NCBI GenBank assembly: GCA_025451535.1
Contig: JANWKE010000022.1
Location: forward strand, 1-56,774
DNA length: 56,774 bases
DNA from: Verrucomicrobiia bacterium
GTDB lineage: Bacteria; Verrucomicrobiota; Verrucomicrobiia; Limisphaerales; UBA11358
Reading direction: 5' to 3'
Below are positions 1 through 56,774 of the stretch, one piece after another. Numbering within the stretch: the stretch's first letter is position 1; each line of letters begins with the position of its first letter. The notes under the pieces were generated by a model. It saw nothing but the letters and a program-made list of their open reading frames with translations, was not told the origin of the DNA and ran no database searches. Both the position numbers and the translations under genes were made by a program.

Positions 1-2151
<2,151 letters not shown>

Positions 2152-2166
2152 GAATGGGATTGTGGA

Positions 2167-2478
2167 ATGCCTGCTTACAAAGACCAACATTGGCTTCCAA
2201 GTGCATACCTGAGATATTTTTCTATCATCCAACAAGATTGCACACGCAAATCACTTGTCTGGCGTGTGGAGGCCAATACGGAGCGAAGCGTTCCCGTCGA
2301 AACCCAATGCTCCGCTAATTGTTTTTACTCCAAAGAAAAACCCGGTGAAACCGAACAGATGTTTCAAATCAATGAAAACGCATATTGCGATTGCATTGAC
2401 AAAATTCGGACAAAGCGAGATGTGGGTCATACCATTCGTCTTGAATCCGGTCTGTCGTGCGGGATACTCCTCCCATGA
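2167..2478 (+). pseudogene. truncated DUF4238-like protein, N-terminal remnant
   Basis: A 103-codon frame begins with MPAYKDQHWLPSAYLRYF. This resembles the opening of DUF4238 proteins (H-[YW]-[VLI]-P-x-x-Y-L-x-x-F), whose function is unknown and which are normally about 250-350 residues. Similarity seems to stop around codon 80, after which the frame runs into the start of the next gene and stops, so about two thirds of a normal family member is missing. Base use is more A+T rich than the flanking genes, consistent with an acquired and decaying gene. It starts 15 bases after the clpB stop. It could instead be a genuine short protein. The family match is from memory of the motif only. Confidence 0.45.
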
Positions 2479-3971
2479 ACCGCCGAAAATTTATCCAACT
2501 AGGAGTCGTAGGTACCGGCGCGGCCATGGCTGGAATTGAACCAGCTCAGAGCGCGCCAACAGTCGCTGCCACTTCATCGAAATCGTCCACCGCGGTCGCC
2601 ATGCCGATCGGCGTGGCGCCATTGGCGCAGCGGGAACTGGATCCGATGTTCGATGACATGCGGACGCGGGCCGGTGTCAACACCTTGTTCACTTTTATTT
2701 ATACGCATGAACCGCATCGGGCCGGCATGGTGCTCGAAGGTTCCCGCCCGGCCAATTTTCATGGCGGCAACTACGCCCGGCCGCACATGCAGTTTTACAA
2801 GGACACGCCGCTGACCCTGGCGGACATGACTGCACCTGAATTTGGCGGCGTGGATGTGCTGGAGCGCATCATTCCGGTGGCGAAGAAGTATGGTATCCGC
2901 GTGTTTCCGTTTATTCTCGAAGACAATCAACTTCCTGCCGCCGTGCGGCAGAATTGGGAAAAACTTTACGAGGTGGACCATCATGGCCGGCGCACCACCG
3001 GTCATCCGGGCGGGCCGTGCTTCAACAATCCCGGCTACCGGAATTTCACGCTGGGATTGGTCGAGGATTACGCGCGCAGTTACGGCATTGGCGGCATGAT
3101 GTGGGGTTCGGAACGCCAGAGTGGATTTCTCAACACGCTGAGCGTTTCCCAAAGCAGCGGGATGGATCCAGGCAAGACCACCTGTTTCTGCGAGTTCTGT
3201 CAGAAGAAAGGACGTGACCAGGGCATCGATGTGGAACGTGCCCGACAGGGCTTCGATGCGGTGGAAGCGTTTGTCCGCGAAAGCCGTGCCGGGCAGCGTC
3301 CGCGCGACGGTTATTTCACCACATTCTGGCGGTTGCTGCTGAAATATCCGGAAGTGCTCGCGTGGGAAAACCTGTGGGTGACCAGCCGCCACGAACTTCA
3401 GGCAGCGATTTATCGTAAGGTCAAATCCGTCAATCCCGACTTACAGGTCGGCTGGCACGTCTGGCAGAACGTGACGTTCAGTCCGTTCCAGCGTGCCGAA
3501 GAAAACTTATCGGACCTGGCCGGGTTCTCCGATTTCCTCCGGCCCGCAGTTTACAATAACGTCGCCGGCGGCCGGTTTGTAACCTTCGTCAAGGACGCGC
3601 GCCAATCTGTTTTCGGCGACTTGTCGCCCGAAATGACCCTCGAGGTGCTTTGTCAGCAGCTTAATTACGACGAGGCGCCGTTTGACAGGCTCGCCGCAAC
3701 CGGATTCTCGGCAAATTACGTGGAACGCGAAACCCGTCGCGCCGTTGAGTCCGTAGCCGGTCATCCCGTGCAAATCTGGCCGGGCGTGGACATTGACGTA
3801 CCGGTAGGCGCAGGTGAAGCGCATTGCAAGCCGGAGAGCGTGGCGCAAGCGGTGAAGGCCGCATTCAAAGGCGGTGCGCAAGGCATCATCCTCTCGCGCA
3901 ACTACACCGAGATGAAGCCGGAAAATCTATCGGGCGCCGGAAACGCGTTGCGCGAGCTCGGCATGATTTAA
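2475..3971 (+). CDS. Tat-exported TIM-barrel (glycoside hydrolase-like) protein
   Basis: The 498-residue protein starts at ATG 2475 with a twin-arginine leader (MNRRKFIQLG followed by an Ala/Gly-rich stretch), so it is probably folded in the cytoplasm and exported by Tat. An upstream GTG at 2457 in frame would add six residues before the twin arginines and is less likely. The body looks like an alpha/beta barrel of the glycosidase or endo-glycosidase type: alternating beta and helix segments, a GIRVFPFILED strand, aromatic-rich loops, and a final GAQGIILSRNY strand typical of the last barrel strands. A Cys cluster C-x-C-x2-C at residues 237-242 suggests a bound metal or a disulfide. I do not recognise a numbered GH family. 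Substrate unknown. Confidence 0.75.
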   Translation: MNRRKFIQLGVVGTGAAMAGIEPAQSAPTVAATSSKSSTAVAMPIGVAPLAQRELDPMFDDMRTRAGVNTLFTFIYTHEPHRAGMVLEGSRPANFHGGNYARPHMQFYKDTPLTLADMTAPEFGGVDVLERIIPVAKKYGIRVFPFILEDNQLPAAVRQNWEKLYEVDHHGRRTTGHPGGPCFNNPGYRNFTLGLVEDYARSYGIGGMMWGSERQSGFLNTLSVSQSSGMDPGKTTCFCEFCQKKGRDQGIDVERARQGFDAVEAFVRESRAGQRPRDGYFTTFWRLLLKYPEVLAWENLWVTSRHELQAAIYRKVKSVNPDLQVGWHVWQNVTFSPFQRAEENLSDLAGFSDFLRPAVYNNVAGGRFVTFVKDARQSVFGDLSPEMTLEVLCQQLNYDEAPFDRLAATGFSANYVERETRRAVESVAGHPVQIWPGVDIDVPVGAGEAHCKPESVAQAVKAAFKGGAQGIILSRNYTEMKPENLSGAGNALRELGMI

Positions 3972-4079
3972 CACGTTGGACAAAAGGTTGATAAAAGTGT
4001 ACAGACCACGCGCGGTTGCTTCTGCCAAAGACCCTGCTAAATTAGCCGTGTGCATGGTGCACATTCCCTCTTCTGGTCA

Positions 4080-6833
4080 ATGTCCCGACAGGTCACCTGC
4101 CGTCGCCCGAGCTGGGCATTCCTTGCAGTTGGGCTGGCCTTGGTCGTCGTGAACGCGCCGGCGGAGGTTGTGTTCCAGGATTTTTTCCGTCAACCGGCAA
4201 CGACCATCACCAACAGCGTGCCGTGGATTGATGTCGAGGGGAACGGCTGGCAATCGGGTCCGACAGCTTCGCAACTGGCCCTGGATGGCAGCGGACATTT
4301 GTACAGCACCGCGGCCAACGCCGGTACGGCGGCAGGTATCCAACTTATTCCCATTGGACCACACGGTTCGATGACGGCCTCGGTGCTGATGCAATTACCC
4401 ACGGGTTTCAATGAATGGATCGGCATGGGGTTCGGCAGCAGCAATCAGTTCCTGACGGCTCCGGCCAGCGGCAGCGGTCCGTGGATTCAGGTTTTCGGGA
4501 CCGGGACCGTCACGCTCTACGGCGGCGCTGCGCTCAACAATTCGGTGAGTGTGCCCAATGCCTTCACCAACACCGGCAATCCCGTGCAGTTCTTCCTGAC
4601 CTATGACGCGTACCGCGCCACGGCGAGCGTGGGGACTGTCGGCGGCGGCGTGACGAACCTGATTTTCAACCAATGGCCCGTGACGAACTCGGCCGGCTCG
4701 GTCGTGCCGCATTATTTAATTTTCCAGATGTCCACAAATCTGACCACACCGACCGCGCGTTGGGCCACCGCCGCCACCGTGGACTGGCTGCCCCGGCCGC
4801 CCCCCATGTTGACGTTGCCGGTGCCTATCCAGCAGACAAACTTCGTCGGATCGCCCGGCCCCAACGACGTGCTGCTCATCTCGAACGCGTTGAATTCGGT
4901 CGGTAACTTCGCGGGTGGGACGGAAATCCGCTTTACGGCCGGCGCGACCTATGTCATTTCGAACGGCTTGACGACGGCACATATTCCCCTCGCTTTAGTG
5001 CGCGCAACCAACGTGCTCGTCAACGGCAACGGCTGCAAAATCCTGATACGCAATCCGCACGCCGGGTTCCTCAGCGTCAACAACAGTTCCAACGTCATCG
5101 TGGAGGGTTTTTCCGTGGATTACGACCCGCTGCCGTTCACCCAGGGCGTCGTCACTCATAATTTTAGCAATGATGTTCCCAAGGAGGCGGCCATCGAGTT
5201 CCTGGTGGACGCCGGTTATCCGGCGCCGACCAACGACAACTATCTGGATCCGAACGCGAGCCGTTGGGGCATGGTGATCGATCCGACCCGGCCGGGGCGC
5301 GTCGCAGACGGCGCCTGGACCCAGGTGTTCTACACCAATGTGGTGCAAACGAACGCGAATGGCGCCTTCAAGGTGTCTCTGACCTCGTCGGCCCGGGCGC
5401 AGACCATCCCGCCGGGCAGTCATTGGTGCATGATTTCCCGCTGGGACGGCGGCATCGTATTCAACACCTCCCTGTCCAGCCAGGTCACGTATCTGAACAA
5501 CACCAATTATACCGGTGCCGGACCCAGCTACGTCGGGGAACATTCGCCCCTGACTTGCGAAATCAATGACCGGATCCTGCCCGGCCCGCCGCCGGCGGGC
5601 GCCACCACCAACCGCCTGCGGGCCTCGAATGCGGATGGCGGCATGTTCATTGATTCCCGCATTGGTCCATGGATTCAGGGTTGCAGCTTCACCGGATTAA
5701 GCGATGACGCGGCCAACGCCTGCCTTGCCCCATTTGTCATCACTAACGTGCCCGTCCAGCCGACTAACACGTTTGCCGTGTATCAGAACGGCGCGGACAC
5801 CACCACCCCGACCAACCTGATTCCGTATGAAGCCCGGGTGGGCGACACGGTCCTGTTTTATAATGCCACCCACGGTGTCGTCTTCGACCGCGCCACGATC
5901 ACGGCGGTCAGTCTGCCCAACATCACCTTCGACCACGCGATTTCGAATGTCGTGGTTGGAACTTACGATACCGGCACCCTGTTGCTTGACGAAACCCTGA
6001 ACACCTCGGCGGTGTACCTGGACAACCAGTTCAGCAACTCCGCGTTCCACGGCATCTATTGCCGTGCCAATAACATGCTCATCGCGCACAACACGGTTAG
6101 CGGGATGGGCAAAAACGCCATCTGCGCCTTTCCCGCCATCACCGCCAATTTCCTCAATTTCTTCGTGCCGACCAACGTGGTCATCGTGGACAATGTGCTG
6201 TCGGATGAAGGCTTTTCCTACGAAGCGGTTCAGAACACCATTCCCAGCGAGCAGCCAGCCTATGCGATGATCGCACTGCACAACGCTGACACCGCTTCGG
6301 ACGACGTCACCAATAGCCTGGAAATTTCCGGCATCCGGATTCTTTACAACGCGTTCCTCAACTGGCGTCGCGCCCCGCTCACGCTGCACAACGCCACCGA
6401 CGTGAACGTCATCGGCAATTACTTCGGTCCGCCGGTTACCAACGACAATTTGGTGCCGCTGACCAACGATGTCATTGCCGACCTGTGGACTTCGGATTAC
6501 CCGAATTTGCTATTCACAAACAACGTGAATGCCACGACCCTGCCGGACGACGCGACTATCACCGAAGACGGGACGCTGGCGTCCACGCCCGTGAACACGT
6601 TTCAACCGCCGGCAGCTCCGCAGTTGGCGGCGAACCTTTCCGGCACCAACCTCGTGGTCAGTTGGTTGAGCGCGGCACCAGGCTTTGTGTTGCAACAGGC
6701 TGACCAACTGAGTAGCACGAACAACTGGCTGGATACCGGCGCCGCACCGTGGCTGACCGGAGAATCCAATTCTGTCCCAGTGCCTCTTGCACCGGGCACC
6801 GCCCGCCAGTTCTATCGGACCCGACAAAGGTGA
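4080..6833 (+). CDS. large secreted right-handed beta-helix protein
   Basis: The protein has 917 residues from ATG 4080; a GTG at 4050 in frame would put ten extra residues ahead of the signal peptide and is less likely. The leader is basic, then hydrophobic (AFLAVGLALVVV) and ends near NAPA, giving Sec export. Residues about 20-230 form a Gly/Ser/Thr-rich beta domain like LamG or jelly-roll modules. Residues about 260-830 carry many short beta strands with Asn, Val and Ile at repeated positions (NVIVEGFSVDY, NMLIAHNTV, NVVIVDNVL, DVNVIGNYF), the signature of a parallel beta-helix of the pectate-lyase type. The last 75 residues form a beta module ending QFYRTRQR that recurs in other secreted proteins of this kind. 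Probably a polysaccharide-binding or lyase-like enzyme; no catalytic residues assigned. Confidence 0.8.
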   Translation: MSRQVTCRRPSWAFLAVGLALVVVNAPAEVVFQDFFRQPATTITNSVPWIDVEGNGWQSGPTASQLALDGSGHLYSTAANAGTAAGIQLIPIGPHGSMTASVLMQLPTGFNEWIGMGFGSSNQFLTAPASGSGPWIQVFGTGTVTLYGGAALNNSVSVPNAFTNTGNPVQFFLTYDAYRATASVGTVGGGVTNLIFNQWPVTNSAGSVVPHYLIFQMSTNLTTPTARWATAATVDWLPRPPPMLTLPVPIQQTNFVGSPGPNDVLLISNALNSVGNFAGGTEIRFTAGATYVISNGLTTAHIPLALVRATNVLVNGNGCKILIRNPHAGFLSVNNSSNVIVEGFSVDYDPLPFTQGVVTHNFSNDVPKEAAIEFLVDAGYPAPTNDNYLDPNASRWGMVIDPTRPGRVADGAWTQVFYTNVVQTNANGAFKVSLTSSARAQTIPPGSHWCMISRWDGGIVFNTSLSSQVTYLNNTNYTGAGPSYVGEHSPLTCEINDRILPGPPPAGATTNRLRASNADGGMFIDSRIGPWIQGCSFTGLSDDAANACLAPFVITNVPVQPTNTFAVYQNGADTTTPTNLIPYEARVGDTVLFYNATHGVVFDRATITAVSLPNITFDHAISNVVVGTYDTGTLLLDETLNTSAVYLDNQFSNSAFHGIYCRANNMLIAHNTVSGMGKNAICAFPAITANFLNFFVPTNVVIVDNVLSDEGFSYEAVQNTIPSEQPAYAMIALHNADTASDDVTNSLEISGIRILYNAFLNWRRAPLTLHNATDVNVIGNYFGPPVTNDNLVPLTNDVIADLWTSDYPNLLFTNNVNATTLPDDATITEDGTLASTPVNTFQPPAAPQLAANLSGTNLVVSWLSAAPGFVLQQADQLSSTNNWLDTGAAPWLTGESNSVPVPLAPGTARQFYRTRQR

Positions 6834-6840
6834 TACGAAT

Positions 6841-7209
6841 ATGTCCCAAATTAAAATCAAATGGTTGAGCCGGCCGGAGGAACACGATTACCCGGCGGCG
6901 CAGTCGTTTTTGACCCTGATCTACGACCCAAAGACGGTGACGGGCTTGGTGAATAAACTGAAAAAGGCGCCGGTGTCCGAGTTCAAGGCCAAGGATATCT
7001 TCCGAGCCTCACGATTATCATTGCTCGGGGCGAGCAATTCGCATGTCAAAAAGGACATAGTCAAAATCGAGTCCGGGAACAGCATCTCGCCGCTCCTGCT
7101 GGTCCGGGATTCGGCCAACGGCAAGGTGGTTATTACCGACGGCTACCACCGGCTGTGTGCCGTTTACACCTTCGACGAAGACGCCGTGATTCCGTGCAAG
7201 ATTGTGTAG
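6841..7209 (+). CDS. small ParB/Srx-like fold protein
   Basis: A 122-residue cytoplasmic protein starting at ATG 6841, seven bases after the preceding stop; a longer in-frame start at 6787 would lie inside the previous gene. The C-terminal part contains SPLLLVRDSANGKVVI followed by DGYHRL, the core of ParB/sulfiredoxin-like domains (strand, then G-x-H-R). The protein belongs to a conserved short family with the N-terminal block KWLSRPE-x-HDYPAA that I remember from many proteobacteria, always of unknown function. No partner genes such as parA are present. The compact, complete family length indicates an intact gene. Confidence 0.8.
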   Translation: MSQIKIKWLSRPEEHDYPAAQSFLTLIYDPKTVTGLVNKLKKAPVSEFKAKDIFRASRLSLLGASNSHVKKDIVKIESGNSISPLLLVRDSANGKVVITDGYHRLCAVYTFDEDAVIPCKIV

Positions 7210-7290
7210 CGACGTTCCCAACGAGTCGGGATTGACAGGTCCGGTTCGGTGTGGCTGAGTTGGTGGTGTACTGATTTTAAAAATCTAAAT

Positions 7291-7342
7291 TGTAGCGGCG
7301 CTCTATGAGCGTCGTTTCCGGCGGTCACAGACCACCGCTACA
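7291..7342. repeat. 52-base palindromic element (REP-like hairpin)
   Basis: Starts TGTAGCGG and ends CCGCTACA. Two 24-base arms pair at 20 positions (one of them G-T) around a TTTC loop. It lies in the gap before the CDGSH gene and has the look of a dispersed chromosomal palindrome, not a terminator, because no T-run follows. Confidence 0.75.
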
Positions 7343-7356
7343 GTCCACAAACTGTT

Positions 7357-8034
7357 ATGAAAAAAAGCGAACGGCCGAACGCGAAAATCGAAGTCACCAA
7401 GGATGGCCCCTACGTCGTCAGTGGCGGCCTGCCGCTCAGCGAGCAATGGATTGTCACCAATGCCGAGGGCGATTCCCTCGATTATCGGGAGGGCAAGCAG
7501 CATCCGTCACCGCCGCAATATGCGCTTTGCCGTTGCGGTCAGTCCGGCAACAAGCCGTTCTGCGATGGCAGCCACCAGAAGGCCAAGTTCGACGGGACCG
7601 AAACCGCCAGCCGTGAGCCTTACCTGAAGCAGGCCGAGACCATTGATGGGCCGACCCTACGGCTCACCGACGCGGACAGCCTTTGCGCCTTTGCCCGCTT
7701 CTGCGACCCGAAAGGGCGCATCTGGAACCTGGTCCCGGCATCAGATGATCCTGAAGCCCGGCGACTGGCGGAGTATGAGGCCGCGCATTGTCCCGCCGGC
7801 CGGTTGGTGGTCTGGGATAAGAAGACGGGCAAACCTATCGAACCGAAATCTGAACCGTCACTCGGGTTGATCGAAGACACGGACAAGAAGGTGAGCGGTC
7901 CGATCTGGGTCAAAGGGGGCATCCCGGTGATTTCCGCTGATGGCAAAGCCTATGAAGTTCGGAACCGGGTGACTCTGTGTCGCTGCGGCGCGTCGAACAA
8001 CAAGCCCTTCTGCGACGGCTCGCACGCGGCCTGA
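7357..8034 (+). CDS. two-CDGSH iron-sulfur protein with central ferredoxin-like segment
   Basis: A 225-residue soluble protein with two CDGSH (zf-CDGSH) motifs that each ligate a 2Fe-2S cluster by three Cys and one His: C58, C60, C69, H73 and C208, C210, C219, H223. Between them, residues about 100-155 contain LCAFARFC and HCPAGRLVVW, which look like the divergent 4Fe-4S ferredoxin-like segment that accompanies CDGSH domains in bacteria. The role is electron transfer or redox sensing, not a defined reaction. ATG start at 7357, 14 bases after the upstream palindrome. The last 54 bases of the gene occur again at 9886-9939 beyond the next two genes (see findings). Confidence 0.92.
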   Translation: MKKSERPNAKIEVTKDGPYVVSGGLPLSEQWIVTNAEGDSLDYREGKQHPSPPQYALCRCGQSGNKPFCDGSHQKAKFDGTETASREPYLKQAETIDGPTLRLTDADSLCAFARFCDPKGRIWNLVPASDDPEARRLAEYEAAHCPAGRLVVWDKKTGKPIEPKSEPSLGLIEDTDKKVSGPIWVKGGIPVISADGKAYEVRNRVTLCRCGASNNKPFCDGSHAA

Positions 8035-8074
8035 ATCATGGTACGCTTCTGGGCTTACTTTTAGAGTTAGCTAA

Positions 8075-8869
8075 TCAAGTAAACTTCGCTTCCAACTGCT
8101 CCAACGCATTTCGCCTGAATTCCAAATCAGGAACCGGAGTTTGCAGTCGTTCGGGAAATTCGTCATAGGTCTGGCCGTCCAATTTCCGGCCAGCTTCAGC
8201 TTTGTGGACGCCACCCCATTGTTTGAAGAAAAATGCCACCTTCGTCTGGCAACATTGGGCACGAATGTCCTTTACCCAGCGGGCATCCATTGGGCGTGCG
8301 CCTGGCCCGCTTTCGCCGCCAACAATCACCCAATTGACTCCTTTCAAATTGATCGGGCCGAGATGTTCCAGCAGCGGTTCAATGGAAAGGAAACGAACCT
8401 GTGCCGGCGAGTTGCGGAGCAAATCAATGCGCGGCAGTCCATGCTTGCGGTTTTCCACGCTCACGCCCCACCAGATTTGCGGCTCCTCCGCCGCAAAGCG
8501 GAGTTTGCCTTTCAATAATTTTTGCATCCGCCCGGCGCGCTTGGTGAGAATCTGGTAAGTGTGCCAGTTGGCGGACTTCATTACGCGCGCCACTTTGACG
8601 ATGTATTCGTCCGGCACCTTTTCGTGGAACAGGTCGCTCATGGAATTCACGAAAATCATCCGTGACGTTGACCAGCGCAGAGGATCGCCTAGCTTCTCCG
8701 GTACCAGTTTCAAATCGAATCCTTGTTCAAACGGATGGCCGGGCACGCCGCGAAAGCGTTCGGCAAAGGTTTCGGCGTAGCAATGCAGGCAGCCGGGGCT
8801 GACTTTGGTACAGCCGCGGACCGGATTCCACGTCGCATCCGTCCATTCGATTTTTGAATTGGCGCTCAT
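8075..8869 (-). CDS. DUF5131 (phage Gp37/Gp68) family, radical-SAM-like three-Cys protein
   Basis: A 264-residue protein beginning MSANSKIEWTDATWNPVRGC, the hallmark of the Gp37/Gp68 family found in phages and bacteria. Cys20, Cys27 and Cys30 form the three-cysteine cluster (C-x6-C-x2-CYAE) thought to hold an Fe-S cluster as in radical-SAM enzymes; the exact reaction is unknown. Later family blocks are FVNSMSDLFHE, ILTKRAGRM and VNWVIVGGESGPGARPM. It is transcribed with tcmP, which begins 55 bases upstream on the same strand, an association after which TcmP is named. Base composition is visibly more A+T rich than the flanking genes, in line with horizontal transfer. Confidence 0.92.
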   Translation of the reverse strand: MSANSKIEWTDATWNPVRGCTKVSPGCLHCYAETFAERFRGVPGHPFEQGFDLKLVPEKLGDPLRWSTSRMIFVNSMSDLFHEKVPDEYIVKVARVMKSANWHTYQILTKRAGRMQKLLKGKLRFAAEEPQIWWGVSVENRKHGLPRIDLLRNSPAQVRFLSIEPLLEHLGPINLKGVNWVIVGGESGPGARPMDARWVKDIRAQCCQTKVAFFFKQWGGVHKAEAGRKLDGQTYDEFPERLQTPVPDLEFRRNALEQLEAKFT

Positions 8870-8924
8870 CGGTAACAGTTTCTCACAGACGATAGGACAA
8901 ATGCAGTCCAGGGTGAATTATTTT

Positions 8925-9731
8925 TCAAAGCAACTCCCGTTGGCCTTTTTCGTCCGTTTTCAAAATTTTCAACCAGAAATTTTTGCCAAGCGGGTTGCGG
9001 CTGAACAGAGTAAAGCGATACAATGGGTTGGATTCCGGGATTGGAACATGGCGCGTTCCGATGAAACCTTCCTCATTTTGAAATTTATTGCAAAAATGTT
9101 CCACCGCCAGACGCCCAAATTCGCCGGCTTCCTTGTCTTCCCACTCGCGCCAGCTTTGACCGCCTAGGAAATCGTCGAGCGCCGTCTGGCCGCTTTTTGC
9201 CTTTCGATATTGCGGCGCATTCCAGACGATGCCGAGGCGGTATTGAATCGTGACCAACAAATCTATCCGTGGGTTCTTCGCCAGCATTTTCATGGCGGAC
9301 AGCGGCACTTGCGAAATTCCAGTCGGATCGACGAAGGCAACAACAAGAGTGGAGGCATCAAATTTCAATTGTCCGGATTCCGCGACGCCAATCCAGTTTT
9401 CAGGAATGATTCTGATTTCGTTTCTTTTGGGATGGCTCGCAACGCGCTGTTTCAGGGCGTTGACCGATTCCGGGTCTTCCTCGATGAAAATGTAGTCTGC
9501 GAAATCGTGGTCGAGGGCAACCAAAGGCGAACCCGGAAATTCTTCATTCGTCTCCTCGATTTTACACCGGCCTGGCCCAGCCATGACATCCAGATAAACC
9601 AATCGGAACTTTTTCCGCATGGATACTGTGGTAATGCCGCAATAATTGTTCAAGAAATGATGCTTGCGTCTTGCCCATTCACCGCTTTTGCGGACAGGCA
9701 ACCCATCAGCGGAGGAAAGAATAGTTGGCAT
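8925..9731 (-). CDS. tcmP: three-Cys-motif partner protein TcmP, methyltransferase-like
   Basis: The start is set at ATG 9731 (268 residues); the frame continues upstream to 9872 but there it only translates a dispersed repeat. TcmP is the usual neighbour of DUF5131 proteins. The sequence has a Rossmann methyltransferase layout: YLDVMAGPGR at residues 46-55 (the SAM-binding D-x-x-x-G-x-G-like loop), IFIEEDPE near 81-88 (acidic end of strand 2), and FVDPTG at 133-138 in the place of the catalytic motif IV. Family function is unknown; a nucleic acid modification is an inference. It is the first gene of a two-gene unit with the DUF5131 gene downstream. Confidence 0.88.
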   Translation of the reverse strand: MPTILSSADGLPVRKSGEWARRKHHFLNNYCGITTVSMRKKFRLVYLDVMAGPGRCKIEETNEEFPGSPLVALDHDFADYIFIEEDPESVNALKQRVASHPKRNEIRIIPENWIGVAESGQLKFDASTLVVAFVDPTGISQVPLSAMKMLAKNPRIDLLVTIQYRLGIVWNAPQYRKAKSGQTALDDFLGGQSWREWEDKEAGEFGRLAVEHFCNKFQNEEGFIGTRHVPIPESNPLYRFTLFSRNPLGKNFWLKILKTDEKGQRELL

Positions 9732-9780
9732 GACAATTTGAAACCCGGAACGACTGATTGACCGGCTAAATAACTCTGTC

Positions 9781-9882
9781 GTCCAATTTTGTCCAGCGTA
9801 TTGATTTAGAATTGGTTGGCACTTTTTGCCGCCGACGGCCATAGAGAGCCGTGTCATCGTGAGAATCGACAACCAAACCTTG
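9781..9882. repeat. 102-bp direct repeat, copy A
   Basis: Matches 13743-13844 at 86 of 102 positions without any gap. The best block is the last 24 bases or so, around GAGAATCGACAACCAAACC. It lies 49 bases upstream of the tcmP start (minus strand) and abuts the CDGSH remnant on its right. Confidence 0.9.
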
Positions 9883-9885
9883 CGT

Positions 9886-9939
9886 CGCTACGTCGCGTCG
9901 AAGAACAAGCCTTTCTGCGACGGCTCGCACGCCGCCTGA
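9886..9939 (+). pseudogene. duplicated 3' end of the CDGSH gene
   Basis: These 54 bases match the last 54 bases of the CDGSH gene (7981-8034) at 49 positions, in the same orientation and including the stop codon. In frame it reads RYVASKNKPFCDGSHAA, keeping the second-half CDGSH ligands but having lost the first cysteine pair (C to Y in the RCG block). No gene body precedes it; the 102-bp repeat does. It is a remnant, and it marks the far side of the tcmP-DUF5131 pair. Confidence 0.88.
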
Positions 9940-10077
9940 GTGCTTCCGGCTACGAGCAAGGCCCGGCCAAAGTCGTTGCTCGGGGAAAGTCAAATACCGG
10001 TGACGATTTCGGCCGGCGGATGAGAATGCGGTTTAAAATGTGAATTTCATTTGAAAACACGCCCTGGATCCGGCTTT

Positions 10078-12825
10078 TCAAGGCGAGCGGACGCGGTAAA
10101 AGCGCTTGGAATTGTTGGTCGCCTGTGAGTCGGTGAACTGGAACTGGCCGGGCGAAACTTCCGTGGCGCTTCCGAGCGTTGTCCAATTTGCGAACGGCAG
10201 GCCCAGGTTCGTGGTGGTAAAAACTGTCGAACCCGCCCCCGGTGTATTGGTAAAGGAGAACTGAAACGCGCCGCCTGTCAGTCTGGTTGGATTCAGGATG
10301 CGGATGGACGGCACCGTGGTGGTATAAAGTTCCGCCGTGCCCGTGGAAAGGTCGTTGTTGGCGGGAATACCTCCGGTGGCAAGCGCCTGTCCATTGGCGA
10401 GAAGGACCATGGGGAACGGCCCACTGCGGCCTTCCTTCATCGAGCCGGTCACGGTCCAAATTCCCGTTCCCGGAACGAATAATTCCGCATTGGTCATATA
10501 ATTTCCACTGTTTCCATCGTTGCCACCCGCAACCAGTACGACCCCGTTGGTGAGCAATACGGAACCGGCAGCCTCGCGGGGAGTGTTCATGAACCCGGTT
10601 TGGCTCCAACTATCGCTGACCGGGTTATACAATTCGGAAAAACCGGTCACCGTGGTTCCATTGGTGCTGCCGCCGGCGACGAGCACCCGGCCGTCCGGCA
10701 GCAACTGGCTGATGGGTTGATATTGGCTCGCGAGCATCGGGCTGGCGGTATAGTGCCAAAGCCCGGTGCCCGGATTGTAAATTTCCGCGCTGGAGAGAGT
10801 GGCGTTGTTGGTGCCCTGGCCTCCCACCACCAGCACCGTGCCGTTGGTCAGCAGGAAGGCCGAAGCGAAGGCACGCGGCGTATTCAAGTTGCCGGTGGAA
10901 GTCCATGTCCCGGCGGTCGGATTGTAGAGTTCCGAACTGGCCAGGGTAACTGAATTGCTAATGCCACCAGCCACGAGCACAAACCCGTTCGTGAGCAGGA
11001 CTGCCGTATGAGAGTAGCGGGCCGTCTTCATGGATCCGGTATTGGTCCAGAGACCGGTCGCCGGGCTGTAAAGCTCGCAGGCGGAGAGGGTCTGACCTCC
11101 CGACCCTACTGTCAGACCGCCGGCCGCCAGCACAAGGCCATTGGTCAACAATGTGGCGGTATGATACTGGCGGGCGTAGTTCATATAGCCGGTGGTCTGC
11201 CACGTGCCATTGGTGGGATTGTAGAGGTCCGATTCAAAATAAGTAACTATCTGGAAGACAGCCTCACCGCCGGAGGCGAGAACTTCGCCGTTCGGCAGGA
11301 CCGTCAGTGGGAATGCAAATCGCTCACTGGTCCCAATCGAACCGGTGCTTGTCCAGTTACCGGTCGGCGGCGGCGGCGGCGTGACAGTAATCGTGCCCGG
11401 GCCGGTCACGGAAAGGGGCGATGACCCGAAGGTGCTGTAGGCGATAAGGCTGGGAAAGTAGGAACCGGCATTGTTATAAGTGTGCAGGGGGCTTTGTGCC
11501 GTGCTGATTCCGCCGTCGCCAAATGTCCAATTCCAATTTGTGACGGTGTTGCCATTGCCGTCCACGGCGGGGCTGGTGAATTGCACGGGCAATGGCACCG
11601 GGCCGGACTGCGGCGAAGCGGTGACGGTCAGGGTGGGGGTTGACGCGACTACAAAACTCACATTATCCAGGAATCCCGCTTCTGTCGGATCCGTGTCGCC
11701 ATTGGCAAACGCCGTCCAACTCAAGGTGTGCTGGCCGGGCCCGATGGAGTAGGGCCCGTCCTGATACCAATCGGTGTCGCCGGTAATGTTGTTCGAGTAA
11801 TTGCCGTCCACGTCGAACTCACAACTGAAGCCGCCGGCTGGGTCGTTGGCGATGCTCGACCAGTAATACGTCAGTGTGCCCGGACCGTTGACGGTCACGG
11901 AGAGCGTCGAGGATTGACCGCCGGTGACGCTGCCGCTTTGGGCGGCGGTCGGAGCACCGTTGTAAGTATTGGTGGTTTCGGTGAACCAGGCGGCGTCGCC
12001 CATCGTGGCCCAGGGCAAATTGGTGGTATTGAGGTCGGCATTGAAATCTGCCGCCGGGCTGCCGACCGTGAATTGGGATTCGGCAAGATCCTGCAGATGC
12101 GCCGTGGAACCCCAACTGGAGAGAGGACTCGAAGCACTGTTGGTTGGCACCGAACTGACCACGGCGTTGGTCGAAAAGAGGTCATAATGCACATTGAAAC
12201 TATCAAGGCCATCGGCCGCCGTGAATCCAGAATAGCTGGTTTGCGTCACCGGCAGAACTATGTTGTTGGGGCCTTGGTAAAGCACCAGATCGGTGTAGTT
12301 GGTCGGTCCGCCTTGCCATAAGAAGGTCGGCTGGTTCGTGACGTTCAGCGCGTTGTTGGGGGGATAGATGACGGCCACCGAGGGCATGGAATTACTACTT
12401 ATGTTGGCCGTGACGGAAAAATGATAGACATTGGTCACCACCGAATTGGTGACGAAGATGGACCACTGTCCGTTCGTGATGTTTTGGATGAACGAGTCGT
12501 TGAAAGCCGGCGCGTCGAAATCAGCGAATCCGTAATTACCGCTCCCCACCTGGTTGAAGCCGGTGGCATCGCAGTGAAACAGCGCACTGGCTCCGTTGGT
12601 GGGCCACCCCGGCGAGGCCACAAAGTAATCGCCAAAAGGAACGGCGGGCGCTGCTGTGTTGGTGCCCAGGTTGGGGTAAAAAGAATAAGTATTGTCGTCG
12701 AGGACCAAATCCATCTCCATCGTCAACCCGGCGCGGGCGGCGGGCACGGCAAAAATGCTGAAGACGAAGGCTAAAGCGACCGGTCGCAACCGGCGGCAGG
12801 CGCGGGAACCAGATGGGGTTTTCAT
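10078..12825 (-). CDS. secreted PKD and seven-blade kelch-repeat protein
   Basis: A 915-residue exported protein with a typical signal peptide (basic start, hydrophobic core ALAFVFSIFAVPAARA, cleavage near residue 33). Residues about 35-390 are Thr/Asn/Ser-rich beta modules. A PKD domain follows at about 395-480 (NWTFGDGGISTAQSPLHTY). Then come seven kelch-type repeats at about 490-845, each with the pattern TSTGxMxxxRxxxTAxLLxNGxVLVAGG, enough for a complete seven-bladed propeller like galactose oxidase-type kelch. The last 70 residues are a beta module ending KRFYRVRSP, which resembles the tail of the beta-helix protein at 4080-6833. Probably surface carbohydrate or protein binding; enzymatic activity is not shown. 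Confidence 0.9.
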   Translation of the reverse strand: MKTPSGSRACRRLRPVALAFVFSIFAVPAARAGLTMEMDLVLDDNTYSFYPNLGTNTAAPAVPFGDYFVASPGWPTNGASALFHCDATGFNQVGSGNYGFADFDAPAFNDSFIQNITNGQWSIFVTNSVVTNVYHFSVTANISSNSMPSVAVIYPPNNALNVTNQPTFLWQGGPTNYTDLVLYQGPNNIVLPVTQTSYSGFTAADGLDSFNVHYDLFSTNAVVSSVPTNSASSPLSSWGSTAHLQDLAESQFTVGSPAADFNADLNTTNLPWATMGDAAWFTETTNTYNGAPTAAQSGSVTGGQSSTLSVTVNGPGTLTYYWSSIANDPAGGFSCEFDVDGNYSNNITGDTDWYQDGPYSIGPGQHTLSWTAFANGDTDPTEAGFLDNVSFVVASTPTLTVTASPQSGPVPLPVQFTSPAVDGNGNTVTNWNWTFGDGGISTAQSPLHTYNNAGSYFPSLIAYSTFGSSPLSVTGPGTITVTPPPPPTGNWTSTGSIGTSERFAFPLTVLPNGEVLASGGEAVFQIVTYFESDLYNPTNGTWQTTGYMNYARQYHTATLLTNGLVLAAGGLTVGSGGQTLSACELYSPATGLWTNTGSMKTARYSHTAVLLTNGFVLVAGGISNSVTLASSELYNPTAGTWTSTGNLNTPRAFASAFLLTNGTVLVVGGQGTNNATLSSAEIYNPGTGLWHYTASPMLASQYQPISQLLPDGRVLVAGGSTNGTTVTGFSELYNPVSDSWSQTGFMNTPREAAGSVLLTNGVVLVAGGNDGNSGNYMTNAELFVPGTGIWTVTGSMKEGRSGPFPMVLLANGQALATGGIPANNDLSTGTAELYTTTVPSIRILNPTRLTGGAFQFSFTNTPGAGSTVFTTTNLGLPFANWTTLGSATEVSPGQFQFTDSQATNNSKRFYRVRSP

Positions 12826-13144
12826 TCGTGAAGTTGATTTTCAGTTAATGTTGCTTGTTGATTCTGATTTGGCTCACGGCGCCAAGACACACAACTCGTA
12901 GCTCGAAGCACGGCAGACGAGTGGTTTGAAACCGGTGATGGACCAGCCTGTCAATTCCTGCGGTTGCATTTTGAGTCATTATCCGGCGTTGGAAGCCGCT
13001 GCCCCGGCCCCTCCAATGACGGAAACTTCCGATTAATATCGTTTTAGTTAAAAACGATGGACGGACTTTCTCAAAAATATTTAATGAGGTCAAGAAAATT
13101 GACTCATGATGGTCTGGATTGGCGTCTCTGCAGCTGAATGGTTT
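12826..13144. other. 319-bp gap upstream of the kelch gene
   Basis: No coding frame is convincing. On the minus strand a TTGACA lies at 12952-12947, a possible -35 for the kelch gene, but no good -10 follows. An 8-bp perfect hairpin (ATCGTTTT, five-base loop) is at 13038-13058. I see no other structure. Confidence 0.4.
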
Positions 13145-13714
13145 TTATATGAGGAATGGCACGAGGGCCTTCACCTGTTTTTGGTAAGCCGGGTATTCCT
13201 CGGGAAAGTGCCGCAACATGAGCCGTTCCTCCTGTTTGAGCTTGATCCAGAAACCAATGCCAACCACCACCAGGCTCAGGCAGCAACGGAGCCTGCCGAT
13301 TTCGATGGCCGAACCGAAGGCCATCATCAGCAAACCGGTATAGATGGGATGTCGCACAAACCGGTAAGGACCGGTCTTGATCAATTCGTGACCCTGCTTG
13401 AAGGTGACATCGCTGCTCCAGTTCCCCGCCAGCGTCCAACGCGCCCATAACGTCACGAACAGCCCGAACACACAGACCGCAGCGCCACTAAACCGGGCCC
13501 AGTCCACGCGCGGTATCAGAACCAGATTCATGGGCGGTGGCAGGAGCGGATACGCCAGCAGAACCCAGCCCAGTCCCACCGGAATCCGATGGGCGAGCGT
13601 GGAGGCCCAGCTTTGCCCTTCCGCCAGCGGCTTCTGCCGAAAGGCGCTGATAAACCAGTAGGCCAGGAAGGTGATCCAGCAACCGAGGATGATTGAATCT
13701 GAAATCTTTGCCAT
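13145..13714 (-). CDS. isoprenylcysteine carboxyl methyltransferase (ICMT)-like membrane protein
   Basis: A 189-residue integral membrane methyltransferase-like protein with about five hydrophobic segments. The C-terminal half carries the ICMT/PEMT signature: ELIKTGPYRFVRHPIYTG (residues about 110-127) followed by EERLMLRHFPEEYPAYQKQV near the end, which in this superfamily forms the SAM and substrate pocket at the membrane surface. In bacteria these proteins methylate small lipophilic carboxylates or lipids; the substrate here is unknown. The ATG at 13714 lies 28 bases from copy B of the 102-bp repeat, the same arrangement as tcmP with copy A. Confidence 0.88.
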   Translation of the reverse strand: MAKISDSIILGCWITFLAYWFISAFRQKPLAEGQSWASTLAHRIPVGLGWVLLAYPLLPPPMNLVLIPRVDWARFSGAAVCVFGLFVTLWARWTLAGNWSSDVTFKQGHELIKTGPYRFVRHPIYTGLLMMAFGSAIEIGRLRCCLSLVVVGIGFWIKLKQEERLMLRHFPEEYPAYQKQVKALVPFLI

Positions 13715-13742
13715 GATGAATTTGTAACAGGCATAGCTACCC

Positions 13743-13844
13743 CGTCCAAATTCGTCCAGCGTTTTGGTTCAAAATTGGTTGGTACTTTTTGTCGGTGGCG
13801 GCCATAGATAGCCATGTCAGTGTGAGAATCGACAACCAAACCCT
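13743..13844. repeat. 102-bp direct repeat, copy B
   Basis: Second copy of the repeat at 9781-9882 (86 of 102 identical, no gaps, same orientation, 3.96 kb apart). Sequence similarity ends abruptly at 13844, where the reading frame of the secretion gene takes over. Confidence 0.9.
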
Positions 13845-14766
13845 GTGGCTTTTTGCAGACTCCATGGCAACCTGCCTGGCATCCGGGTTGACGCCGAGGC
13901 GCGCGCTGGAATTGAGCGGGGCAGGAACCCGCTCCAGGGCAATGCGGGAGGCGATTCGCGTCGCGGTACAACGGTGCGATCAGGGGATGGCGATTTCCGA
14001 AACGCTCGAACCCGGCGCGAACTTTTTCCCCCACTATTTCCTGCCCGTACTCCGTGCCGGAGAAGCGGGTGGCCGGCTGGTGGAAGCATTCCAATTGCTT
14101 TCCCGTCACTGCCACCGGGTTGGGCCTTCCGTGCGGCTGGTGCGCAATACCTGGCTCTATCCTCTCCTCTGCGTCGTCTTCGGTTGGGTCATCCGCACCG
14201 GGATTTTTATGTATTTCGGAAAATACCAGATGGCCTGGCATTTCATCTGCGCCACCTTCGTGACCGGTTCTTTGCTCGTCCTGTTGGGATGGTTTTTGTT
14301 CCGGATTCAGCCGGTGAAACGGGCGGTTGACTTTGTCCTGCTGCAGCTCCCGCTCCTCCGCGAGACCGAGATCCGTCTGGCGGTTGTCTTGTTTTTTGCC
14401 ACGTTCCGGCTGGCCTACGAGGCCGGGAGCCTGGGCGTGGTCGTCATGTTCGATCTGGCGTGGCGGACCATTCGCAATGACGCCATTCGTCAGGATTTGT
14501 TGAAAGCCCGCCAGGTCCTGGCGGAGAACGGCACCTTCGGAGACGCGTTCGGGAGGTCGGCGTTACTGGCGGACGATATCCAGGGGATGATTAAAACAGG
14601 GTCGATCAGCGGGAAACTGGACCAGAGCCTCGCTGAGATTGTGGAGACAGCGACCTGGCAGCTCGAGCTGGCACTTCGGACCTTCAATCAATTCTTTCAG
14701 CGCCTGGTCACCCTTACCGTTGCCATGTCAATTGTGGAGACGGTGCTCCTGTGCGTCCTGTTTTAG
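13822..14766 (+). CDS. type II secretion/type IV pilus inner-membrane F protein (GspF-like), orphan
   Basis: Inner-membrane platform protein of type II secretion or pilus machines. Two GspF domains are visible: residues about 10-130 (LFADSMATCLASGL, then PVLRAGEAGGRLVEAF) and about 180-305 (FFATFRLAYEAG, then MIKTGSISGKLDQSL). Two membrane segments follow the first domain and one hydrophobic end closes the protein. Usual members are about 400 residues, with 50-70 residues before the first domain; here at most 30 exist. All possible starts (TTG 13789, GTG 13795, GTG 13822) lie inside the 102-bp repeat, and ATG 13864 would cut into the domain; 13822 is a guess. No other secretion genes are nearby. 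Probably a 5'-truncated or displaced gene. Confidence 0.75.
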   Translation: MRIDNQTLWLFADSMATCLASGLTPRRALELSGAGTRSRAMREAIRVAVQRCDQGMAISETLEPGANFFPHYFLPVLRAGEAGGRLVEAFQLLSRHCHRVGPSVRLVRNTWLYPLLCVVFGWVIRTGIFMYFGKYQMAWHFICATFVTGSLLVLLGWFLFRIQPVKRAVDFVLLQLPLLRETEIRLAVVLFFATFRLAYEAGSLGVVVMFDLAWRTIRNDAIRQDLLKARQVLAENGTFGDAFGRSALLADDIQGMIKTGSISGKLDQSLAEIVETATWQLELALRTFNQFFQRLVTLTVAMSIVETVLLCVLF

Positions 14767-14894
14767 CAGGTTGTTAATGTTCATGGCACATTTGGCGCAT
14801 TTGTATTGGTGAAATGGACTCGTTTGCGCCCGTTCACTCCTTATCAACTAGTGATTTTTTACTGACAACCCTCATCGGGCCTGTGGTAAGAGTT

Positions 14895-15048
14895 TGATTT
14901 TACCCCACGACCCTCACCCGGTTTCGCTGTCGCTCAACCACCCTCTCCCGCTCCCGCGGGCGAGGGAAATTGTTTTGTGGGACGTTTTCCCGGGGTGGCG
15001 CTCGCCGACTCGCTTACCCCGGGCTATTGTCTTTCGGGCTTACAGCCC
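14895..15048. repeat. cluster of palindromic repeats in the gspF-glycosyltransferase gap
   Basis: Contains CCCTCACCC/CCCTCTCCC tracts, a CTCCCGCGGGCGAG palindrome around 14951-14964, a CCCGGGGT...ACCCCGGG hairpin at 14989-15023 and a GGGCT-tac-AGCCC hairpin at 15036-15048 followed by TTTT. The last could act as a weak terminator for gspF. The 289-bp gap has no coding frame I would support. Confidence 0.6.
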
Positions 15049-15055
15049 TTTTCGA

Positions 15056-16252
15056 TTAGCGTTCATCTACGTTTAAAAGTCGTTTCAGAACTTCCCGGCA
15101 CACGGCCATCGCCGATTGCGGCTGGCCCAACGACCTGGCGGCTTCGGCCATTGCCACCAGTTTTTCCGAGCCCAACAGTTTTTTGATGCGAAACGGCAAA
15201 TCTTCGACGCGGTTGACCTTGGCCGCCGCGCCGCGTTCGAGCAGGAAATCGCTGTTGGCGGCTTCCTGTCCGGGGATCGGGTTCAGGATGAACAGCGGCT
15301 TGCCCAGGGCCAGCGCCTCGGACGTGGTCAGCCCACCGGGTTTGGTGAGGATGAAATCGGCCACGGTCATCAGTTCGTGCATGTTGGTGGAGAAGCCGAG
15401 CACGTGCGTCGGGTGTTTCCAGGTCTGGGCAGCGAGGGCGCGGCGCAATTCCTCGTTGCGGCCGGTAACGACCACGGTCTGTAACGGCTGCGGTACCTTG
15501 TCCAATTCGGCAAGGATTTCCGCTACCGGTCCCATGCCAAACCCGCCGCTCAACACGAGCAACACCGGCTGGTCATCGCGCAAACCCAGGGTTCGCCGGA
15601 CAGCATGCGAGTCAATCCTGGACGAAAATTTCGCGGCGATGGGGATGCCGGTGGCCACGACGTTATCTGCCGCCGCACCGCGGGCCACGAGCCGCGCCTT
15701 GGTTTCCTCCGCGGCGACGCAGTACAAATCCACACAGCGGTTCATCCACAACGCATGCGCCTCAAAATCGGTGACGACGCTGACGACGAAGGGAGGTTCC
15801 CAGTCTTCCGAAGGGCGAACTCCGGGAGCCCCCATTTTCTCAATCAAATTTGGGTGTCGTGTAACTCCGCCCTCTGAAGTTTTGAGCCGGCCCAATGCGT
15901 CCAGCGGTGTGAAGTGAGTGCAAAGCACTGCATCGGGTTTGAATTGTTTCAAATGATTGGTGAATTTTTTACGCGAGTTGCTTGGAAAAGCGCGGCTTAA
16001 TTTTCCCAGTCGCCGGACGACCTTCAGGCTGTCGGTCTTGCTGAACAGCAGGCCCCAGAGTTCCGGCGCGCGCTCAACCAGTTGCACGTAGCCGTCGGCG
16101 TAAATTTTTTTGTGCAGCGGCGAGAAGAACTGGATGAGGTCCACCCGCTCGACGGCGTCAGCGGGGCGCAAGGCGCGCCACGCCTCCTCCAACGCGGCGG
16201 CAGCGGCGACGTGCCCGGCCCCCGCGGTGACTGTCGCAATCAGGATGCGCAT
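15056..16252 (-). CDS. GT28/MGDG synthase-like glycosyltransferase
   Basis: A 398-residue cytoplasmic or peripheral-membrane glycosyltransferase of the monogalactosyldiacylglycerol synthase/UgtP type, transferring a sugar from a nucleotide donor to diacylglycerol or a similar lipid. The N-terminal MGDG-synthase domain begins ILIATVTAGAGHVAAAAAL (Gly-rich acceptor loop with H14) and the C-terminal GT28 domain has LLVLSGGFGMGP, then TKPGGLTTSEALALGKP and PGQEAANSDFLL, the usual donor-binding blocks. The start is ATG 16252; the frame remains open to 16648 but that part translates palindromic repeats. Product lipid cannot be told from sequence. Its neighbour, also on the minus strand, is an outer-membrane phospholipase. 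Confidence 0.92.
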   Translation of the reverse strand: MRILIATVTAGAGHVAAAAALEEAWRALRPADAVERVDLIQFFSPLHKKIYADGYVQLVERAPELWGLLFSKTDSLKVVRRLGKLSRAFPSNSRKKFTNHLKQFKPDAVLCTHFTPLDALGRLKTSEGGVTRHPNLIEKMGAPGVRPSEDWEPPFVVSVVTDFEAHALWMNRCVDLYCVAAEETKARLVARGAAADNVVATGIPIAAKFSSRIDSHAVRRTLGLRDDQPVLLVLSGGFGMGPVAEILAELDKVPQPLQTVVVTGRNEELRRALAAQTWKHPTHVLGFSTNMHELMTVADFILTKPGGLTTSEALALGKPLFILNPIPGQEAANSDFLLERGAAAKVNRVEDLPFRIKKLLGSEKLVAMAEAARSLGQPQSAMAVCREVLKRLLNVDER

Positions 16253-16335
16253 GGAATGGCCCCGAGCTTGCCGGAGCAGGTGGGGGTTGAGAAGCAGAAA
16301 CGTAATCCCGATATATACAGGGTGCATCTTGAGGG

Positions 16336-16479
16336 CGTGTTGCCCAAACCATCGAGACGCGCCGGGAGCGCGGACCGCGGAGTCCATGCGTTTCGGACTT
16401 GATGGAAATTCGTGCCTTTGGACCGCCATAAGTTCGCACGGACGTGGCTGTCCGCGCTCCGGGCAGTTCGGGCAACACG
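16336..16479. repeat. nested palindromic element
   Basis: Outer arms CGTGTTGCCC (16336-16345) and GGGCAACACG (16470-16479) are perfect complements; inner arms GAGCGCGGAC (16366-16375) and GTCCGCGCTC (16450-16459) are too. The whole 144-bp unit lies in the gap between the glycosyltransferase and phospholipase genes. Confidence 0.8.
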
Positions 16480-16554
16480 TCCTTGACGGGGTTCCTGAAA
16501 ACAGGCCGCTGGAAGCCGCCTGAACCCGCAGCCAGGATGGCTGCGCTACGTCGT

Positions 16555-16595
16555 GCAGGCTTCCAGCCTGCGAGTTCTGGCATCTTCCAGATGCC
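16555..16595. repeat. two adjacent short palindromes
   Basis: GCAGGCTTCCAGCCTGC (16555-16571) and GGCATCTTCCAGATGCC (16579-16595) are both perfect palindromes around TTCC. They have the same 'GGC(T/A)...' style as the element inside cysS at 33398-33475. Together with 16336-16479 they fill most of the 392-bp gap 16253-16644. Confidence 0.8.
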
Positions 16596-16644
16596 AGCTT
16601 CTTCAGAGCAGTACTCAGCAAGAACAGTGTCGAGATGCGTCCTG

Positions 16645-17820
16645 TCAATACCAGATGCAGACGCCGGCGCGGAAGGCGCGGCTGTCTTCGTTATATTGAC
16701 GCAAGGTCTGACCATAGCCGGTGAAATACTGCAACTGGATGGACGGGTTGAAATGGGAACGAAAAGGCAGGTTGAACCGCAAATCGAACAGCAAACCGGC
16801 ATGGCTGCCCTCGTTGCCGATGCGGAGCCGGGTGGCGAATTGAATTTTTTCCCCGCTCCCGGGTTCGTTCCAGGTCAAGGCACCGAGCAGGTCGGCATAA
16901 CCGCGATAAGCAGGCAGGTCCGGGTTATTGCTGCCCAACGAAAGGTAATCCCAGACCCGGGGTTGGAAGGACAGTTGAAAATGGGCCGGCAGGTCAAATC
17001 GGATGGTCGGTTGCAGATAAACGGTATTCAAACTGCGCTCGCCGGTCCCGCCCTTGCCGTTGGATTCATGTTCGATGCCGCCTTGCAGGTCGAATTGGAT
17101 ACTCGTTTCCTGAAAAATATCGGGATAGAACAGGAACGCCGACGGTTTGTAGCTGGTATCGTAAAACGACGGATCACGCGAGATAAGGTCCCAGAAGGAA
17201 GTCTGGGTATAGGCAAAATAGGTGTGGGCGAGAGGATTCCAATCGTCGGTGAGGTCGAAGGGTTTGTATTTCAGGCTGAACTGAAACTCGGCGGCGGGAT
17301 ATTGACCCAGGATGAAATAAATCGGTTCGTAGGCGTAAATATGTCTGCCCAGAAATTCCATGAGCGCCGAACGTGGCGCTGCGTTGGTGGCCGGCGGCGT
17401 TGGGGGCATTTGCGAGGCCACCGGGGTCCCGGGAACGCTGCTTTCCACCCGGATAACGATTTCATTGCAGTTGCTCACGGCCAGGGTTGCCTGCCCGCTG
17501 GCGACTGGCGGAACATCGAATTGATATTCCTCTTTTACGAAGTTGCCGGGGGCGATCGTGGTCTCCGTCCCGCTGGTGTTGGTTGAGATTAGAACGACCG
17601 GGAACGAGTTGGAACCGGAAGTGAGTGTGCCAGAAAGACCCGGTTCGAAGACCCGGTTGACGGCGTTGGACGAATGGTTCAGGCAATAAAGCCAGACACT
17701 GCCCCGGGTACCGGCGGTCAATGGCCGGGAAGGTGAAACCAAAACGCGAGTGACTTCCTCCGTCGAAGCCGATGAGGGATTTGCCAGGGCAATGGCTGAC
17801 AAAAGCAACCAGGATCCCAT
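16645..17820 (-). CDS. pldA: outer-membrane phospholipase A (OMPLA/PldA)
   Basis: Calcium-dependent hydrolase of phospholipids in the outer membrane; its presence indicates a Gram-negative envelope. The catalytic block IEHESNGKGGTGERSLN gives H251, S253 and N265, the same His-Ser-Asn arrangement as E. coli PldA (HxSNG...RSxN). The following stretch alternates hydrophobic and polar residues and ends in an aromatic (WY), as in beta barrels. ATG 17820 is chosen (391 residues) because MGSWLLLSAIALANPSSAS is a signal peptide; a longer frame to 17940 lacks one. Residues about 25-145 form an extra Ser/Thr/Pro-rich beta domain not found in E. coli PldA, so the protein is about 100 residues longer than usual. 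Confidence 0.93.
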   Translation of the reverse strand: MGSWLLLSAIALANPSSASTEEVTRVLVSPSRPLTAGTRGSVWLYCLNHSSNAVNRVFEPGLSGTLTSGSNSFPVVLISTNTSGTETTIAPGNFVKEEYQFDVPPVASGQATLAVSNCNEIVIRVESSVPGTPVASQMPPTPPATNAAPRSALMEFLGRHIYAYEPIYFILGQYPAAEFQFSLKYKPFDLTDDWNPLAHTYFAYTQTSFWDLISRDPSFYDTSYKPSAFLFYPDIFQETSIQFDLQGGIEHESNGKGGTGERSLNTVYLQPTIRFDLPAHFQLSFQPRVWDYLSLGSNNPDLPAYRGYADLLGALTWNEPGSGEKIQFATRLRIGNEGSHAGLLFDLRFNLPFRSHFNPSIQLQYFTGYGQTLRQYNEDSRAFRAGVCIWY

Positions 17821-18020
17821 GCACCTCCAAAAGACCAATTCGGCCGGGCCCAAAATTTTCACGGCATAAGGATTCAATAAATGAAGACCCGGCCTGTCAA
17901 GTTGATAACCGGGCGGTGGATCAGCAATGGTCATCGGCAATTATCTGCGTCAAACTGCGGTCCAGTGGCAGGAACCCGGTTTTCTTCCATTTGACTTCCA
18001 TTTCGACGTGCGTCTAACTC

Positions 18021-18674
18021 TTGTCCGTGAGTTTGACGGAATACATTCTGCTGGCGGCCGGTTCACTGTTTGTGATTGTGGACCCGCTGGCGACGGCTCC
18101 GGCGTTTCTCGCGATGACGCCGACGAACACGCCGGAACAGCGTTTGCGCACGGCACGACTGGCGTGTGGCACGGCGGCGGTGGTATTGCTGGTTTTCTCC
18201 GCAGCCGGGACGGTCATCTTTAAAATCTTCGGCATTACCATGCCGGCGTTTCAAATCGCCGCGAGCATCGTGCTGCTCATTATCGCGCTGGACATGTTGC
18301 GCGTGCAGCGATCGCGCGTGCAGGAAACGCATGAGGAAAAACAAGCCGGCACGGAAAAGGACGACATCGCCATCACGCCGCTGGCCATTCCGATGCTGGC
18401 CGGGCCGGGCGCCATTTCCACGACGGTCCTGCTCCAGAATGAGGCACGCGATGTCCCGCAACACATCGCGTTGTACGGCTGCATCGTGGCGGTGGCGGCG
18501 GTCAGTTATCTGATTTTCCGGCTGGCGGTGCGCGGCGCACGCTGGCTGAACCCGATTGCGATGAGTATTGCCGTCCGCATCATGGGCCTGCTGTTGGCGG
18601 CAGTGGCCATTCAGTTCATGCTGAATGGCATCAAGGCTTTTCACGCCGAATTGATTGGCACTCCGCCGATGTGA
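18021..18674 (+). CDS. MarC family integral membrane protein
   Basis: A 217-residue inner-membrane protein of the MarC/YchE/YhgN family with six predicted membrane segments. Family blocks are LFVIVDPLATAPAFLAMTP in the first third, PLAIPMLAGPGAISTT in the middle and IMGLLLAAVAIQFMLNGI near the end. Despite the name it has no proven transport or antibiotic resistance role. The start is TTG 18021 or GTG 18027; neither has a clear ribosome binding site. It is transcribed away from the phospholipase gene, with 200 bases between them that could hold both promoters. Confidence 0.93.
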   Translation: MSVSLTEYILLAAGSLFVIVDPLATAPAFLAMTPTNTPEQRLRTARLACGTAAVVLLVFSAAGTVIFKIFGITMPAFQIAASIVLLIIALDMLRVQRSRVQETHEEKQAGTEKDDIAITPLAIPMLAGPGAISTTVLLQNEARDVPQHIALYGCIVAVAAVSYLIFRLAVRGARWLNPIAMSIAVRIMGLLLAAVAIQFMLNGIKAFHAELIGTPPM

Positions 18675-18748
18675 ATTCAGGTCCGGACAATAAGGTTAAA
18701 GTCTGCGCAATGGAGTGGGATTGATTTCGTGGCAAGTCAGATGGCGTT

Positions 18749-19345
18749 TCACCGACCGAGGTTGACGGGCCCGTGTTGTTCCTGTCCAAAATAACCGAGC
18801 AAAGTCCGGATCAATAACGTTTCCCGTTCAGCCGTAGCGGGTTGCCCGGTGGCGATGTATCCCTGCCAGGCGATTTGAAGGCCGCTTGGGTTGGTTTTGG
18901 GATTGGTATATAGAAACAACCGGATACCCCGGTTACGGAAAATAACCGGTCGTGAAATGCTGGTTTCGGGAACGCTGGATGATTGCAGTGTCATAATTTG
19001 CCCGGTTGTCTGCGGCGGTGGCGCGGGTACGGTTGTGGTTATCCGATGCTGCTGGTCTGTTACCAATTCATCGGTCAGCGTGCCGGCTATCAGATAATCC
19101 GCCTTTTCCATCGGTACGAGGTTGAAACCTTCACGCTTTAACTCATCCACCAACAAGCGGCCCAACGCCGCATCTTCGGGACTGGGCTGGGGCCGGAGGG
19201 TCAGGGCAATCTTGTCCGCCCGCGTCGGCGAAAATTCCGATTCGTGCCAGGTGCTGACCATGGGATGGCGGGTGGCGCAACCTGCCATTAAAATGACCAG
19301 GGGTGGTAACAACCAGAGCAGCGCGGCAAGCCGGCGGAGTTTCAT
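18749..19345 (-). CDS. lipoprotein of unknown function
   Basis: The protein has 198 residues from ATG 19345 (a longer frame begins at 19384 but lacks a signal at its front). The leader MKLRRLAALLWLLPPLV ends in a lipobox (LMAGC, lipidated Cys at about 22). The mature part looks like the DUF4136-type alpha/beta fold of periplasmic lipoproteins: a strand TRADKIALTLRPQ, a helix DAALGRLLVDELKREGF, then YLIAGTLTDELV. A Pro/Thr-rich loop lies in the middle. No partner is evident. A TTGACA-N17-AATAAG promoter lies just upstream. Confidence 0.8.
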   Translation of the reverse strand: MKLRRLAALLWLLPPLVILMAGCATRHPMVSTWHESEFSPTRADKIALTLRPQPSPEDAALGRLLVDELKREGFNLVPMEKADYLIAGTLTDELVTDQQHRITTTVPAPPPQTTGQIMTLQSSSVPETSISRPVIFRNRGIRLFLYTNPKTNPSGLQIAWQGYIATGQPATAERETLLIRTLLGYFGQEQHGPVNLGR

Positions 19346-19373
19346 TGGAAAAATATTTTTACGTGAACGGTAA

Positions 19374-19402
19374 CTTATTGGCAATGGCTTTCAATTTGTC
19401 AA
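19374..19402 (-). promoter_or_regulatory. sigma-70-like promoter of the lipoprotein gene
   Basis: On the minus strand TTGACA (19402-19397), 17 bases, AATAAG (19379-19374), then 28 bases to the ATG at 19345. The -35 is perfect and the -10 is weak. Confidence 0.5.
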
Positions 19403-19676
19403 GCGGAGGAAAATATTTTACTTGTGGGCGATTGGGATTGAACTTTCCTGTGTGCCAACTGTCAAAACCGGTGGCGTTGGTGGAGCTGGTGGCCGGACGA
19501 AGGGAATGGTTTTGTTTTTTTGCGGAGGGAAAAATCGGCGGCACAATTTATGCGGTTCTTTCTGACGTGTTCAGCGACGAAACGATGAAGCGCCGAGGTG
19601 AGAGTAAAGGGAGTATAAAGTCATTTTAGGAGATGGCTGCCGGTCTTCCGCAAGTTGCACAGTTGACGTTGACGTT
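19403..19676. other. gap between lipoprotein and 142-residue membrane protein genes
   Basis: A frame of about 108 codons crosses this region and the start of the lipoprotein gene on the other strand, but it has no recognisable domain and composition unlike its neighbours; I do not call it. No strong hairpin or promoter was seen apart from the one on its left edge. Confidence 0.4.
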
Positions 19677-20105
19677 ATGGAAAAAAAATCCTTCCTGACA
19701 AGGATTGTCTTGTATCAAAACCTTGGTTTTCTGGCGGTGATTGTGCTTTGTTATCTTGATGAGTTGCTCAAGTTGCCAACGTTGATCTTCTCCGACCACC
19801 CTTTCGCCTTCGTTTACCGCCGGTCCACGCTGGAGATGCTGCTCTTTCTGGCGGTCTGGCTGCTGGTGAGCAAATCAACGCGCCGGTTGCTGAAACGGGT
19901 CCGGCAATTGGAAGAGTTCCTGCGTGTGTGCGCCTGGTGTCGGCGCATTGATTTCAAGGGAGAATGGATGCCACTGGAGGATTTCATGGAGCAGGGATTT
20001 GATACACCGACCACGCACGGCATCTGTCCGGACTGTCTGCGTGAGAGAAAAGAGGCGCTGGCCCGGTCCAGAATCGCCCAGAATGCCGAACCTGTGACAA
20101 GTTGA
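19677..20105 (+). CDS. two-TM membrane protein with C-terminal Cys4 'sensor-tail' zinc motif
   Basis: A 142-residue protein with two membrane segments (about residues 15-35 and 58-75) followed by a helix (STRRLLKRVRQLEEFL) and a Cys tail: VCAWCRRI, then GEWMPLEDFM, then THGICPDCLRE. This Cys-x2-Cys ... T-H-G-I-C-P-x-C tail is what I know from the ends of PAS and histidine-kinase-like sensor proteins, where it probably binds zinc. Here it stands alone on a short membrane anchor. Coiled coil likely links the two parts. Function unknown; signalling or redox sensing is an inference. ATG 19677. Confidence 0.8.
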   Translation: MEKKSFLTRIVLYQNLGFLAVIVLCYLDELLKLPTLIFSDHPFAFVYRRSTLEMLLFLAVWLLVSKSTRRLLKRVRQLEEFLRVCAWCRRIDFKGEWMPLEDFMEQGFDTPTTHGICPDCLRERKEALARSRIAQNAEPVTS

Positions 20106-20127
20106 CCCGGCCGCGGAAAGCCGGTTT

Positions 20128-21198
20128 TCAGCGAAGTTTTTCCACCTGGATTCGGTTGGATTCATTCATTCCCAGTTGGAGCAAGGCGGCATTCGAGTAG
20201 AGTTCCGGGTTGGGTTTGAACCCCGGCGCTTGAATGATGAGGCGTTCGCGGTCGAGTTCGCGAATGGCGAGCGTATCCAGCGCGACCGGATCACGGCTGA
20301 ACCAAAGTTGATTTAACACCGTTGAATATTGCAGCAATCCCCTGGCGCCGCCGGCGTACTGGCCAATCAACGCGTCGGTGATGTTGAGCGCAACCCGGTC
20401 GCCGAGCGCGGGCAGGGCGTAAATTTCCGGCACGGCAACGGCGAGCCGTTCCGAATCACCCTGGAAACGCCGGGTATTATCCACACTGCCCATCGCGAGG
20501 CCGTAAAGATGGCCGCAAACGCCGACCGCATCCTGATTCAGCAGCGGCGCGATGCTTATAATTTTGGTGATTTGACGGCTGACCAACAGGGAAACGAAGG
20601 ACTTTTTGCCAACCTCCGGGCCCTTTCGCCCGAATTCAAAATCGCCCCAGACGAGCTGGCCGATAATGGGCGTGTCGGGCAGATAGAAGTTTGTCGGGTC
20701 GTAACCTGCCTGGGTGCTGCCGGCGGCACGCACACCGAGCCGGGCAGCGAGTTTAAAAAATCCCGCGGCGCGTAAATCGCCATCATCCCTGTCCCAGATG
20801 ATGACATGGCCGGGTGGCAACCCGGCGGCGAGCAGCCCGTGAATCACCGCTGCGACGACGGCCGGGCGGGTGCCGTTGATCGGCCCGGCGGCGGAAAAGA
20901 CCTTGATGCCGACGATGTCCTGCGACGAGACCAGACTGCGCCAGGCTTCGGCGACAGTCGGTTTGCCGGTGAAATTGGTGATGCCGCGATTGACCATGTC
21001 CTGCACACAGGCGGTGTTCGGTTGGTACTGGTGGGTGGCGTTGGAATTTTCGACGATCAGCACGTGGGCGCGCGCGCCACCGGACTGCCGCAACGATAAA
21101 TCGGCGGCTTGAACCTGCGGGCAGGCGAACCCGAGGGTGCCTATCGCCATCAGCCGGTAAAGCGCTTGAATGAATTTGGCCAGTGCGTTTCTTGACAC
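20128..21198 (-). CDS. exported DUF362 family protein
   Basis: A 356-residue protein with an N-terminal signal (hydrophobic MAIGTLGFACPQVQA) and a DUF362 body: blocks DIVGIKVFSAAGPINGTRP, ITKIISIAPLLNQDAVGVCGHLYGL and LNITDALIGQ are characteristic. DUF362 proteins are often linked to iron-sulfur domains but no Cys cluster exists here; the activity is not known. The longest start is GTG 21198; a shorter ATG at 21150 also leaves a signal peptide. The divergent TPR gene begins only 12 bases away from the GTG, so the two share a very small control region unless the shorter start is used. Confidence 0.85.
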   Translation of the reverse strand: MSRNALAKFIQALYRLMAIGTLGFACPQVQAADLSLRQSGGARAHVLIVENSNATHQYQPNTACVQDMVNRGITNFTGKPTVAEAWRSLVSSQDIVGIKVFSAAGPINGTRPAVVAAVIHGLLAAGLPPGHVIIWDRDDGDLRAAGFFKLAARLGVRAAGSTQAGYDPTNFYLPDTPIIGQLVWGDFEFGRKGPEVGKKSFVSLLVSRQITKIISIAPLLNQDAVGVCGHLYGLAMGSVDNTRRFQGDSERLAVAVPEIYALPALGDRVALNITDALIGQYAGGARGLLQYSTVLNQLWFSRDPVALDTLAIRELDRERLIIQAPGFKPNPELYSNAALLQLGMNESNRIQVEKLR

Positions 21199-21210
21199 GT
21201 CAAGGCGTGG

Positions 21211-22914
21211 ATGCTACCACCAACGGCGATGCTGGCCACAAAAAACATAAGCTGGTGCGGCGTAATCGTTTTTCTGGCGCTGGCCATTTTTCTAACTGGC
21301 TGCGGACCGGCGGGACCGCGCGCGCTGCTCAAAGGGGAAAAACTTCTGAGCAGCGGTGATTATTCGGGCGCGGTGGCGGAGTTGAAAACGGCGACGTCGC
21401 TGATGTCCACCAACGCGCAGGCATGGAATTATCTGGGTGACGCCTACCAGCACGCCGACCAGCCTGCCGACGCAGCGCTGGCGTATCAACGCGCCCTGGC
21501 CCTGGACCGTGATTTAGTGGAGGCGCATTACAATCTGGGTTGTTTATGGTTGGAACAAAACAAGCCCGACGTCGCCCGGACCGAATTCACCGCTTATGTG
21601 CTCCGCCGCAGCAAGGATCCCGAGGGCTGGACCAAATTGGGCATGGCCCAGTTGCGCTTGCATGATCTCACCGCGGCGGAAAAAGCCTTCAATACGGCGC
21701 TGGCCATAAACTCAAATGGCGCCGGAGCGCTGAATGGCCTTGGCCTTGCCCAGATGCAGCGGGGCCGCCCGCGCGACGCGGCGCAGTATTTCACCGCCGC
21801 TAAACGGGCACAGCCGGATTACGCGCCCGCGCTGTTGAATCTGGCAACGGTGGCGCGGCAATATCTGCATGATAACGCGCTGGCACTGCAAAATTACCGC
21901 GCGTATCTCGCGTTGACCCCGCACCGGCCGGATTGGGACCAGGTAAATGCCATCGCCGATAATTTGGAACAAACGATGAATGGCACGACCAATCTGGCGG
22001 GATCAAACCGTCAGGTGGCTTCAGTTCCGCCGCGATCTTCGCCGACCACGGGAACCCCGACCCTGGCCCGTTCCAATCCTGGTTCGTCCCGTGGATCGGA
22101 ACCGGAAGCTGCCCGGGTTCAGCCGGCACCCGCTCCCATAAAGACGCCGGGTCTGCTTGCTTCCGGAGAAGCGCCCCCGAAACAGACCAACGGGAGGCCC
22201 GGCGTTTTGCACCAGATCAACCCCATGAACTGGTTTCGCAACGCTTCGCCCGAGCCGAAAGAAACGCGGGTGGCTTCATCGAATACGAACCATACCCCGG
22301 TAAAGACCGCGCCGAGCACCAGCAACCTGACCGCGTTCGGCACGCCCATGCACGCCCAGACCAAACCGGTGCGCCTGATTCAGCCCGCACCGCCATCGTT
22401 TCCGCGTTATTTATATCTTTCGCCGACTCCCCCCCGGCCCGGCAACCGGCCGGCGGCCGGTCGCGCTTTTGCGCGAGCGCAACAATTTGAACAGGACAAG
22501 CAGTATTTGGACGCGCTGGACTCGTATCGCGAGGCGGCCCGGCTGGATCCAGGCTGGTTTGAGGCGCAATACAATTGCGGTGTGATGGCTTATCGTCTGG
22601 GTGATTTCAACGAGTCATTGCCCGCTTATGAGATGGCACTGGCCATCCAGCCGGATTCCGTGGGCGCGCGTTATAATTTCGCCCTGGGGTTGCAGGCCGC
22701 CGGTTATGTGACCGACGCCGTGAATGAATTGAAGAAAATTCTCGCGTCGAAATCGGATGACGTTCGCGCACATCTGGCGCTCGGCAATATTTACGCGCAG
22801 CAGTTGTATGATGTGCCGCAGGCGCGGACGCAGTATTTGCGAGTGCTGCAACTGGACCCGGGCAATGCGCAAGCGGCCGAAATCCAATTCTGGCTTTCGT
22901 CAAACCCGCCCTGA
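21211..22914 (+). CDS. TPR-repeat lipoprotein
   Basis: A 567-residue lipoprotein: leader with lipobox LTGC (Cys31), at least five tetratricopeptide repeats at about residues 38-240 (for example AWNYLGDAYQHADQPADAALAYQRALALD), a Pro/Ser/Thr-rich disordered stretch at about 255-405, and three more repeats at about 420-560 ending shortly before the stop. TPRs mediate protein-protein contacts; by location in the envelope it could scaffold assembly or secretion complexes. ATG 21211 or 21229. The gene precedes cvpA and dnaG on the same strand with gaps of about 50 and 40 bases, a likely operon. Confidence 0.9.
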   Translation: MLPPTAMLATKNISWCGVIVFLALAIFLTGCGPAGPRALLKGEKLLSSGDYSGAVAELKTATSLMSTNAQAWNYLGDAYQHADQPADAALAYQRALALDRDLVEAHYNLGCLWLEQNKPDVARTEFTAYVLRRSKDPEGWTKLGMAQLRLHDLTAAEKAFNTALAINSNGAGALNGLGLAQMQRGRPRDAAQYFTAAKRAQPDYAPALLNLATVARQYLHDNALALQNYRAYLALTPHRPDWDQVNAIADNLEQTMNGTTNLAGSNRQVASVPPRSSPTTGTPTLARSNPGSSRGSEPEAARVQPAPAPIKTPGLLASGEAPPKQTNGRPGVLHQINPMNWFRNASPEPKETRVASSNTNHTPVKTAPSTSNLTAFGTPMHAQTKPVRLIQPAPPSFPRYLYLSPTPPRPGNRPAAGRAFARAQQFEQDKQYLDALDSYREAARLDPGWFEAQYNCGVMAYRLGDFNESLPAYEMALAIQPDSVGARYNFALGLQAAGYVTDAVNELKKILASKSDDVRAHLALGNIYAQQLYDVPQARTQYLRVLQLDPGNAQAAEIQFWLSSNPP

Positions 22915-22966
22915 GCATGGAACGGATTTTGCTGGCAGATGTGGCTAAAACCTGGATTTCAGCCCT

Positions 22967-23599
22967 ATGTTTGCCATTTCCATGCAATCTCTGGCGTCAA
23001 ACAGCCTGTCCCTGAGCTGGTTTGATGCCGTGGTCGTCCTCGTGCTGGTGTTCGGTCTCTTTCGCGGCCGTAAAAACGGCATGTCGAAGGAAATTCTGCC
23101 GTTGTTCACCTGGCTTGGCATCGTCCTCGTCGGCGGATTGTTTTACTCGCAGGTGGCCAAATTGCTTGTCAATCTGGCGCACTTGGATCTGCTCACCAGT
23201 GATATTCTGGGATATGCGATTCTGGCGTTGCTCGTTTTTATGATTTTTTCGATGCTCAAACGTCCTTTGGCCTTGAAGCTGTTTGGCAGCAACCTGTTTG
23301 GCAGTGCCGAGTATTACCTCGGGACGCCCTCCGGCATGGTGCGATACATCTGCGTTTTGCTGTTCGCGTTGTCCTTTCTGAATGCGCGCCATTTCACGAC
23401 GGCACAAATCGAGGCCGATAACAAATACCAGGAACGCTGGTATGGAGCGCATTTCTTCCCCGGTTGGTATACCGTGCAGAATCAAGTTTTTGAAAAGTCC
23501 TTTACCGGGCCTTACGTTAAAAAGTATCTTGCCGTGTTGCTGATTGACCCCGTCGTGGCAGGCAGTGGTTCTGTGGCCTCGGATGAGCCGGCCCAGTGA
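22967..23599 (+). CDS. CvpA family inner-membrane protein
   Basis: A 210-residue protein whose first half has four membrane segments and the CvpA pattern: WFDAVVVLVLVFGLFRGRKNGMSKEILPLFTW at residues about 18-49 and a Gly/Ser-containing loop later. CvpA is known from colicin V production and envelope homeostasis; its biochemical role is unclear. The C-terminal third (about residues 135-210) is soluble and not part of the Pfam core. It lies between the TPR lipoprotein and dnaG, close enough to be cotranscribed. Confidence 0.85.
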   Translation: MFAISMQSLASNSLSLSWFDAVVVLVLVFGLFRGRKNGMSKEILPLFTWLGIVLVGGLFYSQVAKLLVNLAHLDLLTSDILGYAILALLVFMIFSMLKRPLALKLFGSNLFGSAEYYLGTPSGMVRYICVLLFALSFLNARHFTTAQIEADNKYQERWYGAHFFPGWYTVQNQVFEKSFTGPYVKKYLAVLLIDPVVAGSGSVASDEPAQ

Positions 23600-23639
23600 C
23601 CGGCTGCGGGGGCCGGGCAGCGACAAACGCTGAACCAGC

Positions 23640-25505
23640 ATGGCCGGCACGATTTCTCCCGCAATCCTTGAACGCATTCGCGCCGCCAGTGACATTGTGG
23701 ATGTCATTGGCTCGTATCTGCCGTTGAAAAAGGCCGGAGCGAACTTTGTCGCGCTCTGTCCGTTTCACAAGGAAAAGACCCCCAGCTTCAATGTCAATCC
23801 GCACCGCCAGATTTTCCATTGTTTCGGCTGCCACAAGGGCGGCGACGTATTCACCTTTGTCAAGGAATACGAGAACATCGGCTTCGTGGACGCCGTGCGC
23901 CGGCTGGCCGACCGCGGGAAAATTCCCCTCGAATTCGACCAAAATCCCCACGAACAGCAATCCCGCCATCTCAAGGACCAGTTGCTCCAGATTCATGAGC
24001 AGATCGCGCAACGCTGGCAGAACTGCCTGCTCAATGAAGCCGTGGGACAGGTTGCCCGCGATTATCTGGCCAAACGGGGTGTGTCACCCGAAGCTGTAAA
24101 ACTCTTCCGTTTGGGCGCGGCGCCGCCAAGCTGGGACGACACGGTCAATTGGGCAAAAAGCAAGGGCCATGAACTGACGCTGGTCGAAAAAGCCGGACTC
24201 ATTATTCAGAAGTCAGAAGGTGGAAGTCAGAAAGCGGAAGGGGAAGATGCGAAATCTGACCTCCAGGCTCCGACTTCCGACCTCCGTCGTTACTACGACC
24301 GGTTTCGCGGGCGTCTGATTTTCCCCATCTGTGACGAGCAGGGCAGGGTGGTTGGCTTCAGCGGCCGGGTTTTGGCCGGCGACGAAAAAACCGCCAAATA
24401 TGTCAACTCACCGGAAACACCCATTTTCACCAAGAGCAAGGTCTTCTTCGGCCTCGACAAGTCGAAACGCGCAATTCTGGATGCCGGTTGCGCGATCATC
24501 TGCGAAGGCCAGCTTGATTTAATCGCCTGTTTCATGGCCGGCGTGCAAAACATCGTCGCACCGCAAGGCACTGCTTTTACCGACCAGCACGCCCGCATCC
24601 TCAAGCGATACGTGAATGAAGTTGTGCTCTGTTTCGATTCGGACGAGGCCGGTCAGAACGCGGCCGTGCGCTCGCTCGACCATTTGCTCGCGTCCGATCT
24701 GGCCGTGCGCGTGGCCGTGGTGCCTGCGCCGCACGACCCGGACAGTTTCATCAAGGCCAACAGCGGCGAGGCCTTCCGCAAACTCGTCGAAAACGCTGAA
24801 GGATTTTTTGATTATTTGTTGACCCGGCTATGCCAGCAGAATGACGTGAGCAGCGACAAGGGCCGGAATGCAATTTTGCGCGGCATGGCCGAAGCCGTCT
24901 ACAAAACCGGCAATTCCGTGCTGGTTGATACCTATGCCCAAAAGACCGCGTTGCGGCTCGGAGTTTCGCCGGAGTCGGTACGCGCAGAATTTGCCAGGGT
25001 CCGGAAGTCGGAAGTCGGAAATCAGAGGTCGGAAAATGAAGAATTGGCCGCCGCCGAACCCGAAGCGTCACGTCCGTCGAATCATGAATTTCATCTGCTC
25101 AAACTGCTGTTGTTGCACGATGAATTGGTTGCCTGGGCCGCGTTGCATCTGGATGTGAGCTGGATGGTGCATCCGCTCGTCCGGCAAATCGTCATCCAAC
25201 GGTTCACGGCGCAGACGAATGAGACCTGGAGAAGCCTCGCTGCCTTTTTAGACGAATGTGAAACGCCGGAGATGCGGGCACTCGTTACCGAGGCCGTGGC
25301 CGAAGACCGCAAAATTCCCAATCCCGAACAGCAACTGGCCGATGTGACGCTGAAACTGCGCAATCAATTCCTGGACCGGCAGATAGCCGTTATGCTTCAA
25401 AGAACCAGCCAGCCGGATATGTCCGATGCCGAAAAAGTTGAATTGCTGCGCCAGCAGCAAAAGCTGCGTGAACAGAAGCGCGAGCCGCTCGCACCGGTAA
25501 ATTAA
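23640..25505 (+). CDS. dnaG: DNA primase DnaG
   Basis: Makes RNA primers for DNA replication. The zinc-binding domain has C40, H43, C61 and C64 (CPFHKE ... HCFGC); the catalytic core contains RFRGRLIFPICDEQGRVVGFSGR near residue 220; the TOPRIM domain has CEGQLD near 288 (canonical EGYMD) and FDSDEAG near 333; the C-terminal helicase-binding part follows. The total of 621 residues is normal. Two blocks look inserted: a repeat-derived Lys/Ser/Glu stretch between the zinc domain and core (24208-24285) and another at 25003-25036 between TOPRIM and the C-terminal domain. Both sit in interdomain linkers, so function should be kept. Confidence 0.97.
   Translation: MAGTISPAILERIRAASDIVDVIGSYLPLKKAGANFVALCPFHKEKTPSFNVNPHRQIFHCFGCHKGGDVFTFVKEYENIGFVDAVRRLADRGKIPLEFDQNPHEQQSRHLKDQLLQIHEQIAQRWQNCLLNEAVGQVARDYLAKRGVSPEAVKLFRLGAAPPSWDDTVNWAKSKGHELTLVEKAGLIIQKSEGGSQKAEGEDAKSDLQAPTSDLRRYYDRFRGRLIFPICDEQGRVVGFSGRVLAGDEKTAKYVNSPETPIFTKSKVFFGLDKSKRAILDAGCAIICEGQLDLIACFMAGVQNIVAPQGTAFTDQHARILKRYVNEVVLCFDSDEAGQNAAVRSLDHLLASDLAVRVAVVPAPHDPDSFIKANSGEAFRKLVENAEGFFDYLLTRLCQQNDVSSDKGRNAILRGMAEAVYKTGNSVLVDTYAQKTALRLGVSPESVRAEFARVRKSEVGNQRSENEELAAAEPEASRPSNHEFHLLKLLLLHDELVAWAALHLDVSWMVHPLVRQIVIQRFTAQTNETWRSLAAFLDECETPEMRALVTEAVAEDRKIPNPEQQLADVTLKLRNQFLDRQIAVMLQRTSQPDMSDAEKVELLRQQQKLREQKREPLAPVN
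24208..24285. repeat. repeat-derived insert in dnaG, site 1
   Basis: Carries two copies of AAGTCAGAA separated by GGTGG, followed by TCTGACCTCC and GACTTCCGACCTCCG, which are approximate complements, so the unit is an imperfect palindrome. It encodes the low-complexity linker KSEGGSQKAEG.. and lies between the zinc-binding and catalytic domains. Confidence 0.65.
25003..25036. repeat. repeat-derived insert in dnaG, site 2
   Basis: Tandem GGAAGTCGGAAGTCGGAAATCAGAGGTCGG units, related to the insert at 24208-24285. Encodes RKSEVGNQRSENE in a linker. Confidence 0.6.
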
Positions 25506-25508
25506 ACA

Positions 25509-25533
25509 GGCGCAATCCGGACCGGATTGCGCC
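25509..25533. terminator. hairpin between convergent dnaG and cytochrome genes
   Basis: A perfect 10-bp stem (GGCGCAATCC / GGATTGCGCC) with a five-base loop begins four bases after the dnaG stop. The T-tract behind it is poor (TTACTTG). The gene on the other strand ends at 25566, so it may end both transcripts. Confidence 0.6.
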
Positions 25534-25565
25534 TTACTTGTCACTCGTCACTTGTCACGTGTCGC

Positions 25566-25991
25566 TCATTTTGCGCCTTGATCAATCCACGCACGGATCA
25601 GACCGATCTGCTCCGGGGTGAGCGGCCCGATATGCGCCCGGTTGTGCTGTGGCGGCATCCAATCATCATCATCCTTGCTCAGGTGCGCGACCCGCAACAC
25701 CAGCGAACTTTTGGCGCTGTTGCCGGCAATGATGGCCTTGCCCTCCTTGCCGCCTTTGAGCGCGCCGTCAAGGCTGTCAAGCTTGAGCCGGCCTTTGGGC
25801 TTGTCACCGCTGTGGCATTTGGTGCAGGAATTGTCAAAAATGGGTTTGATGTCGCCGGTATAAGTCACACCTTGTTTGGCCGCGGCGGGAGGCAGCGTGC
25901 CCGGTGTGGCGTCATCGGCGGTTGCGGTTAAGGCCAATCCCAGCGGAACGGCCAGGGCAAATGTCAGTTTAATCCAGGTTTGATTTTTCAT
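25566..25991 (-). CDS. small exported cytochrome c (planctomycete-type domain)
   Basis: A 141-residue periplasmic c-type cytochrome: signal peptide ending near ALTATADD, then YTGDIKPIFDNSCTKCHSGDKPKGRLKLDS, where C-x2-C-H binds heme covalently. MPPQ about 50 residues later may provide the distal Met ligand. The sequence is the 'PSCyt1' type widespread in Planctomycetes and Verrucomicrobia, usually fused to large DUF1553/DUF1549 proteins; here it is alone. It ends LIRAWIDQGAK as these domains normally do. ATG 25991. Probably an electron carrier, partner unknown. Confidence 0.92.
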   Translation of the reverse strand: MKNQTWIKLTFALAVPLGLALTATADDATPGTLPPAAAKQGVTYTGDIKPIFDNSCTKCHSGDKPKGRLKLDSLDGALKGGKEGKAIIAGNSAKSSLVLRVAHLSKDDDDWMPPQHNRAHIGPLTPEQIGLIRAWIDQGAK

Positions 25992-26115
25992 TATTTCGCT
26001 TATTTTGGAGACAATTGAAACTTAAGATGGTTAAAAGAGCAAAAGGTTTCAACCAAAAAGTCAGTTTTTGAAGCGCCCGCTTGCGGAGGGCACGGTCCTG
26101 GGCTAACCCTTTCGC

Positions 26116-26967
26116 GTGAAACGCGATGAATTCGGCGATGCCGCGCTGGTGGTGCTGGGCCACGGCACGGAGCAGAATGCCGGTTCCGCCGCGCCGGTTT
26201 ATCAGCACGCGGCGGAATTGCGCCGCCGGAAACTCTTCGCCGAAGTGCGCGAGGCGTTCTGGAAACAGGAACCGCCCATCAAAATCGTCCTGGCGAGCCT
26301 TTCCACTCCCCGCGTGTTCATCGTGCCGCTTTTCATCAGCGAAGGCTATTTCAGCGACGAAGTGATTCCCCGTGAACTCGGCTTTGCCGGTCACTCGTCA
26401 CTCGTCACTCGCCACTCGTCACTGTTATATTGCCGGCCCGTCGGTTCGCACGACAGCATGACGAATGTGATATTGTGTCGTGCAAAAGAGATTGTGGAAA
26501 AGTACCCATTCCCGCGTGCGCCCAGGCCGGCAGAGATCACATTGTTCATCGCCGGCCACGGCACGGAGAAAAACGAAAATTCGCGCCAGCCGGTTGACCG
26601 GCAGGTGGAATTGATCCGCGCGTTGAACCTTGATGGCGGCGTGCACGCGATTTTCCTTGAAGAAAGTCCGCGCATTTCCGAATGCTACCGGCTCGCGCAG
26701 ACGAAAAGCCTGGTGGTGGCGCCCTTTTTTATCAGCGACGGCCTGCACACGCAGGAAGACATTCCGGTGTTGCTGGGCGAAGCGCGGGCAGCTGTTCGCC
26801 AGCGGCTGGCCGCCGGACAGCCGACGTGGCGCAATCCGACGGAGAAAAACGGGAAACGGGTCTGGTACACGCCGGCCATCGGCAGCGAGCCGCACCTGGC
26901 TGACGTGATTTTGGAGCGGGTGCGGGAAGCTTGTAGGAGTCGAGGTGACGAGACTCGAACTGAATAG
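26116..26967 (+). CDS. cbiX: CbiX-type sirohydrochlorin chelatase family protein, two-domain
   Basis: Cobalt or iron chelatase-like protein of B12/siroheme synthesis; 283 residues with two CbiX domains. Each begins with the metal-binding motif: VVLGHGT (H16) and LFIAGHGT (H148). The second half also has PFFISDGLHTQEDIP. GTG start at 26116. Two parts look repeat-derived: residues about 92-103 (GHSSLVTRHSSLL, coded by tandem TCACTCG units, 26389-26424) in the linker between domains, and the last dozen residues, coded by the left arm of a palindrome (26931-26999). No other cobalamin synthesis genes are adjacent, though a PduO-type adenosyltransferase is in the window at 46909. Metal specificity unknown. 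Confidence 0.85.
   Translation: MKRDEFGDAALVVLGHGTEQNAGSAAPVYQHAAELRRRKLFAEVREAFWKQEPPIKIVLASLSTPRVFIVPLFISEGYFSDEVIPRELGFAGHSSLVTRHSSLLYCRPVGSHDSMTNVILCRAKEIVEKYPFPRAPRPAEITLFIAGHGTEKNENSRQPVDRQVELIRALNLDGGVHAIFLEESPRISECYRLAQTKSLVVAPFFISDGLHTQEDIPVLLGEARAAVRQRLAAGQPTWRNPTEKNGKRVWYTPAIGSEPHLADVILERVREACRSRGDETRTE
26389..26424. repeat. tandem TCACTCG/TCACTCGTCAC repeat inside the chelatase gene
   Basis: GGTCACTCG followed by three more TCACTCG-like units and GTCACTG. The same motif (TCACTCGTCACTTGTCAC) occurs between the dnaG hairpin and the cytochrome stop at 25540-25557. Confidence 0.65.
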
Positions 26968-26999
26968 AAGTCAGAGACTCCTTACGTCGTCTCCTACAA
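26931..26999. repeat. palindromic element overlapping the 3' end of the chelatase gene
   Basis: Arms start TTGTAGGAG and end CTCCTACAA; over 26 bases per arm 21 positions pair, with a 17-base loop. The stop codon (26965-26967) is in the loop region, so the left arm is translated. No T-run follows, but the structure could still end transcription. Confidence 0.75.
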
Positions 27000-27016
27000 A
27001 GCATTGAATTTAATCT

Positions 27017-28090
27017 ATGAAACAACTGCGGATTGGAATTTTAAGCACGGCCGGGATAGGCCGTCAGAATTGGAAGGCGATTTTCAATTCCGGCAATGCC
27101 ATGGTCACGGCGGTGGCCAGCCGCGACGCGGAACGTGGCCGCGAGTACATCCGCAAACTCCAGGAGGAGTTTCCGTTCGCCGCCACGCCGGCCGCGCTCG
27201 GCAGTTATGAGGAACTGCTCGCCTCGCCCGACGTGGACGCCGTTTACATTCCGCTGCCGACCGGGTTGCGCAAGGAATGGGTGTTACGCGCGGCGGCGGC
27301 GGGCAAGCATATCATTTGTGAAAAGCCGTGCGGGGTGAGTGCGGCCGACGTTCAGGAAATGTCGGACGCCTGCCGCAAGCACCGCGTGCAATTCATGGAT
27401 GGCGTCATGTTCATGCACAATCCGCGACTATCGCGCGTTCGCGAAGTTCTGGACGACGGCAAAAGCGTCGGGCCGGTGCGACGGATTGCGTCGGCATTCA
27501 GTTTCCTCGGTACCGGTGGCTTCTCCGACAGCAATATCCGCGTGGACGGCCGGTTGGAGCCAGCCGGCTGCCTGGGCGATCTGGGCTGGTACTGCATCCG
27601 GTTCACGCTTTGGGCGCTGAACTGGCAATTGCCGCACTCGGTGACCGGCCGGATTCTCTCGCAATCCGAACCGACCGGCGGTCGTGTGCCTGCCCCGACA
27701 GACTTCTCCGCTGAGCTGATTTTTGCCGATGGTATTTCAGCGGGGTTTTACTGTTCGTTTCGGGCCGCCCTGCAACAATGGGTTTTTGTCAGTGGCCGGG
27801 ATGGCTGGCTGCGAGTGCCCGATTTCGTCCATCCGTTCAACGGCTACGGACCGGCTTTTGAAGTCAATCGGGCGGAAATTCGCGTTCCGACCGGTGCCCC
27901 AACGCCGGCGCCCGGTTCGGACCTGGCCGACCTTGGCCACGCGACGGCGCAGAACACCGTCATGTTCCGCAATTTCGCCAACCAGGTTTTTTCCGGCAAA
28001 TTAAACGAAGAATGGCCGAGGTGGGCGCTCCAAACGCAGCAGGTCCTGGACATGTGTTATGATTCAGCACGTAACGTGTTGAAGCGTTAA
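27017..28090 (+). CDS. Gfo/Idh/MocA family NAD(P)-dependent oxidoreductase
   Basis: A 357-residue dehydrogenase of the glucose-fructose oxidoreductase family. The N-terminal Rossmann fold is IGILSTAGIGRQNWKAIF (residues 5-22), with the STAGIG variant of the nucleotide loop, followed by AVYIPLPTGLRKEW and the catalytic-site block HIICEKPCGVS (K-P motif at about residues 101-104). The C-terminal alpha/beta domain has LEPAGCLGDLGWYCI. Substrate is a sugar or polyol that cannot be inferred. It starts 49 bases after the chelatase stop, just behind the palindrome, and a perfect 14-bp hairpin covers its own stop. Confidence 0.93.
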   Translation: MKQLRIGILSTAGIGRQNWKAIFNSGNAMVTAVASRDAERGREYIRKLQEEFPFAATPAALGSYEELLASPDVDAVYIPLPTGLRKEWVLRAAAAGKHIICEKPCGVSAADVQEMSDACRKHRVQFMDGVMFMHNPRLSRVREVLDDGKSVGPVRRIASAFSFLGTGGFSDSNIRVDGRLEPAGCLGDLGWYCIRFTLWALNWQLPHSVTGRILSQSEPTGGRVPAPTDFSAELIFADGISAGFYCSFRAALQQWVFVSGRDGWLRVPDFVHPFNGYGPAFEVNRAEIRVPTGAPTPAPGSDLADLGHATAQNTVMFRNFANQVFSGKLNEEWPRWALQTQQVLDMCYDSARNVLKR

Positions 28091-28133
28091 AAGGTTGAAG
28101 GGGTTCAACGTTTCCCCGCTTTAACGCTTCAAC
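28078..28133. terminator. perfect 14-bp inverted repeat across the Gfo/Idh/MocA stop codon
   Basis: GTTGAAGCGTTAAA (28078-28091) pairs with TTTAACGCTTCAAC (28120-28133); the loop has its own small GTTGAA/TTCAAC hairpin. The stop codon TAA (28088-28090) is in the left arm. It may be a dispersed repeat that serves as a terminator; no T-tract follows. Confidence 0.55.
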
Positions 28134-28155
28134 TCTTCAACGAATCCATTATTCT

Positions 28156-29052
28156 GTGCGTGTGCTTTTTCGGAAAATCACCATCATTGGCGTCGGCTTG
28201 CTTGGCGGTTCCATCGGACTGGCCGTAAAGCGGCGGAAACTCGTTTCGCCCGGCGGGGTGGCCGGCTTCGTGCGCCGCGTCGCCAGCCTGAAGGACTGCG
28301 AGCAAGCGGGTGCCGTGGACTTTGCCACTACCGATTTGCTGGCCGCCGTTTGGGACGCCGATCTCGTGATTCTCTGCACACCGCTGGCGCAAATGCGCGC
28401 CCGCGTCCGGGAAATGCTCCCGGCGCTCAAACGCGGTGCGATGGTTACCGATGTGGGTAGCGTAAAAGCCGGTGTCGTGCGTGAACTGGAATCGCTCGTT
28501 GCTAAAGCTGGCGCGCATTTTGTGGGCAGCCATCCGATGGCCGGCGCGGAAAAAACCGGCGTGGGCGCCGCCAGCGCAGATTTGTTCGCGAACGCTGTTT
28601 GCGTCGTTACCCCGACGGGAAAATCAAATTCAAAGGCCGTTCACAAAGTTGAGCGCTTTTGGAAATCGCTGGGCGCGCGAACGTTGCGGCTGGCGCCGGA
28701 ACAGCACGATTTGCTGGTGAGCCGGTCCAGCCATCTGCCGCATGTCCTGGCGGCGACTTTGGCCGGTTACGTGTTGAAACCAACGCAACCGAAACACCAG
28801 GCGGCGCTCTGCGCCAATGGCTTCCGGGATACGACGCGCATTGCGTCCGGCTCGCCCGAGATGTGGCGTGACATCGCGCTGGCCAACCGCAAAAATCTCG
28901 AACGGGCATTGGAGGATTTCATTTCCGATTTGAAGAAATTCGGGCGTACTTTGGCCAAAGCCGATGCGAAGGCCATCACAAAATTTTTTGAAACAACCAA
29001 GGCCCGCCGCGACCGTTGGTGCGCGTGCTGTGCGTCACCGTCACCCGAATAG
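28156..29052 (+). CDS. tyrA: prephenate dehydrogenase
   Basis: Oxidative decarboxylation of prephenate (or arogenate) to a tyrosine precursor, using NAD(P). The 298-residue protein has the dinucleotide loop IIGVGLLGGSIG (residues 10-21), then DLVILCTPL, VTDVGSVK and FVGSHPMAGAEKTG, all standard TyrA blocks; the catalytic His is in SSHLPHVLA. GTG start 28156. The last 20 residues are Arg/Cys-rich and probably not conserved. It is directly followed by aroA, so aromatic amino acid synthesis genes are grouped here. Confidence 0.95.
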   Translation: MRVLFRKITIIGVGLLGGSIGLAVKRRKLVSPGGVAGFVRRVASLKDCEQAGAVDFATTDLLAAVWDADLVILCTPLAQMRARVREMLPALKRGAMVTDVGSVKAGVVRELESLVAKAGAHFVGSHPMAGAEKTGVGAASADLFANAVCVVTPTGKSNSKAVHKVERFWKSLGARTLRLAPEQHDLLVSRSSHLPHVLAATLAGYVLKPTQPKHQAALCANGFRDTTRIASGSPEMWRDIALANRKNLERALEDFISDLKKFGRTLAKADAKAITKFFETTKARRDRWCACCASPSPE

Positions 29053-29060
29053 AAACTGAA

Positions 29061-30386
29061 GTGTTACCCGACCTCATCGAAATCGTGCCGCTTGACCAGC
29101 CGGTGCATGCGGAAGTCACCGTGCCCGGCTCGAAGAGCATCACCAACCGCGCGCTCATCCTGGCCGCGCTGGCCGACGGCGAAGTCACGCTGGAAAGCGC
29201 GCTTTGGAGCGAAGACACCCAAATCATGGTCGACTGCCTGCGGAAGCTCGGCTTCGTGGTGAATGTCGCTCCCGACCCGGAGGAATTTTGCAACCGCGCG
29301 ATCACGGTTGGCGGTCTCGGCGGGAAAATTCCCACTGCGGGGACCGCGGAAAAACCGCTGGAATTGTTTGTGGGCAACTCGGGCACGGCGGCGCGGTTCC
29401 TGGTGGCGTTCGTTTGTCTGGGAAACGGCGTCTATCGCTTGAGCGGCGTGCCGCGCATGCACGAGCGGCCCCAGGCGGCCTTGTTCCAGGCGTTGCGGCA
29501 GCTGGGTTGCCGCGTGGATTCGCCGAATGACAAGTTGCCCGCCGTTATTCATGCGACCGGTCCGCACCCCGGCCGGTGCCAGGTGAGCATCGAGGAAAGT
29601 TCGCAGTTTGCGAGCGCGTTGCTGATGTGCTCGCTGGCGGCCGGCTGGCAGGTCGAAATTGTCGGCGAAAATGTCGAGGAATCGCCTTATGTTTATATGA
29701 CTCGCGAAATGTTCTCGTATTTTTACTGGAGCCGGAAACAGAGCCGGCATCCGGAACGGGGCATGAAAGGCGGCGTTTATCCGGTTGATCCTGATTCGTC
29801 CAGCGGTAGTTATTTTCTGGCGGCCGGTTGGCTGGCCGCCGGCGCGGCGCAGGATGAGCCGCACCCGGTCCTGGTGGAGCGTTGGCCGATTCTTGGAGCA
29901 GGTTATCAGATTGATACAAATTTTCTGAATTACCGGCTCCTCCCGGAAACGGTTTCCCGGAGATCGGATCTGGGTGACAGCATCATGACGCTGATGATGA
30001 TGGCGCCGTTCGCAGATCATCCGGTGAAATTCATTGACCTCGACCACCTGCGCGTTCAGGAGTGCGACCGGGTTTCCGCCTTGCATACGGAACTGGCCAA
30101 GTGTGGCGCCAAGGTCGTCGAGGAAGACGACACGCTGACAATTTATCCTTCGTCGCTCCACGGCGCGGAGATTGAAAGTTACAATGACCACCGGGTGGCA
30201 ATGTGTTTTGCGGTTCTGGGATTGAAGGTGCCGGGCATAAAAATCAGGAATCCGGCCTGTGTGAAGAAGACGTTTCCGAATTTCTTCCAGAAATTCGCTG
30301 CCAAACCGCCGCACGGTCTGGGTGTCGAGATCCGAGACGTGCCGACCGGGCGAAAATTGGCGGCTGAGGAATTGTTTGCGGACTGA
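29061..30386 (+). CDS. aroA: 3-phosphoshikimate 1-carboxyvinyltransferase (EPSP synthase)
   Basis: Sixth step of the shikimate pathway: transfers enolpyruvate from PEP to shikimate-3-phosphate. From GTG 29061 the protein has 441 residues; an in-frame GTG at 29016 overlaps tyrA and is less likely. Family blocks are PGSKSITNRALILAALADG, LFVGNSGTAARFLVA, RMHERPQAALFQALRQLG (replacing the usual R-M-x-x-R-P), SSQFASALLM and YNDHRVAMCFAV. It lies in a tyrA-aroA-cmk-plsC row with small gaps, a plausible operon, although a palindromic repeat separates it from cmk. Confidence 0.96.
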   Translation: MLPDLIEIVPLDQPVHAEVTVPGSKSITNRALILAALADGEVTLESALWSEDTQIMVDCLRKLGFVVNVAPDPEEFCNRAITVGGLGGKIPTAGTAEKPLELFVGNSGTAARFLVAFVCLGNGVYRLSGVPRMHERPQAALFQALRQLGCRVDSPNDKLPAVIHATGPHPGRCQVSIEESSQFASALLMCSLAAGWQVEIVGENVEESPYVYMTREMFSYFYWSRKQSRHPERGMKGGVYPVDPDSSSGSYFLAAGWLAAGAAQDEPHPVLVERWPILGAGYQIDTNFLNYRLLPETVSRRSDLGDSIMTLMMMAPFADHPVKFIDLDHLRVQECDRVSALHTELAKCGAKVVEEDDTLTIYPSSLHGAEIESYNDHRVAMCFAVLGLKVPGIKIRNPACVKKTFPNFFQKFAAKPPHGLGVEIRDVPTGRKLAAEELFAD

Positions 30387-30465
30387 TTCGTAGCGGCAGC
30401 TCGGCAGAGTGCCGCTGGATAAAAATAAAGATATTTGCCGCGCTCTGCCGAGGCGCAGCTACGAA
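30387..30465. repeat. palindromic element between aroA and cmk
   Basis: Arms begin TTCGTAGC and end GCTACGAA; about 24 of 29 positions pair (core CTCGGCAGAG / CTCTGCCGAG), around an A+T-rich loop. It begins one base after the aroA stop and ends seven bases before the cmk TTG. Confidence 0.8.
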
Positions 30466-30472
30466 AATAAAT

Positions 30473-31132
30473 TTGAAACAGCCTTTGGTCATTGCCATTG
30501 ACGGCACGAGCGCCAGCGGTAAAAGCACGAACGCGAAGCGGGTCGCCCGGGCGCTTGGCTGTGTTTACGTGGACACGGGCGCGATGTATCGCACGCTGGC
30601 ATGGTATTGCCTGAAGAACCGGGTTGACGTGCAGGACGCCAGGGCCGTGGCCGCGCTTTGCCGCAAGTGGAAGGCTGCCCTGCATTGTCTGGAAGCCGAC
30701 GGCCTGCGCGTCGCGCGGTTGTTTGTGGACGGCTATTTTCCCGAGAACGAAATTCGCACGGCCGAAGTCAGCGCCGCCGTGCCGCACGTTGCCGCGGTGC
30801 CGAAGGTGCGCGAGTGGATGGTCAAACGCCAGCGTGAATGCCTGCAGTTTGGCAGCCTCGTCATGGAAGGCCGCGACATCGGCACAAATGTCTTCCCGGA
30901 AACGGACTTCAAGTTTTATCTCGATGCGAAGCTGGAGGAACGGTCGCGCCGCCGCGCCGCCGACGGCGTCCGGGAAAATCTGGCCGCGCGCGATCAACGC
31001 GACAGCCAGCGCGCCGTCGCGCCGCTGATGGTTCCGCTGGGGGCCAAGGTCATTAATAACTCTCAAATGACATCGGAGCAAACCAGCGGGCTCATCATCG
31101 CGGAGATAAGAAAACGGCTGGCTGAAAAATGA
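30473..31132 (+). CDS. cmk: cytidylate kinase
   Basis: Phosphorylates CMP and dCMP with ATP. 219 residues, starting at TTG 30473 (no ATG is available before the P-loop). The P-loop GTSASGKST spans residues 11-19; CVYVDTGAMYRTLA is the nucleotide-monophosphate block, and VMEGRDIGTNVFP and RSRRRAADG are typical of Cmk. The ATGA overlap at 31129-31132 couples it to plsC. Confidence 0.95.
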   Translation: MKQPLVIAIDGTSASGKSTNAKRVARALGCVYVDTGAMYRTLAWYCLKNRVDVQDARAVAALCRKWKAALHCLEADGLRVARLFVDGYFPENEIRTAEVSAAVPHVAAVPKVREWMVKRQRECLQFGSLVMEGRDIGTNVFPETDFKFYLDAKLEERSRRRAADGVRENLAARDQRDSQRAVAPLMVPLGAKVINNSQMTSEQTSGLIIAEIRKRLAEK

Positions 31133-31767
31133 ATTTCTCGTATCGCCTTGGCTGGCTTTTCTTTCGCGCATGGTATGCGAGCTATTTTCGCTGGCGGGTC
31201 TTCAATCCGGAACGCGTCCCTGAAACCGGCGCGGTCATTCTCGCGTCCAACCACGCAAGCTTTCTCGATCCGCCGCTGGTGGGCGCGGGGCTGAAACGCG
31301 GCATCAATTATCTTGCACGTGAATCATTGTTTCGGTTTCAGGGCGTTGGCGCACTCTTGCGTTCCTGGAGTGCCGTACCCGTGGACCGCGACGGCGGCGG
31401 CGCGGCTGGTTTGAAGGCGATTCTCGACCGGCTGCTCGCGGGCGGCGGCATCATTTTATTTCCGGAAGGCACGCGGACGCGCGACGGCAAATTACAGCCC
31501 GCGCGTTCAGGCATCGGCTTGGTGGTGATCAAATCCATTGCGCCGGTCGTGCCGGTGCGCGTGTTTGGCACTTACGAAGCCTATGGCCGGCACATAAAAT
31601 TTCCGCGTCCCAAACGCATCGCCGTGAAATACGGCCAGTCGATGAATTTTGAAAAATTGCGCGCGGAAGCGAGGAATTGTTCCAAACCGCGCCTCAAGGA
31701 GATTTACCTGCAAATCGCGAATGAAATCATGGCGGCGATTGCGAAACTGGAACCGCGGGAAGATTGA
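31129..31767 (+). CDS. plsC: 1-acyl-sn-glycerol-3-phosphate acyltransferase
   Basis: Acylates lysophosphatidate to phosphatidate in the inner membrane. 212 residues with the PlsC motifs NHASFLD (residues 41-47, catalytic His-Asp), FPEGTRTRDG (motif III) and VVPVRVFG. A hydrophobic N-terminal helix anchors it. Overlaps the cmk stop by four bases, so translation is probably coupled. Many bacteria have rpsA after cmk; here plsC takes that place, as in several Gram-positive and other lineages. Confidence 0.94.
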   Translation: MNFSYRLGWLFFRAWYASYFRWRVFNPERVPETGAVILASNHASFLDPPLVGAGLKRGINYLARESLFRFQGVGALLRSWSAVPVDRDGGGAAGLKAILDRLLAGGGIILFPEGTRTRDGKLQPARSGIGLVVIKSIAPVVPVRVFGTYEAYGRHIKFPRPKRIAVKYGQSMNFEKLRAEARNCSKPRLKEIYLQIANEIMAAIAKLEPRED

Positions 31768-31853
31768 AAATAATCCGCGAATTTCGCGAATTTTCACAAA
31801 TTTAAGCCAGGCCTTGTTCCTTTCGCGCCAATTAGCGTAATTTGCGGATAAAT

Positions 31854-32186
31854 TTAAATCCCCAGGTTCGACAAGGTATTGCTGATGCTGTTCACGATCC
31901 GGACGAGTTGTGGATGCGATTTCTCAAAACCCTCGACGGAAGAGCGCAATCCTTCCAGCGAATGGCGCAGCGATTGCGGGTTTTGCTGCTGGCGTGTGGC
32001 CTCGTGGGCCGAAAGCTCCGCGAAACCGGCGATGCTCTGCGCCTGCTCGTCATGCGTTCGGGAAAGCTTGCCGATCTCGGATTTCAACGTGCCGAGCAAT
32101 TGGAGCAACTCGCGCTTGCGGTCTTCGCTGATATTGTCCGCGCTGCGGATTTTTGCCTCGATTTCGTTCAGACTGCTTTCATTCAT
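31854..32186 (-). CDS. DUF4404 family small helical protein
   Basis: A 110-residue protein, nearly all helix and rich in Glu, Lys, Ser and Gln, with the DUF4404 layout (a first helix NEIEAKIRSADNISED, a helix LLQLLGTLKSEI, and a final LVRIVNSISNTLSNLGI). No catalytic residues. The role is unknown. It is on the minus strand between the plsC end and tmk, and could be cotranscribed with tmk since the gap is only 40 bases. Confidence 0.75.
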   Translation of the reverse strand: MNESSLNEIEAKIRSADNISEDRKRELLQLLGTLKSEIGKLSRTHDEQAQSIAGFAELSAHEATRQQQNPQSLRHSLEGLRSSVEGFEKSHPQLVRIVNSISNTLSNLGI

Positions 32187-32226
32187 ACTGCATGATTATT
32201 CATTGCCGGAAATTCAGCAAGCGCGT

Positions 32227-32883
32227 TTACCAGCGGCCAACCCGCGGCAGAACCGGTTGCACCTGTTCCCAGATTCTTGAACAAATGATGTCAATGGGGC
32301 CGGTGCCATCCACCACGCGAACGCGGCCGGGTTCGGCGGCGACAATCGCCTCGTAACCCCTGGCCACGCGGGCGAAGAAATTCCTGTCTCCTTCCTCCAT
32401 CCGGTCGCGGATGAAGGGCAGGATGGACTGCCGTGAGAGCAGCCTTTCCGCGCTGACTTCCGGCGGCACGTGCAGAAACAAGGTCAGATCCGGTCGCGTG
32501 TCGCCGACGGCAAAATCAATCACGCTCTTCACCAGCGCCAGGTCCAACCCGCGCCCATGGCCCTGGTAAGCCGTGGTCGAATCGTAAAAGCGGTCGCACA
32601 GGACGACGTCACCCACGGTCAGCGCGGGGCGGATGATTTCGCGGACGAGCTGCGCCCGGCTGGCGTTCACCAGGAGCAATTCCGTTTCGGGAGTCATGGC
32701 CACGTTGGCCTTGCTGTGCTTGAGCGTGTGGCGGATTTCTTCGCCGACCGGCGTACCGCCCGGCTCGCGCAGCATATGGACACGGTAGCCGAGCACCCGC
32801 AGCGTTTTGCCGAGCAGTTCGATCTGCGTGGATTTGCCGCAGCCTTCCGTGCCCTCAAACGTGATGAATAAGCCTTTGGCCAT
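32227..32883 (-). CDS. tmk: thymidylate kinase
   Basis: Phosphorylates dTMP with ATP. 218 residues with P-loop EGTEGCGKST (residues 10-19), LREPGGTPVGEEIR, DRFYDSTTAYQG and the lid region ERLLSRQ. Full family length. ATG 32883. Upstream are short TTTACGATTT repeats at 32884-32910 and then the cysS end. Confidence 0.96.
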   Translation of the reverse strand: MAKGLFITFEGTEGCGKSTQIELLGKTLRVLGYRVHMLREPGGTPVGEEIRHTLKHSKANVAMTPETELLLVNASRAQLVREIIRPALTVGDVVLCDRFYDSTTAYQGHGRGLDLALVKSVIDFAVGDTRPDLTLFLHVPPEVSAERLLSRQSILPFIRDRMEEGDRNFFARVARGYEAIVAAEPGRVRVVDGTGPIDIICSRIWEQVQPVLPRVGRW

Positions 32884-32910
32884 TTACGATTTAAGATTTA
32901 CGATTTACGC
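32884..32910. repeat. TTTACGATTT direct repeats upstream of tmk
   Basis: Three GATTTA(C/A) units in a row (TTTACGATTTAAGATTTACG). A very similar row (TTTACGATTTCGGATTTACG) occurs at 41527-41558 before sucD. Confidence 0.6.
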
Positions 32911-33044
32911 GCCGTCCTTGGAACCGCGAAATGTGCGAAATACGCGAAAACCGGCTTTGCCGCCGCGGCGCCTCTTTTCTTGAATTGTTCGTCGGGATGG
33001 ATTCATTCGTTAGTTTTCGAGTATTTGGCGTGTTTGGCGGTTAA

Positions 33045-34496
33045 TCAAATCCTTTTCAGTCTCGGACCTTTGGGCGTGTCTTCGATGGCCCAACCTTTCG
33101 CCTTCAATTCGTCGCGAATGGCGTCCGATTTTTTAAAATCTTTGGCTTTGCGAGCCGCTTGGCGAGCCTCAAGCAACGCAATGATTTCAGCTGGAGCTTC
33201 GGCTTCCGCCGGCGTGCCAATGCCTAAAACGGAGTCAATTCTGTCCCATGCGGCCAATGCTCCCGCTGAGTCAGTCGCGCTCAAAGAGTGTTCCGCAATG
33301 CGCCGGTTGGTTTCCCGCACCCATTCAAAAACTGCGCCCCAAGCGGCGGAAATGTTCAAGTCTTCGTCGAGTGAATCACTGAAACGTTGAAGCACTGCCG
33401 GGAGCGCCGGCATCTTGCCGGCAGGTTGGCGTTCTTTCGTTGGTAAACTCGCCGGCTGGAAGCCGGCGCTCCCGGTAATTTCCCGCAGTTTGCCAAGGCA
33501 TTCGTCAATGCGTGCCAGCGCCGTGCGCGCGCCCTGCAAACCTTCGAGGGTAAAGTTGAATGTCTCGCGGTAATGCGCGGTCAGGAGCAAATAACGGATT
33601 TCACGGCCCGTGAATCCTTTGGCCAGCAGATCGCGCAGGGTGAAAAAGTTGCCGAGCGACTTGCTCATCTTTTTGCCTTCGACGAGTAAAAACGCCCCGT
33701 GGAGCCAGTAATTGACAAACGGTTTGCCGGTCGCGCCTTCGCTCTGCGCGATTTCGTCCTCGTGATGCGGAAATTTCAGGTCCTCGCCGCCAAGGTGCAG
33801 ATCAAAACTTTCGCCGAGCATTTTCATGCTCATGGCCGAACATTCGATGTGCCAGCCGGGTCGGCCCTCGCCCCAGGGGCTGGGCCAGAAAACCTCGCCG
33901 TCCTCCGGTACACGCGCCTTCCATAACGCGAAATCGGCAAGCGATTCCTTGTCGTATTCGTCCGCGGCGACGCGGTCGCCGACGCGCAGCTCGTCGAAGT
34001 TGAGCTTGAGCAACCGGCCATAGGTGCAGCCGCAGCCACGGTATTTCTCGATGCTGAAGTAAACTGAGCCGTCGGCGGCTTTGTAAGCGATGCTGCGCGC
34101 GACGAGCTTTTCGATGAGCGCTATGATTTCGGGAATGTATTCCGTCGCATGCGGCATTTGGTGCGGGAGAACGCAATTCAGCGTCTTCAAATCCTCGAGA
34201 AACGCGGCTTCGTATTTGCCGGTGAACTCACGCAGCGCCGTTTTCGTCTCCCGGATGCCTTTGATGATTTTGTCCTCCACGTCGGTGATGTTCATCACGT
34301 GCGTGATGGCGTAGCCCTTGAATTCGAGATAACGGCGGACGAGGTCGGCGAAGACAAAAGTGCGCCAGTTGCCGATGTGCGCGAAGTCATACACGGTCGG
34401 CCCGCAGCAATACATGCCGACCTTTTTTCCGGTGAGGTCGAGCGGCGCGAATTCCTGAATCGAGCGCGAGAGCGTGTTGAACAGTTTCAAAGCCAT
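33045..34496 (-). CDS. cysS: cysteine--tRNA ligase
   Basis: Charges tRNA-Cys with cysteine. 483 residues. The zinc ligand C30 sits in MYCCGPTVYDFAHIGN, which includes the HIGH-like HIGN; the KMSKS loop is near residue 276 and followed by LGNFFTLRDLL; the helical C-terminal part has DEDLNISAAW. Between the helices after residue 340 is a 26-residue segment (GSAGFQPASLPTKERQPAGK..) coded by a perfect-ended 78-bp palindromic element at 33398-33475. The C-terminal end KGWAIEDTPKGPRLKRI is normal. ATG 34496. Confidence 0.96.
   Translation of the reverse strand: MALKLFNTLSRSIQEFAPLDLTGKKVGMYCCGPTVYDFAHIGNWRTFVFADLVRRYLEFKGYAITHVMNITDVEDKIIKGIRETKTALREFTGKYEAAFLEDLKTLNCVLPHQMPHATEYIPEIIALIEKLVARSIAYKAADGSVYFSIEKYRGCGCTYGRLLKLNFDELRVGDRVAADEYDKESLADFALWKARVPEDGEVFWPSPWGEGRPGWHIECSAMSMKMLGESFDLHLGGEDLKFPHHEDEIAQSEGATGKPFVNYWLHGAFLLVEGKKMSKSLGNFFTLRDLLAKGFTGREIRYLLLTAHYRETFNFTLEGLQGARTALARIDECLGKLREITGSAGFQPASLPTKERQPAGKMPALPAVLQRFSDSLDEDLNISAAWGAVFEWVRETNRRIAEHSLSATDSAGALAAWDRIDSVLGIGTPAEAEAPAEIIALLEARQAARKAKDFKKSDAIRDELKAKGWAIEDTPKGPRLKRI
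33398..33475. repeat. 78-bp palindromic element inside cysS
   Basis: Ends CCGGGAGCGCCGGC (33398-33411) and GCCGGCGCTCCCGG (33462-33475) are perfect 14-bp complements, with further CCGGC pairs inside. The length is a multiple of three and the frame stays open. The inner motifs GGCATCTTGCCGG and GGCTGGAAGCC match the palindromes in the gap 16253-16644. Confidence 0.85.
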
Positions 34497-34668
34497 TTAC
34501 GTTCGCGCAAAGTAAGCTGGAACCGGCGAAAGAAAAATTAAAATCTCACACGCTTGTCGCGCCGGAGCGACCCGTGGCTCGAAGTGAACCAATAAGACAG
34601 GAACGAAGACGAGAGCGAAGGCGGAAAGGCCGCAAAGCTGGTGTGGGAAGTTTGCGGTCTATCCTGAC

Positions 34669-35096
34669 ATTAGGCCGACCGCCATCGCTCAGGTATTCTT
34701 ATCGAGGTACCGGACGCGCCATTTGTCTCCGCCCAAATACGTGAACCTGACCTTTCCCTTTTTAACCTTCGCTGGGATGCCCAAATCATCCCGCTTCAAA
34801 TCCACCTGATGAGTCTTTCCACCTTCACGCCAAACGATTGTCAACTTCGCAGCAACGCGAACGGGGTCCCACGATGTCATACTTTTTTCCGAAAGTTGGT
34901 CTTCGGCATGGACTGGAACCAAAACACCCGGCGAAGCCCAGGGAGGGAGTCCCGTAATCGAATCAACGAATATTTCGTTGGTGCTTAGGTTGAAATAAAC
35001 AAAATCAACCTCCGTCAAAGCGGCGCAAATCGTAAACGGAAGCATCAACGCCAAAAGTAGAATAGCAGATTTCATGGTGCGCATAGTCGGCCTAAT
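34669..35096. mobile_element. 428-bp unit with 11-bp inverted ends and TGAC flanking duplication
   Basis: ATTAGGCCGAC (34669-34679) and GTCGGCCTAAT (35086-35096) are perfect complements; TGAC lies immediately outside both (34665-34668, 35097-35100), as a 4-bp target duplication would. The unit holds exactly one gene, on the minus strand. TTAGGC/GCCTAA ends also recall integron attC core sites (GTTAGGC / GCCTAAC), with a last-base difference. Confidence 0.6.
34689..35084 (-). CDS. small exported protein of unknown function
   Basis: A 131-residue protein with a Sec signal (MKSAILLLALMLPFTICA, from ATG 35075; the frame can also begin at 35084). The mature part has YFNLSTNEIFVDSITGLPPWASPGVLVPV, a pattern I associate with small secreted or cassette-borne proteins, but I cannot name a family. 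No Cys pairs, catalytic motif or repeat is seen. Base use is more A+T rich than the flanking genes. It is enclosed by the inverted ends described for 34669-35096, so it is probably carried as a single-gene mobile unit. Confidence 0.75.
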   Translation of the reverse strand: MRTMKSAILLLALMLPFTICAALTEVDFVYFNLSTNEIFVDSITGLPPWASPGVLVPVHAEDQLSEKSMTSWDPVRVAAKLTIVWREGGKTHQVDLKRDDLGIPAKVKKGKVRFTYLGGDKWRVRYLDKNT

Positions 35097-35236
35097 TGAC
35101 GATGGACGGCTTGGTTTGCAGCCTGTCTCGTTTCATGTTTTTGACGTTATTTCGCGCTTAAGTTTCTGTCCAGCAGGTTTTTGATCCCAACAACGTTGCG
35201 GGCGAATCGCAATTTTTGGATAACCACATGCGCTCC

Positions 35237-35394
35237 GTCCCAGAGGGACGATTTGAAAATAGCCCGGCGTTTTAACGCCGGGATGTGACGAGGTTGCCAT
35301 AAGTCCCGCCGGGACGATCGGAAAAAGCGCTTCGTTTCGGTCGTCCCTGCGGGACGCGGCGTGCTTCTAATCCTTACCGGCGTTGAAACGCCGG
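35237..35394. repeat. compound palindromic element (GTCCC-N-GGGAC and CCCGGCGTT types)
   Basis: Short palindromes GTCCCAGAGGGAC, GTCCCGCCGGGAC and GTCCCTGCGGGAC lie at 35237, 35303 and 35343. CCCGGCGTTTTAACGCCGGG is at 35263-35282 and CCGGCGTTGAAACGCCGG at 35377-35394. The 24 bases from AATAGCCC and the 24 ending GGGCTATT are inverted copies with one difference. Confidence 0.85.
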
Positions 35395-35651
35395 GCTATT
35401 CTCGATGATTCCTCCGGAACCGGACTTTATTGCGGATTTCTATAAATATGTCGCGCCTACGGCGCTTCGGTCACCCCGCCAGGACAAATCAATTCAGTCT
35501 GCCAGTTTATCCGTGCTTGTGGATTTCGGTTTCAACCTTTGAAACCGTTCGACGAACAAGAAGAAAACGCCCGGTTCGGCGTGCCGTTCCATTTGCTCGC
35601 GGCGGAAAGGAACGCCTTTGCCCATTGCCGGCTGGTGATACGTTTTGCAAT

Positions 35652-35742
35652 GGTAGGGACGCCGCGCTGCGGCGTCACCGTCCGCGTTCAGCGGACGGAA
35701 TCCCGATGCCATCGGGACTGAACGCAGCGCGATGACCCTACC
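35652..35742. repeat. palindromic element GGTAGGG...CCCTACC
   Basis: Outer arms GGTAGGG/CCCTACC, inner palindromes GACGCCGCGCTGCGGCGTC, TCCGCGTTCAGCGGA and TCCCGATGCCATCGGGA. A dispersed multi-hairpin repeat by its looks. Confidence 0.8.
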
Positions 35743-35783
35743 CTGGAATTCCAGAACGTACCACGGCCCATCGCCGGAAGGAG

Positions 35784-35813
35784 TTGACAATGTCGCTCCT
35801 GAATTATTATATT
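35784..35813 (+). promoter_or_regulatory. strong sigma-70 promoter for the GH17 gene
   Basis: TTGACA (35784-35789), 18 bases, TATATT (35808-35813). The gene starts at 35875, 61 bases after the -10. Confidence 0.65.
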
Positions 35814-35874
35814 TCCTTAAACTGTATCAGGTTGTGTTTAAAAACATTAAATCAGAGAAAACGAAGGCCGCTCA

Positions 35875-36984
35875 ATGAAAAAAAACGTTCCATGGATGTG
35901 CCACAAAATGTGGTCAGGCATCATTGTTTGCTCGATTCTCCCCTTTTTGGTCGGGACGGGTTTTGCCGTCGCTGCCAAGGACGCCGGTAAACCGGCGGTC
36001 GCGCCGCTTCAACAAAAAAAGAGCGCCCTCCTCGCCGGCGTTCAACGGGGGAGTTGCTATTCCGGATTTCGGCACGGACAACATCCCGACCGCGGCGCCG
36101 GCGCCGTCAATCCCACTGATCCGCAAACGCTGGAGGACCTTCAACTCCTGTCTCGAAATGGCAATTTCGGTTTGATTCGCCTGTATGATTCCGACGAAAA
36201 CTCTGAGACGGTTTTGCGGGTGATTAAAGCCAACCATATTCACTTGCAGGTCCTGCTCGGGGCCTGGCTGGACGCCGAAGTCAGCAATCCGGATTGTCCC
36301 TGGCACAAGGAGCCGTACCCGCAAAAGGAGCTGGAGGCCAATAAAATCAAAAACCAGAAGCAAATTGAACAAGCCGTCCGGCTGGCCAACGCCTACCCGA
36401 CGATTGTGGTCGCCGTGGCCGTCGGCAATGAAGCGATGGTCAGTTGGACCGACCATAAGGTTCCCGTGGAATCCGTCATCGCGTACGTTCGCCAGGTCAA
36501 GAGCGCCATCAAACAGCCAGTGACCGTGTGTGACAATTTTGATTTCTGGGTTAAAAACGGCTCCGCGCTTGCCGGGGAGCTGGATTTTATTTCGGTGCAT
36601 TCGTATCCCGCCTGGGAAGGCAAGGGAATTGACGAGGCGCTGCCGGCCACCATCGCCGAAGTGCAGGCGGTTCGAAACGCGCTGCCCCACAGCCGGATGG
36701 TGATAACCGAAGCCGGCTGGGCCACCATAGCAACCGAATTTGGCAGCCGGGCCAGTGAGGCAAATCAAAAGCGGTATTTCGACGAGTTGTATGCCTGGAC
36801 GGCGAAGGAGAACATCACCACCTTTTTCTTTGAAGCCTTCGACGAAGATTGGAAGGGAAACAATAACGATCCCAATCCGAACGGTGCGGAAAAGCACTGG
36901 GGCATTTTTGCCATTGATCGGAAACCCAAGCTGGTCATGGCCGGGCGGTATCCCGATCTGGTGCTAAAGAAGGATTTGAACTAG
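35875..36984 (+). CDS. exported GH17-like beta-1,3-glucanase
   Basis: A 369-residue enzyme with a signal-anchor-like leader (IIVCSILPFLVGTGFAVAA). The barrel has the family 17 active site: acid/base E186 in VAVGNEAMVS and nucleophile E279 in RMVITEAGW, with FGLIRLYDSDEN early and ISVHSYPAWEG between. GH17 enzymes cleave beta-1,3-glucans such as laminarin, callose or fungal glucan. A long A+T-rich leader with a clear promoter precedes the gene, unlike most genes here, and it is not in an operon. ATG 35875. Confidence 0.88.
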   Translation: MKKNVPWMCHKMWSGIIVCSILPFLVGTGFAVAAKDAGKPAVAPLQQKKSALLAGVQRGSCYSGFRHGQHPDRGAGAVNPTDPQTLEDLQLLSRNGNFGLIRLYDSDENSETVLRVIKANHIHLQVLLGAWLDAEVSNPDCPWHKEPYPQKELEANKIKNQKQIEQAVRLANAYPTIVVAVAVGNEAMVSWTDHKVPVESVIAYVRQVKSAIKQPVTVCDNFDFWVKNGSALAGELDFISVHSYPAWEGKGIDEALPATIAEVQAVRNALPHSRMVITEAGWATIATEFGSRASEANQKRYFDELYAWTAKENITTFFFEAFDEDWKGNNNDPNPNGAEKHWGIFAIDRKPKLVMAGRYPDLVLKKDLN

Positions 36985-37133
36985 AGAAAGCTGGACCGCC
37001 GGGCCAGTTGTCCTTGCCTTTTGCCGGCACCCTGACGGTTCGGTGAATCTCCGCCGAATTTTTCCAGAATTTCGTTTTCACGCCTTGCCAATCGCCCCGT
37101 TTCACCGCAAATTATCTAAAACAAGAAGAGCAC

Positions 37134-38429
37134 ATGAGCAAAGAGGCAAAACTGGAATTGGAAGGAAAGGTATATCCACTGCCCACGATTGAAGGCAGTG
37201 AGGGAGAAAAAGCGATGGACATCTCGTCGCTGCGCGCGAACACGGGCTATATCACGCTGGACGATGGCTATGGCAACACCGGTTCGTGTATCAGCAAAAT
37301 CACCTTTATTGACGGGGAAAAGGGCATTTTGCGTTATCGCGGCATTCCGATTGAGGAGTTGGCGGAGAAATCCACCTTCATCGAGACCGCCTATCTGATT
37401 ATTTACGGCGATTTGCCCACGCGGGCGCAATTACGGAAGTTTTCCGACCTGTTCACCGAATATCAATTCCTGCACGAGGACATGAAATATCATTTCGAGA
37501 GTTTCCCCATGGGCGCGCACCCGATGGCGATTCTCTCGGCGATGATCAACGCGACGAGCTGTTTCGACGAGGAACTCATGAACTGGCGCTGGGGCAAGTC
37601 GAACCAATTTGACGTTTATGCGGCGAAATTGATTTCCCAGGTGCGCACGATTGCGGCGTATGCATACCGCAAATCGCGCGGCCTGCCGCTGATTTACCCC
37701 AAGAAAGCCTACAAATACACGGCCAATTTCCTGCACATGATGTTTTCCACACCGTATGAGGATTTCGAGCTCAAACCGGAGGTGGTGAAGGCGCTGGACT
37801 TGATTTTTCTCCTGCACGCCGATCACGAACAAAATTGCTCTACTTCAACCGTGCGCATGGTGGCGTCGAGCCAGGCCAATTTGTTTGCCAGCGCGGCGGC
37901 CGGCGTGTGCGCGCTGTGGGGGCCATTGCACGGCGGCGCCAACCAGGCGGTGATTGAAATGCTCGTGGAAATCCACCGGGAAGGTGACGATGGTTCAAAG
38001 TTCATTGCTGCCGCCAAAGACAAAAACAGCGGCCGGCGTCTCATGGGGTTTGGTCACCGTGTCTATAAAAATTACGACCCGCGCGCCAAAATCATCAAAA
38101 AAGCCTGTGATGAGGTCCTGGCCAAATTGCGCGTGTCCGATCCCCTGCTGGATATTGCCAAGCATTTGGAGGAGGCGGCGCTGCGTGATTCGTATTTTGT
38201 GGAGCGCAAGTTGTATCCCAATGTGGATTTTTACAGTGGTATCATTATGCGCTCGCTCGGCATTCCGGTGGAGATGTTCCCCGTGATTTTTGCGATCGGC
38301 CGTATGCCCGGCTGGATTGCGAATTACAAGGAAATCATGGAGGATGCCAAGAACCGCATTGCCCGCCCGCGGCAGATCTACGCCGGCCGGACGCTGAATC
38401 ATTATGTGCCTTTGGAAGAGCGGAAATAA
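37134..38429 (+). CDS. gltA: citrate synthase
   Basis: Condenses acetyl-CoA and oxaloacetate in the TCA cycle. 431 residues of the large (type II hexameric) form. Catalytic residues: H266 in [11 protein letters not shown]308 in [14 protein letters not shown] and D365 in [10 protein letters not shown]. The N-terminal beta domain, ending near residue 70 with [10 protein letters not shown], is that of the Gram-negative enzyme. Upstream sequence AAGAAGAG eight bases before ATG 37134 is a good ribosome binding site. Confidence 0.97.
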
Positions 38430-38521
38430 TCCGGTGATTTCATTGGCAAAGTTGCGGGAAGGCGTCGCAGTTTGGGACAGGGAGAAGGCATGATTCGTGC
38501 TGAATCGAGAGCGTACTTGCC

Positions 38522-39640
38522 GTGAAAAAAATCCTGGTAATTGACGACGAAGAATGGCTGCGCGAGATGATACGTCTCGCGTTGAAACAGAAGGGCTTTG
38601 ATGTCATTGAGGCCGCCAATGGCGCCGATGGCATCGAACGGGCGCGCCGGGAACTGCCCGACCTGATCCTTTGCGACATCAACATGGAGAAGGTGGACGG
38701 ATATTTGACACTCGCTTCCTTGCGCAATGAGGCGCCCACGGCTGCCATTCCGTTCATTCTCATGACCGGCCTGGCCGACAATGCCGGCATGAGGCATGGC
38801 ATGGAATTGGGCGCGGATGATTACCTGCCGAAACCCTTCACCACGGACGCGCTGTACGCCGCCGTGGACGCGCGCCTGAAAAAGGCCCAGACCGTGCGCG
38901 ACGAGGCCGAACGCAAACTGGCCAGCTTGCGCGACAATATCAGCCTGATGCTGCCGCACGAACTGCGTACACCCCTCAACGGCATTCTGGCCTATGGCGA
39001 AATGCTGACCACGGACAGCGCCACGCTCAAAGCCGCGGAAATCGCCGAAATGGGCCACGTCATCCATCAATCCGGCCGTCGGTTGGAACGGCTCATTGAG
39101 AACTTTCTGATTTACGCGCAACTGGAACTGGTCGCCAGTGACCCTAAAAATATCAACGCCCTGCGGATGGGACAGACGGAACATCCCATTCCCCTGATTG
39201 AAAAGCATGCCGCGGCGCAAGTGTCGCAGGCCGACCGGGCCGGGGATTTGATCATGGAATTGGCGGACGTTCCCGTGCCGATCGCCGAGGAATATCTCGC
39301 CAAAATCGTGGATGAGCTGGTCCAGAACGCCTTCAAATTTTCGGAAGCCGGCTCTTCCGTGCGTGTCAAACTGGAGGAGGTCTTTAATACCGCCATTTTA
39401 TCCGTCAGCGATCAAGGTTGCGGATTTTCCACCGAGCAGATCGCCCGCATCGGCGCTTACATGCAATTTGACCGCCGGATGCATGAGCAGCAGGGGCTGG
39501 GACTGGGGCTGACGATTGCCAAGCGGCTGGTGGCCTTGCACGGCGGCACGCTTTCCATCGAAAGCACCAAGGGCAGTGGCGCGGTCATCACGGCCAAACT
39601 GCCCAAAACCAGGCCGGCGGAACTGAACGGCAGTGTTTAG
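38522..39640 (+). CDS. receiver-histidine kinase fusion (response regulator N-terminal)
   Basis: A 372-residue soluble signalling protein. REC domain 1-120: acidic pair D8/D9, phosphoacceptor D52 (LILCDINM) and K104 (YLPKPF). It is followed by a coiled linker, an HisKA domain with H146 in MLPHELRTPLNG, and an HATPase domain (N-box VQNAFKFSE, G boxes DQGCGFS and GLGLGLTIAKRL). The REC domain lies before the kinase, so it may receive phosphate from another kinase and switch this one. No transmembrane sensor. GTG 38522. Its last four bases overlap the convergent gene at 39637. Confidence 0.94.
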   Translation: MKKILVIDDEEWLREMIRLALKQKGFDVIEAANGADGIERARRELPDLILCDINMEKVDGYLTLASLRNEAPTAAIPFILMTGLADNAGMRHGMELGADDYLPKPFTTDALYAAVDARLKKAQTVRDEAERKLASLRDNISLMLPHELRTPLNGILAYGEMLTTDSATLKAAEIAEMGHVIHQSGRRLERLIENFLIYAQLELVASDPKNINALRMGQTEHPIPLIEKHAAAQVSQADRAGDLIMELADVPVPIAEEYLAKIVDELVQNAFKFSEAGSSVRVKLEEVFNTAILSVSDQGCGFSTEQIARIGAYMQFDRRMHEQQGLGLGLTIAKRLVALHGGTLSIESTKGSGAVITAKLPKTRPAELNGSV

Positions 39641-40551
39641 AGGGGCAACCTCAGATAAAGAGCGGCCAGGCCGCGTTCGGCAAGTTCTGCGAACAAAAAG
39701 ACCAGCACAATTCCCAGGACATTCAGCAGGGACGTCAGCGCATTGTCCAACGCCGGGGAAAAATTCACTTTTCCCTGGCGTAGCCGCGAGGTGCGTGGCA
39801 GGAAGATGCTCAAAGCACGCCCCAACCAGCGCAACACGGTACGCAACGGCTTCAACAAGGTTTGCGCTGCGGCGGACACGTAATCCCAGAAGGAATGTTT
39901 GCCAAAATAGACGTAGTTGTTCAACAGGTGCAGGACCAGCAGCAACCCGGCGGCAAATTTCCACGCCAGGTAACTCCCCAGGCCGATAACCAGCGATGCC
40001 TCGACGCGATGCATGGCCGAAACCGGTCGCGGCACGATGGCCAGCCACGCCAGCAGCCAGCTGGCCAGCCACCACAACAGAGACACCAGTGCCAGCGGTA
40101 GAAAGAATTTTATCCAGCGCGGCAGGCGATCCAGCAGTCCCAACTGCATCCGCACCAGACGATGGAACGGTTCCGGTCCCGCCAGAATCGAGAACAACAG
40201 CAGCCAGAGGTAAAACACGCACAGGGTCAGTCCGAAACTGAGAATGGAGAACAACAGGATGTGTCCGAATAAATCGCTGCGAAACGAGAGTTCGATGACG
40301 CCCAAATTGAGTTTTCCCGCCGCCCAGCCGACCCCCGAACCGATTTGCCAGTAGAGCACTGCCCGCAGAAACAACAGCCCGCCCAGCGTCACGGGCAAAT
40401 GCCACCGCCGCAACCGTTGCGGTTCCGCGCGCCGCAACGTACCGATCAATGTGGCCGGCGTCCGTTTACCGAGCGGATCGAAGCGGAGCGAGCGCCAGTT
40501 GAGCCATAGCAACAAGCCGGCGAGGTTCAGGATGAAGTCAACTATGCCCAT
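39637..40551 (-). CDS. YggT-like multi-pass membrane protein
   Basis: A 304-residue inner-membrane protein with about six hydrophobic stretches. The second half resembles YggT proteins: a membrane helix LLLVLHLLNNYVYF, then YVSAAAQTLLKPLRTVLRWLG and NFSPALDNALTSLLNVLGIVLVFL, matching the 'helix, P-L-R loop, S-P, helix' layout; the first half repeats it weakly (AGPEPFHRLVRM ... LPLALVSLLWW). YggT proteins are linked to osmotic stress and cell division in other bacteria; role here unknown. Convergent with the kinase, overlapping by four bases. Confidence 0.65.
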   Translation of the reverse strand: MGIVDFILNLAGLLLWLNWRSLRFDPLGKRTPATLIGTLRRAEPQRLRRWHLPVTLGGLLFLRAVLYWQIGSGVGWAAGKLNLGVIELSFRSDLFGHILLFSILSFGLTLCVFYLWLLLFSILAGPEPFHRLVRMQLGLLDRLPRWIKFFLPLALVSLLWWLASWLLAWLAIVPRPVSAMHRVEASLVIGLGSYLAWKFAAGLLLVLHLLNNYVYFGKHSFWDYVSAAAQTLLKPLRTVLRWLGRALSIFLPRTSRLRQGKVNFSPALDNALTSLLNVLGIVLVFLFAELAERGLAALYLRLPL

Positions 40552-40620
40552 GCGAATTTCGAACTACGATTGGCGAACGCCGAATGATGCGCAATTCGAA
40601 AATGAGCATTCGTAATTCAA

Positions 40621-41523
40621 CTACATCATCTTCAACAGCGTGTCCGCCATGTCACTTGGCGTGGCCGCGACGCCGATGCCTGCCGCTTTGAACGCTGCAA
40701 TTTTCGCCGCCGCCGTGCCTTTGCCACCGCTGATGATGGCGCCCGCGTGGCCCATGCGGCGTCCCGGTGGCGCGGTCGCACCCGCGATGAATCCCGCCAC
40801 GGGCTTTTGGCAATTTTGTTTGATCCATTCGGCAGCTTCTTCCTCGGCGCTGCCGCCGATTTCGCCAATCATGATGATGCCGTGTGTGTCCGGGTCATCG
40901 TTGAACAATTTGATGATATCCAGATGTGACATGCCGGGGACGGGATCTCCCCCGATGCCGACGCAGGTGCTTTGGCCCGCCCCGCGACAGGTCAATTGCC
41001 AGACGGCTTCGTAGGTCAGCGTGCCGCTGCGTGAGACCACGCCGATGTGACCTTTTTTGTGGATGTAACCGGGCGCAATGCCGATTCGGCAGCCGCCGTA
41101 CGAATCCTTGCCTTCACCGGGCGTAACGACGCCGGGACAGTTCGGTCCCACAAGGCGCGACCGGGTGTTGCCCTGCATCGCACGTTTGACACGAATCATG
41201 TCGCGCGCCGGGATGCCTTCGGTGATGCAAACAATCAATTCAAGTCCCGCATCCACGCCTTCCAGGACGGCATCGGCGGCAAAGGCCGCCGGAACAAAAA
41301 TGGCTGAAGCCGTCGCGCCGGTTTGCTTCACTGCGTCGGCAACGGTGTCGAAGACCGGAACTTTCTTTTCTCCATGCTCGAAAAATTGCCCGCCCTTGCC
41401 GGGGGTGACGCCGGCGACAACCTGAGTGCCGTAGTCAATTGAGAGTTGCGCATGCTTTGCGCCAAAGCTGCCGGTGATGCCCTGGACGAGAACTTTCGCG
41501 TCGGGATTGACGAGGATCGACAT
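40621..41523 (-). CDS. sucD: succinate--CoA ligase, alpha subunit
   Basis: TCA-cycle enzyme with SucC. 300 residues from ATG 41523; a longer frame to 41580 starts in repeat sequence. Blocks: [15 protein letters not shown] (CoA-binding Rossmann), [26 protein letters not shown], and the phosphohistidine H259 in [10 protein letters not shown]. It is the last gene of the sucC unit, but two genes lie between. The gap before it holds TTTACGATTT repeats. Confidence 0.96.
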
Positions 41524-41526
41524 GAT

Positions 41527-41558
41527 AAAATTTACGATTTCGGATTTACGATTTATGA
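41527..41558. repeat. TTTACGATTT direct repeats before sucD
   Basis: AATTTACGATTTCGG followed by ATTTACGATTTATGATTT; related to the row at 32884-32910. It overlaps the last codons of the VOC gene and its stop at 41553. Confidence 0.6.
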
Positions 41559-41915
41559 TTTGTTCCGCTTGTGGATGCAAATGGTGTTGCCATCGGGGTC
41601 AAAAATCATGGCCATGCGGCAGACGGGCGTCTCGCACGATTCAATGCGGAATTTTACCTTGTGCTCGCGCAAATGTTTGATGGCCGCGTCAAAATCCTCA
41701 ACTTCCAATGCGGCGGAACAACCGTCGGGGTTCGGCTTGAACATTCCCGGCGCACAGCCGATGGCCAAGGCATACGGCCCAAACTCGTATTCCACCCACT
41801 TATCTTCAATCACGGTGGTGGGTTTCAGGCCCAGCACATCTTCGTAGAACTTGCGGGCGCGTTTGATATCCGTGACGGCGTAACAACAAAATGCCAGTTC
41901 AATGACTTTGAGCAT
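41553..41915 (-). CDS. VOC (glyoxalase/bleomycin resistance) superfamily protein
   Basis: A 120-residue metalloprotein-like fold of the vicinal oxygen chelate family: [13 protein letters not shown] (first beta-alpha-beta module), then [18 protein letters not shown], and [11 protein letters not shown] at the end. It does not have the features of methylmalonyl-CoA epimerase I would expect next to succinyl-CoA genes. Substrate unknown. Part of the sucC-unknown-VOC-sucD row, 26 bases behind the preceding gene. Confidence 0.88.
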
Positions 41916-41941
41916 GATTTATTCTCCTTTGGGTTTACGGA

Positions 41942-42310
41942 TTAAAATTTGCCGGTATGGGACCTGGTTGGTTTGGTTGAAGCAGGTTGTTTGGCGGGAA
42001 GGAAAAGCAGTACCGTCCAGTTGCGGGTCCACCACGATCCGGAACGCCCCAGCGTATTGAGGCTTTTCAACCAGCGGGTTTCCAGGCGCAGGCTCCAGAG
42101 CCACCGCCGTGGCCGGGTCATTTCCTCCAGCAATCGCTCGCGCAAGTCGGTGCATTCCTGTTTCGTTCTTTCGTGCTGGCGAACCAATTCAATCATTTGT
42201 TTCTGCAAATCAATCAACCGCCGGTAGGGCTCCAAATCCTCCGCCACCGGGGTTGCGGCTTCCATTTTCTCCTCTTCGAGAAACATCGCATCCTTGAGTA
42301 GTTGAGTCAT
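41942..42310 (-). CDS. coiled-coil protein translationally coupled to sucC
   Basis: A 122-residue protein of unknown family. Residues about 15-70 (AAEDLEPYRRLIDLQKQMIELVRQ... and ERLLEEM) form a highly charged coiled coil; then comes an Arg/Trp/Leu-rich stretch (RPRRWLWSLRLETRW ... WWTRNWTVLLFLPA), which may insert in or bind membranes. The start ATG 42310 overlaps the sucC stop by four bases (ATGA), which argues for a real, coupled gene; a longer frame to 42505 lies in sucC. Not recognised beyond this. Confidence 0.65.
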   Translation of the reverse strand: MTQLLKDAMFLEEEKMEAATPVAEDLEPYRRLIDLQKQMIELVRQHERTKQECTDLRERLLEEMTRPRRWLWSLRLETRWLKSLNTLGRSGSWWTRNWTVLLFLPAKQPASTKPTRSHTGKF

Positions 42311-43518
42311 TTGCTGCCGGTCACCGCCCTGACCACTTTTTGCGCCGCGTCGGCCATCGAATCGCCGGTAATAAGTTTCAGGCCCGAATCGGCCAGTGTT
42401 CTTTTGCCGGTAGCGACATTGTTGCCTTCCAACCGCACGACGAGCGGGAGGTTTAAATGCGTTTCCGTGACGGCCGCGACAATGCCGCTGGCAATGACGT
42501 TGCAATCCATGATGCCGCCGAAAATGTTAACCAGGATGCCCTTTATGTGCGGGTCTTGCAGGATGATTTTGAACGCCGCGGTCACCTGTTCCTTGCTCGC
42601 GCCGCCGCCGACGTCGAGAAAATTTGCCGGCATGCCCCCAAAATGCTGGATGATATCCATCGTGGCCATCGCGAGGCCGGCGCCATTGACCAGGCAGGCG
42701 ATGTTGCCGTCCAGCTTGATGTAATTAAGATTGAACTTGCTGGCCTCAATTTCCAACGGTGCTTCCTCGTTCAAGTCGCGCATCGCCTGGATGTCCGCGT
42801 GCCGATACAGCGCATTGTCGTCGAGCGAAATCTTGGCGTCGAGCGCGACCACCGCTTCCTTGCCCTCCGGTGCTTCCACAACGCACATGGGATTGACTTC
42901 CACGAGTGATGCGTCGCATTCCCACCAGGTTCTGAAAACACCGGTGATGAATTTAACACCGGCATTGAATGCGTCACCCTTGAGCCCCAGGGCAGCGGCA
43001 ATTTTGCGCGCCTGGAACGGCATGATCCCGACGGCCGGGTCAATCCATTCCTTGAATATTTTCTCCGGCGTTCTGGCGGCGACTTCTTCGATATCCATGC
43101 CGCCTTCGGTGCTGGCCATGACCAGCGGGCGGCCCGCGGCGCGGTCGAGCAGCACGGCCAGATACAATTCCTTTTTGATTTTTGCGCCGCTGGCGAGGAG
43201 CAAGGTCTGCACCCGGCGGCCGTCCGGGCCCGTTTGTTTGGTGATCAGGACATTGCCGAGCATCTTCCCGGCGAGCGAAACCGCTTCATCCGCCGTCGCC
43301 GCCACCTTGACGCCACCCTGGAAACCACTGGTAAAGATGCCCTTGCCGCGCCCGCCGGCGTGAATTTGCGATTTGACGACCACCCGCGCGCTGCCGCTGG
43401 AAAAAATCTTCTCCGCCACCCCGCGAACCTCCTCAAGGTTCCGGGCCGGAATCTCCAGCGGGATGGCGACGCCGTTTTGGGCGAGCAACTGCTTGGCTTG
43501 ATACTCGTGAATGTTCAT
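42307..43518 (-). CDS. sucC: succinate--CoA ligase, beta subunit
   Basis: ATP-grasp subunit of succinyl-CoA synthetase. 403 residues starting MNIHEYQAKQLLAQNG. ATP-grasp blocks: SQIHAGGRGKG, ALVEVNPMCVV, DAKISLDDNALYRH and DVGGGASKEQV; NIFGGIMDCNVIA at the C-terminal end binds the partner. ATG 43518. Followed at once by the coiled-coil gene, then VOC and sucD. Confidence 0.96.
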   Translation of the reverse strand: MNIHEYQAKQLLAQNGVAIPLEIPARNLEEVRGVAEKIFSSGSARVVVKSQIHAGGRGKGIFTSGFQGGVKVAATADEAVSLAGKMLGNVLITKQTGPDGRRVQTLLLASGAKIKKELYLAVLLDRAAGRPLVMASTEGGMDIEEVAARTPEKIFKEWIDPAVGIMPFQARKIAAALGLKGDAFNAGVKFITGVFRTWWECDASLVEVNPMCVVEAPEGKEAVVALDAKISLDDNALYRHADIQAMRDLNEEAPLEIEASKFNLNYIKLDGNIACLVNGAGLAMATMDIIQHFGGMPANFLDVGGGASKEQVTAAFKIILQDPHIKGILVNIFGGIMDCNVIASGIVAAVTETHLNLPLVVRLEGNNVATGKRTLADSGLKLITGDSMADAAQKVVRAVTGSK

Positions 43519-43649
43519 GTCCTGATAAAACCCGCCGCATTGAACGGAGATTGGGGCCGGAAATCAAACTTTTAAACGAATTGTCGGAGGTTGGGTTTCC
43601 CCGGGCCCGGTGATTGAAAACCGGGTGGAAATCTCAATGCGCGGGGAAA

Positions 43650-44492
43650 TTATTTTTTAACAACGAGGGTCTGATTCAACCAGTCCGCCAGCCTTTGCTG
43701 CCAGGAGGGGTCGAATTTTTCCCAGTCGGCGATGCGGTGGCCGGGGCCTTTCAGAAAATAAAGTTCGCACGGTACCTGGTTGTCCTTGAGTTCGGCTGCA
43801 AAATTCCGGGTGAAAAGCGGCATAATGGTTTTGTCCGAGTCACCCTGCATCAGCAAAAACGGCGGCAGGCCGGGTTTGACGTGCGCGGTCGGCGACATTT
43901 GCCGCAATAGCTTCAAGGTTTCCTCGTCCATTGAATCGCGGCCCAAAAGGTTCCGCATGGAGGACCATTTGCCCACGCCGCCGCGGTGTTTTGCGTCGGC
44001 CACCAAATCCGTCGGTGGCGCGAGACCAACCACGGCCTGGACGCGCGTGTCCGGCCGGGCCAGGGTGGCGGCAAGGCACACCAGATGCCCCCCGGCCGAG
44101 TAACCCAGGAGGGCGATTCGATTCGGATCACCTTTATATTCCGCCGCGTGGGCTTTTGCCCAGCGGATGGCGGTCTGGACGTCGTCGAAGCAATCAGGCC
44201 AGTGGTTGGTGGGTGCGAGGCGATAATCAATCGAAAACCAGGTAAAATGATTTGCGGTCAGCGCCTGCAGAGCGGGCGCGAAATCTCCGGTTCCGGTTTT
44301 ATCGCCACGACTCCAGCCGCCGCCGTGGACGGCGAGGATCACGGGAAAAGGTCCGGTGCCGTCGGGCACGTTTGCGTCCAGCCGCAGGATTTCGCGGCCG
44401 GCCGTTCCATACTCGATGTTGGTTTTAAGTTCGGCGTGAACAGCGTGCGTCAACGACGTTACGGCCAGAAAAATAACAAAGGCTGTTTTCAT
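43650..44492 (-). CDS. exported alpha/beta hydrolase (esterase, HSL/BD-FAE type)
   Basis: A 280-residue esterase with signal MKTAFVIFLAVTSLTHAVHA. The oxyanion loop HGGGW is at residues 56-60, the nucleophile S132 in LLGYSAGGH, and QGDSDKTIMP and GPGHRI provide the acid and His. The type is that of feruloyl/acetyl esterases acting on plant polysaccharides. ATG 44492 overlaps the pectinesterase stop (ATGA at 44489-44492), so the two are translated together. The larger frame to 44735 is not needed. Confidence 0.9.
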   Translation of the reverse strand: MKTAFVIFLAVTSLTHAVHAELKTNIEYGTAGREILRLDANVPDGTGPFPVILAVHGGGWSRGDKTGTGDFAPALQALTANHFTWFSIDYRLAPTNHWPDCFDDVQTAIRWAKAHAAEYKGDPNRIALLGYSAGGHLVCLAATLARPDTRVQAVVGLAPPTDLVADAKHRGGVGKWSSMRNLLGRDSMDEETLKLLRQMSPTAHVKPGLPPFLLMQGDSDKTIMPLFTRNFAAELKDNQVPCELYFLKGPGHRIADWEKFDPSWQQRLADWLNQTLVVKK

Positions 44493-45541
44493 GGTTTTAG
44501 GGCGGAAACGTTGTTGGTGGATGGGGAGGTAAAATTCGCAGCGGGAAGCTGCGCCAGAACGGCCAGGGGATTCCATTGGTCGGAATCGCCAAGGACTTTC
44601 TCCACGGTGATGGCTTCGGCCTCGTGCGCACTGAGTTGACGCGCCCATTTCACGCGCGCCGGCGGATTGGCACCCGGGCCGGTGCTGTCGAATTCGGCGT
44701 AGCGTGCCGTCTTTTCGCGCGCCGGGTCCCGCCAATTGTCCCAGCCGGCGGGACGGACAACGTCCGACATTTCCGTGTTCAGATAAGTCACGCTGGCATA
44801 GGCCCGCCAGGGGCGGCCCAGGCAGGTCTTAACGTCAGGATTTGCGCCCGAGATCCGGCAATGTGAGAAAACATAGCCAAAAGGATGGTCGATCGGCGTT
44901 GAAGCCGCGGTGATGTAACCTTTACCCAGACAGTTGATGTGACAGCGGTCATAAAATTCGGTGGCGCCACCAAAAATAAACTCCACGGCGCCGGCAATAT
45001 AACAATCCTGGTAATAGTGCCGCCCCCGATCACAAAAGATGGTGTCCTGCCATCCGAGGAACCGGCAGTTGCGGAAGATGAGCCGGTCGCCATCCAGCCG
45101 CACGGCCAGCGCCTGGCCCTTGGGGCCGGCGGAGTTTTGAAACGTAAGGTTCTCCGCCACGAGATCGTCCGCATCAATCACGGTCGAAGGTGTGCGGAAA
45201 GTGGTGAGGGGCTTGCCGTCCGGACCGGGAAGGTTCGCATGCAAATCGTAGGTCAAAACGGTTTTCTCCGGGTCCTCGCCCGCCAGACGGACGAAACGTT
45301 TTTCGCGCTGGACGTAAATCAACTCTTTATAAACGCCGGGCTTGATCCGAATCACACAACAGTTGGTCGGGCTGGTGTTTTGCGGCACAGCGTTGATGGC
45401 CGCCTGCACGTTGGTGAACTGTCCGCTGCCATCGGCCGCCACCACCAGTTCCGTTTCGCCACTCGCATCCGGGGCGGTGAACAGGAACAGGCCCAGCGCC
45501 AGGCTCATGACCTCCGGGAATGAAAATAAAATCCGTTTCAT
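44489..45541 (-). CDS. exported pectinesterase (CE8)
   Basis: Demethylates pectin. 350 residues: leader to about residue 29, then a right-handed beta helix. Signature blocks: GWQDTIF (acid/base D166), GAVEFIFGGA and CLGRPWR (R243). The block that usually reads VDFIFG has Glu187 in the place of the nucleophilic Asp, clear in the codon (GAG). The gene leads a two-gene unit with the downstream hydrolase. A weak promoter may lie at 45566-45594. Confidence 0.9.
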   Translation of the reverse strand: MKRILFSFPEVMSLALGLFLFTAPDASGETELVVAADGSGQFTNVQAAINAVPQNTSPTNCCVIRIKPGVYKELIYVQREKRFVRLAGEDPEKTVLTYDLHANLPGPDGKPLTTFRTPSTVIDADDLVAENLTFQNSAGPKGQALAVRLDGDRLIFRNCRFLGWQDTIFCDRGRHYYQDCYIAGAVEFIFGGATEFYDRCHINCLGKGYITAASTPIDHPFGYVFSHCRISGANPDVKTCLGRPWRAYASVTYLNTEMSDVVRPAGWDNWRDPAREKTARYAEFDSTGPGANPPARVKWARQLSAHEAEAITVEKVLGDSDQWNPLAVLAQLPAANFTSPSTNNVSALKP

Positions 45542-45565
45542 GTTGATGAGTTACTCGATGTGCAA

Positions 45566-45594
45566 ATGTGACGGGACGACAAAACATTTGTCAA
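45566..45594 (-). promoter_or_regulatory. possible promoter of the pectinesterase unit
   Basis: Minus strand TTGACA (45594-45589), 17 bases, TCACAT (45571-45566). The -10 is poor. Confidence 0.3.
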
Positions 45595-45644
45595 AATCAT
45601 ATTTCGCTTGAGCCGGGGCAAGGTGGATTGCAGATTGCGTCACC

Positions 45645-46748
45645 GTGAGATTCTTTCTCGTATCGTTTTTTTTAGGATGTGGGCTGATGGCGATCCAGGC
45701 CGCGCCGCACAAGTTTGAGGCCTTTCGTTTCAACGGCCAGGATTATGTGCCCATTGGGGATTGGGCGCGCGCGAACGGCTTGCATTGCATCTGGCTAAAG
45801 CGCGGCGACGAATTGGTCGCCACGAATCGCACGACCCGTTTGGTTTTTGACGTGGATTCGCATTACGTGGAAATCGACGGCGTCCAGGTCGCGCTGTCCT
45901 TTCCCGTCGCGAATCAAAATGGCGTGGCACTGGTTGCCCAATTCGATCTCGACGCGGCCATCCGCCCGCTGTTGTTTCCGTCACGATATGTCAAGCCGGC
46001 CGGCATCAGAACCATTTGCCTCGATCCCGGCCATGGCGGCAGGGACGCCGGCAATCACGAGGGTTGGCATTATGAAAAAATTTACACACTGGCGCTGGCC
46101 GGAGAACTGCGCGACCAGCTCAGGAAAGCCGGTTTCAACGTCATTCAGACCCGAACGAGGGACACATACGTCGAATTGCCCGACCGGCCCGCGTTGGCGA
46201 ACCAACGCGGCGCGGATTTGTTTGTGAGTCTGCATTTCAACGCGACGCCAACGGGAAAAAATGAAGTCGAAGGGCCACAAACGTATTGTATCACCCCTGT
46301 CGGGGCCAGTTCGACCGACGCCCAGGGCGAGGGGAGCAATCACGGCCCGACTCCGGCCAATCGCGACGAGGACGAGAGCCTGCTCCTCGCGTATCAAATC
46401 CAGAAATCACTCGTGGGAAATTTAGGCGCGAACGACCGGGGCGTGCGGCGTGCCCGCTTTGCCGTGCTGCGTGATGCCCGGATGCCGGCGATTTTGATCG
46501 AGGGCGGCTACATGACCCATCCCTTCGAAGGCCGACAAATTTACAGTACCGCTTATCGCCGCCGGATGGCACAAGCGATTGTTAAAGGCATCCTGGCCTA
46601 CCAGAAACTGGTTTTGCCTCCACCGCCATCTGTTTCGCGCGCAATCAATCATCACTCGACGAAGGCCGGCAACAACTCTTCCGCAAAACATCCGCCAGGG
46701 GAGCGACGGCAACCATCTTCAAACTCGGCTGCGGATGCCGGATTTTGA
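45645..46748 (+). CDS. N-acetylmuramoyl-L-alanine amidase (Amidase_3)
   Basis: Zinc amidase that cuts the peptide from muramic acid in peptidoglycan. 367 residues from GTG 45645: signal peptide to about residue 20, an N-terminal beta domain of the copper-amine-oxidase-N type (YVPIGDWARANG ... YVEIDGVQVALSFPV, about 25-115), then the catalytic domain with H130 (LDPGHGGRDAG), E144 (WHYEK), H197 (SLHFN) and the acid E in ILIEGGYMTHP. A Ser/Pro/His-rich tail of about 45 residues follows. Likely role in cell separation or wall turnover. Confidence 0.94.
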   Translation: MRFFLVSFFLGCGLMAIQAAPHKFEAFRFNGQDYVPIGDWARANGLHCIWLKRGDELVATNRTTRLVFDVDSHYVEIDGVQVALSFPVANQNGVALVAQFDLDAAIRPLLFPSRYVKPAGIRTICLDPGHGGRDAGNHEGWHYEKIYTLALAGELRDQLRKAGFNVIQTRTRDTYVELPDRPALANQRGADLFVSLHFNATPTGKNEVEGPQTYCITPVGASSTDAQGEGSNHGPTPANRDEDESLLLAYQIQKSLVGNLGANDRGVRRARFAVLRDARMPAILIEGGYMTHPFEGRQIYSTAYRRRMAQAIVKGILAYQKLVLPPPPSVSRAINHHSTKAGNNSSAKHPPGERRQPSSNSAADAGF

Positions 46749-46908
46749 GCAAAGGCCTGTCTGAAGGAAATAGAGTCAAATTTTCCGGGACAGGGGAATC
46801 TTTGCGCCCGGCAACGGGAGAAAAATTATGGTGAGTTCTGCTTGGCAAACCGGCGGTTCGGGGATTAGCTGATTGCGGATGGGCATCACGATTTAGATCA
46901 GAGTTTGA

Positions 46909-47457
46909 ATGAGCATTGTAACCAAAACCGGCGACGGAGGTACGACGGCGTTGATGTATGGCCGGCGTGTTCCCAAAAATCATCCGCGGGTTGAAGCCTA
47001 TGGCGCCGTGGACGAGTTGAATGCCGCGCTGGGGCTGGCACGGGCGACGGCCGGGGAGGATTTTGTCCGCGAAAATCTGCTGGCGATCCAGAAAAATCTC
47101 GTGGTCCTGATGGGGGAACTGGCGGTGTTGCCGGAGGATTTGCCGCGTTATGGGAAAGATGGGTATTCAGTGGTTGCGCCGGAGATGACCGCAAAGCTCG
47201 ACGTGCTGGTCCGGGAAATCGAGGCGCAGGAAGTCAGTTTCAAAGGTTGGGCGACGCCGGGTGCGACCATGAATTCCGCGGCGCTGGACGTGGCGCGAAC
47301 GGTTTGCCGCCGGGCGGAACGGCGCGTATGCGCGTTGCAGGAAGCGGGTGAATTAAAAAACACCGGAATCATTATTTACCTCAACCGCCTTTCCGACCTG
47401 CTGTGGCTCATGGCTCGCCGGGTTGAAACGAAAGGGGATTCGATCAAAAAATGCTGA
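46909..47457 (+). CDS. cob(I)alamin adenosyltransferase, PduO type
   Basis: Makes adenosylcobalamin by transferring the adenosyl group from ATP to cob(I)alamin. 182 residues with the N-terminal ATP-binding block SIVTKTGDGGTTALMYG, YGAVDELNAALGLAR, then CRRAERRV and the final YLNRLSDLLWLMAR, all typical of PduO. ATG 46909. No cobalamin riboswitch signature was seen in the 160-base gap upstream. It ends four bases from the convergent RibD-C-like gene. Confidence 0.95.
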   Translation: MSIVTKTGDGGTTALMYGRRVPKNHPRVEAYGAVDELNAALGLARATAGEDFVRENLLAIQKNLVVLMGELAVLPEDLPRYGKDGYSVVAPEMTAKLDVLVREIEAQEVSFKGWATPGATMNSAALDVARTVCRRAERRVCALQEAGELKNTGIIIYLNRLSDLLWLMARRVETKGDSIKKC

Positions 47458-47460
47458 TTA

Positions 47461-48171
47461 TCAGCCGCGGGTCAGGACGGTGAACAACTCGCCTTTTACA
47501 CGCCTCATGGATTTAAATTGAAACGGTTCGGTATTGGCCAGGCGGCTGAATCCGTTACCGTCGGCAACGGTCGGCGCGTGTCGGCCGCCAAAAACTTTCG
47601 GGCAAATCGTGAGGTGAAGTTCGTCCACCAACCCCGCCCGGAACAGGGCGCCATTCAATTCGCCGCCGCCTTCGCAGAGCAGTCGTTTTACGCGCCATTG
47701 CTTCCGCAACCACCGGAGCGCAGCGCTGAAATTGATTTCCCTCCGGCCGCAGATTTTCACTCCGTCAGCCAGCGCCTGCAGCCGCTTGAGCCGGCCTTTG
47801 TTGGCGCGGCGCGTGGTGAGGATGAGGATGGGTGAAAAGCGATGCCGGAACACCTTCGCGCCGGGATTGACCGAACCGGAGCGGCTGACGATCACGCGCA
47901 AATTAAATTCCGCCAAACCTCGTTTGAGCCGCTGTCGCCGGAACTTCGCCGGGCCGGGCCCCAGATTAATGGGGGCAGAATCCACCGTCCGGGCGCCGGC
48001 CATCACTGCATCTGCCGTCGCCCGCAAGGCGAGCAGGTGCTCGTGATCCCGCACGCTGGTGAACGACGACACCGCGCGATTGGCCGTCGCAATCTTTCCG
48101 TCCGCCGTCATCGCCATATTCACCAGCACGAAAGGCAGCCTGGATGCTTTGGTTTTCAACTTTGAGTTCAC
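47461..48171 (-). CDS. RibD C-terminal domain reductase-like protein
   Basis: A 236-residue DHFR-fold protein: FVLVNMAMTADGKIA (strand 1 with the substrate loop), DAVMAGARTV, RLLCEGGGELNGALF and LVDELHLTICPKVFGG. These are the blocks of the pyrimidine reductase of riboflavin synthesis, but the deaminase half of RibD is absent. Stand-alone members may be 5-amino-6-ribosylaminouracil reductases or unrelated NADPH reductases. GTG 48171. Confidence 0.92.
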   Translation of the reverse strand: MNSKLKTKASRLPFVLVNMAMTADGKIATANRAVSSFTSVRDHEHLLALRATADAVMAGARTVDSAPINLGPGPAKFRRQRLKRGLAEFNLRVIVSRSGSVNPGAKVFRHRFSPILILTTRRANKGRLKRLQALADGVKICGRREINFSAALRWLRKQWRVKRLLCEGGGELNGALFRAGLVDELHLTICPKVFGGRHAPTVADGNGFSRLANTEPFQFKSMRRVKGELFTVLTRG

Positions 48172-48210
48172 AGCCGCTTGAATTTAAAGCCAAAAATCCA
48201 GAACGGAAAC

Positions 48211-49287
48211 TTAAAGAATGAGCATCGCGTCGCCATAACTGTAGAAACGGTAACGTTCACGAATCGCTTCCGCGTACACGGACAAAATCATTTCGCGTCC
48301 CCGCGTTTCACCGGGCGCAGCAAAGGCGCTCACCAGCATCAGCAGTGTTGAACGTGGTAAATGAAAATTTGTCAGCAGTCCGTCCACAATTTGAAATGGA
48401 AACGGTGGATGTATGAAAATGCCCGTTTTTCCTGCGTTTTTTGCAAGTTTTCCGCCATTCTGCGCCGCGACGCTTTCCAACACGCGCACGGTTGTCGTGC
48501 CGGCGGCAATGACGCGCCGCCCGGCGGCTTTCGCTTCATTCACCGCGCACGCGGTTTCTTCATCCAGCTCAAAGCGTTCCTCGTGCATTCGATGCGCGGC
48601 CAGCACTTCGGTATGGACCGGCAGGAATGTCCCGGCGCCAACGTGCAGCGTGACGAAACAAACCTGCACGCCCCGGTCGCGGATCTGTTGCAGCAATCCC
48701 GGTGTGAAGTGCAGCCCCGCAGTCGGCGCGGCAATCGAGCCATCGTTCCTGGCATAGACGGTCTGGTAACGTTCCCGGTCTTCACGCAGCTCGTCCGCAT
48801 TCGCCCGGGTAATGTAAGGCGGCAGCGGAACTTCCCCGATCCGTCCGAGTTCATGGCTGATGTCCGGTGCGCCCGAAAATTGCAGCCGCCGGTGGCCTTC
48901 CTCGTTTGTTCCGAGCACGGTGGCGCGGAGGTTGGTGACGTTGCCATTTGCGTCATGGAGAACGATTTGCGTGCCGACGCGGGCGCGTTTGGCGGGACGC
49001 AACATTGCCCACCAATCGTTGCCGGCATTCTCCTCCAGCAACAAAATTTCGAACTGACCGTTGGAGCCTGCATTCTTGCCGCGCAACCGGGCAGGAATGA
49101 CACGCGAGTTATTCAACACCAGCAGATCGCCCGCGCGGACGAACTCCAAGACGTCGGGAAATCTCCGGTGTTCGACCTGCCCATTCACACGATGCAGCAC
49201 CAAAAGCCTCGATTCATCGCGCCGGGGGGCGGGATGTTGCGCGATCAATTCGGGTGGCAGGACAAAGTCAAAATCGGCGGTTCGCAT
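48211..49287 (-). CDS. queA: S-adenosylmethionine:tRNA ribosyltransferase-isomerase
   Basis: Late step of queuosine synthesis in tRNA: transfers the ribosyl part of SAM to the 7-deazaguanine base. 358 residues starting MRTADFDFVLPPELIAQHPA; GDLLVLNNSRVIPARLRG, RYQTVYA, GSIAAPTAGLHFTPGLL and GTFLPVHTE are characteristic. ATG 49287. It is transcribed away from the dcw cluster, so the 200-base gap between carries both promoters. Confidence 0.97.
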   Translation of the reverse strand: MRTADFDFVLPPELIAQHPAPRRDESRLLVLHRVNGQVEHRRFPDVLEFVRAGDLLVLNNSRVIPARLRGKNAGSNGQFEILLLEENAGNDWWAMLRPAKRARVGTQIVLHDANGNVTNLRATVLGTNEEGHRRLQFSGAPDISHELGRIGEVPLPPYITRANADELREDRERYQTVYARNDGSIAAPTAGLHFTPGLLQQIRDRGVQVCFVTLHVGAGTFLPVHTEVLAAHRMHEERFELDEETACAVNEAKAAGRRVIAAGTTTVRVLESVAAQNGGKLAKNAGKTGIFIHPPFPFQIVDGLLTNFHLPRSTLLMLVSAFAAPGETRGREMILSVYAEAIRERYRFYSYGDAMLIL

Positions 49288-49409
49288 CGGGCGCCAAGCT
49301 TAACAAGACGCCGGCGGTTAAAACAGGATGACATTTTTCGCCTGGATTTGGGCAAAATCGGGTTGTGAATAACTTCTGAATAACCCGCAAAATTTTAGAT
49401 GAATTTGTG

Positions 49410-49464
49410 TTGACTCTGGTGGGGTAAAGTGGTTAAAAATGGGTCGTTGTGGGAAGAAATGGTC
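49410..49464 (+). promoter_or_regulatory. mraZ promoter with five MraZ boxes at 10-bp spacing
   Basis: TTGACT (49410-49415), 17 bases, TTAAAA (49433-49438) is a fair sigma-70 promoter. Over and behind it are five TGG(G/T)N boxes whose first bases are at 49420, 49430, 49440, 49450 and 49460: TGGGG, TGGTT, TGGGT, TGGGA, TGGTC, each separated by five bases. Direct TGGGN repeats with five-base spacers are the known binding site of MraZ, encoded 24 bases further on. Confidence 0.8.
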
Positions 49465-49487
49465 GTTTTGTTTTTCCCTGGGGATAA

Positions 49488-49952
49488 ATGGGTAGCGCAA
49501 AAAACATAGAGCCGTCCTACTACAATTCGCGCTTTCGGCATGGCGTGGATGAGAAAAGACGTGTGCAAATTCCGGCCAAATGGCGGCCGCAAAAGGCGGC
49601 CGTGGAGCTGACGCTCATCCTTTGGCCACGGGAGGGAGTTGGGGCCTGTGTGCGTGTCCTGCCGCCGTCGCAGATGGCGAAGTTGATGCAGTCCATTGAT
49701 GAAATGCCGAACAGCGACCCCAAAAAGGTCGTTTTGAAACGCATCATCGGCAGTGATTCGGCGCAGGCGAGTGTGGACAAGGCCGGGCGGATTTGTCTGC
49801 CCGACGAAATGGCGCGCGGAGCAGGCATTAAAAACGACGCGGTGCTGGTGGGGTTGCTGGACCGCTTTGAGATTTGGAATCCGGACCGTTACGAAAAGGT
49901 TCAGGCTGCCGACGCGGCGTTGGCGCCCGATGCCTTCAAATTGATGGAATAA
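49488..49952 (+). CDS. mraZ: transcriptional regulator MraZ
   Basis: AbrB-like ring-forming DNA-binding protein that represses its own cell division and wall cluster. 154 residues with two SpoVT/AbrB-like halves: YNSRFRHGVDEKRRVQIPAKWR and ASVDKAGRICLPDEMARGAGI. It is the first gene of the dcw run, as usual. ATG 49488. The TGGGN repeats directly upstream are its predicted operator. Confidence 0.93.
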   Translation: MGSAKNIEPSYYNSRFRHGVDEKRRVQIPAKWRPQKAAVELTLILWPREGVGACVRVLPPSQMAKLMQSIDEMPNSDPKKVVLKRIIGSDSAQASVDKAGRICLPDEMARGAGIKNDAVLVGLLDRFEIWNPDRYEKVQAADAALAPDAFKLME

Positions 49953-49957
49953 AAACT

Positions 49958-50470
49958 ATGAATCTTGGAAAATTATTGGCTGCCGGAAGAAGCATCATCG
50001 GTGGACGCGGAGAGATTGCCTACCGCATCAGCGACCGCGCCTATGTGCCAAAATTCATTTCACCCAAAAATCCGTTTGCGCCTGCCGTCAAGGCGGAGCC
50101 GGCACCGAAGGCGGAAACAGCGCCGACTAAAAAGAAACCTGCGTCCGATGGGACCAAGACCCAAAAATTGCCGAGCTTTGCGAAAGCCCTTCCTCGTCAG
50201 CAAAGCTGGGTCAAAAAATTAAATCCCATTTCCATCTGGCGCGGTTCACGTCCGCAATTGCCGCAAACGGCGCAACCCCCCCTGCAAGCCGAGCTTTCCC
50301 TGGACCGGGTGAAGGTTGTGCACAACGATCTGACTGACGCGGATGTGGAGATTGTTCCGATTAAATCACGGACGACGCCCGAGCCGGAGACGCCGATTTT
50401 GCCGCCGGCCAATCATGGAGATTCCTGGAGTCGGTTGGGCGCGAAAATTTTCGGGGTAAAAACAGCCTGA
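49958..50470 (+). CDS. unknown protein inserted between mraZ and rsmH
   Basis: A 170-residue protein beginning five bases after the mraZ stop (ATG 49958). The front is MNLGKLLAAGRSIIGGRGE followed by YRISDRAYVPKF; the middle is Pro/Ala/Lys-rich and probably disordered; near the end is LSLDRVKVVHNDLTDADVEI, then a short SRLGAKIFGV. No membrane helix, no enzyme motif. Most dcw clusters have rsmH here. The tight spacing suggests cotranscription and perhaps a division-related role. I recall similar N-terminal sequences from other verrucomicrobial genomes but cannot cite one. Confidence 0.7.
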   Translation: MNLGKLLAAGRSIIGGRGEIAYRISDRAYVPKFISPKNPFAPAVKAEPAPKAETAPTKKKPASDGTKTQKLPSFAKALPRQQSWVKKLNPISIWRGSRPQLPQTAQPPLQAELSLDRVKVVHNDLTDADVEIVPIKSRTTPEPETPILPPANHGDSWSRLGAKIFGVKTA

Positions 50471-50487
50471 ATTAAATCCAATGCGCA

Positions 50488-51417
50488 GTGCCCGATTTCG
50501 TTCACAAACCGGTGATGGTGGCGGAGGTGCTGGACGCACTGAAGCCCAGGCCGGGCGGCCGTTACGCCGACGGCACGGTCGGTGGGGCCGGGCACGCGAC
50601 GAGCGTTTTGAACGCGAGTTCGCCGACTGGATGGCTGTATGGGTGCGATCGCGATGGCGCCGCGGTTGAGGCGGCGCGGGCGCGGTTGGCGGAATTTGCC
50701 GGTCGATTCGAGATCCGCCAGGGCAATTTTGCAGAATTGGCCGGGTGGATTCGGGCGGTGAGTTGCGACGGCGTGTTGCTGGATTTGGGCGTGAGTTCGC
50801 CGCAACTGGATTCGCCCGGCCGCGGATTCAGTTTCCAGCATGACGGTCCGCTGGACATGCGGATGGATGTGCGGCAGTTGCTGACGGCGGCGGATTTGGT
50901 GAATGGTATGAGCGCCAGCGAACTGGCGGGAATCTTTTGGGAGTTTGGCGGTGAGCGCGATGCGCGGCGGCTGGCGAATGCCATCGTCAAGGACCGGCAG
51001 GGACGGAAGTTTGAAACGACGGGGCAACTGGGGGATTTGCTGGAGCGGTTGGCGCCGCGGCGGGGAAAAAAGGCGCACCCGGCAACAAAGGTTTTTCAAG
51101 CGCTGCGGATTGCGGTGAATGATGAAATTGGTTCTTTGAAACCGGGGCTGGAGGCGGCGGTGAAGATACTGAAACCCGGCGGGCGGCTGGCCGTCATCAC
51201 CTTCCATTCGCTGGAGGACCGGGTGGTGAAGGATTTCGGGCGGGCCTGGGCGCGGGATTATACGTTCACCGGTGGAGTGGATGTCCCGGAGTTGCGCACT
51301 GCCCGCGCGCCGGAATTAAAATGGGTGGCGCGCAAGGCAATCAAGCCCGGTGAGGCTGAGCTGGAGGAAAATCCGCGCAGCCGCAGCGCGCAGTTGCGGG
51401 TGCTGGAGAAGATTTGA
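50488..51417 (+). CDS. rsmH: 16S rRNA (cytosine1402-N4)-methyltransferase
   Basis: Methylates C1402 of 16S rRNA with SAM. 309 residues from GTG 50488: FVHKPVMVAEVLDAL, then YADGTVGGAGHAT (SAM loop), DGVLLDLGVSSPQLD and FHSLEDRVVKDF. The final residues NPRSRSAQLRVLEKI are the standard C-terminus. Formerly mraW; in dcw position after mraZ. Confidence 0.97.
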   Translation: MPDFVHKPVMVAEVLDALKPRPGGRYADGTVGGAGHATSVLNASSPTGWLYGCDRDGAAVEAARARLAEFAGRFEIRQGNFAELAGWIRAVSCDGVLLDLGVSSPQLDSPGRGFSFQHDGPLDMRMDVRQLLTAADLVNGMSASELAGIFWEFGGERDARRLANAIVKDRQGRKFETTGQLGDLLERLAPRRGKKAHPATKVFQALRIAVNDEIGSLKPGLEAAVKILKPGGRLAVITFHSLEDRVVKDFGRAWARDYTFTGGVDVPELRTARAPELKWVARKAIKPGEAELEENPRSRSAQLRVLEKI

Positions 51418-51488
51418 AAATCGTTCACGTCCGCGCCGTAATCGGGCGAAGCAAACGGGGATGAGCACGGGGCGAGCAGGAATTTGAA

Positions 51489-51860
51489 ATGGCAAAAAAT
51501 CGAAGAAATCAGTCGGCGGCGATCCGGTTTGGTCCGGCGCTGAAGGCATTGTTTTTGTGCCTGGTGATTGCCGGGCTGGCGGTGGGCTACGTCTGGCAGA
51601 AAGGCCAGATTTTCCAGCTCGGCCGGCAAATTACGTCGTGTGAGAGCCGGTTGATACAATTGCGTGATGAGAATCAAAAGTTGAGCGATCAACTCGCGGT
51701 GCTGAATTCGCCGGTGATGCTGGATCAGCGGGTACGCGAATTAAACCTTGGCCTGGTGCCCGCACAACCGACCCAGATTTACCGGTTGATTGAGGCGCCG
51801 TCGGGTGATGATTCCAACCGCCGGTTTGCGGCGCGCCAGGAAGGCGGATTGACGCAATAA
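51489..51860 (+). CDS. ftsL: FtsL-like division protein
   Basis: A 123-residue single-span membrane protein: cytoplasmic basic N-terminus, membrane helix ALFLCLVIAGLAVGYVW (about residues 20-36), then a coiled coil (ITSCESRLIQLRDENQKLSDQLAVL) and a Gly/Pro-containing tail. FtsL recruits FtsB/FtsQ at the division site. Sequence is poorly conserved in this family, so the call rests on topology, size and position between rsmH and ftsI. Confidence 0.82.
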   Translation: MAKNRRNQSAAIRFGPALKALFLCLVIAGLAVGYVWQKGQIFQLGRQITSCESRLIQLRDENQKLSDQLAVLNSPVMLDQRVRELNLGLVPAQPTQIYRLIEAPSGDDSNRRFAARQEGGLTQ

Positions 51861-51896
51861 CGTGAAAATTTTGGCCGCCGCCCGTGACGCCGTCGG

Positions 51897-53840
51897 GTGA
51901 GGAACCGATCGCCGCGGGCGGTTGGCCATTTGCTGATGATAAAACGACTGCAATTGAGACGGATGCTGTTGTTGCTGGGGTTGCTGGGCCTGGCCTTTGC
52001 CGGCCTGGGATACCGGCTGGTGGACTTGCAGTTATTGCGCCACGGCGAACTGGCGGCGCTGGCGCAACAAAACACGGGACTCGAATATTTCCGCGAACCG
52101 CGCCGGGGCAGCATTTTGGACGCGCACGGCAATTTGCTGGCAACCAGCATTTTTGTGAAAACGGTTTGTGCCGACCCGGTTTTGATTGGCAACCAGCAGA
52201 GGGTGGTGGCGCGTACGTTGGCTCCTTTGCTGCAAATGAGCGAGGCCGATTTGTATCAGCGATTGCTCCCGCGCGTGCGGCGGAATGAAAAAGGTGAAAC
52301 GGTTACCAACCGCTATGTCGTTTTGCAGCACAAGGTCAGAGATGAAACCTGGCTGGAAATTCAAACGACGATGGGCCGCCTGTCATTCGGTCCGGGGGAA
52401 GCCGGATTTTCCAGGGACCAACGCGCTTTCTGCCACAACTTGCGCACGCACGCGATTTTTACCAGTGCGGTGGACGATCAGTTGCGCGTGTATCCCAACG
52501 GCTCGCTCGCGGCCCACGTGTTGGGCTTTGTCAGCACCGATGAATTGTCCGTGGATGGCCAGCCGGTTTTGGAAACCTCGGGCCGGGACGGCGTCGAATT
52601 ATCCTTGAATTCGGGGTTGAGCGGCGTCCCGGGCTGGCGGGTGACGGAAATGGATCGCCGCCGACAGGAATTGGTATCATTGCGTGACCAGGACGTGCAG
52701 CCCCGCGACGGCTATAATGTGGTACTCACGATTGATGGGGTCATTCAGCATATTGTCGAATCCGCATTGACGAACGCGATGGACAAACACACGCCCATCA
52801 GTATCACGGGCATCGTCCTCCGTCCACAAACGGGCGAAATTCTGGCCATGGCGACGCTCCCCGATTTCGACCCGAATAACCCGGGCGCGTCCTCCGCCGA
52901 TGCCCGCCGCGATCGGATCATCAGTGACATCATGGAGCCCGGTTCCACCTTCAAAATCGTTGTGGTATCCGGTGCCTTGAACGAAGGTGTGGTGCAGTTG
53001 ACCGATACCTTCGATTGCGACCATGGCCATTTTGCATATGCCGGACGGATTTTGCACGACCATGAGCCGTTTGATATCCTCTCGACGGAAAGCATTATTA
53101 CCAAGTCATCGAACATCGGCGCGGCCAAAATCGGCATCCGGCTCGGGGAAGACCGGCTGTACGATTACGCGTGGGATTTTGGTTTTGGCCAGCGCACCGG
53201 AATCCCGCTGCCCGGCGAAGTCGCCGGCATTTTGCATCCGGTCAAAGATTGGAGCAAGGTGTCCATCGCCCAAATCCCAATGGGTCAGGGTGTGGCAGTA
53301 ACGCGATTACAAATGGCGCTGGCCATGTGCACCATTGCCAACGGCGGCAATTTGATGCAGCCGATGCTGGTCAGCCGCCTGGTGGATCGCAATGGTAATA
53401 CGGTGGCGCAATACGCGCCGCAGACGATTCGGCAGGTCATTAATCCCGAGACAGACAAGCTGATGGTTGAGGCGCTCAAAACCGTCGTTTCGCCGGAAGG
53501 CACGGCGCCGGACGCTGCGTTAAAGGATTATGTGGTGGCGGGCAAGACCGGCACGGCGCAGAAGGCCGGTCCGGGCGGTTACCTGCCGGGAAGGTATTTT
53601 GCGTCGTTCATTGGATTTTTCCCGGCGGACCATCCGCAACTTTGCATTTCCGTGGTGATGGACGATCCCAAGGAAGGATATTACGGTGGCCAGGTTTGTG
53701 GCCCGATTTTCAGGGAAATTGCCGAACGGTGCGCGAGCTATTTGAACCTTCCACCGGATGAAAATTTACCGGAACCCGGTTCGCCGCCGCCCCTCGTGGC
53801 GGCGGGTGGTTTGAAATCGCCCGCGGCACGGAGTCCGTGA
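51897..53840 (+). CDS. ftsI: peptidoglycan transpeptidase, FtsI/PBP2-class penicillin-binding protein
   Basis: Cross-links septal peptidoglycan. From GTG 51897 there are 647 residues; ATG 51936 also works and gives 634. A membrane helix (LLLLGLLGLAFAGLGYRL) is followed by the dimer domain (REPRRGSILDAHGNLLA) and the transpeptidase with S350-T-F-K (EPGSTFKI), SSN at 405-407 and KTGT at 550-553. All active-site motifs are intact. The C-terminal 40 residues are Pro-rich. Directly followed by murF. Confidence 0.95.
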   Translation: MRNRSPRAVGHLLMIKRLQLRRMLLLLGLLGLAFAGLGYRLVDLQLLRHGELAALAQQNTGLEYFREPRRGSILDAHGNLLATSIFVKTVCADPVLIGNQQRVVARTLAPLLQMSEADLYQRLLPRVRRNEKGETVTNRYVVLQHKVRDETWLEIQTTMGRLSFGPGEAGFSRDQRAFCHNLRTHAIFTSAVDDQLRVYPNGSLAAHVLGFVSTDELSVDGQPVLETSGRDGVELSLNSGLSGVPGWRVTEMDRRRQELVSLRDQDVQPRDGYNVVLTIDGVIQHIVESALTNAMDKHTPISITGIVLRPQTGEILAMATLPDFDPNNPGASSADARRDRIISDIMEPGSTFKIVVVSGALNEGVVQLTDTFDCDHGHFAYAGRILHDHEPFDILSTESIITKSSNIGAAKIGIRLGEDRLYDYAWDFGFGQRTGIPLPGEVAGILHPVKDWSKVSIAQIPMGQGVAVTRLQMALAMCTIANGGNLMQPMLVSRLVDRNGNTVAQYAPQTIRQVINPETDKLMVEALKTVVSPEGTAPDAALKDYVVAGKTGTAQKAGPGGYLPGRYFASFIGFFPADHPQLCISVVMDDPKEGYYGGQVCGPIFREIAERCASYLNLPPDENLPEPGSPPPLVAAGGLKSPAARSP

Positions 53841-53859
53841 CCGGTGGTTAAAATTTTCA

Positions 53860-55245
53860 GTGGAAACACGTTCTTTGAAATTTGTGGCCGAAGCCTGCGC
53901 TGCCGAACTGAAGCGCGGCTCCGGTGAGACCGCCATTCAGCGTATTTGCACTGATTCGCGGCAGGCACGGGCCGGTGATTTGTTCTTCGCCATCAAGGGC
54001 GAACGGTTTGATGGCCATGATTTTTTGAACGAAGTCGCCGCCCGGGGTGTTACGGCTGTGGTGGTGGAGCGGGAAAAAAATCCCATGCCACCGCCAAAAT
54101 GCTCAGTGTTGATCGTGGATGAGGCGCGGGCGGCGTTGGGCCGGCTGGCGGAGGCCTATCGGCGGGAATTTGACCTGCCCGTCATCGCGGTTGGAGGTTC
54201 AAATGGCAAGACGACGGTGAAGGAATTGATCGCGTCGGTGCTCCGGCAAAAACTGACAACGTTGTGGAGCGAAGCCAGTTTCAACAACGATATCGGGGTG
54301 CCGCTGACGTTGTTGCGCCTGGAGAAATCGCATCAGGTCGCGGTGCTGGAAGCAGGCACGAATCATCCGGGCGAGCTGGCGCCGCTCGTGAAAATGATTC
54401 AGCCGAAATACGGCGTGGTGACGAACGTTGGCCGCGAGCATTTGGAATTCTTTGGTGATGTCGCCGGTGCGGCACAGGAAGAAGGCTGGCTGGCCGAACT
54501 GTTGCCGGCCGATGGCAGGCTCTTTGTCGACGGTGACAATGAATGGACCGGAGAGATTGTCCGGCGTACCCGAGCAATGGTTGTGCGGGTCGGCCTCGGG
54601 GAAAAGAATGATTGGCGGGCGAAGGGAATCCGGCTGGACAAAAACGGCGCGACGTTTCGCGTGGAAGCGCCGAAGGCCGGATTCAGCGGAGAGTACCGGG
54701 TAAATTTATTGGGCCGCCATCAGGTGGTAAATGCGCTTTTCGCGGTCGCGGTCAGTGAGGAACTAGGCCTGGGCCGTCCCGCAGTGCGGGACGGCCTGGC
54801 CGAATGCCAACCGGCGAAAATGCGGATGCAATTTTGGGAAGCCGGCGGCGTGCGCGTACTCGATGACGCGTACAACGCCAACGCAGATTCGATGGTGGCA
54901 GCGCTTGAAACGCTTTGCGCCCTGCCGTTGCAGGGCCGGCGCGTGGCGGTGCTCGGCGACATGGCCGAACTTGGTGCGCAGAGTGAAGCGGCGCACGCGG
55001 AAGTTGGCCGGCGCGCGGCAGAATTGGGCATCGGCCAGTTGTTTGCAATCGGCCGGATGGCACCGGTCATGGCGGCGGCGGCGCGCGCCGCCGGCCTGAG
55101 CCGGGTGATTGAATTTAATGATGTCGAGGCGGCAAGCAATGCGGTGAAAACTTTTTTGAAGGCAGGCGATGTGGTGTTGTTGAAGGCGTCACGCGCGTTG
55201 CGCCTGGAACGCATCGCGGAAACATTGAAGTCGGAACAGTTGTGA
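53860..55245 (+). CDS. murF: UDP-N-acetylmuramoyl-tripeptide--D-alanyl-D-alanine ligase
   Basis: Adds D-Ala-D-Ala to the UDP-muramoyl tripeptide, using ATP. 461 residues from GTG 53860. The ATP loop is GGSNGKTTVKE (residues 112-122), followed by NNDIGVPLTLL and AVLEAGTNHPGEL; the central HQVVNALFAVAV and DDAYNANADSM are typical of MurF and not MurE. Usually murE precedes murF in dcw clusters; here murF follows ftsI directly, 19 bases after its stop. It overlaps nothing and is followed by mraY. Confidence 0.95.
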   Translation: METRSLKFVAEACAAELKRGSGETAIQRICTDSRQARAGDLFFAIKGERFDGHDFLNEVAARGVTAVVVEREKNPMPPPKCSVLIVDEARAALGRLAEAYRREFDLPVIAVGGSNGKTTVKELIASVLRQKLTTLWSEASFNNDIGVPLTLLRLEKSHQVAVLEAGTNHPGELAPLVKMIQPKYGVVTNVGREHLEFFGDVAGAAQEEGWLAELLPADGRLFVDGDNEWTGEIVRRTRAMVVRVGLGEKNDWRAKGIRLDKNGATFRVEAPKAGFSGEYRVNLLGRHQVVNALFAVAVSEELGLGRPAVRDGLAECQPAKMRMQFWEAGGVRVLDDAYNANADSMVAALETLCALPLQGRRVAVLGDMAELGAQSEAAHAEVGRRAAELGIGQLFAIGRMAPVMAAAARAAGLSRVIEFNDVEAASNAVKTFLKAGDVVLLKASRALRLERIAETLKSEQL

Positions 55246-55254
55246 ATCAAGGCA

Positions 55255-56403
55255 ATGCTTTATTATTTGAGCCAGAAGTTGCTCGATTGGTCGGCGGGAA
55301 TGCATTGGGGGGATCACCTCTCGGCGTTGCGGCTCTTTCGCTACATCACGGTCCGCAGTGCCGGGGCGGCGATCACCGCGCTGATTTTAAGCTGGTGGCT
55401 CGGGCCGAGGATCATCCACTGGCTCAAGCAGTTAAAGTTCGGTCAGGATTACGCGGACAAGGCCGAGGAGGCTGGCGGTTTGGGCGCGCGCGTGCTCAGC
55501 AAAAAAGGCACGCCGACCATGGGCGGCATTTTGATCGTCGCCGTGCTGGTGTTTTCGACGATGCTTTGGGCGCAATGGAACGCGCAGATCGAATTAACCC
55601 TGCTCTCGGTGCTGGTGTTGTCGGGTTTGGGGTTTTACGACGATTACGCAAAAATCATTCAGCAAAGCGGCGGTGGCACTCCGCCGCGTTTGAAACTGTG
55701 GGTCCAAATTTTGCTGGCCACGTTCATCGGGGTCTATTTGTGGTTGACGCCCTCGACAGGCAAGCTGGTGACGGAAATCATGGTGCCGTTTTACAAATAT
55801 CCGTTGGCGGTAAACGCGGGATGGATCGGCCTGCTGATCGTGGTGCTGGCCATTGTCGGAAGTTCCAATGCGGTGAATTTGACGGATGGTCTCGATGGGT
55901 TGGCGATCGGTTGCACGCTCATCGTGGCGTTTGTGTTTTTGTTTTTTACCTACCTCGCCGGCAACATCAACGCCGCCCGTTATCTGCAAATTCCCTATGT
56001 GATTGGCGCAGGCGAGTTGACCGTCTTTTGCGCGGCCCTGATTGGCGCGGGGCTGGGATTTTTATGGTTCAACTGTCATCCGGCGCAGGTGTTCATGGGC
56101 GACACCGGCTCGCTTCCCCTCGGCGGCGCGTTCGGCATCATCGCAGTGTTGATTCATCAGCCGTTTGTGCTGGTCATTGCGGGCGGCGTGTTCGTGCTGG
56201 AGGCCGTTTCGGTCATCCTGCAAACCGGCTGGTTTCGTTTCACACGAAAACGCTACGGCGTGGGCCGGCGGATTTTTTTGATGGCGCCGTTGCATCACCA
56301 TTTCGAGAAGAAGGGCTGGTACGAATCCCAGGTGGTGATGCGCTTCTACATTTTGTGCGTGCTCTTTGCCGTCGTCGCGCTGGCCACGCTGAAACTGAGA
56401 TGA
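55255..56403 (+). CDS. mraY: phospho-N-acetylmuramoyl-pentapeptide-transferase
   Basis: Transfers phospho-MurNAc-pentapeptide to undecaprenyl phosphate, giving lipid I at the inner membrane. 382 residues, about ten membrane helices. Blocks: KKGTPTMGGILI, LGFYDDYAK (catalytic DD pair), NAVNLTDGLDGLAIG and FMGDTGSLPLGG, plus the HHHFEKKGW loop. The N-terminal 60 residues are slightly longer than in E. coli MraY. Starts nine bases after the murF stop. Confidence 0.97.
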   Translation: MLYYLSQKLLDWSAGMHWGDHLSALRLFRYITVRSAGAAITALILSWWLGPRIIHWLKQLKFGQDYADKAEEAGGLGARVLSKKGTPTMGGILIVAVLVFSTMLWAQWNAQIELTLLSVLVLSGLGFYDDYAKIIQQSGGGTPPRLKLWVQILLATFIGVYLWLTPSTGKLVTEIMVPFYKYPLAVNAGWIGLLIVVLAIVGSSNAVNLTDGLDGLAIGCTLIVAFVFLFFTYLAGNINAARYLQIPYVIGAGELTVFCAALIGAGLGFLWFNCHPAQVFMGDTGSLPLGGAFGIIAVLIHQPFVLVIAGGVFVLEAVSVILQTGWFRFTRKRYGVGRRIFLMAPLHHHFEKKGWYESQVVMRFYILCVLFAVVALATLKLR

Positions 56404-56408
56404 TAATT

Positions 56409-56717
56409 ATGTTTACCCTGACTGAAAATGAAATCAGCCTGAAGCGCTTTGTCCCTTGCGTCGACGCCCCGCTGTTGCTAAAACCATTGGTGGAAAAGGT
56501 GAAGCGCGTGGTGGCCCAAAATGTGCTTTTCTTCAGCCAAGGGCTTGAAAAACAGCTGGTTTTGAGCAACCTGCAGCACAGTGGCTTCAAGCGTAACAAG
56601 ATGAACAGAAACGATTTAAAACGCCGGGAAGTTTTTGAGAGGAAGGCTTCGTGGCGGGAAACTCAACAACCCATCCTCATCACGAAAGGACGCAATCAGC
56701 GCCAAATCAATGAATAG
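56409..56717 (+). CDS. small unknown frame after mraY
   Basis: A 102-codon frame starting at ATG 56409, five bases after the mraY stop, and ending where the next start overlaps it by eight bases. The predicted protein is Lys/Arg/Asn-rich with no recognisable domain and no membrane helix (QNVLFFSQGLEKQLVLSNLQ is the most hydrophobic part). murD is the gene usually found here. The position in a tight run supports it, but composition differs from mraY; it may be non-coding. Confidence 0.4.
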   Translation: MFTLTENEISLKRFVPCVDAPLLLKPLVEKVKRVVAQNVLFFSQGLEKQLVLSNLQHSGFKRNKMNRNDLKRREVFERKASWRETQQPILITKGRNQRQINE

Positions 56718-56774
56718 TCCCAACCCGTTCGTACCCCAAGGCTCCTTGTTGGAGCTGCAAAGCAAACGCCGTTC
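56710..56774 (+). CDS. start of a further dcw-cluster gene, cut by the window edge
   Basis: From ATG 56710 the frame is open to the window end. The 21 residues visible (MNSPNPFVPQGSLLELQ...) resemble, from memory, the N-terminus of a LysM-type envelope protein of Verrucomicrobia, with a membrane anchor expected just beyond the edge. Too short to be sure. Confidence 0.35.
   Translation, partial: MNSPNPFVPQGSLLELQSKRR

Follow-up and report, generated by a model that had tools for sequence, protein, structure and literature searches.

The window analysed here, a stretch of 56,774 nucleotides taken at its full length, carries cysS (33045..34496, minus strand), which encodes a cysteine--tRNA ligase of 483 aa and is the only CysS found in its genome. 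A palindrome lies in frame within this gene, and the locus raises the question of what class of element it is and how such an element comes to be carried inside an essential enzyme.

The 78-bp palindrome in cysS and its copies in the genome

The element (33398..33475, minus strand) touches codons 341-367 and is situated about 60 residues past the KMSKS motif (residues 276-280). An earlier note had described a 78-bp unit with perfect 14-bp terminal complements in the linker that follows the KMSKS region of an essential gene, and both the unit and its place were confirmed; exactly 14 terminal bases are perfectly complementary, and the unit is in frame with cysS. It resembles two inverted REP hairpins. 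Hairpin 1 (33448..33475, minus strand) has a CCGGGAG head, a CGCCGGCT/AGCCGGCG stem and an AG tail, and hairpin 2 (33398..33425, plus strand), which has the opposite orientation, carries the same head on a GCCGGCA/TGCCGGC stem. On the coding strand of cysS, CCGGGAGCGCCGGCTTCCAGCCGGCGAG is followed by a 22-nt spacer and the opposite arm CCTGCCGGCAAGATGCCGGCGCTCCCGG, both GGGAG heads facing outward, and five of the six frames of the element are open. When folded as single-stranded DNA the element reached -29.9 kcal/mol compared with a shuffle mean of -14.8 (z -6.55), and none of 200 shuffles folded as well. Outside the gene, a short direct repeat, TTTACGATTTAAGATTTACGATTTA, was noticed between tmk and cysS (32884-32910).

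We searched for copies in the genome to which the window belongs (G000; 4.4 Mb in 188 contigs). BLAST returned 62 matches at E<=10, the element itself and both arms included, in agreement with the expectation that copies would be found elsewhere in the genome. A pattern describing the hairpin had 48 sites at up to three mismatches, compared with 5 for the reversed pattern; 11 of the 48 were exact and 9 had one mismatch, giving 20 at one mismatch or fewer. About ten two-armed copies of 72-84 bp, the cysS copy among them, were read from the match lists, and the list of pattern copies also contains GTAG-headed sister hairpins, for example on contigs C57, C75 and C154. The earlier note had likened the inner motifs of the element to palindromes at 16555-16595. 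Three related REP-like hairpins, one with a GTAG head, one with a GTCG head and one with none, do lie together at 16525..16598, apparently between genes and with boundaries drawn by eye, but 16555-16576 gives a weak match (E 0.0999). Elsewhere in the window, the start of an ORF at 7305-7350, MSVVSGGHRPPLQ, may be another repeated palindrome peptide. Fourteen REP places in the genome were taken for reading; they were partly picked for open frames and hence give no estimate of density. At all seven of the places that were run on Pfam, the REP is in frame in a domain-bearing protein: GcvT (within its folate-binding domain), a GH141-type protein, GlnE, Obg, DnaX and an RND pump, and a heavy-metal P-type ATPase that has its REP within the HAD domain.

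One could envisage that the palindrome arose by chance as a low-complexity linker expanded. Linker lengths in 127 distinct CysS sequences do span 36-153 nt, and other repeats, such as AAATCCAAA runs, are found in it. Such an expansion would hardly produce perfect 14-bp ends, a fold z-score as low as that given above, and close copies at 48 sites versus 5; the fold and the genome copies led us to reject a chance origin, which we regard as highly improbable.

The features of the element are those of the GTAG superfamily, namely a short hairpin with an unpaired GGGAG head at both ends, many copies per genome, and inverted doublets with the heads outward. As outlined in the consulted sections of PMC3733652 and PMC2817692, REPs, BIMEs and REPINs share with the cysS element a GTAG-type unpaired head, a hairpin of 20-30 nt, a short tail, inverted head-out dimers and a high copy number, and a Pseudomonas putida REP among those listed there, TGTGGGAGCGGGC-TGCCCGCGAA, resembles the cysS unit. 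The differences concern the stem sequence and the taxon, and the fact that here one enzyme linker holds several repeat families across the order. The same sections of PMC3733652 present GTAG-superfamily REPs, with their unpaired head, hairpin and inverted head-out pairs, as the class served by RAYT transposases. We conclude, with a probability of roughly 0.8, that the cysS element is a REPIN/BIME, a non-autonomous REP doublet of the GTAG-RAYT superfamily, and that whole RAYT units share its niche in frame within linkers.

The earlier note had compared the element to the Rickettsia palindromic elements, and the comparison holds for the lifestyle, that of palindromes tolerated in frame in many proteins, but not for the anatomy, which is that of a GTAG-superfamily REP. 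An element of the Rickettsia type would be a selfish coding-region repeat dependent on an enzyme unrelated to RAYTs. The presence of copies in frame in several proteins is compatible with such an origin, as is the low confidence with which the peptide is modelled (see below), as for an unstructured insert. Against it, the GGGAG/GTAG head, the tail and the inverted pairing are characteristic of REPs, ends with a GGGAGC head are carried by RAYT units of the genus, and the element ends in CCGGGAG and not in a CGTC tag. The intragenic repeats of R. conorii, RPE-4 and RPE-6, are assigned to the CGTC superfamily in the consulted part of PMC3733652, a class listed there without a known dedicated transposase. 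A Rickettsia-type element is thus, in our judgement, an improbable identity for the insert in cysS.

The CysS linker in relatives

If the REPIN is a late arrival in cysS, the gene should lack it in related organisms. A CysS could be identified in 58 of 59 relatives, in 47 of the 49 genomes of the genus and in at least 265 of the 293 genomes of the order sample, and the alignment bore out the prediction that the element is absent from most relatives. An empty cysS site differing by this insert alone was not found among them. The median linker is 51 nt, or 17 residues, and the shortest ones have 12-13 residues. The linker of the window CysS has 28 residues, nearly all of which is the element; the statement that the insert adds about 26 residues therefore has to be corrected to a net gain of about 15-16 over the shortest relative linkers and of 11 over the median.

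In G022, the closest relative (85% identical), the corresponding position of the linker is taken by another palindrome. A comparison of the spacers of the two palindromes, which were cut by eye, gave a p of 0.12 for the similarity that a single insertion might have left. A third palindrome variant, with a GGAGCGCC head, was seen in the linker of G228 (L152), a GTAGGGACGCG hairpin in those of L032, L033, L037 and L172, a GGGGCGGGGACGGC pair in L083 and a TTGGAGTTCA pair in L153. Among the 93 linkers of at least 45 nt that were tested out of the 127, inverted repeats at p<=0.01 in either of two tests were detected in 8, where about 2 were expected; the shuffles behind these tests, like those used for the spacers and for the unit ends described below, preserved single-base content only. 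The palindrome end sequences are of four kinds (GGAGCGCC, GGTAGGG, GGGGCGGGGACGGC and GTTGGAGTTCA). Several unrelated palindromes thus occupy the CysS linker, for which its tolerance of additional residues is the simplest explanation. A AAATCCAAA-type repeat was also observed as linker filling in the CysS of L034, L044, L069 and L148.

An AlphaFold model of the window CysS, built from an alignment of 28 sequences (A2), had a mean pLDDT of 86.7. Residues 350-363 were below 50, and the blocks 341-350 and 351-360 averaged 59 and 42, respectively. The low-confidence stretch lies between helices 317-341 and 367-377. The linker, which is variable in length, is accordingly predicted by the model to be disordered.

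RAYT units within housekeeping proteins

We examined the transposases that might serve the REPs. Seven Y1_Tnp matches are present in the genome, and a scan for hairpins found no GGGAGCGCCGGC hairpin within 1.5 kb of any of the seven; these RAYTs have other ends, and GGGAGC-headed RAYT units were seen in other genomes only. One of the seven matches lies within PriA. The PriA frame of 985 aa (963 from the start codon) encodes, in order, PriA sequence, the hairpin GTAGCACCCGCGTCCCGCGGGT, a RAYT, inverted hairpins ending in CGCGGGTGCTAC, and the PriA helicase. Residues 248-386 match NF047646, the REP-associated tyrosine transposase family, at 76.1 bits (cut-off 80), and PriA parts were recognized on both sides. 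Since only a single place in the genome matches PriA at E<=1e-30, this is apparently its only PriA.

PriA contains a RAYT unit in six genomes of the genus, of one RAYT lineage in G000, G024, G031 and G035 and of another in G018 and G030, and most other full PriA matches in the genus are in frames of about 740-835 aa. Further hosts in the genus, named by BLAST against a host set built for the purpose and by Pfam and NCBIfam, are AlaRS (two sites, A and B, assigned from BLAST coordinates; seven genomes), ThrRS (one), ClpB (three) and a helicase that we call DinG-like from its DEAD and Helicase_C_2 domains (one). At least 15 of the 49 genomes have one or more embedded units. The ClpB place is present in the window (1075..1143, plus strand), where it is empty, and it holds an in-frame RAYT unit in G031, G006 and G014. 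The eight proteins that were scanned scored 58.5-76.5 bits with NF047646, below the cut-off of 80, with E values of 7e-16 to 2e-21. AlaRS site B of G012 (L410) carries about 100 residues that lack the RAYT motif, and the AlaRS of G019 (L287) is unusually long, with a frame of 1243 aa; the AlaRS linkers that hold RAYT units may accept other inserts too.

The RAYT core of the AlaRS type, designated lineage A, was then searched for in 293 genomes of the order. At E<=5e-30 there were 39 matches in 31 genomes, all of them in open frames of 555-1540 aa and none interrupted by a stop within the match. The hosts are AlaRS (30), ThrRS (5) and PriA (4). For 31 of the 39, host sequence precedes and follows the unit in a single frame, another 7 are truncated by a contig end, which means that some of these frames end where the contig does, and in the remaining one, the AlaRS of G037 (L380), the downstream AlaRS part is in frame with the unit and the upstream part is in another frame, owing either to a frame break in the genome or to an assembly error. 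Two units reside in one AlaRS frame, at sites A and B, in G109 (L375), G099 (L376) and G195 (L377). Weaker matches of the search were other RAYTs, both stand-alone and embedded. For lineage B (the ClpB type), 33 of the best 39 matches were in frames of at least 555 aa and the weaker ones mostly in frames of 200-400 aa; among the matches listed, stand-alone genes are frequent in this lineage. The hosts of lineage B include ClpB, DinG-like helicases, PriA, SNF2 helicases and DnaE, and further type I restriction-like helicases, a PglX-like methyltransferase, a UDPGP-domain protein and a NO VEIN-domain helicase. Host frames were read at 60 loci, of which four gave no frame by the motif used. At L344, the SNF2 helicase that hosts a RAYT also matches part of the NCBIfam "intein-prone helicase" family, and embedded RAYTs and inteins may have hosts in common.

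Nearly all of these genomes are fragmentary and probably metagenome-assembled, and the seven units cut by contig ends and the one with an upstream frame break are what errors of assembly or binning might produce. That such errors created the embedded frames is nevertheless hardly credible, given that the same host sites recur in many separate assemblies, that no stop lies within any of the 39 matches, and that G144, a single contig of 4.7 Mb, contains the unit in a frame of 1197 aa with AlaRS on both sides.

The catalytic residues of the embedded enzymes are conserved. Forty distinct lineage A cores were compared, 38 from the 39 matches (one truncated core was left out) and those of G004 and G035, and all 40 keep both His residues, the Tyr and the Asn-Pro that follows it; 35 have Val and 5 have Ala as the middle residue of the HUH motif. 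The dN/dS ratio was 0.165 for G000 and G024, the sole pair with a low dS (0.28). Among the 40 pairs lowest in dN, out of 65 with dS<1.6, the first 19 had ratios of 0.02-0.17 and the remaining pairs 0.15-0.36, dS being close to saturation. No ATG precedes the core in 11 of 12 lineage A units read; GTG and TTG codons are present in some, and translation may start internally at these. Significant inverted ends were detected in 36 of the 37 units with enough flank and not in the remaining one, and three more units had short flanks. Most of the ends are hairpins, as read by eye. A GGAGC head, which the cysS element has as well, is found in 16 of 32 AlaRS and ThrRS units, and the others have GGGTGGAAC, GGGGACC or GGGGAACAC heads.

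These units share with REPtrons and TIRtrons, in which a RAYT (TnpA_REP) gene is bounded by REP or TIR ends, the Y1 HUH core, the similarity to NF047646 (below its cut-off) and the inverted ends. They differ in that the whole unit is in frame within another ORF, as is the case for 39 of 39 strong lineage A matches (frames of at least 555 aa), and in that 11 of 12 lack an ATG upstream of the core. Inteins likewise travel in frame within essential proteins and proteins of replication, and frequently contain a nuclease domain. No intein splicing domain was detected in the Pfam and NCBIfam scans of the proteins with embedded units; the sites examined are in variable linkers, so that splicing, unlike in inteins, would not be needed.

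REPs, embedded units and their inheritance

The AlaRS units of G021, G067 and G013 begin with GGGAGCGCGCCCGCC(C/T)CGGGCGC, which is followed by an inner hairpin with CGCGCCCTCGCG. They share the head GGGAGCGC with the cysS element, and the stem is different. Free REPINs without a transposase are present in G021, where seven of eight pairs are 147 bp long and one is 148 bp; their outer hairpin is the same as that of the AlaRS unit and their inner hairpins are similar. We do not claim that lengths in multiples of three are a coding adaptation of the REPINs in G021, G060 and G064, where 9 of 13 pairs measure 147 or 144 bp and 4 measure 146 or 148 bp. Two REPs with the GGGAGCGC head were observed in frame in other proteins, one in a PurL-like protein with AIR synthase/FGAR-AT domains (L403, G021) and one, a 144-bp pair, in a UvrD-like helicase (L404, G060).

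We compared the abundance of this REP in genomes with and without the units, using a pattern derived from the units of G021, G067, G004 and G013; the unit ends of G026, G060 and G064 are somewhat different. The two groups were known before the counts were made, and the four genomes with lineage A in PriA were placed in the group without AlaRS or ThrRS units. Among the matches listed, the seven genomes with such a unit had 2, 7, 10, 16, 28, 30 and 32 sites (median 16), and the 42 genomes without one had a median of 2 and a range of 0-23. The difference has a p of 0.0002, or 0.002 with the unit ends removed, uncorrected for kinship. Two genomes, again among the matches listed, are contrary to a link between REP and unit: G067 has an AlaRS unit but no tested REP beyond its two unit ends, and G012 has 23 tested REPs but no lineage A match. 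Among the matches listed, the tested pattern occurs at 14 sites in G066; 11 of these have three mismatches, and nearly all of the 11 read CGGAGTGCGCCCGTC(C/T)CGGGCGC. The genome also contains lineage B RAYTs, which possibly form another cognate pair with these sites.

By analogy with the published TnpA_REP, the HUH/Y1 enzymes considered here would cut REP hairpins in single-stranded DNA and rejoin them elsewhere. The head is what links the cysS REPIN to the embedded units; we infer that its ends are cut by a cognate enzyme and that a RAYT of this kind moved it. The cysS copy would then have landed in the length-variable CysRS linker, and what let it survive there would be a length divisible by three, a reading frame free of stops and a linker without structural constraint. 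Whole RAYT units use the same niche in the linkers of AlaRS, ThrRS, PriA, ClpB, DnaE and others, each with a transposase frame that is not interrupted and is bounded by inverted REP-like ends, and, given that these units are in frame, one expects the transposase to be produced as a passenger domain within a housekeeping protein.

The history of the units is mixed. On a tree of the cores, the PriA units form one clade and the ThrRS units another, AlaRS sites A and B are mixed, and host or site changes number 6, compared with 18.1 in shuffles. Identity between RAYTs is unrelated to identity between their hosts (rho 0.06; 253 pairs from 23 genomes, with one unit per genome, a host segment of about 220 residues, and G013 and G067 dropped from 25 for want of host sequence). 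At site B alone rho was 0.02 (153 pairs), and two subclades gave -0.12 and 0.31 (36 pairs each). The AlaRS genes of G141 and G081, which belong to different families in the collection, are 84-90% identical in DNA, yet their site B units are 54% identical in protein and have no matching DNA in that stretch; near-identical AlaRS genes with clearly different units argue that one site received different units. Purely vertical inheritance of the AlaRS units is not supported by the rho values or by this pair, even though host and site are clustered on the tree. Conversely, G064 and G081 are 88% identical in the RAYT and 60% in the host, with a dS of 3.0 for the RAYT and 1.3 for the host; synonymous sites being saturated, higher identity of the RAYT is not by itself evidence of transfer and may partly reflect constraint.

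These data bear on whether the embedded RAYTs are still mobile or have become domesticated, immobile domains of AlaRS, ThrRS and PriA, for example nucleic-acid-binding regulators. Domestication would account for the low dN/dS and for the clustering of host and site on the tree, including the single clades of ThrRS and PriA units, and the excess of RAYT over host identity could be the mark of constraint, with synonymous divergence saturated. It is less easily reconciled with the retention of inverted ends in 36 of 37 units, with the patchy distribution (39 matches in 31 of 293 genomes, at two AlaRS sites and in three host genes), with the G141/G081 pair and the lack of correlation between RAYT and host identity, or with the greater abundance of the tested REP in the seven genomes with AlaRS or ThrRS units (median 16 versus 2, p 0.0002, the genomes not being independent). 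We therefore think domestication rather unlikely, and lean towards the view that lineage A is a line of transposons confined to the interior of essential genes, consisting of a RAYT with REP ends, with no stop of its own and mostly no ATG of its own, carried as a passenger domain of AlaRS, ThrRS or PriA and serving short REPINs, some of which, as in cysS, reside in enzyme linkers. If this is true, the essential host gene supplies the promoter and the start, and loss of the unit by an event that breaks the frame is lethal to the host.

The cysS element joins a well-documented group, that of REPs, REPINs, BIMEs and REPtrons. REPs within genes, chiefly of Opitutus terrae, a verrucomicrobium, and of R. 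conorii, were listed in 2013, according to the consulted part of PMC3733652. Searches of the open-licence literature yielded no description of whole RAYT units embedded in frame in essential genes. A survey of TnpA_Y1 proteins, as the consulted part of PMC6006769 states, discarded unexpectedly long proteins, and surveys that drop these may have lost embedded cases.

Bacterial transposons are usually viewed as lying between genes or breaking them. The transposase family described here appears to solve the opposite problem, with no stop, ends that are read through, and a home in the free linkers of indispensable proteins, and such an embedded lifestyle would help explain the persistence of RAYTs and REPINs. 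The units and REPINs also amount to a naturally occurring inventory of places that tolerate insertions in AlaRS, ThrRS, PriA, ClpB, DnaE and CysRS, and the dual activity of a tRNA synthetase-transposase fusion becomes directly testable.
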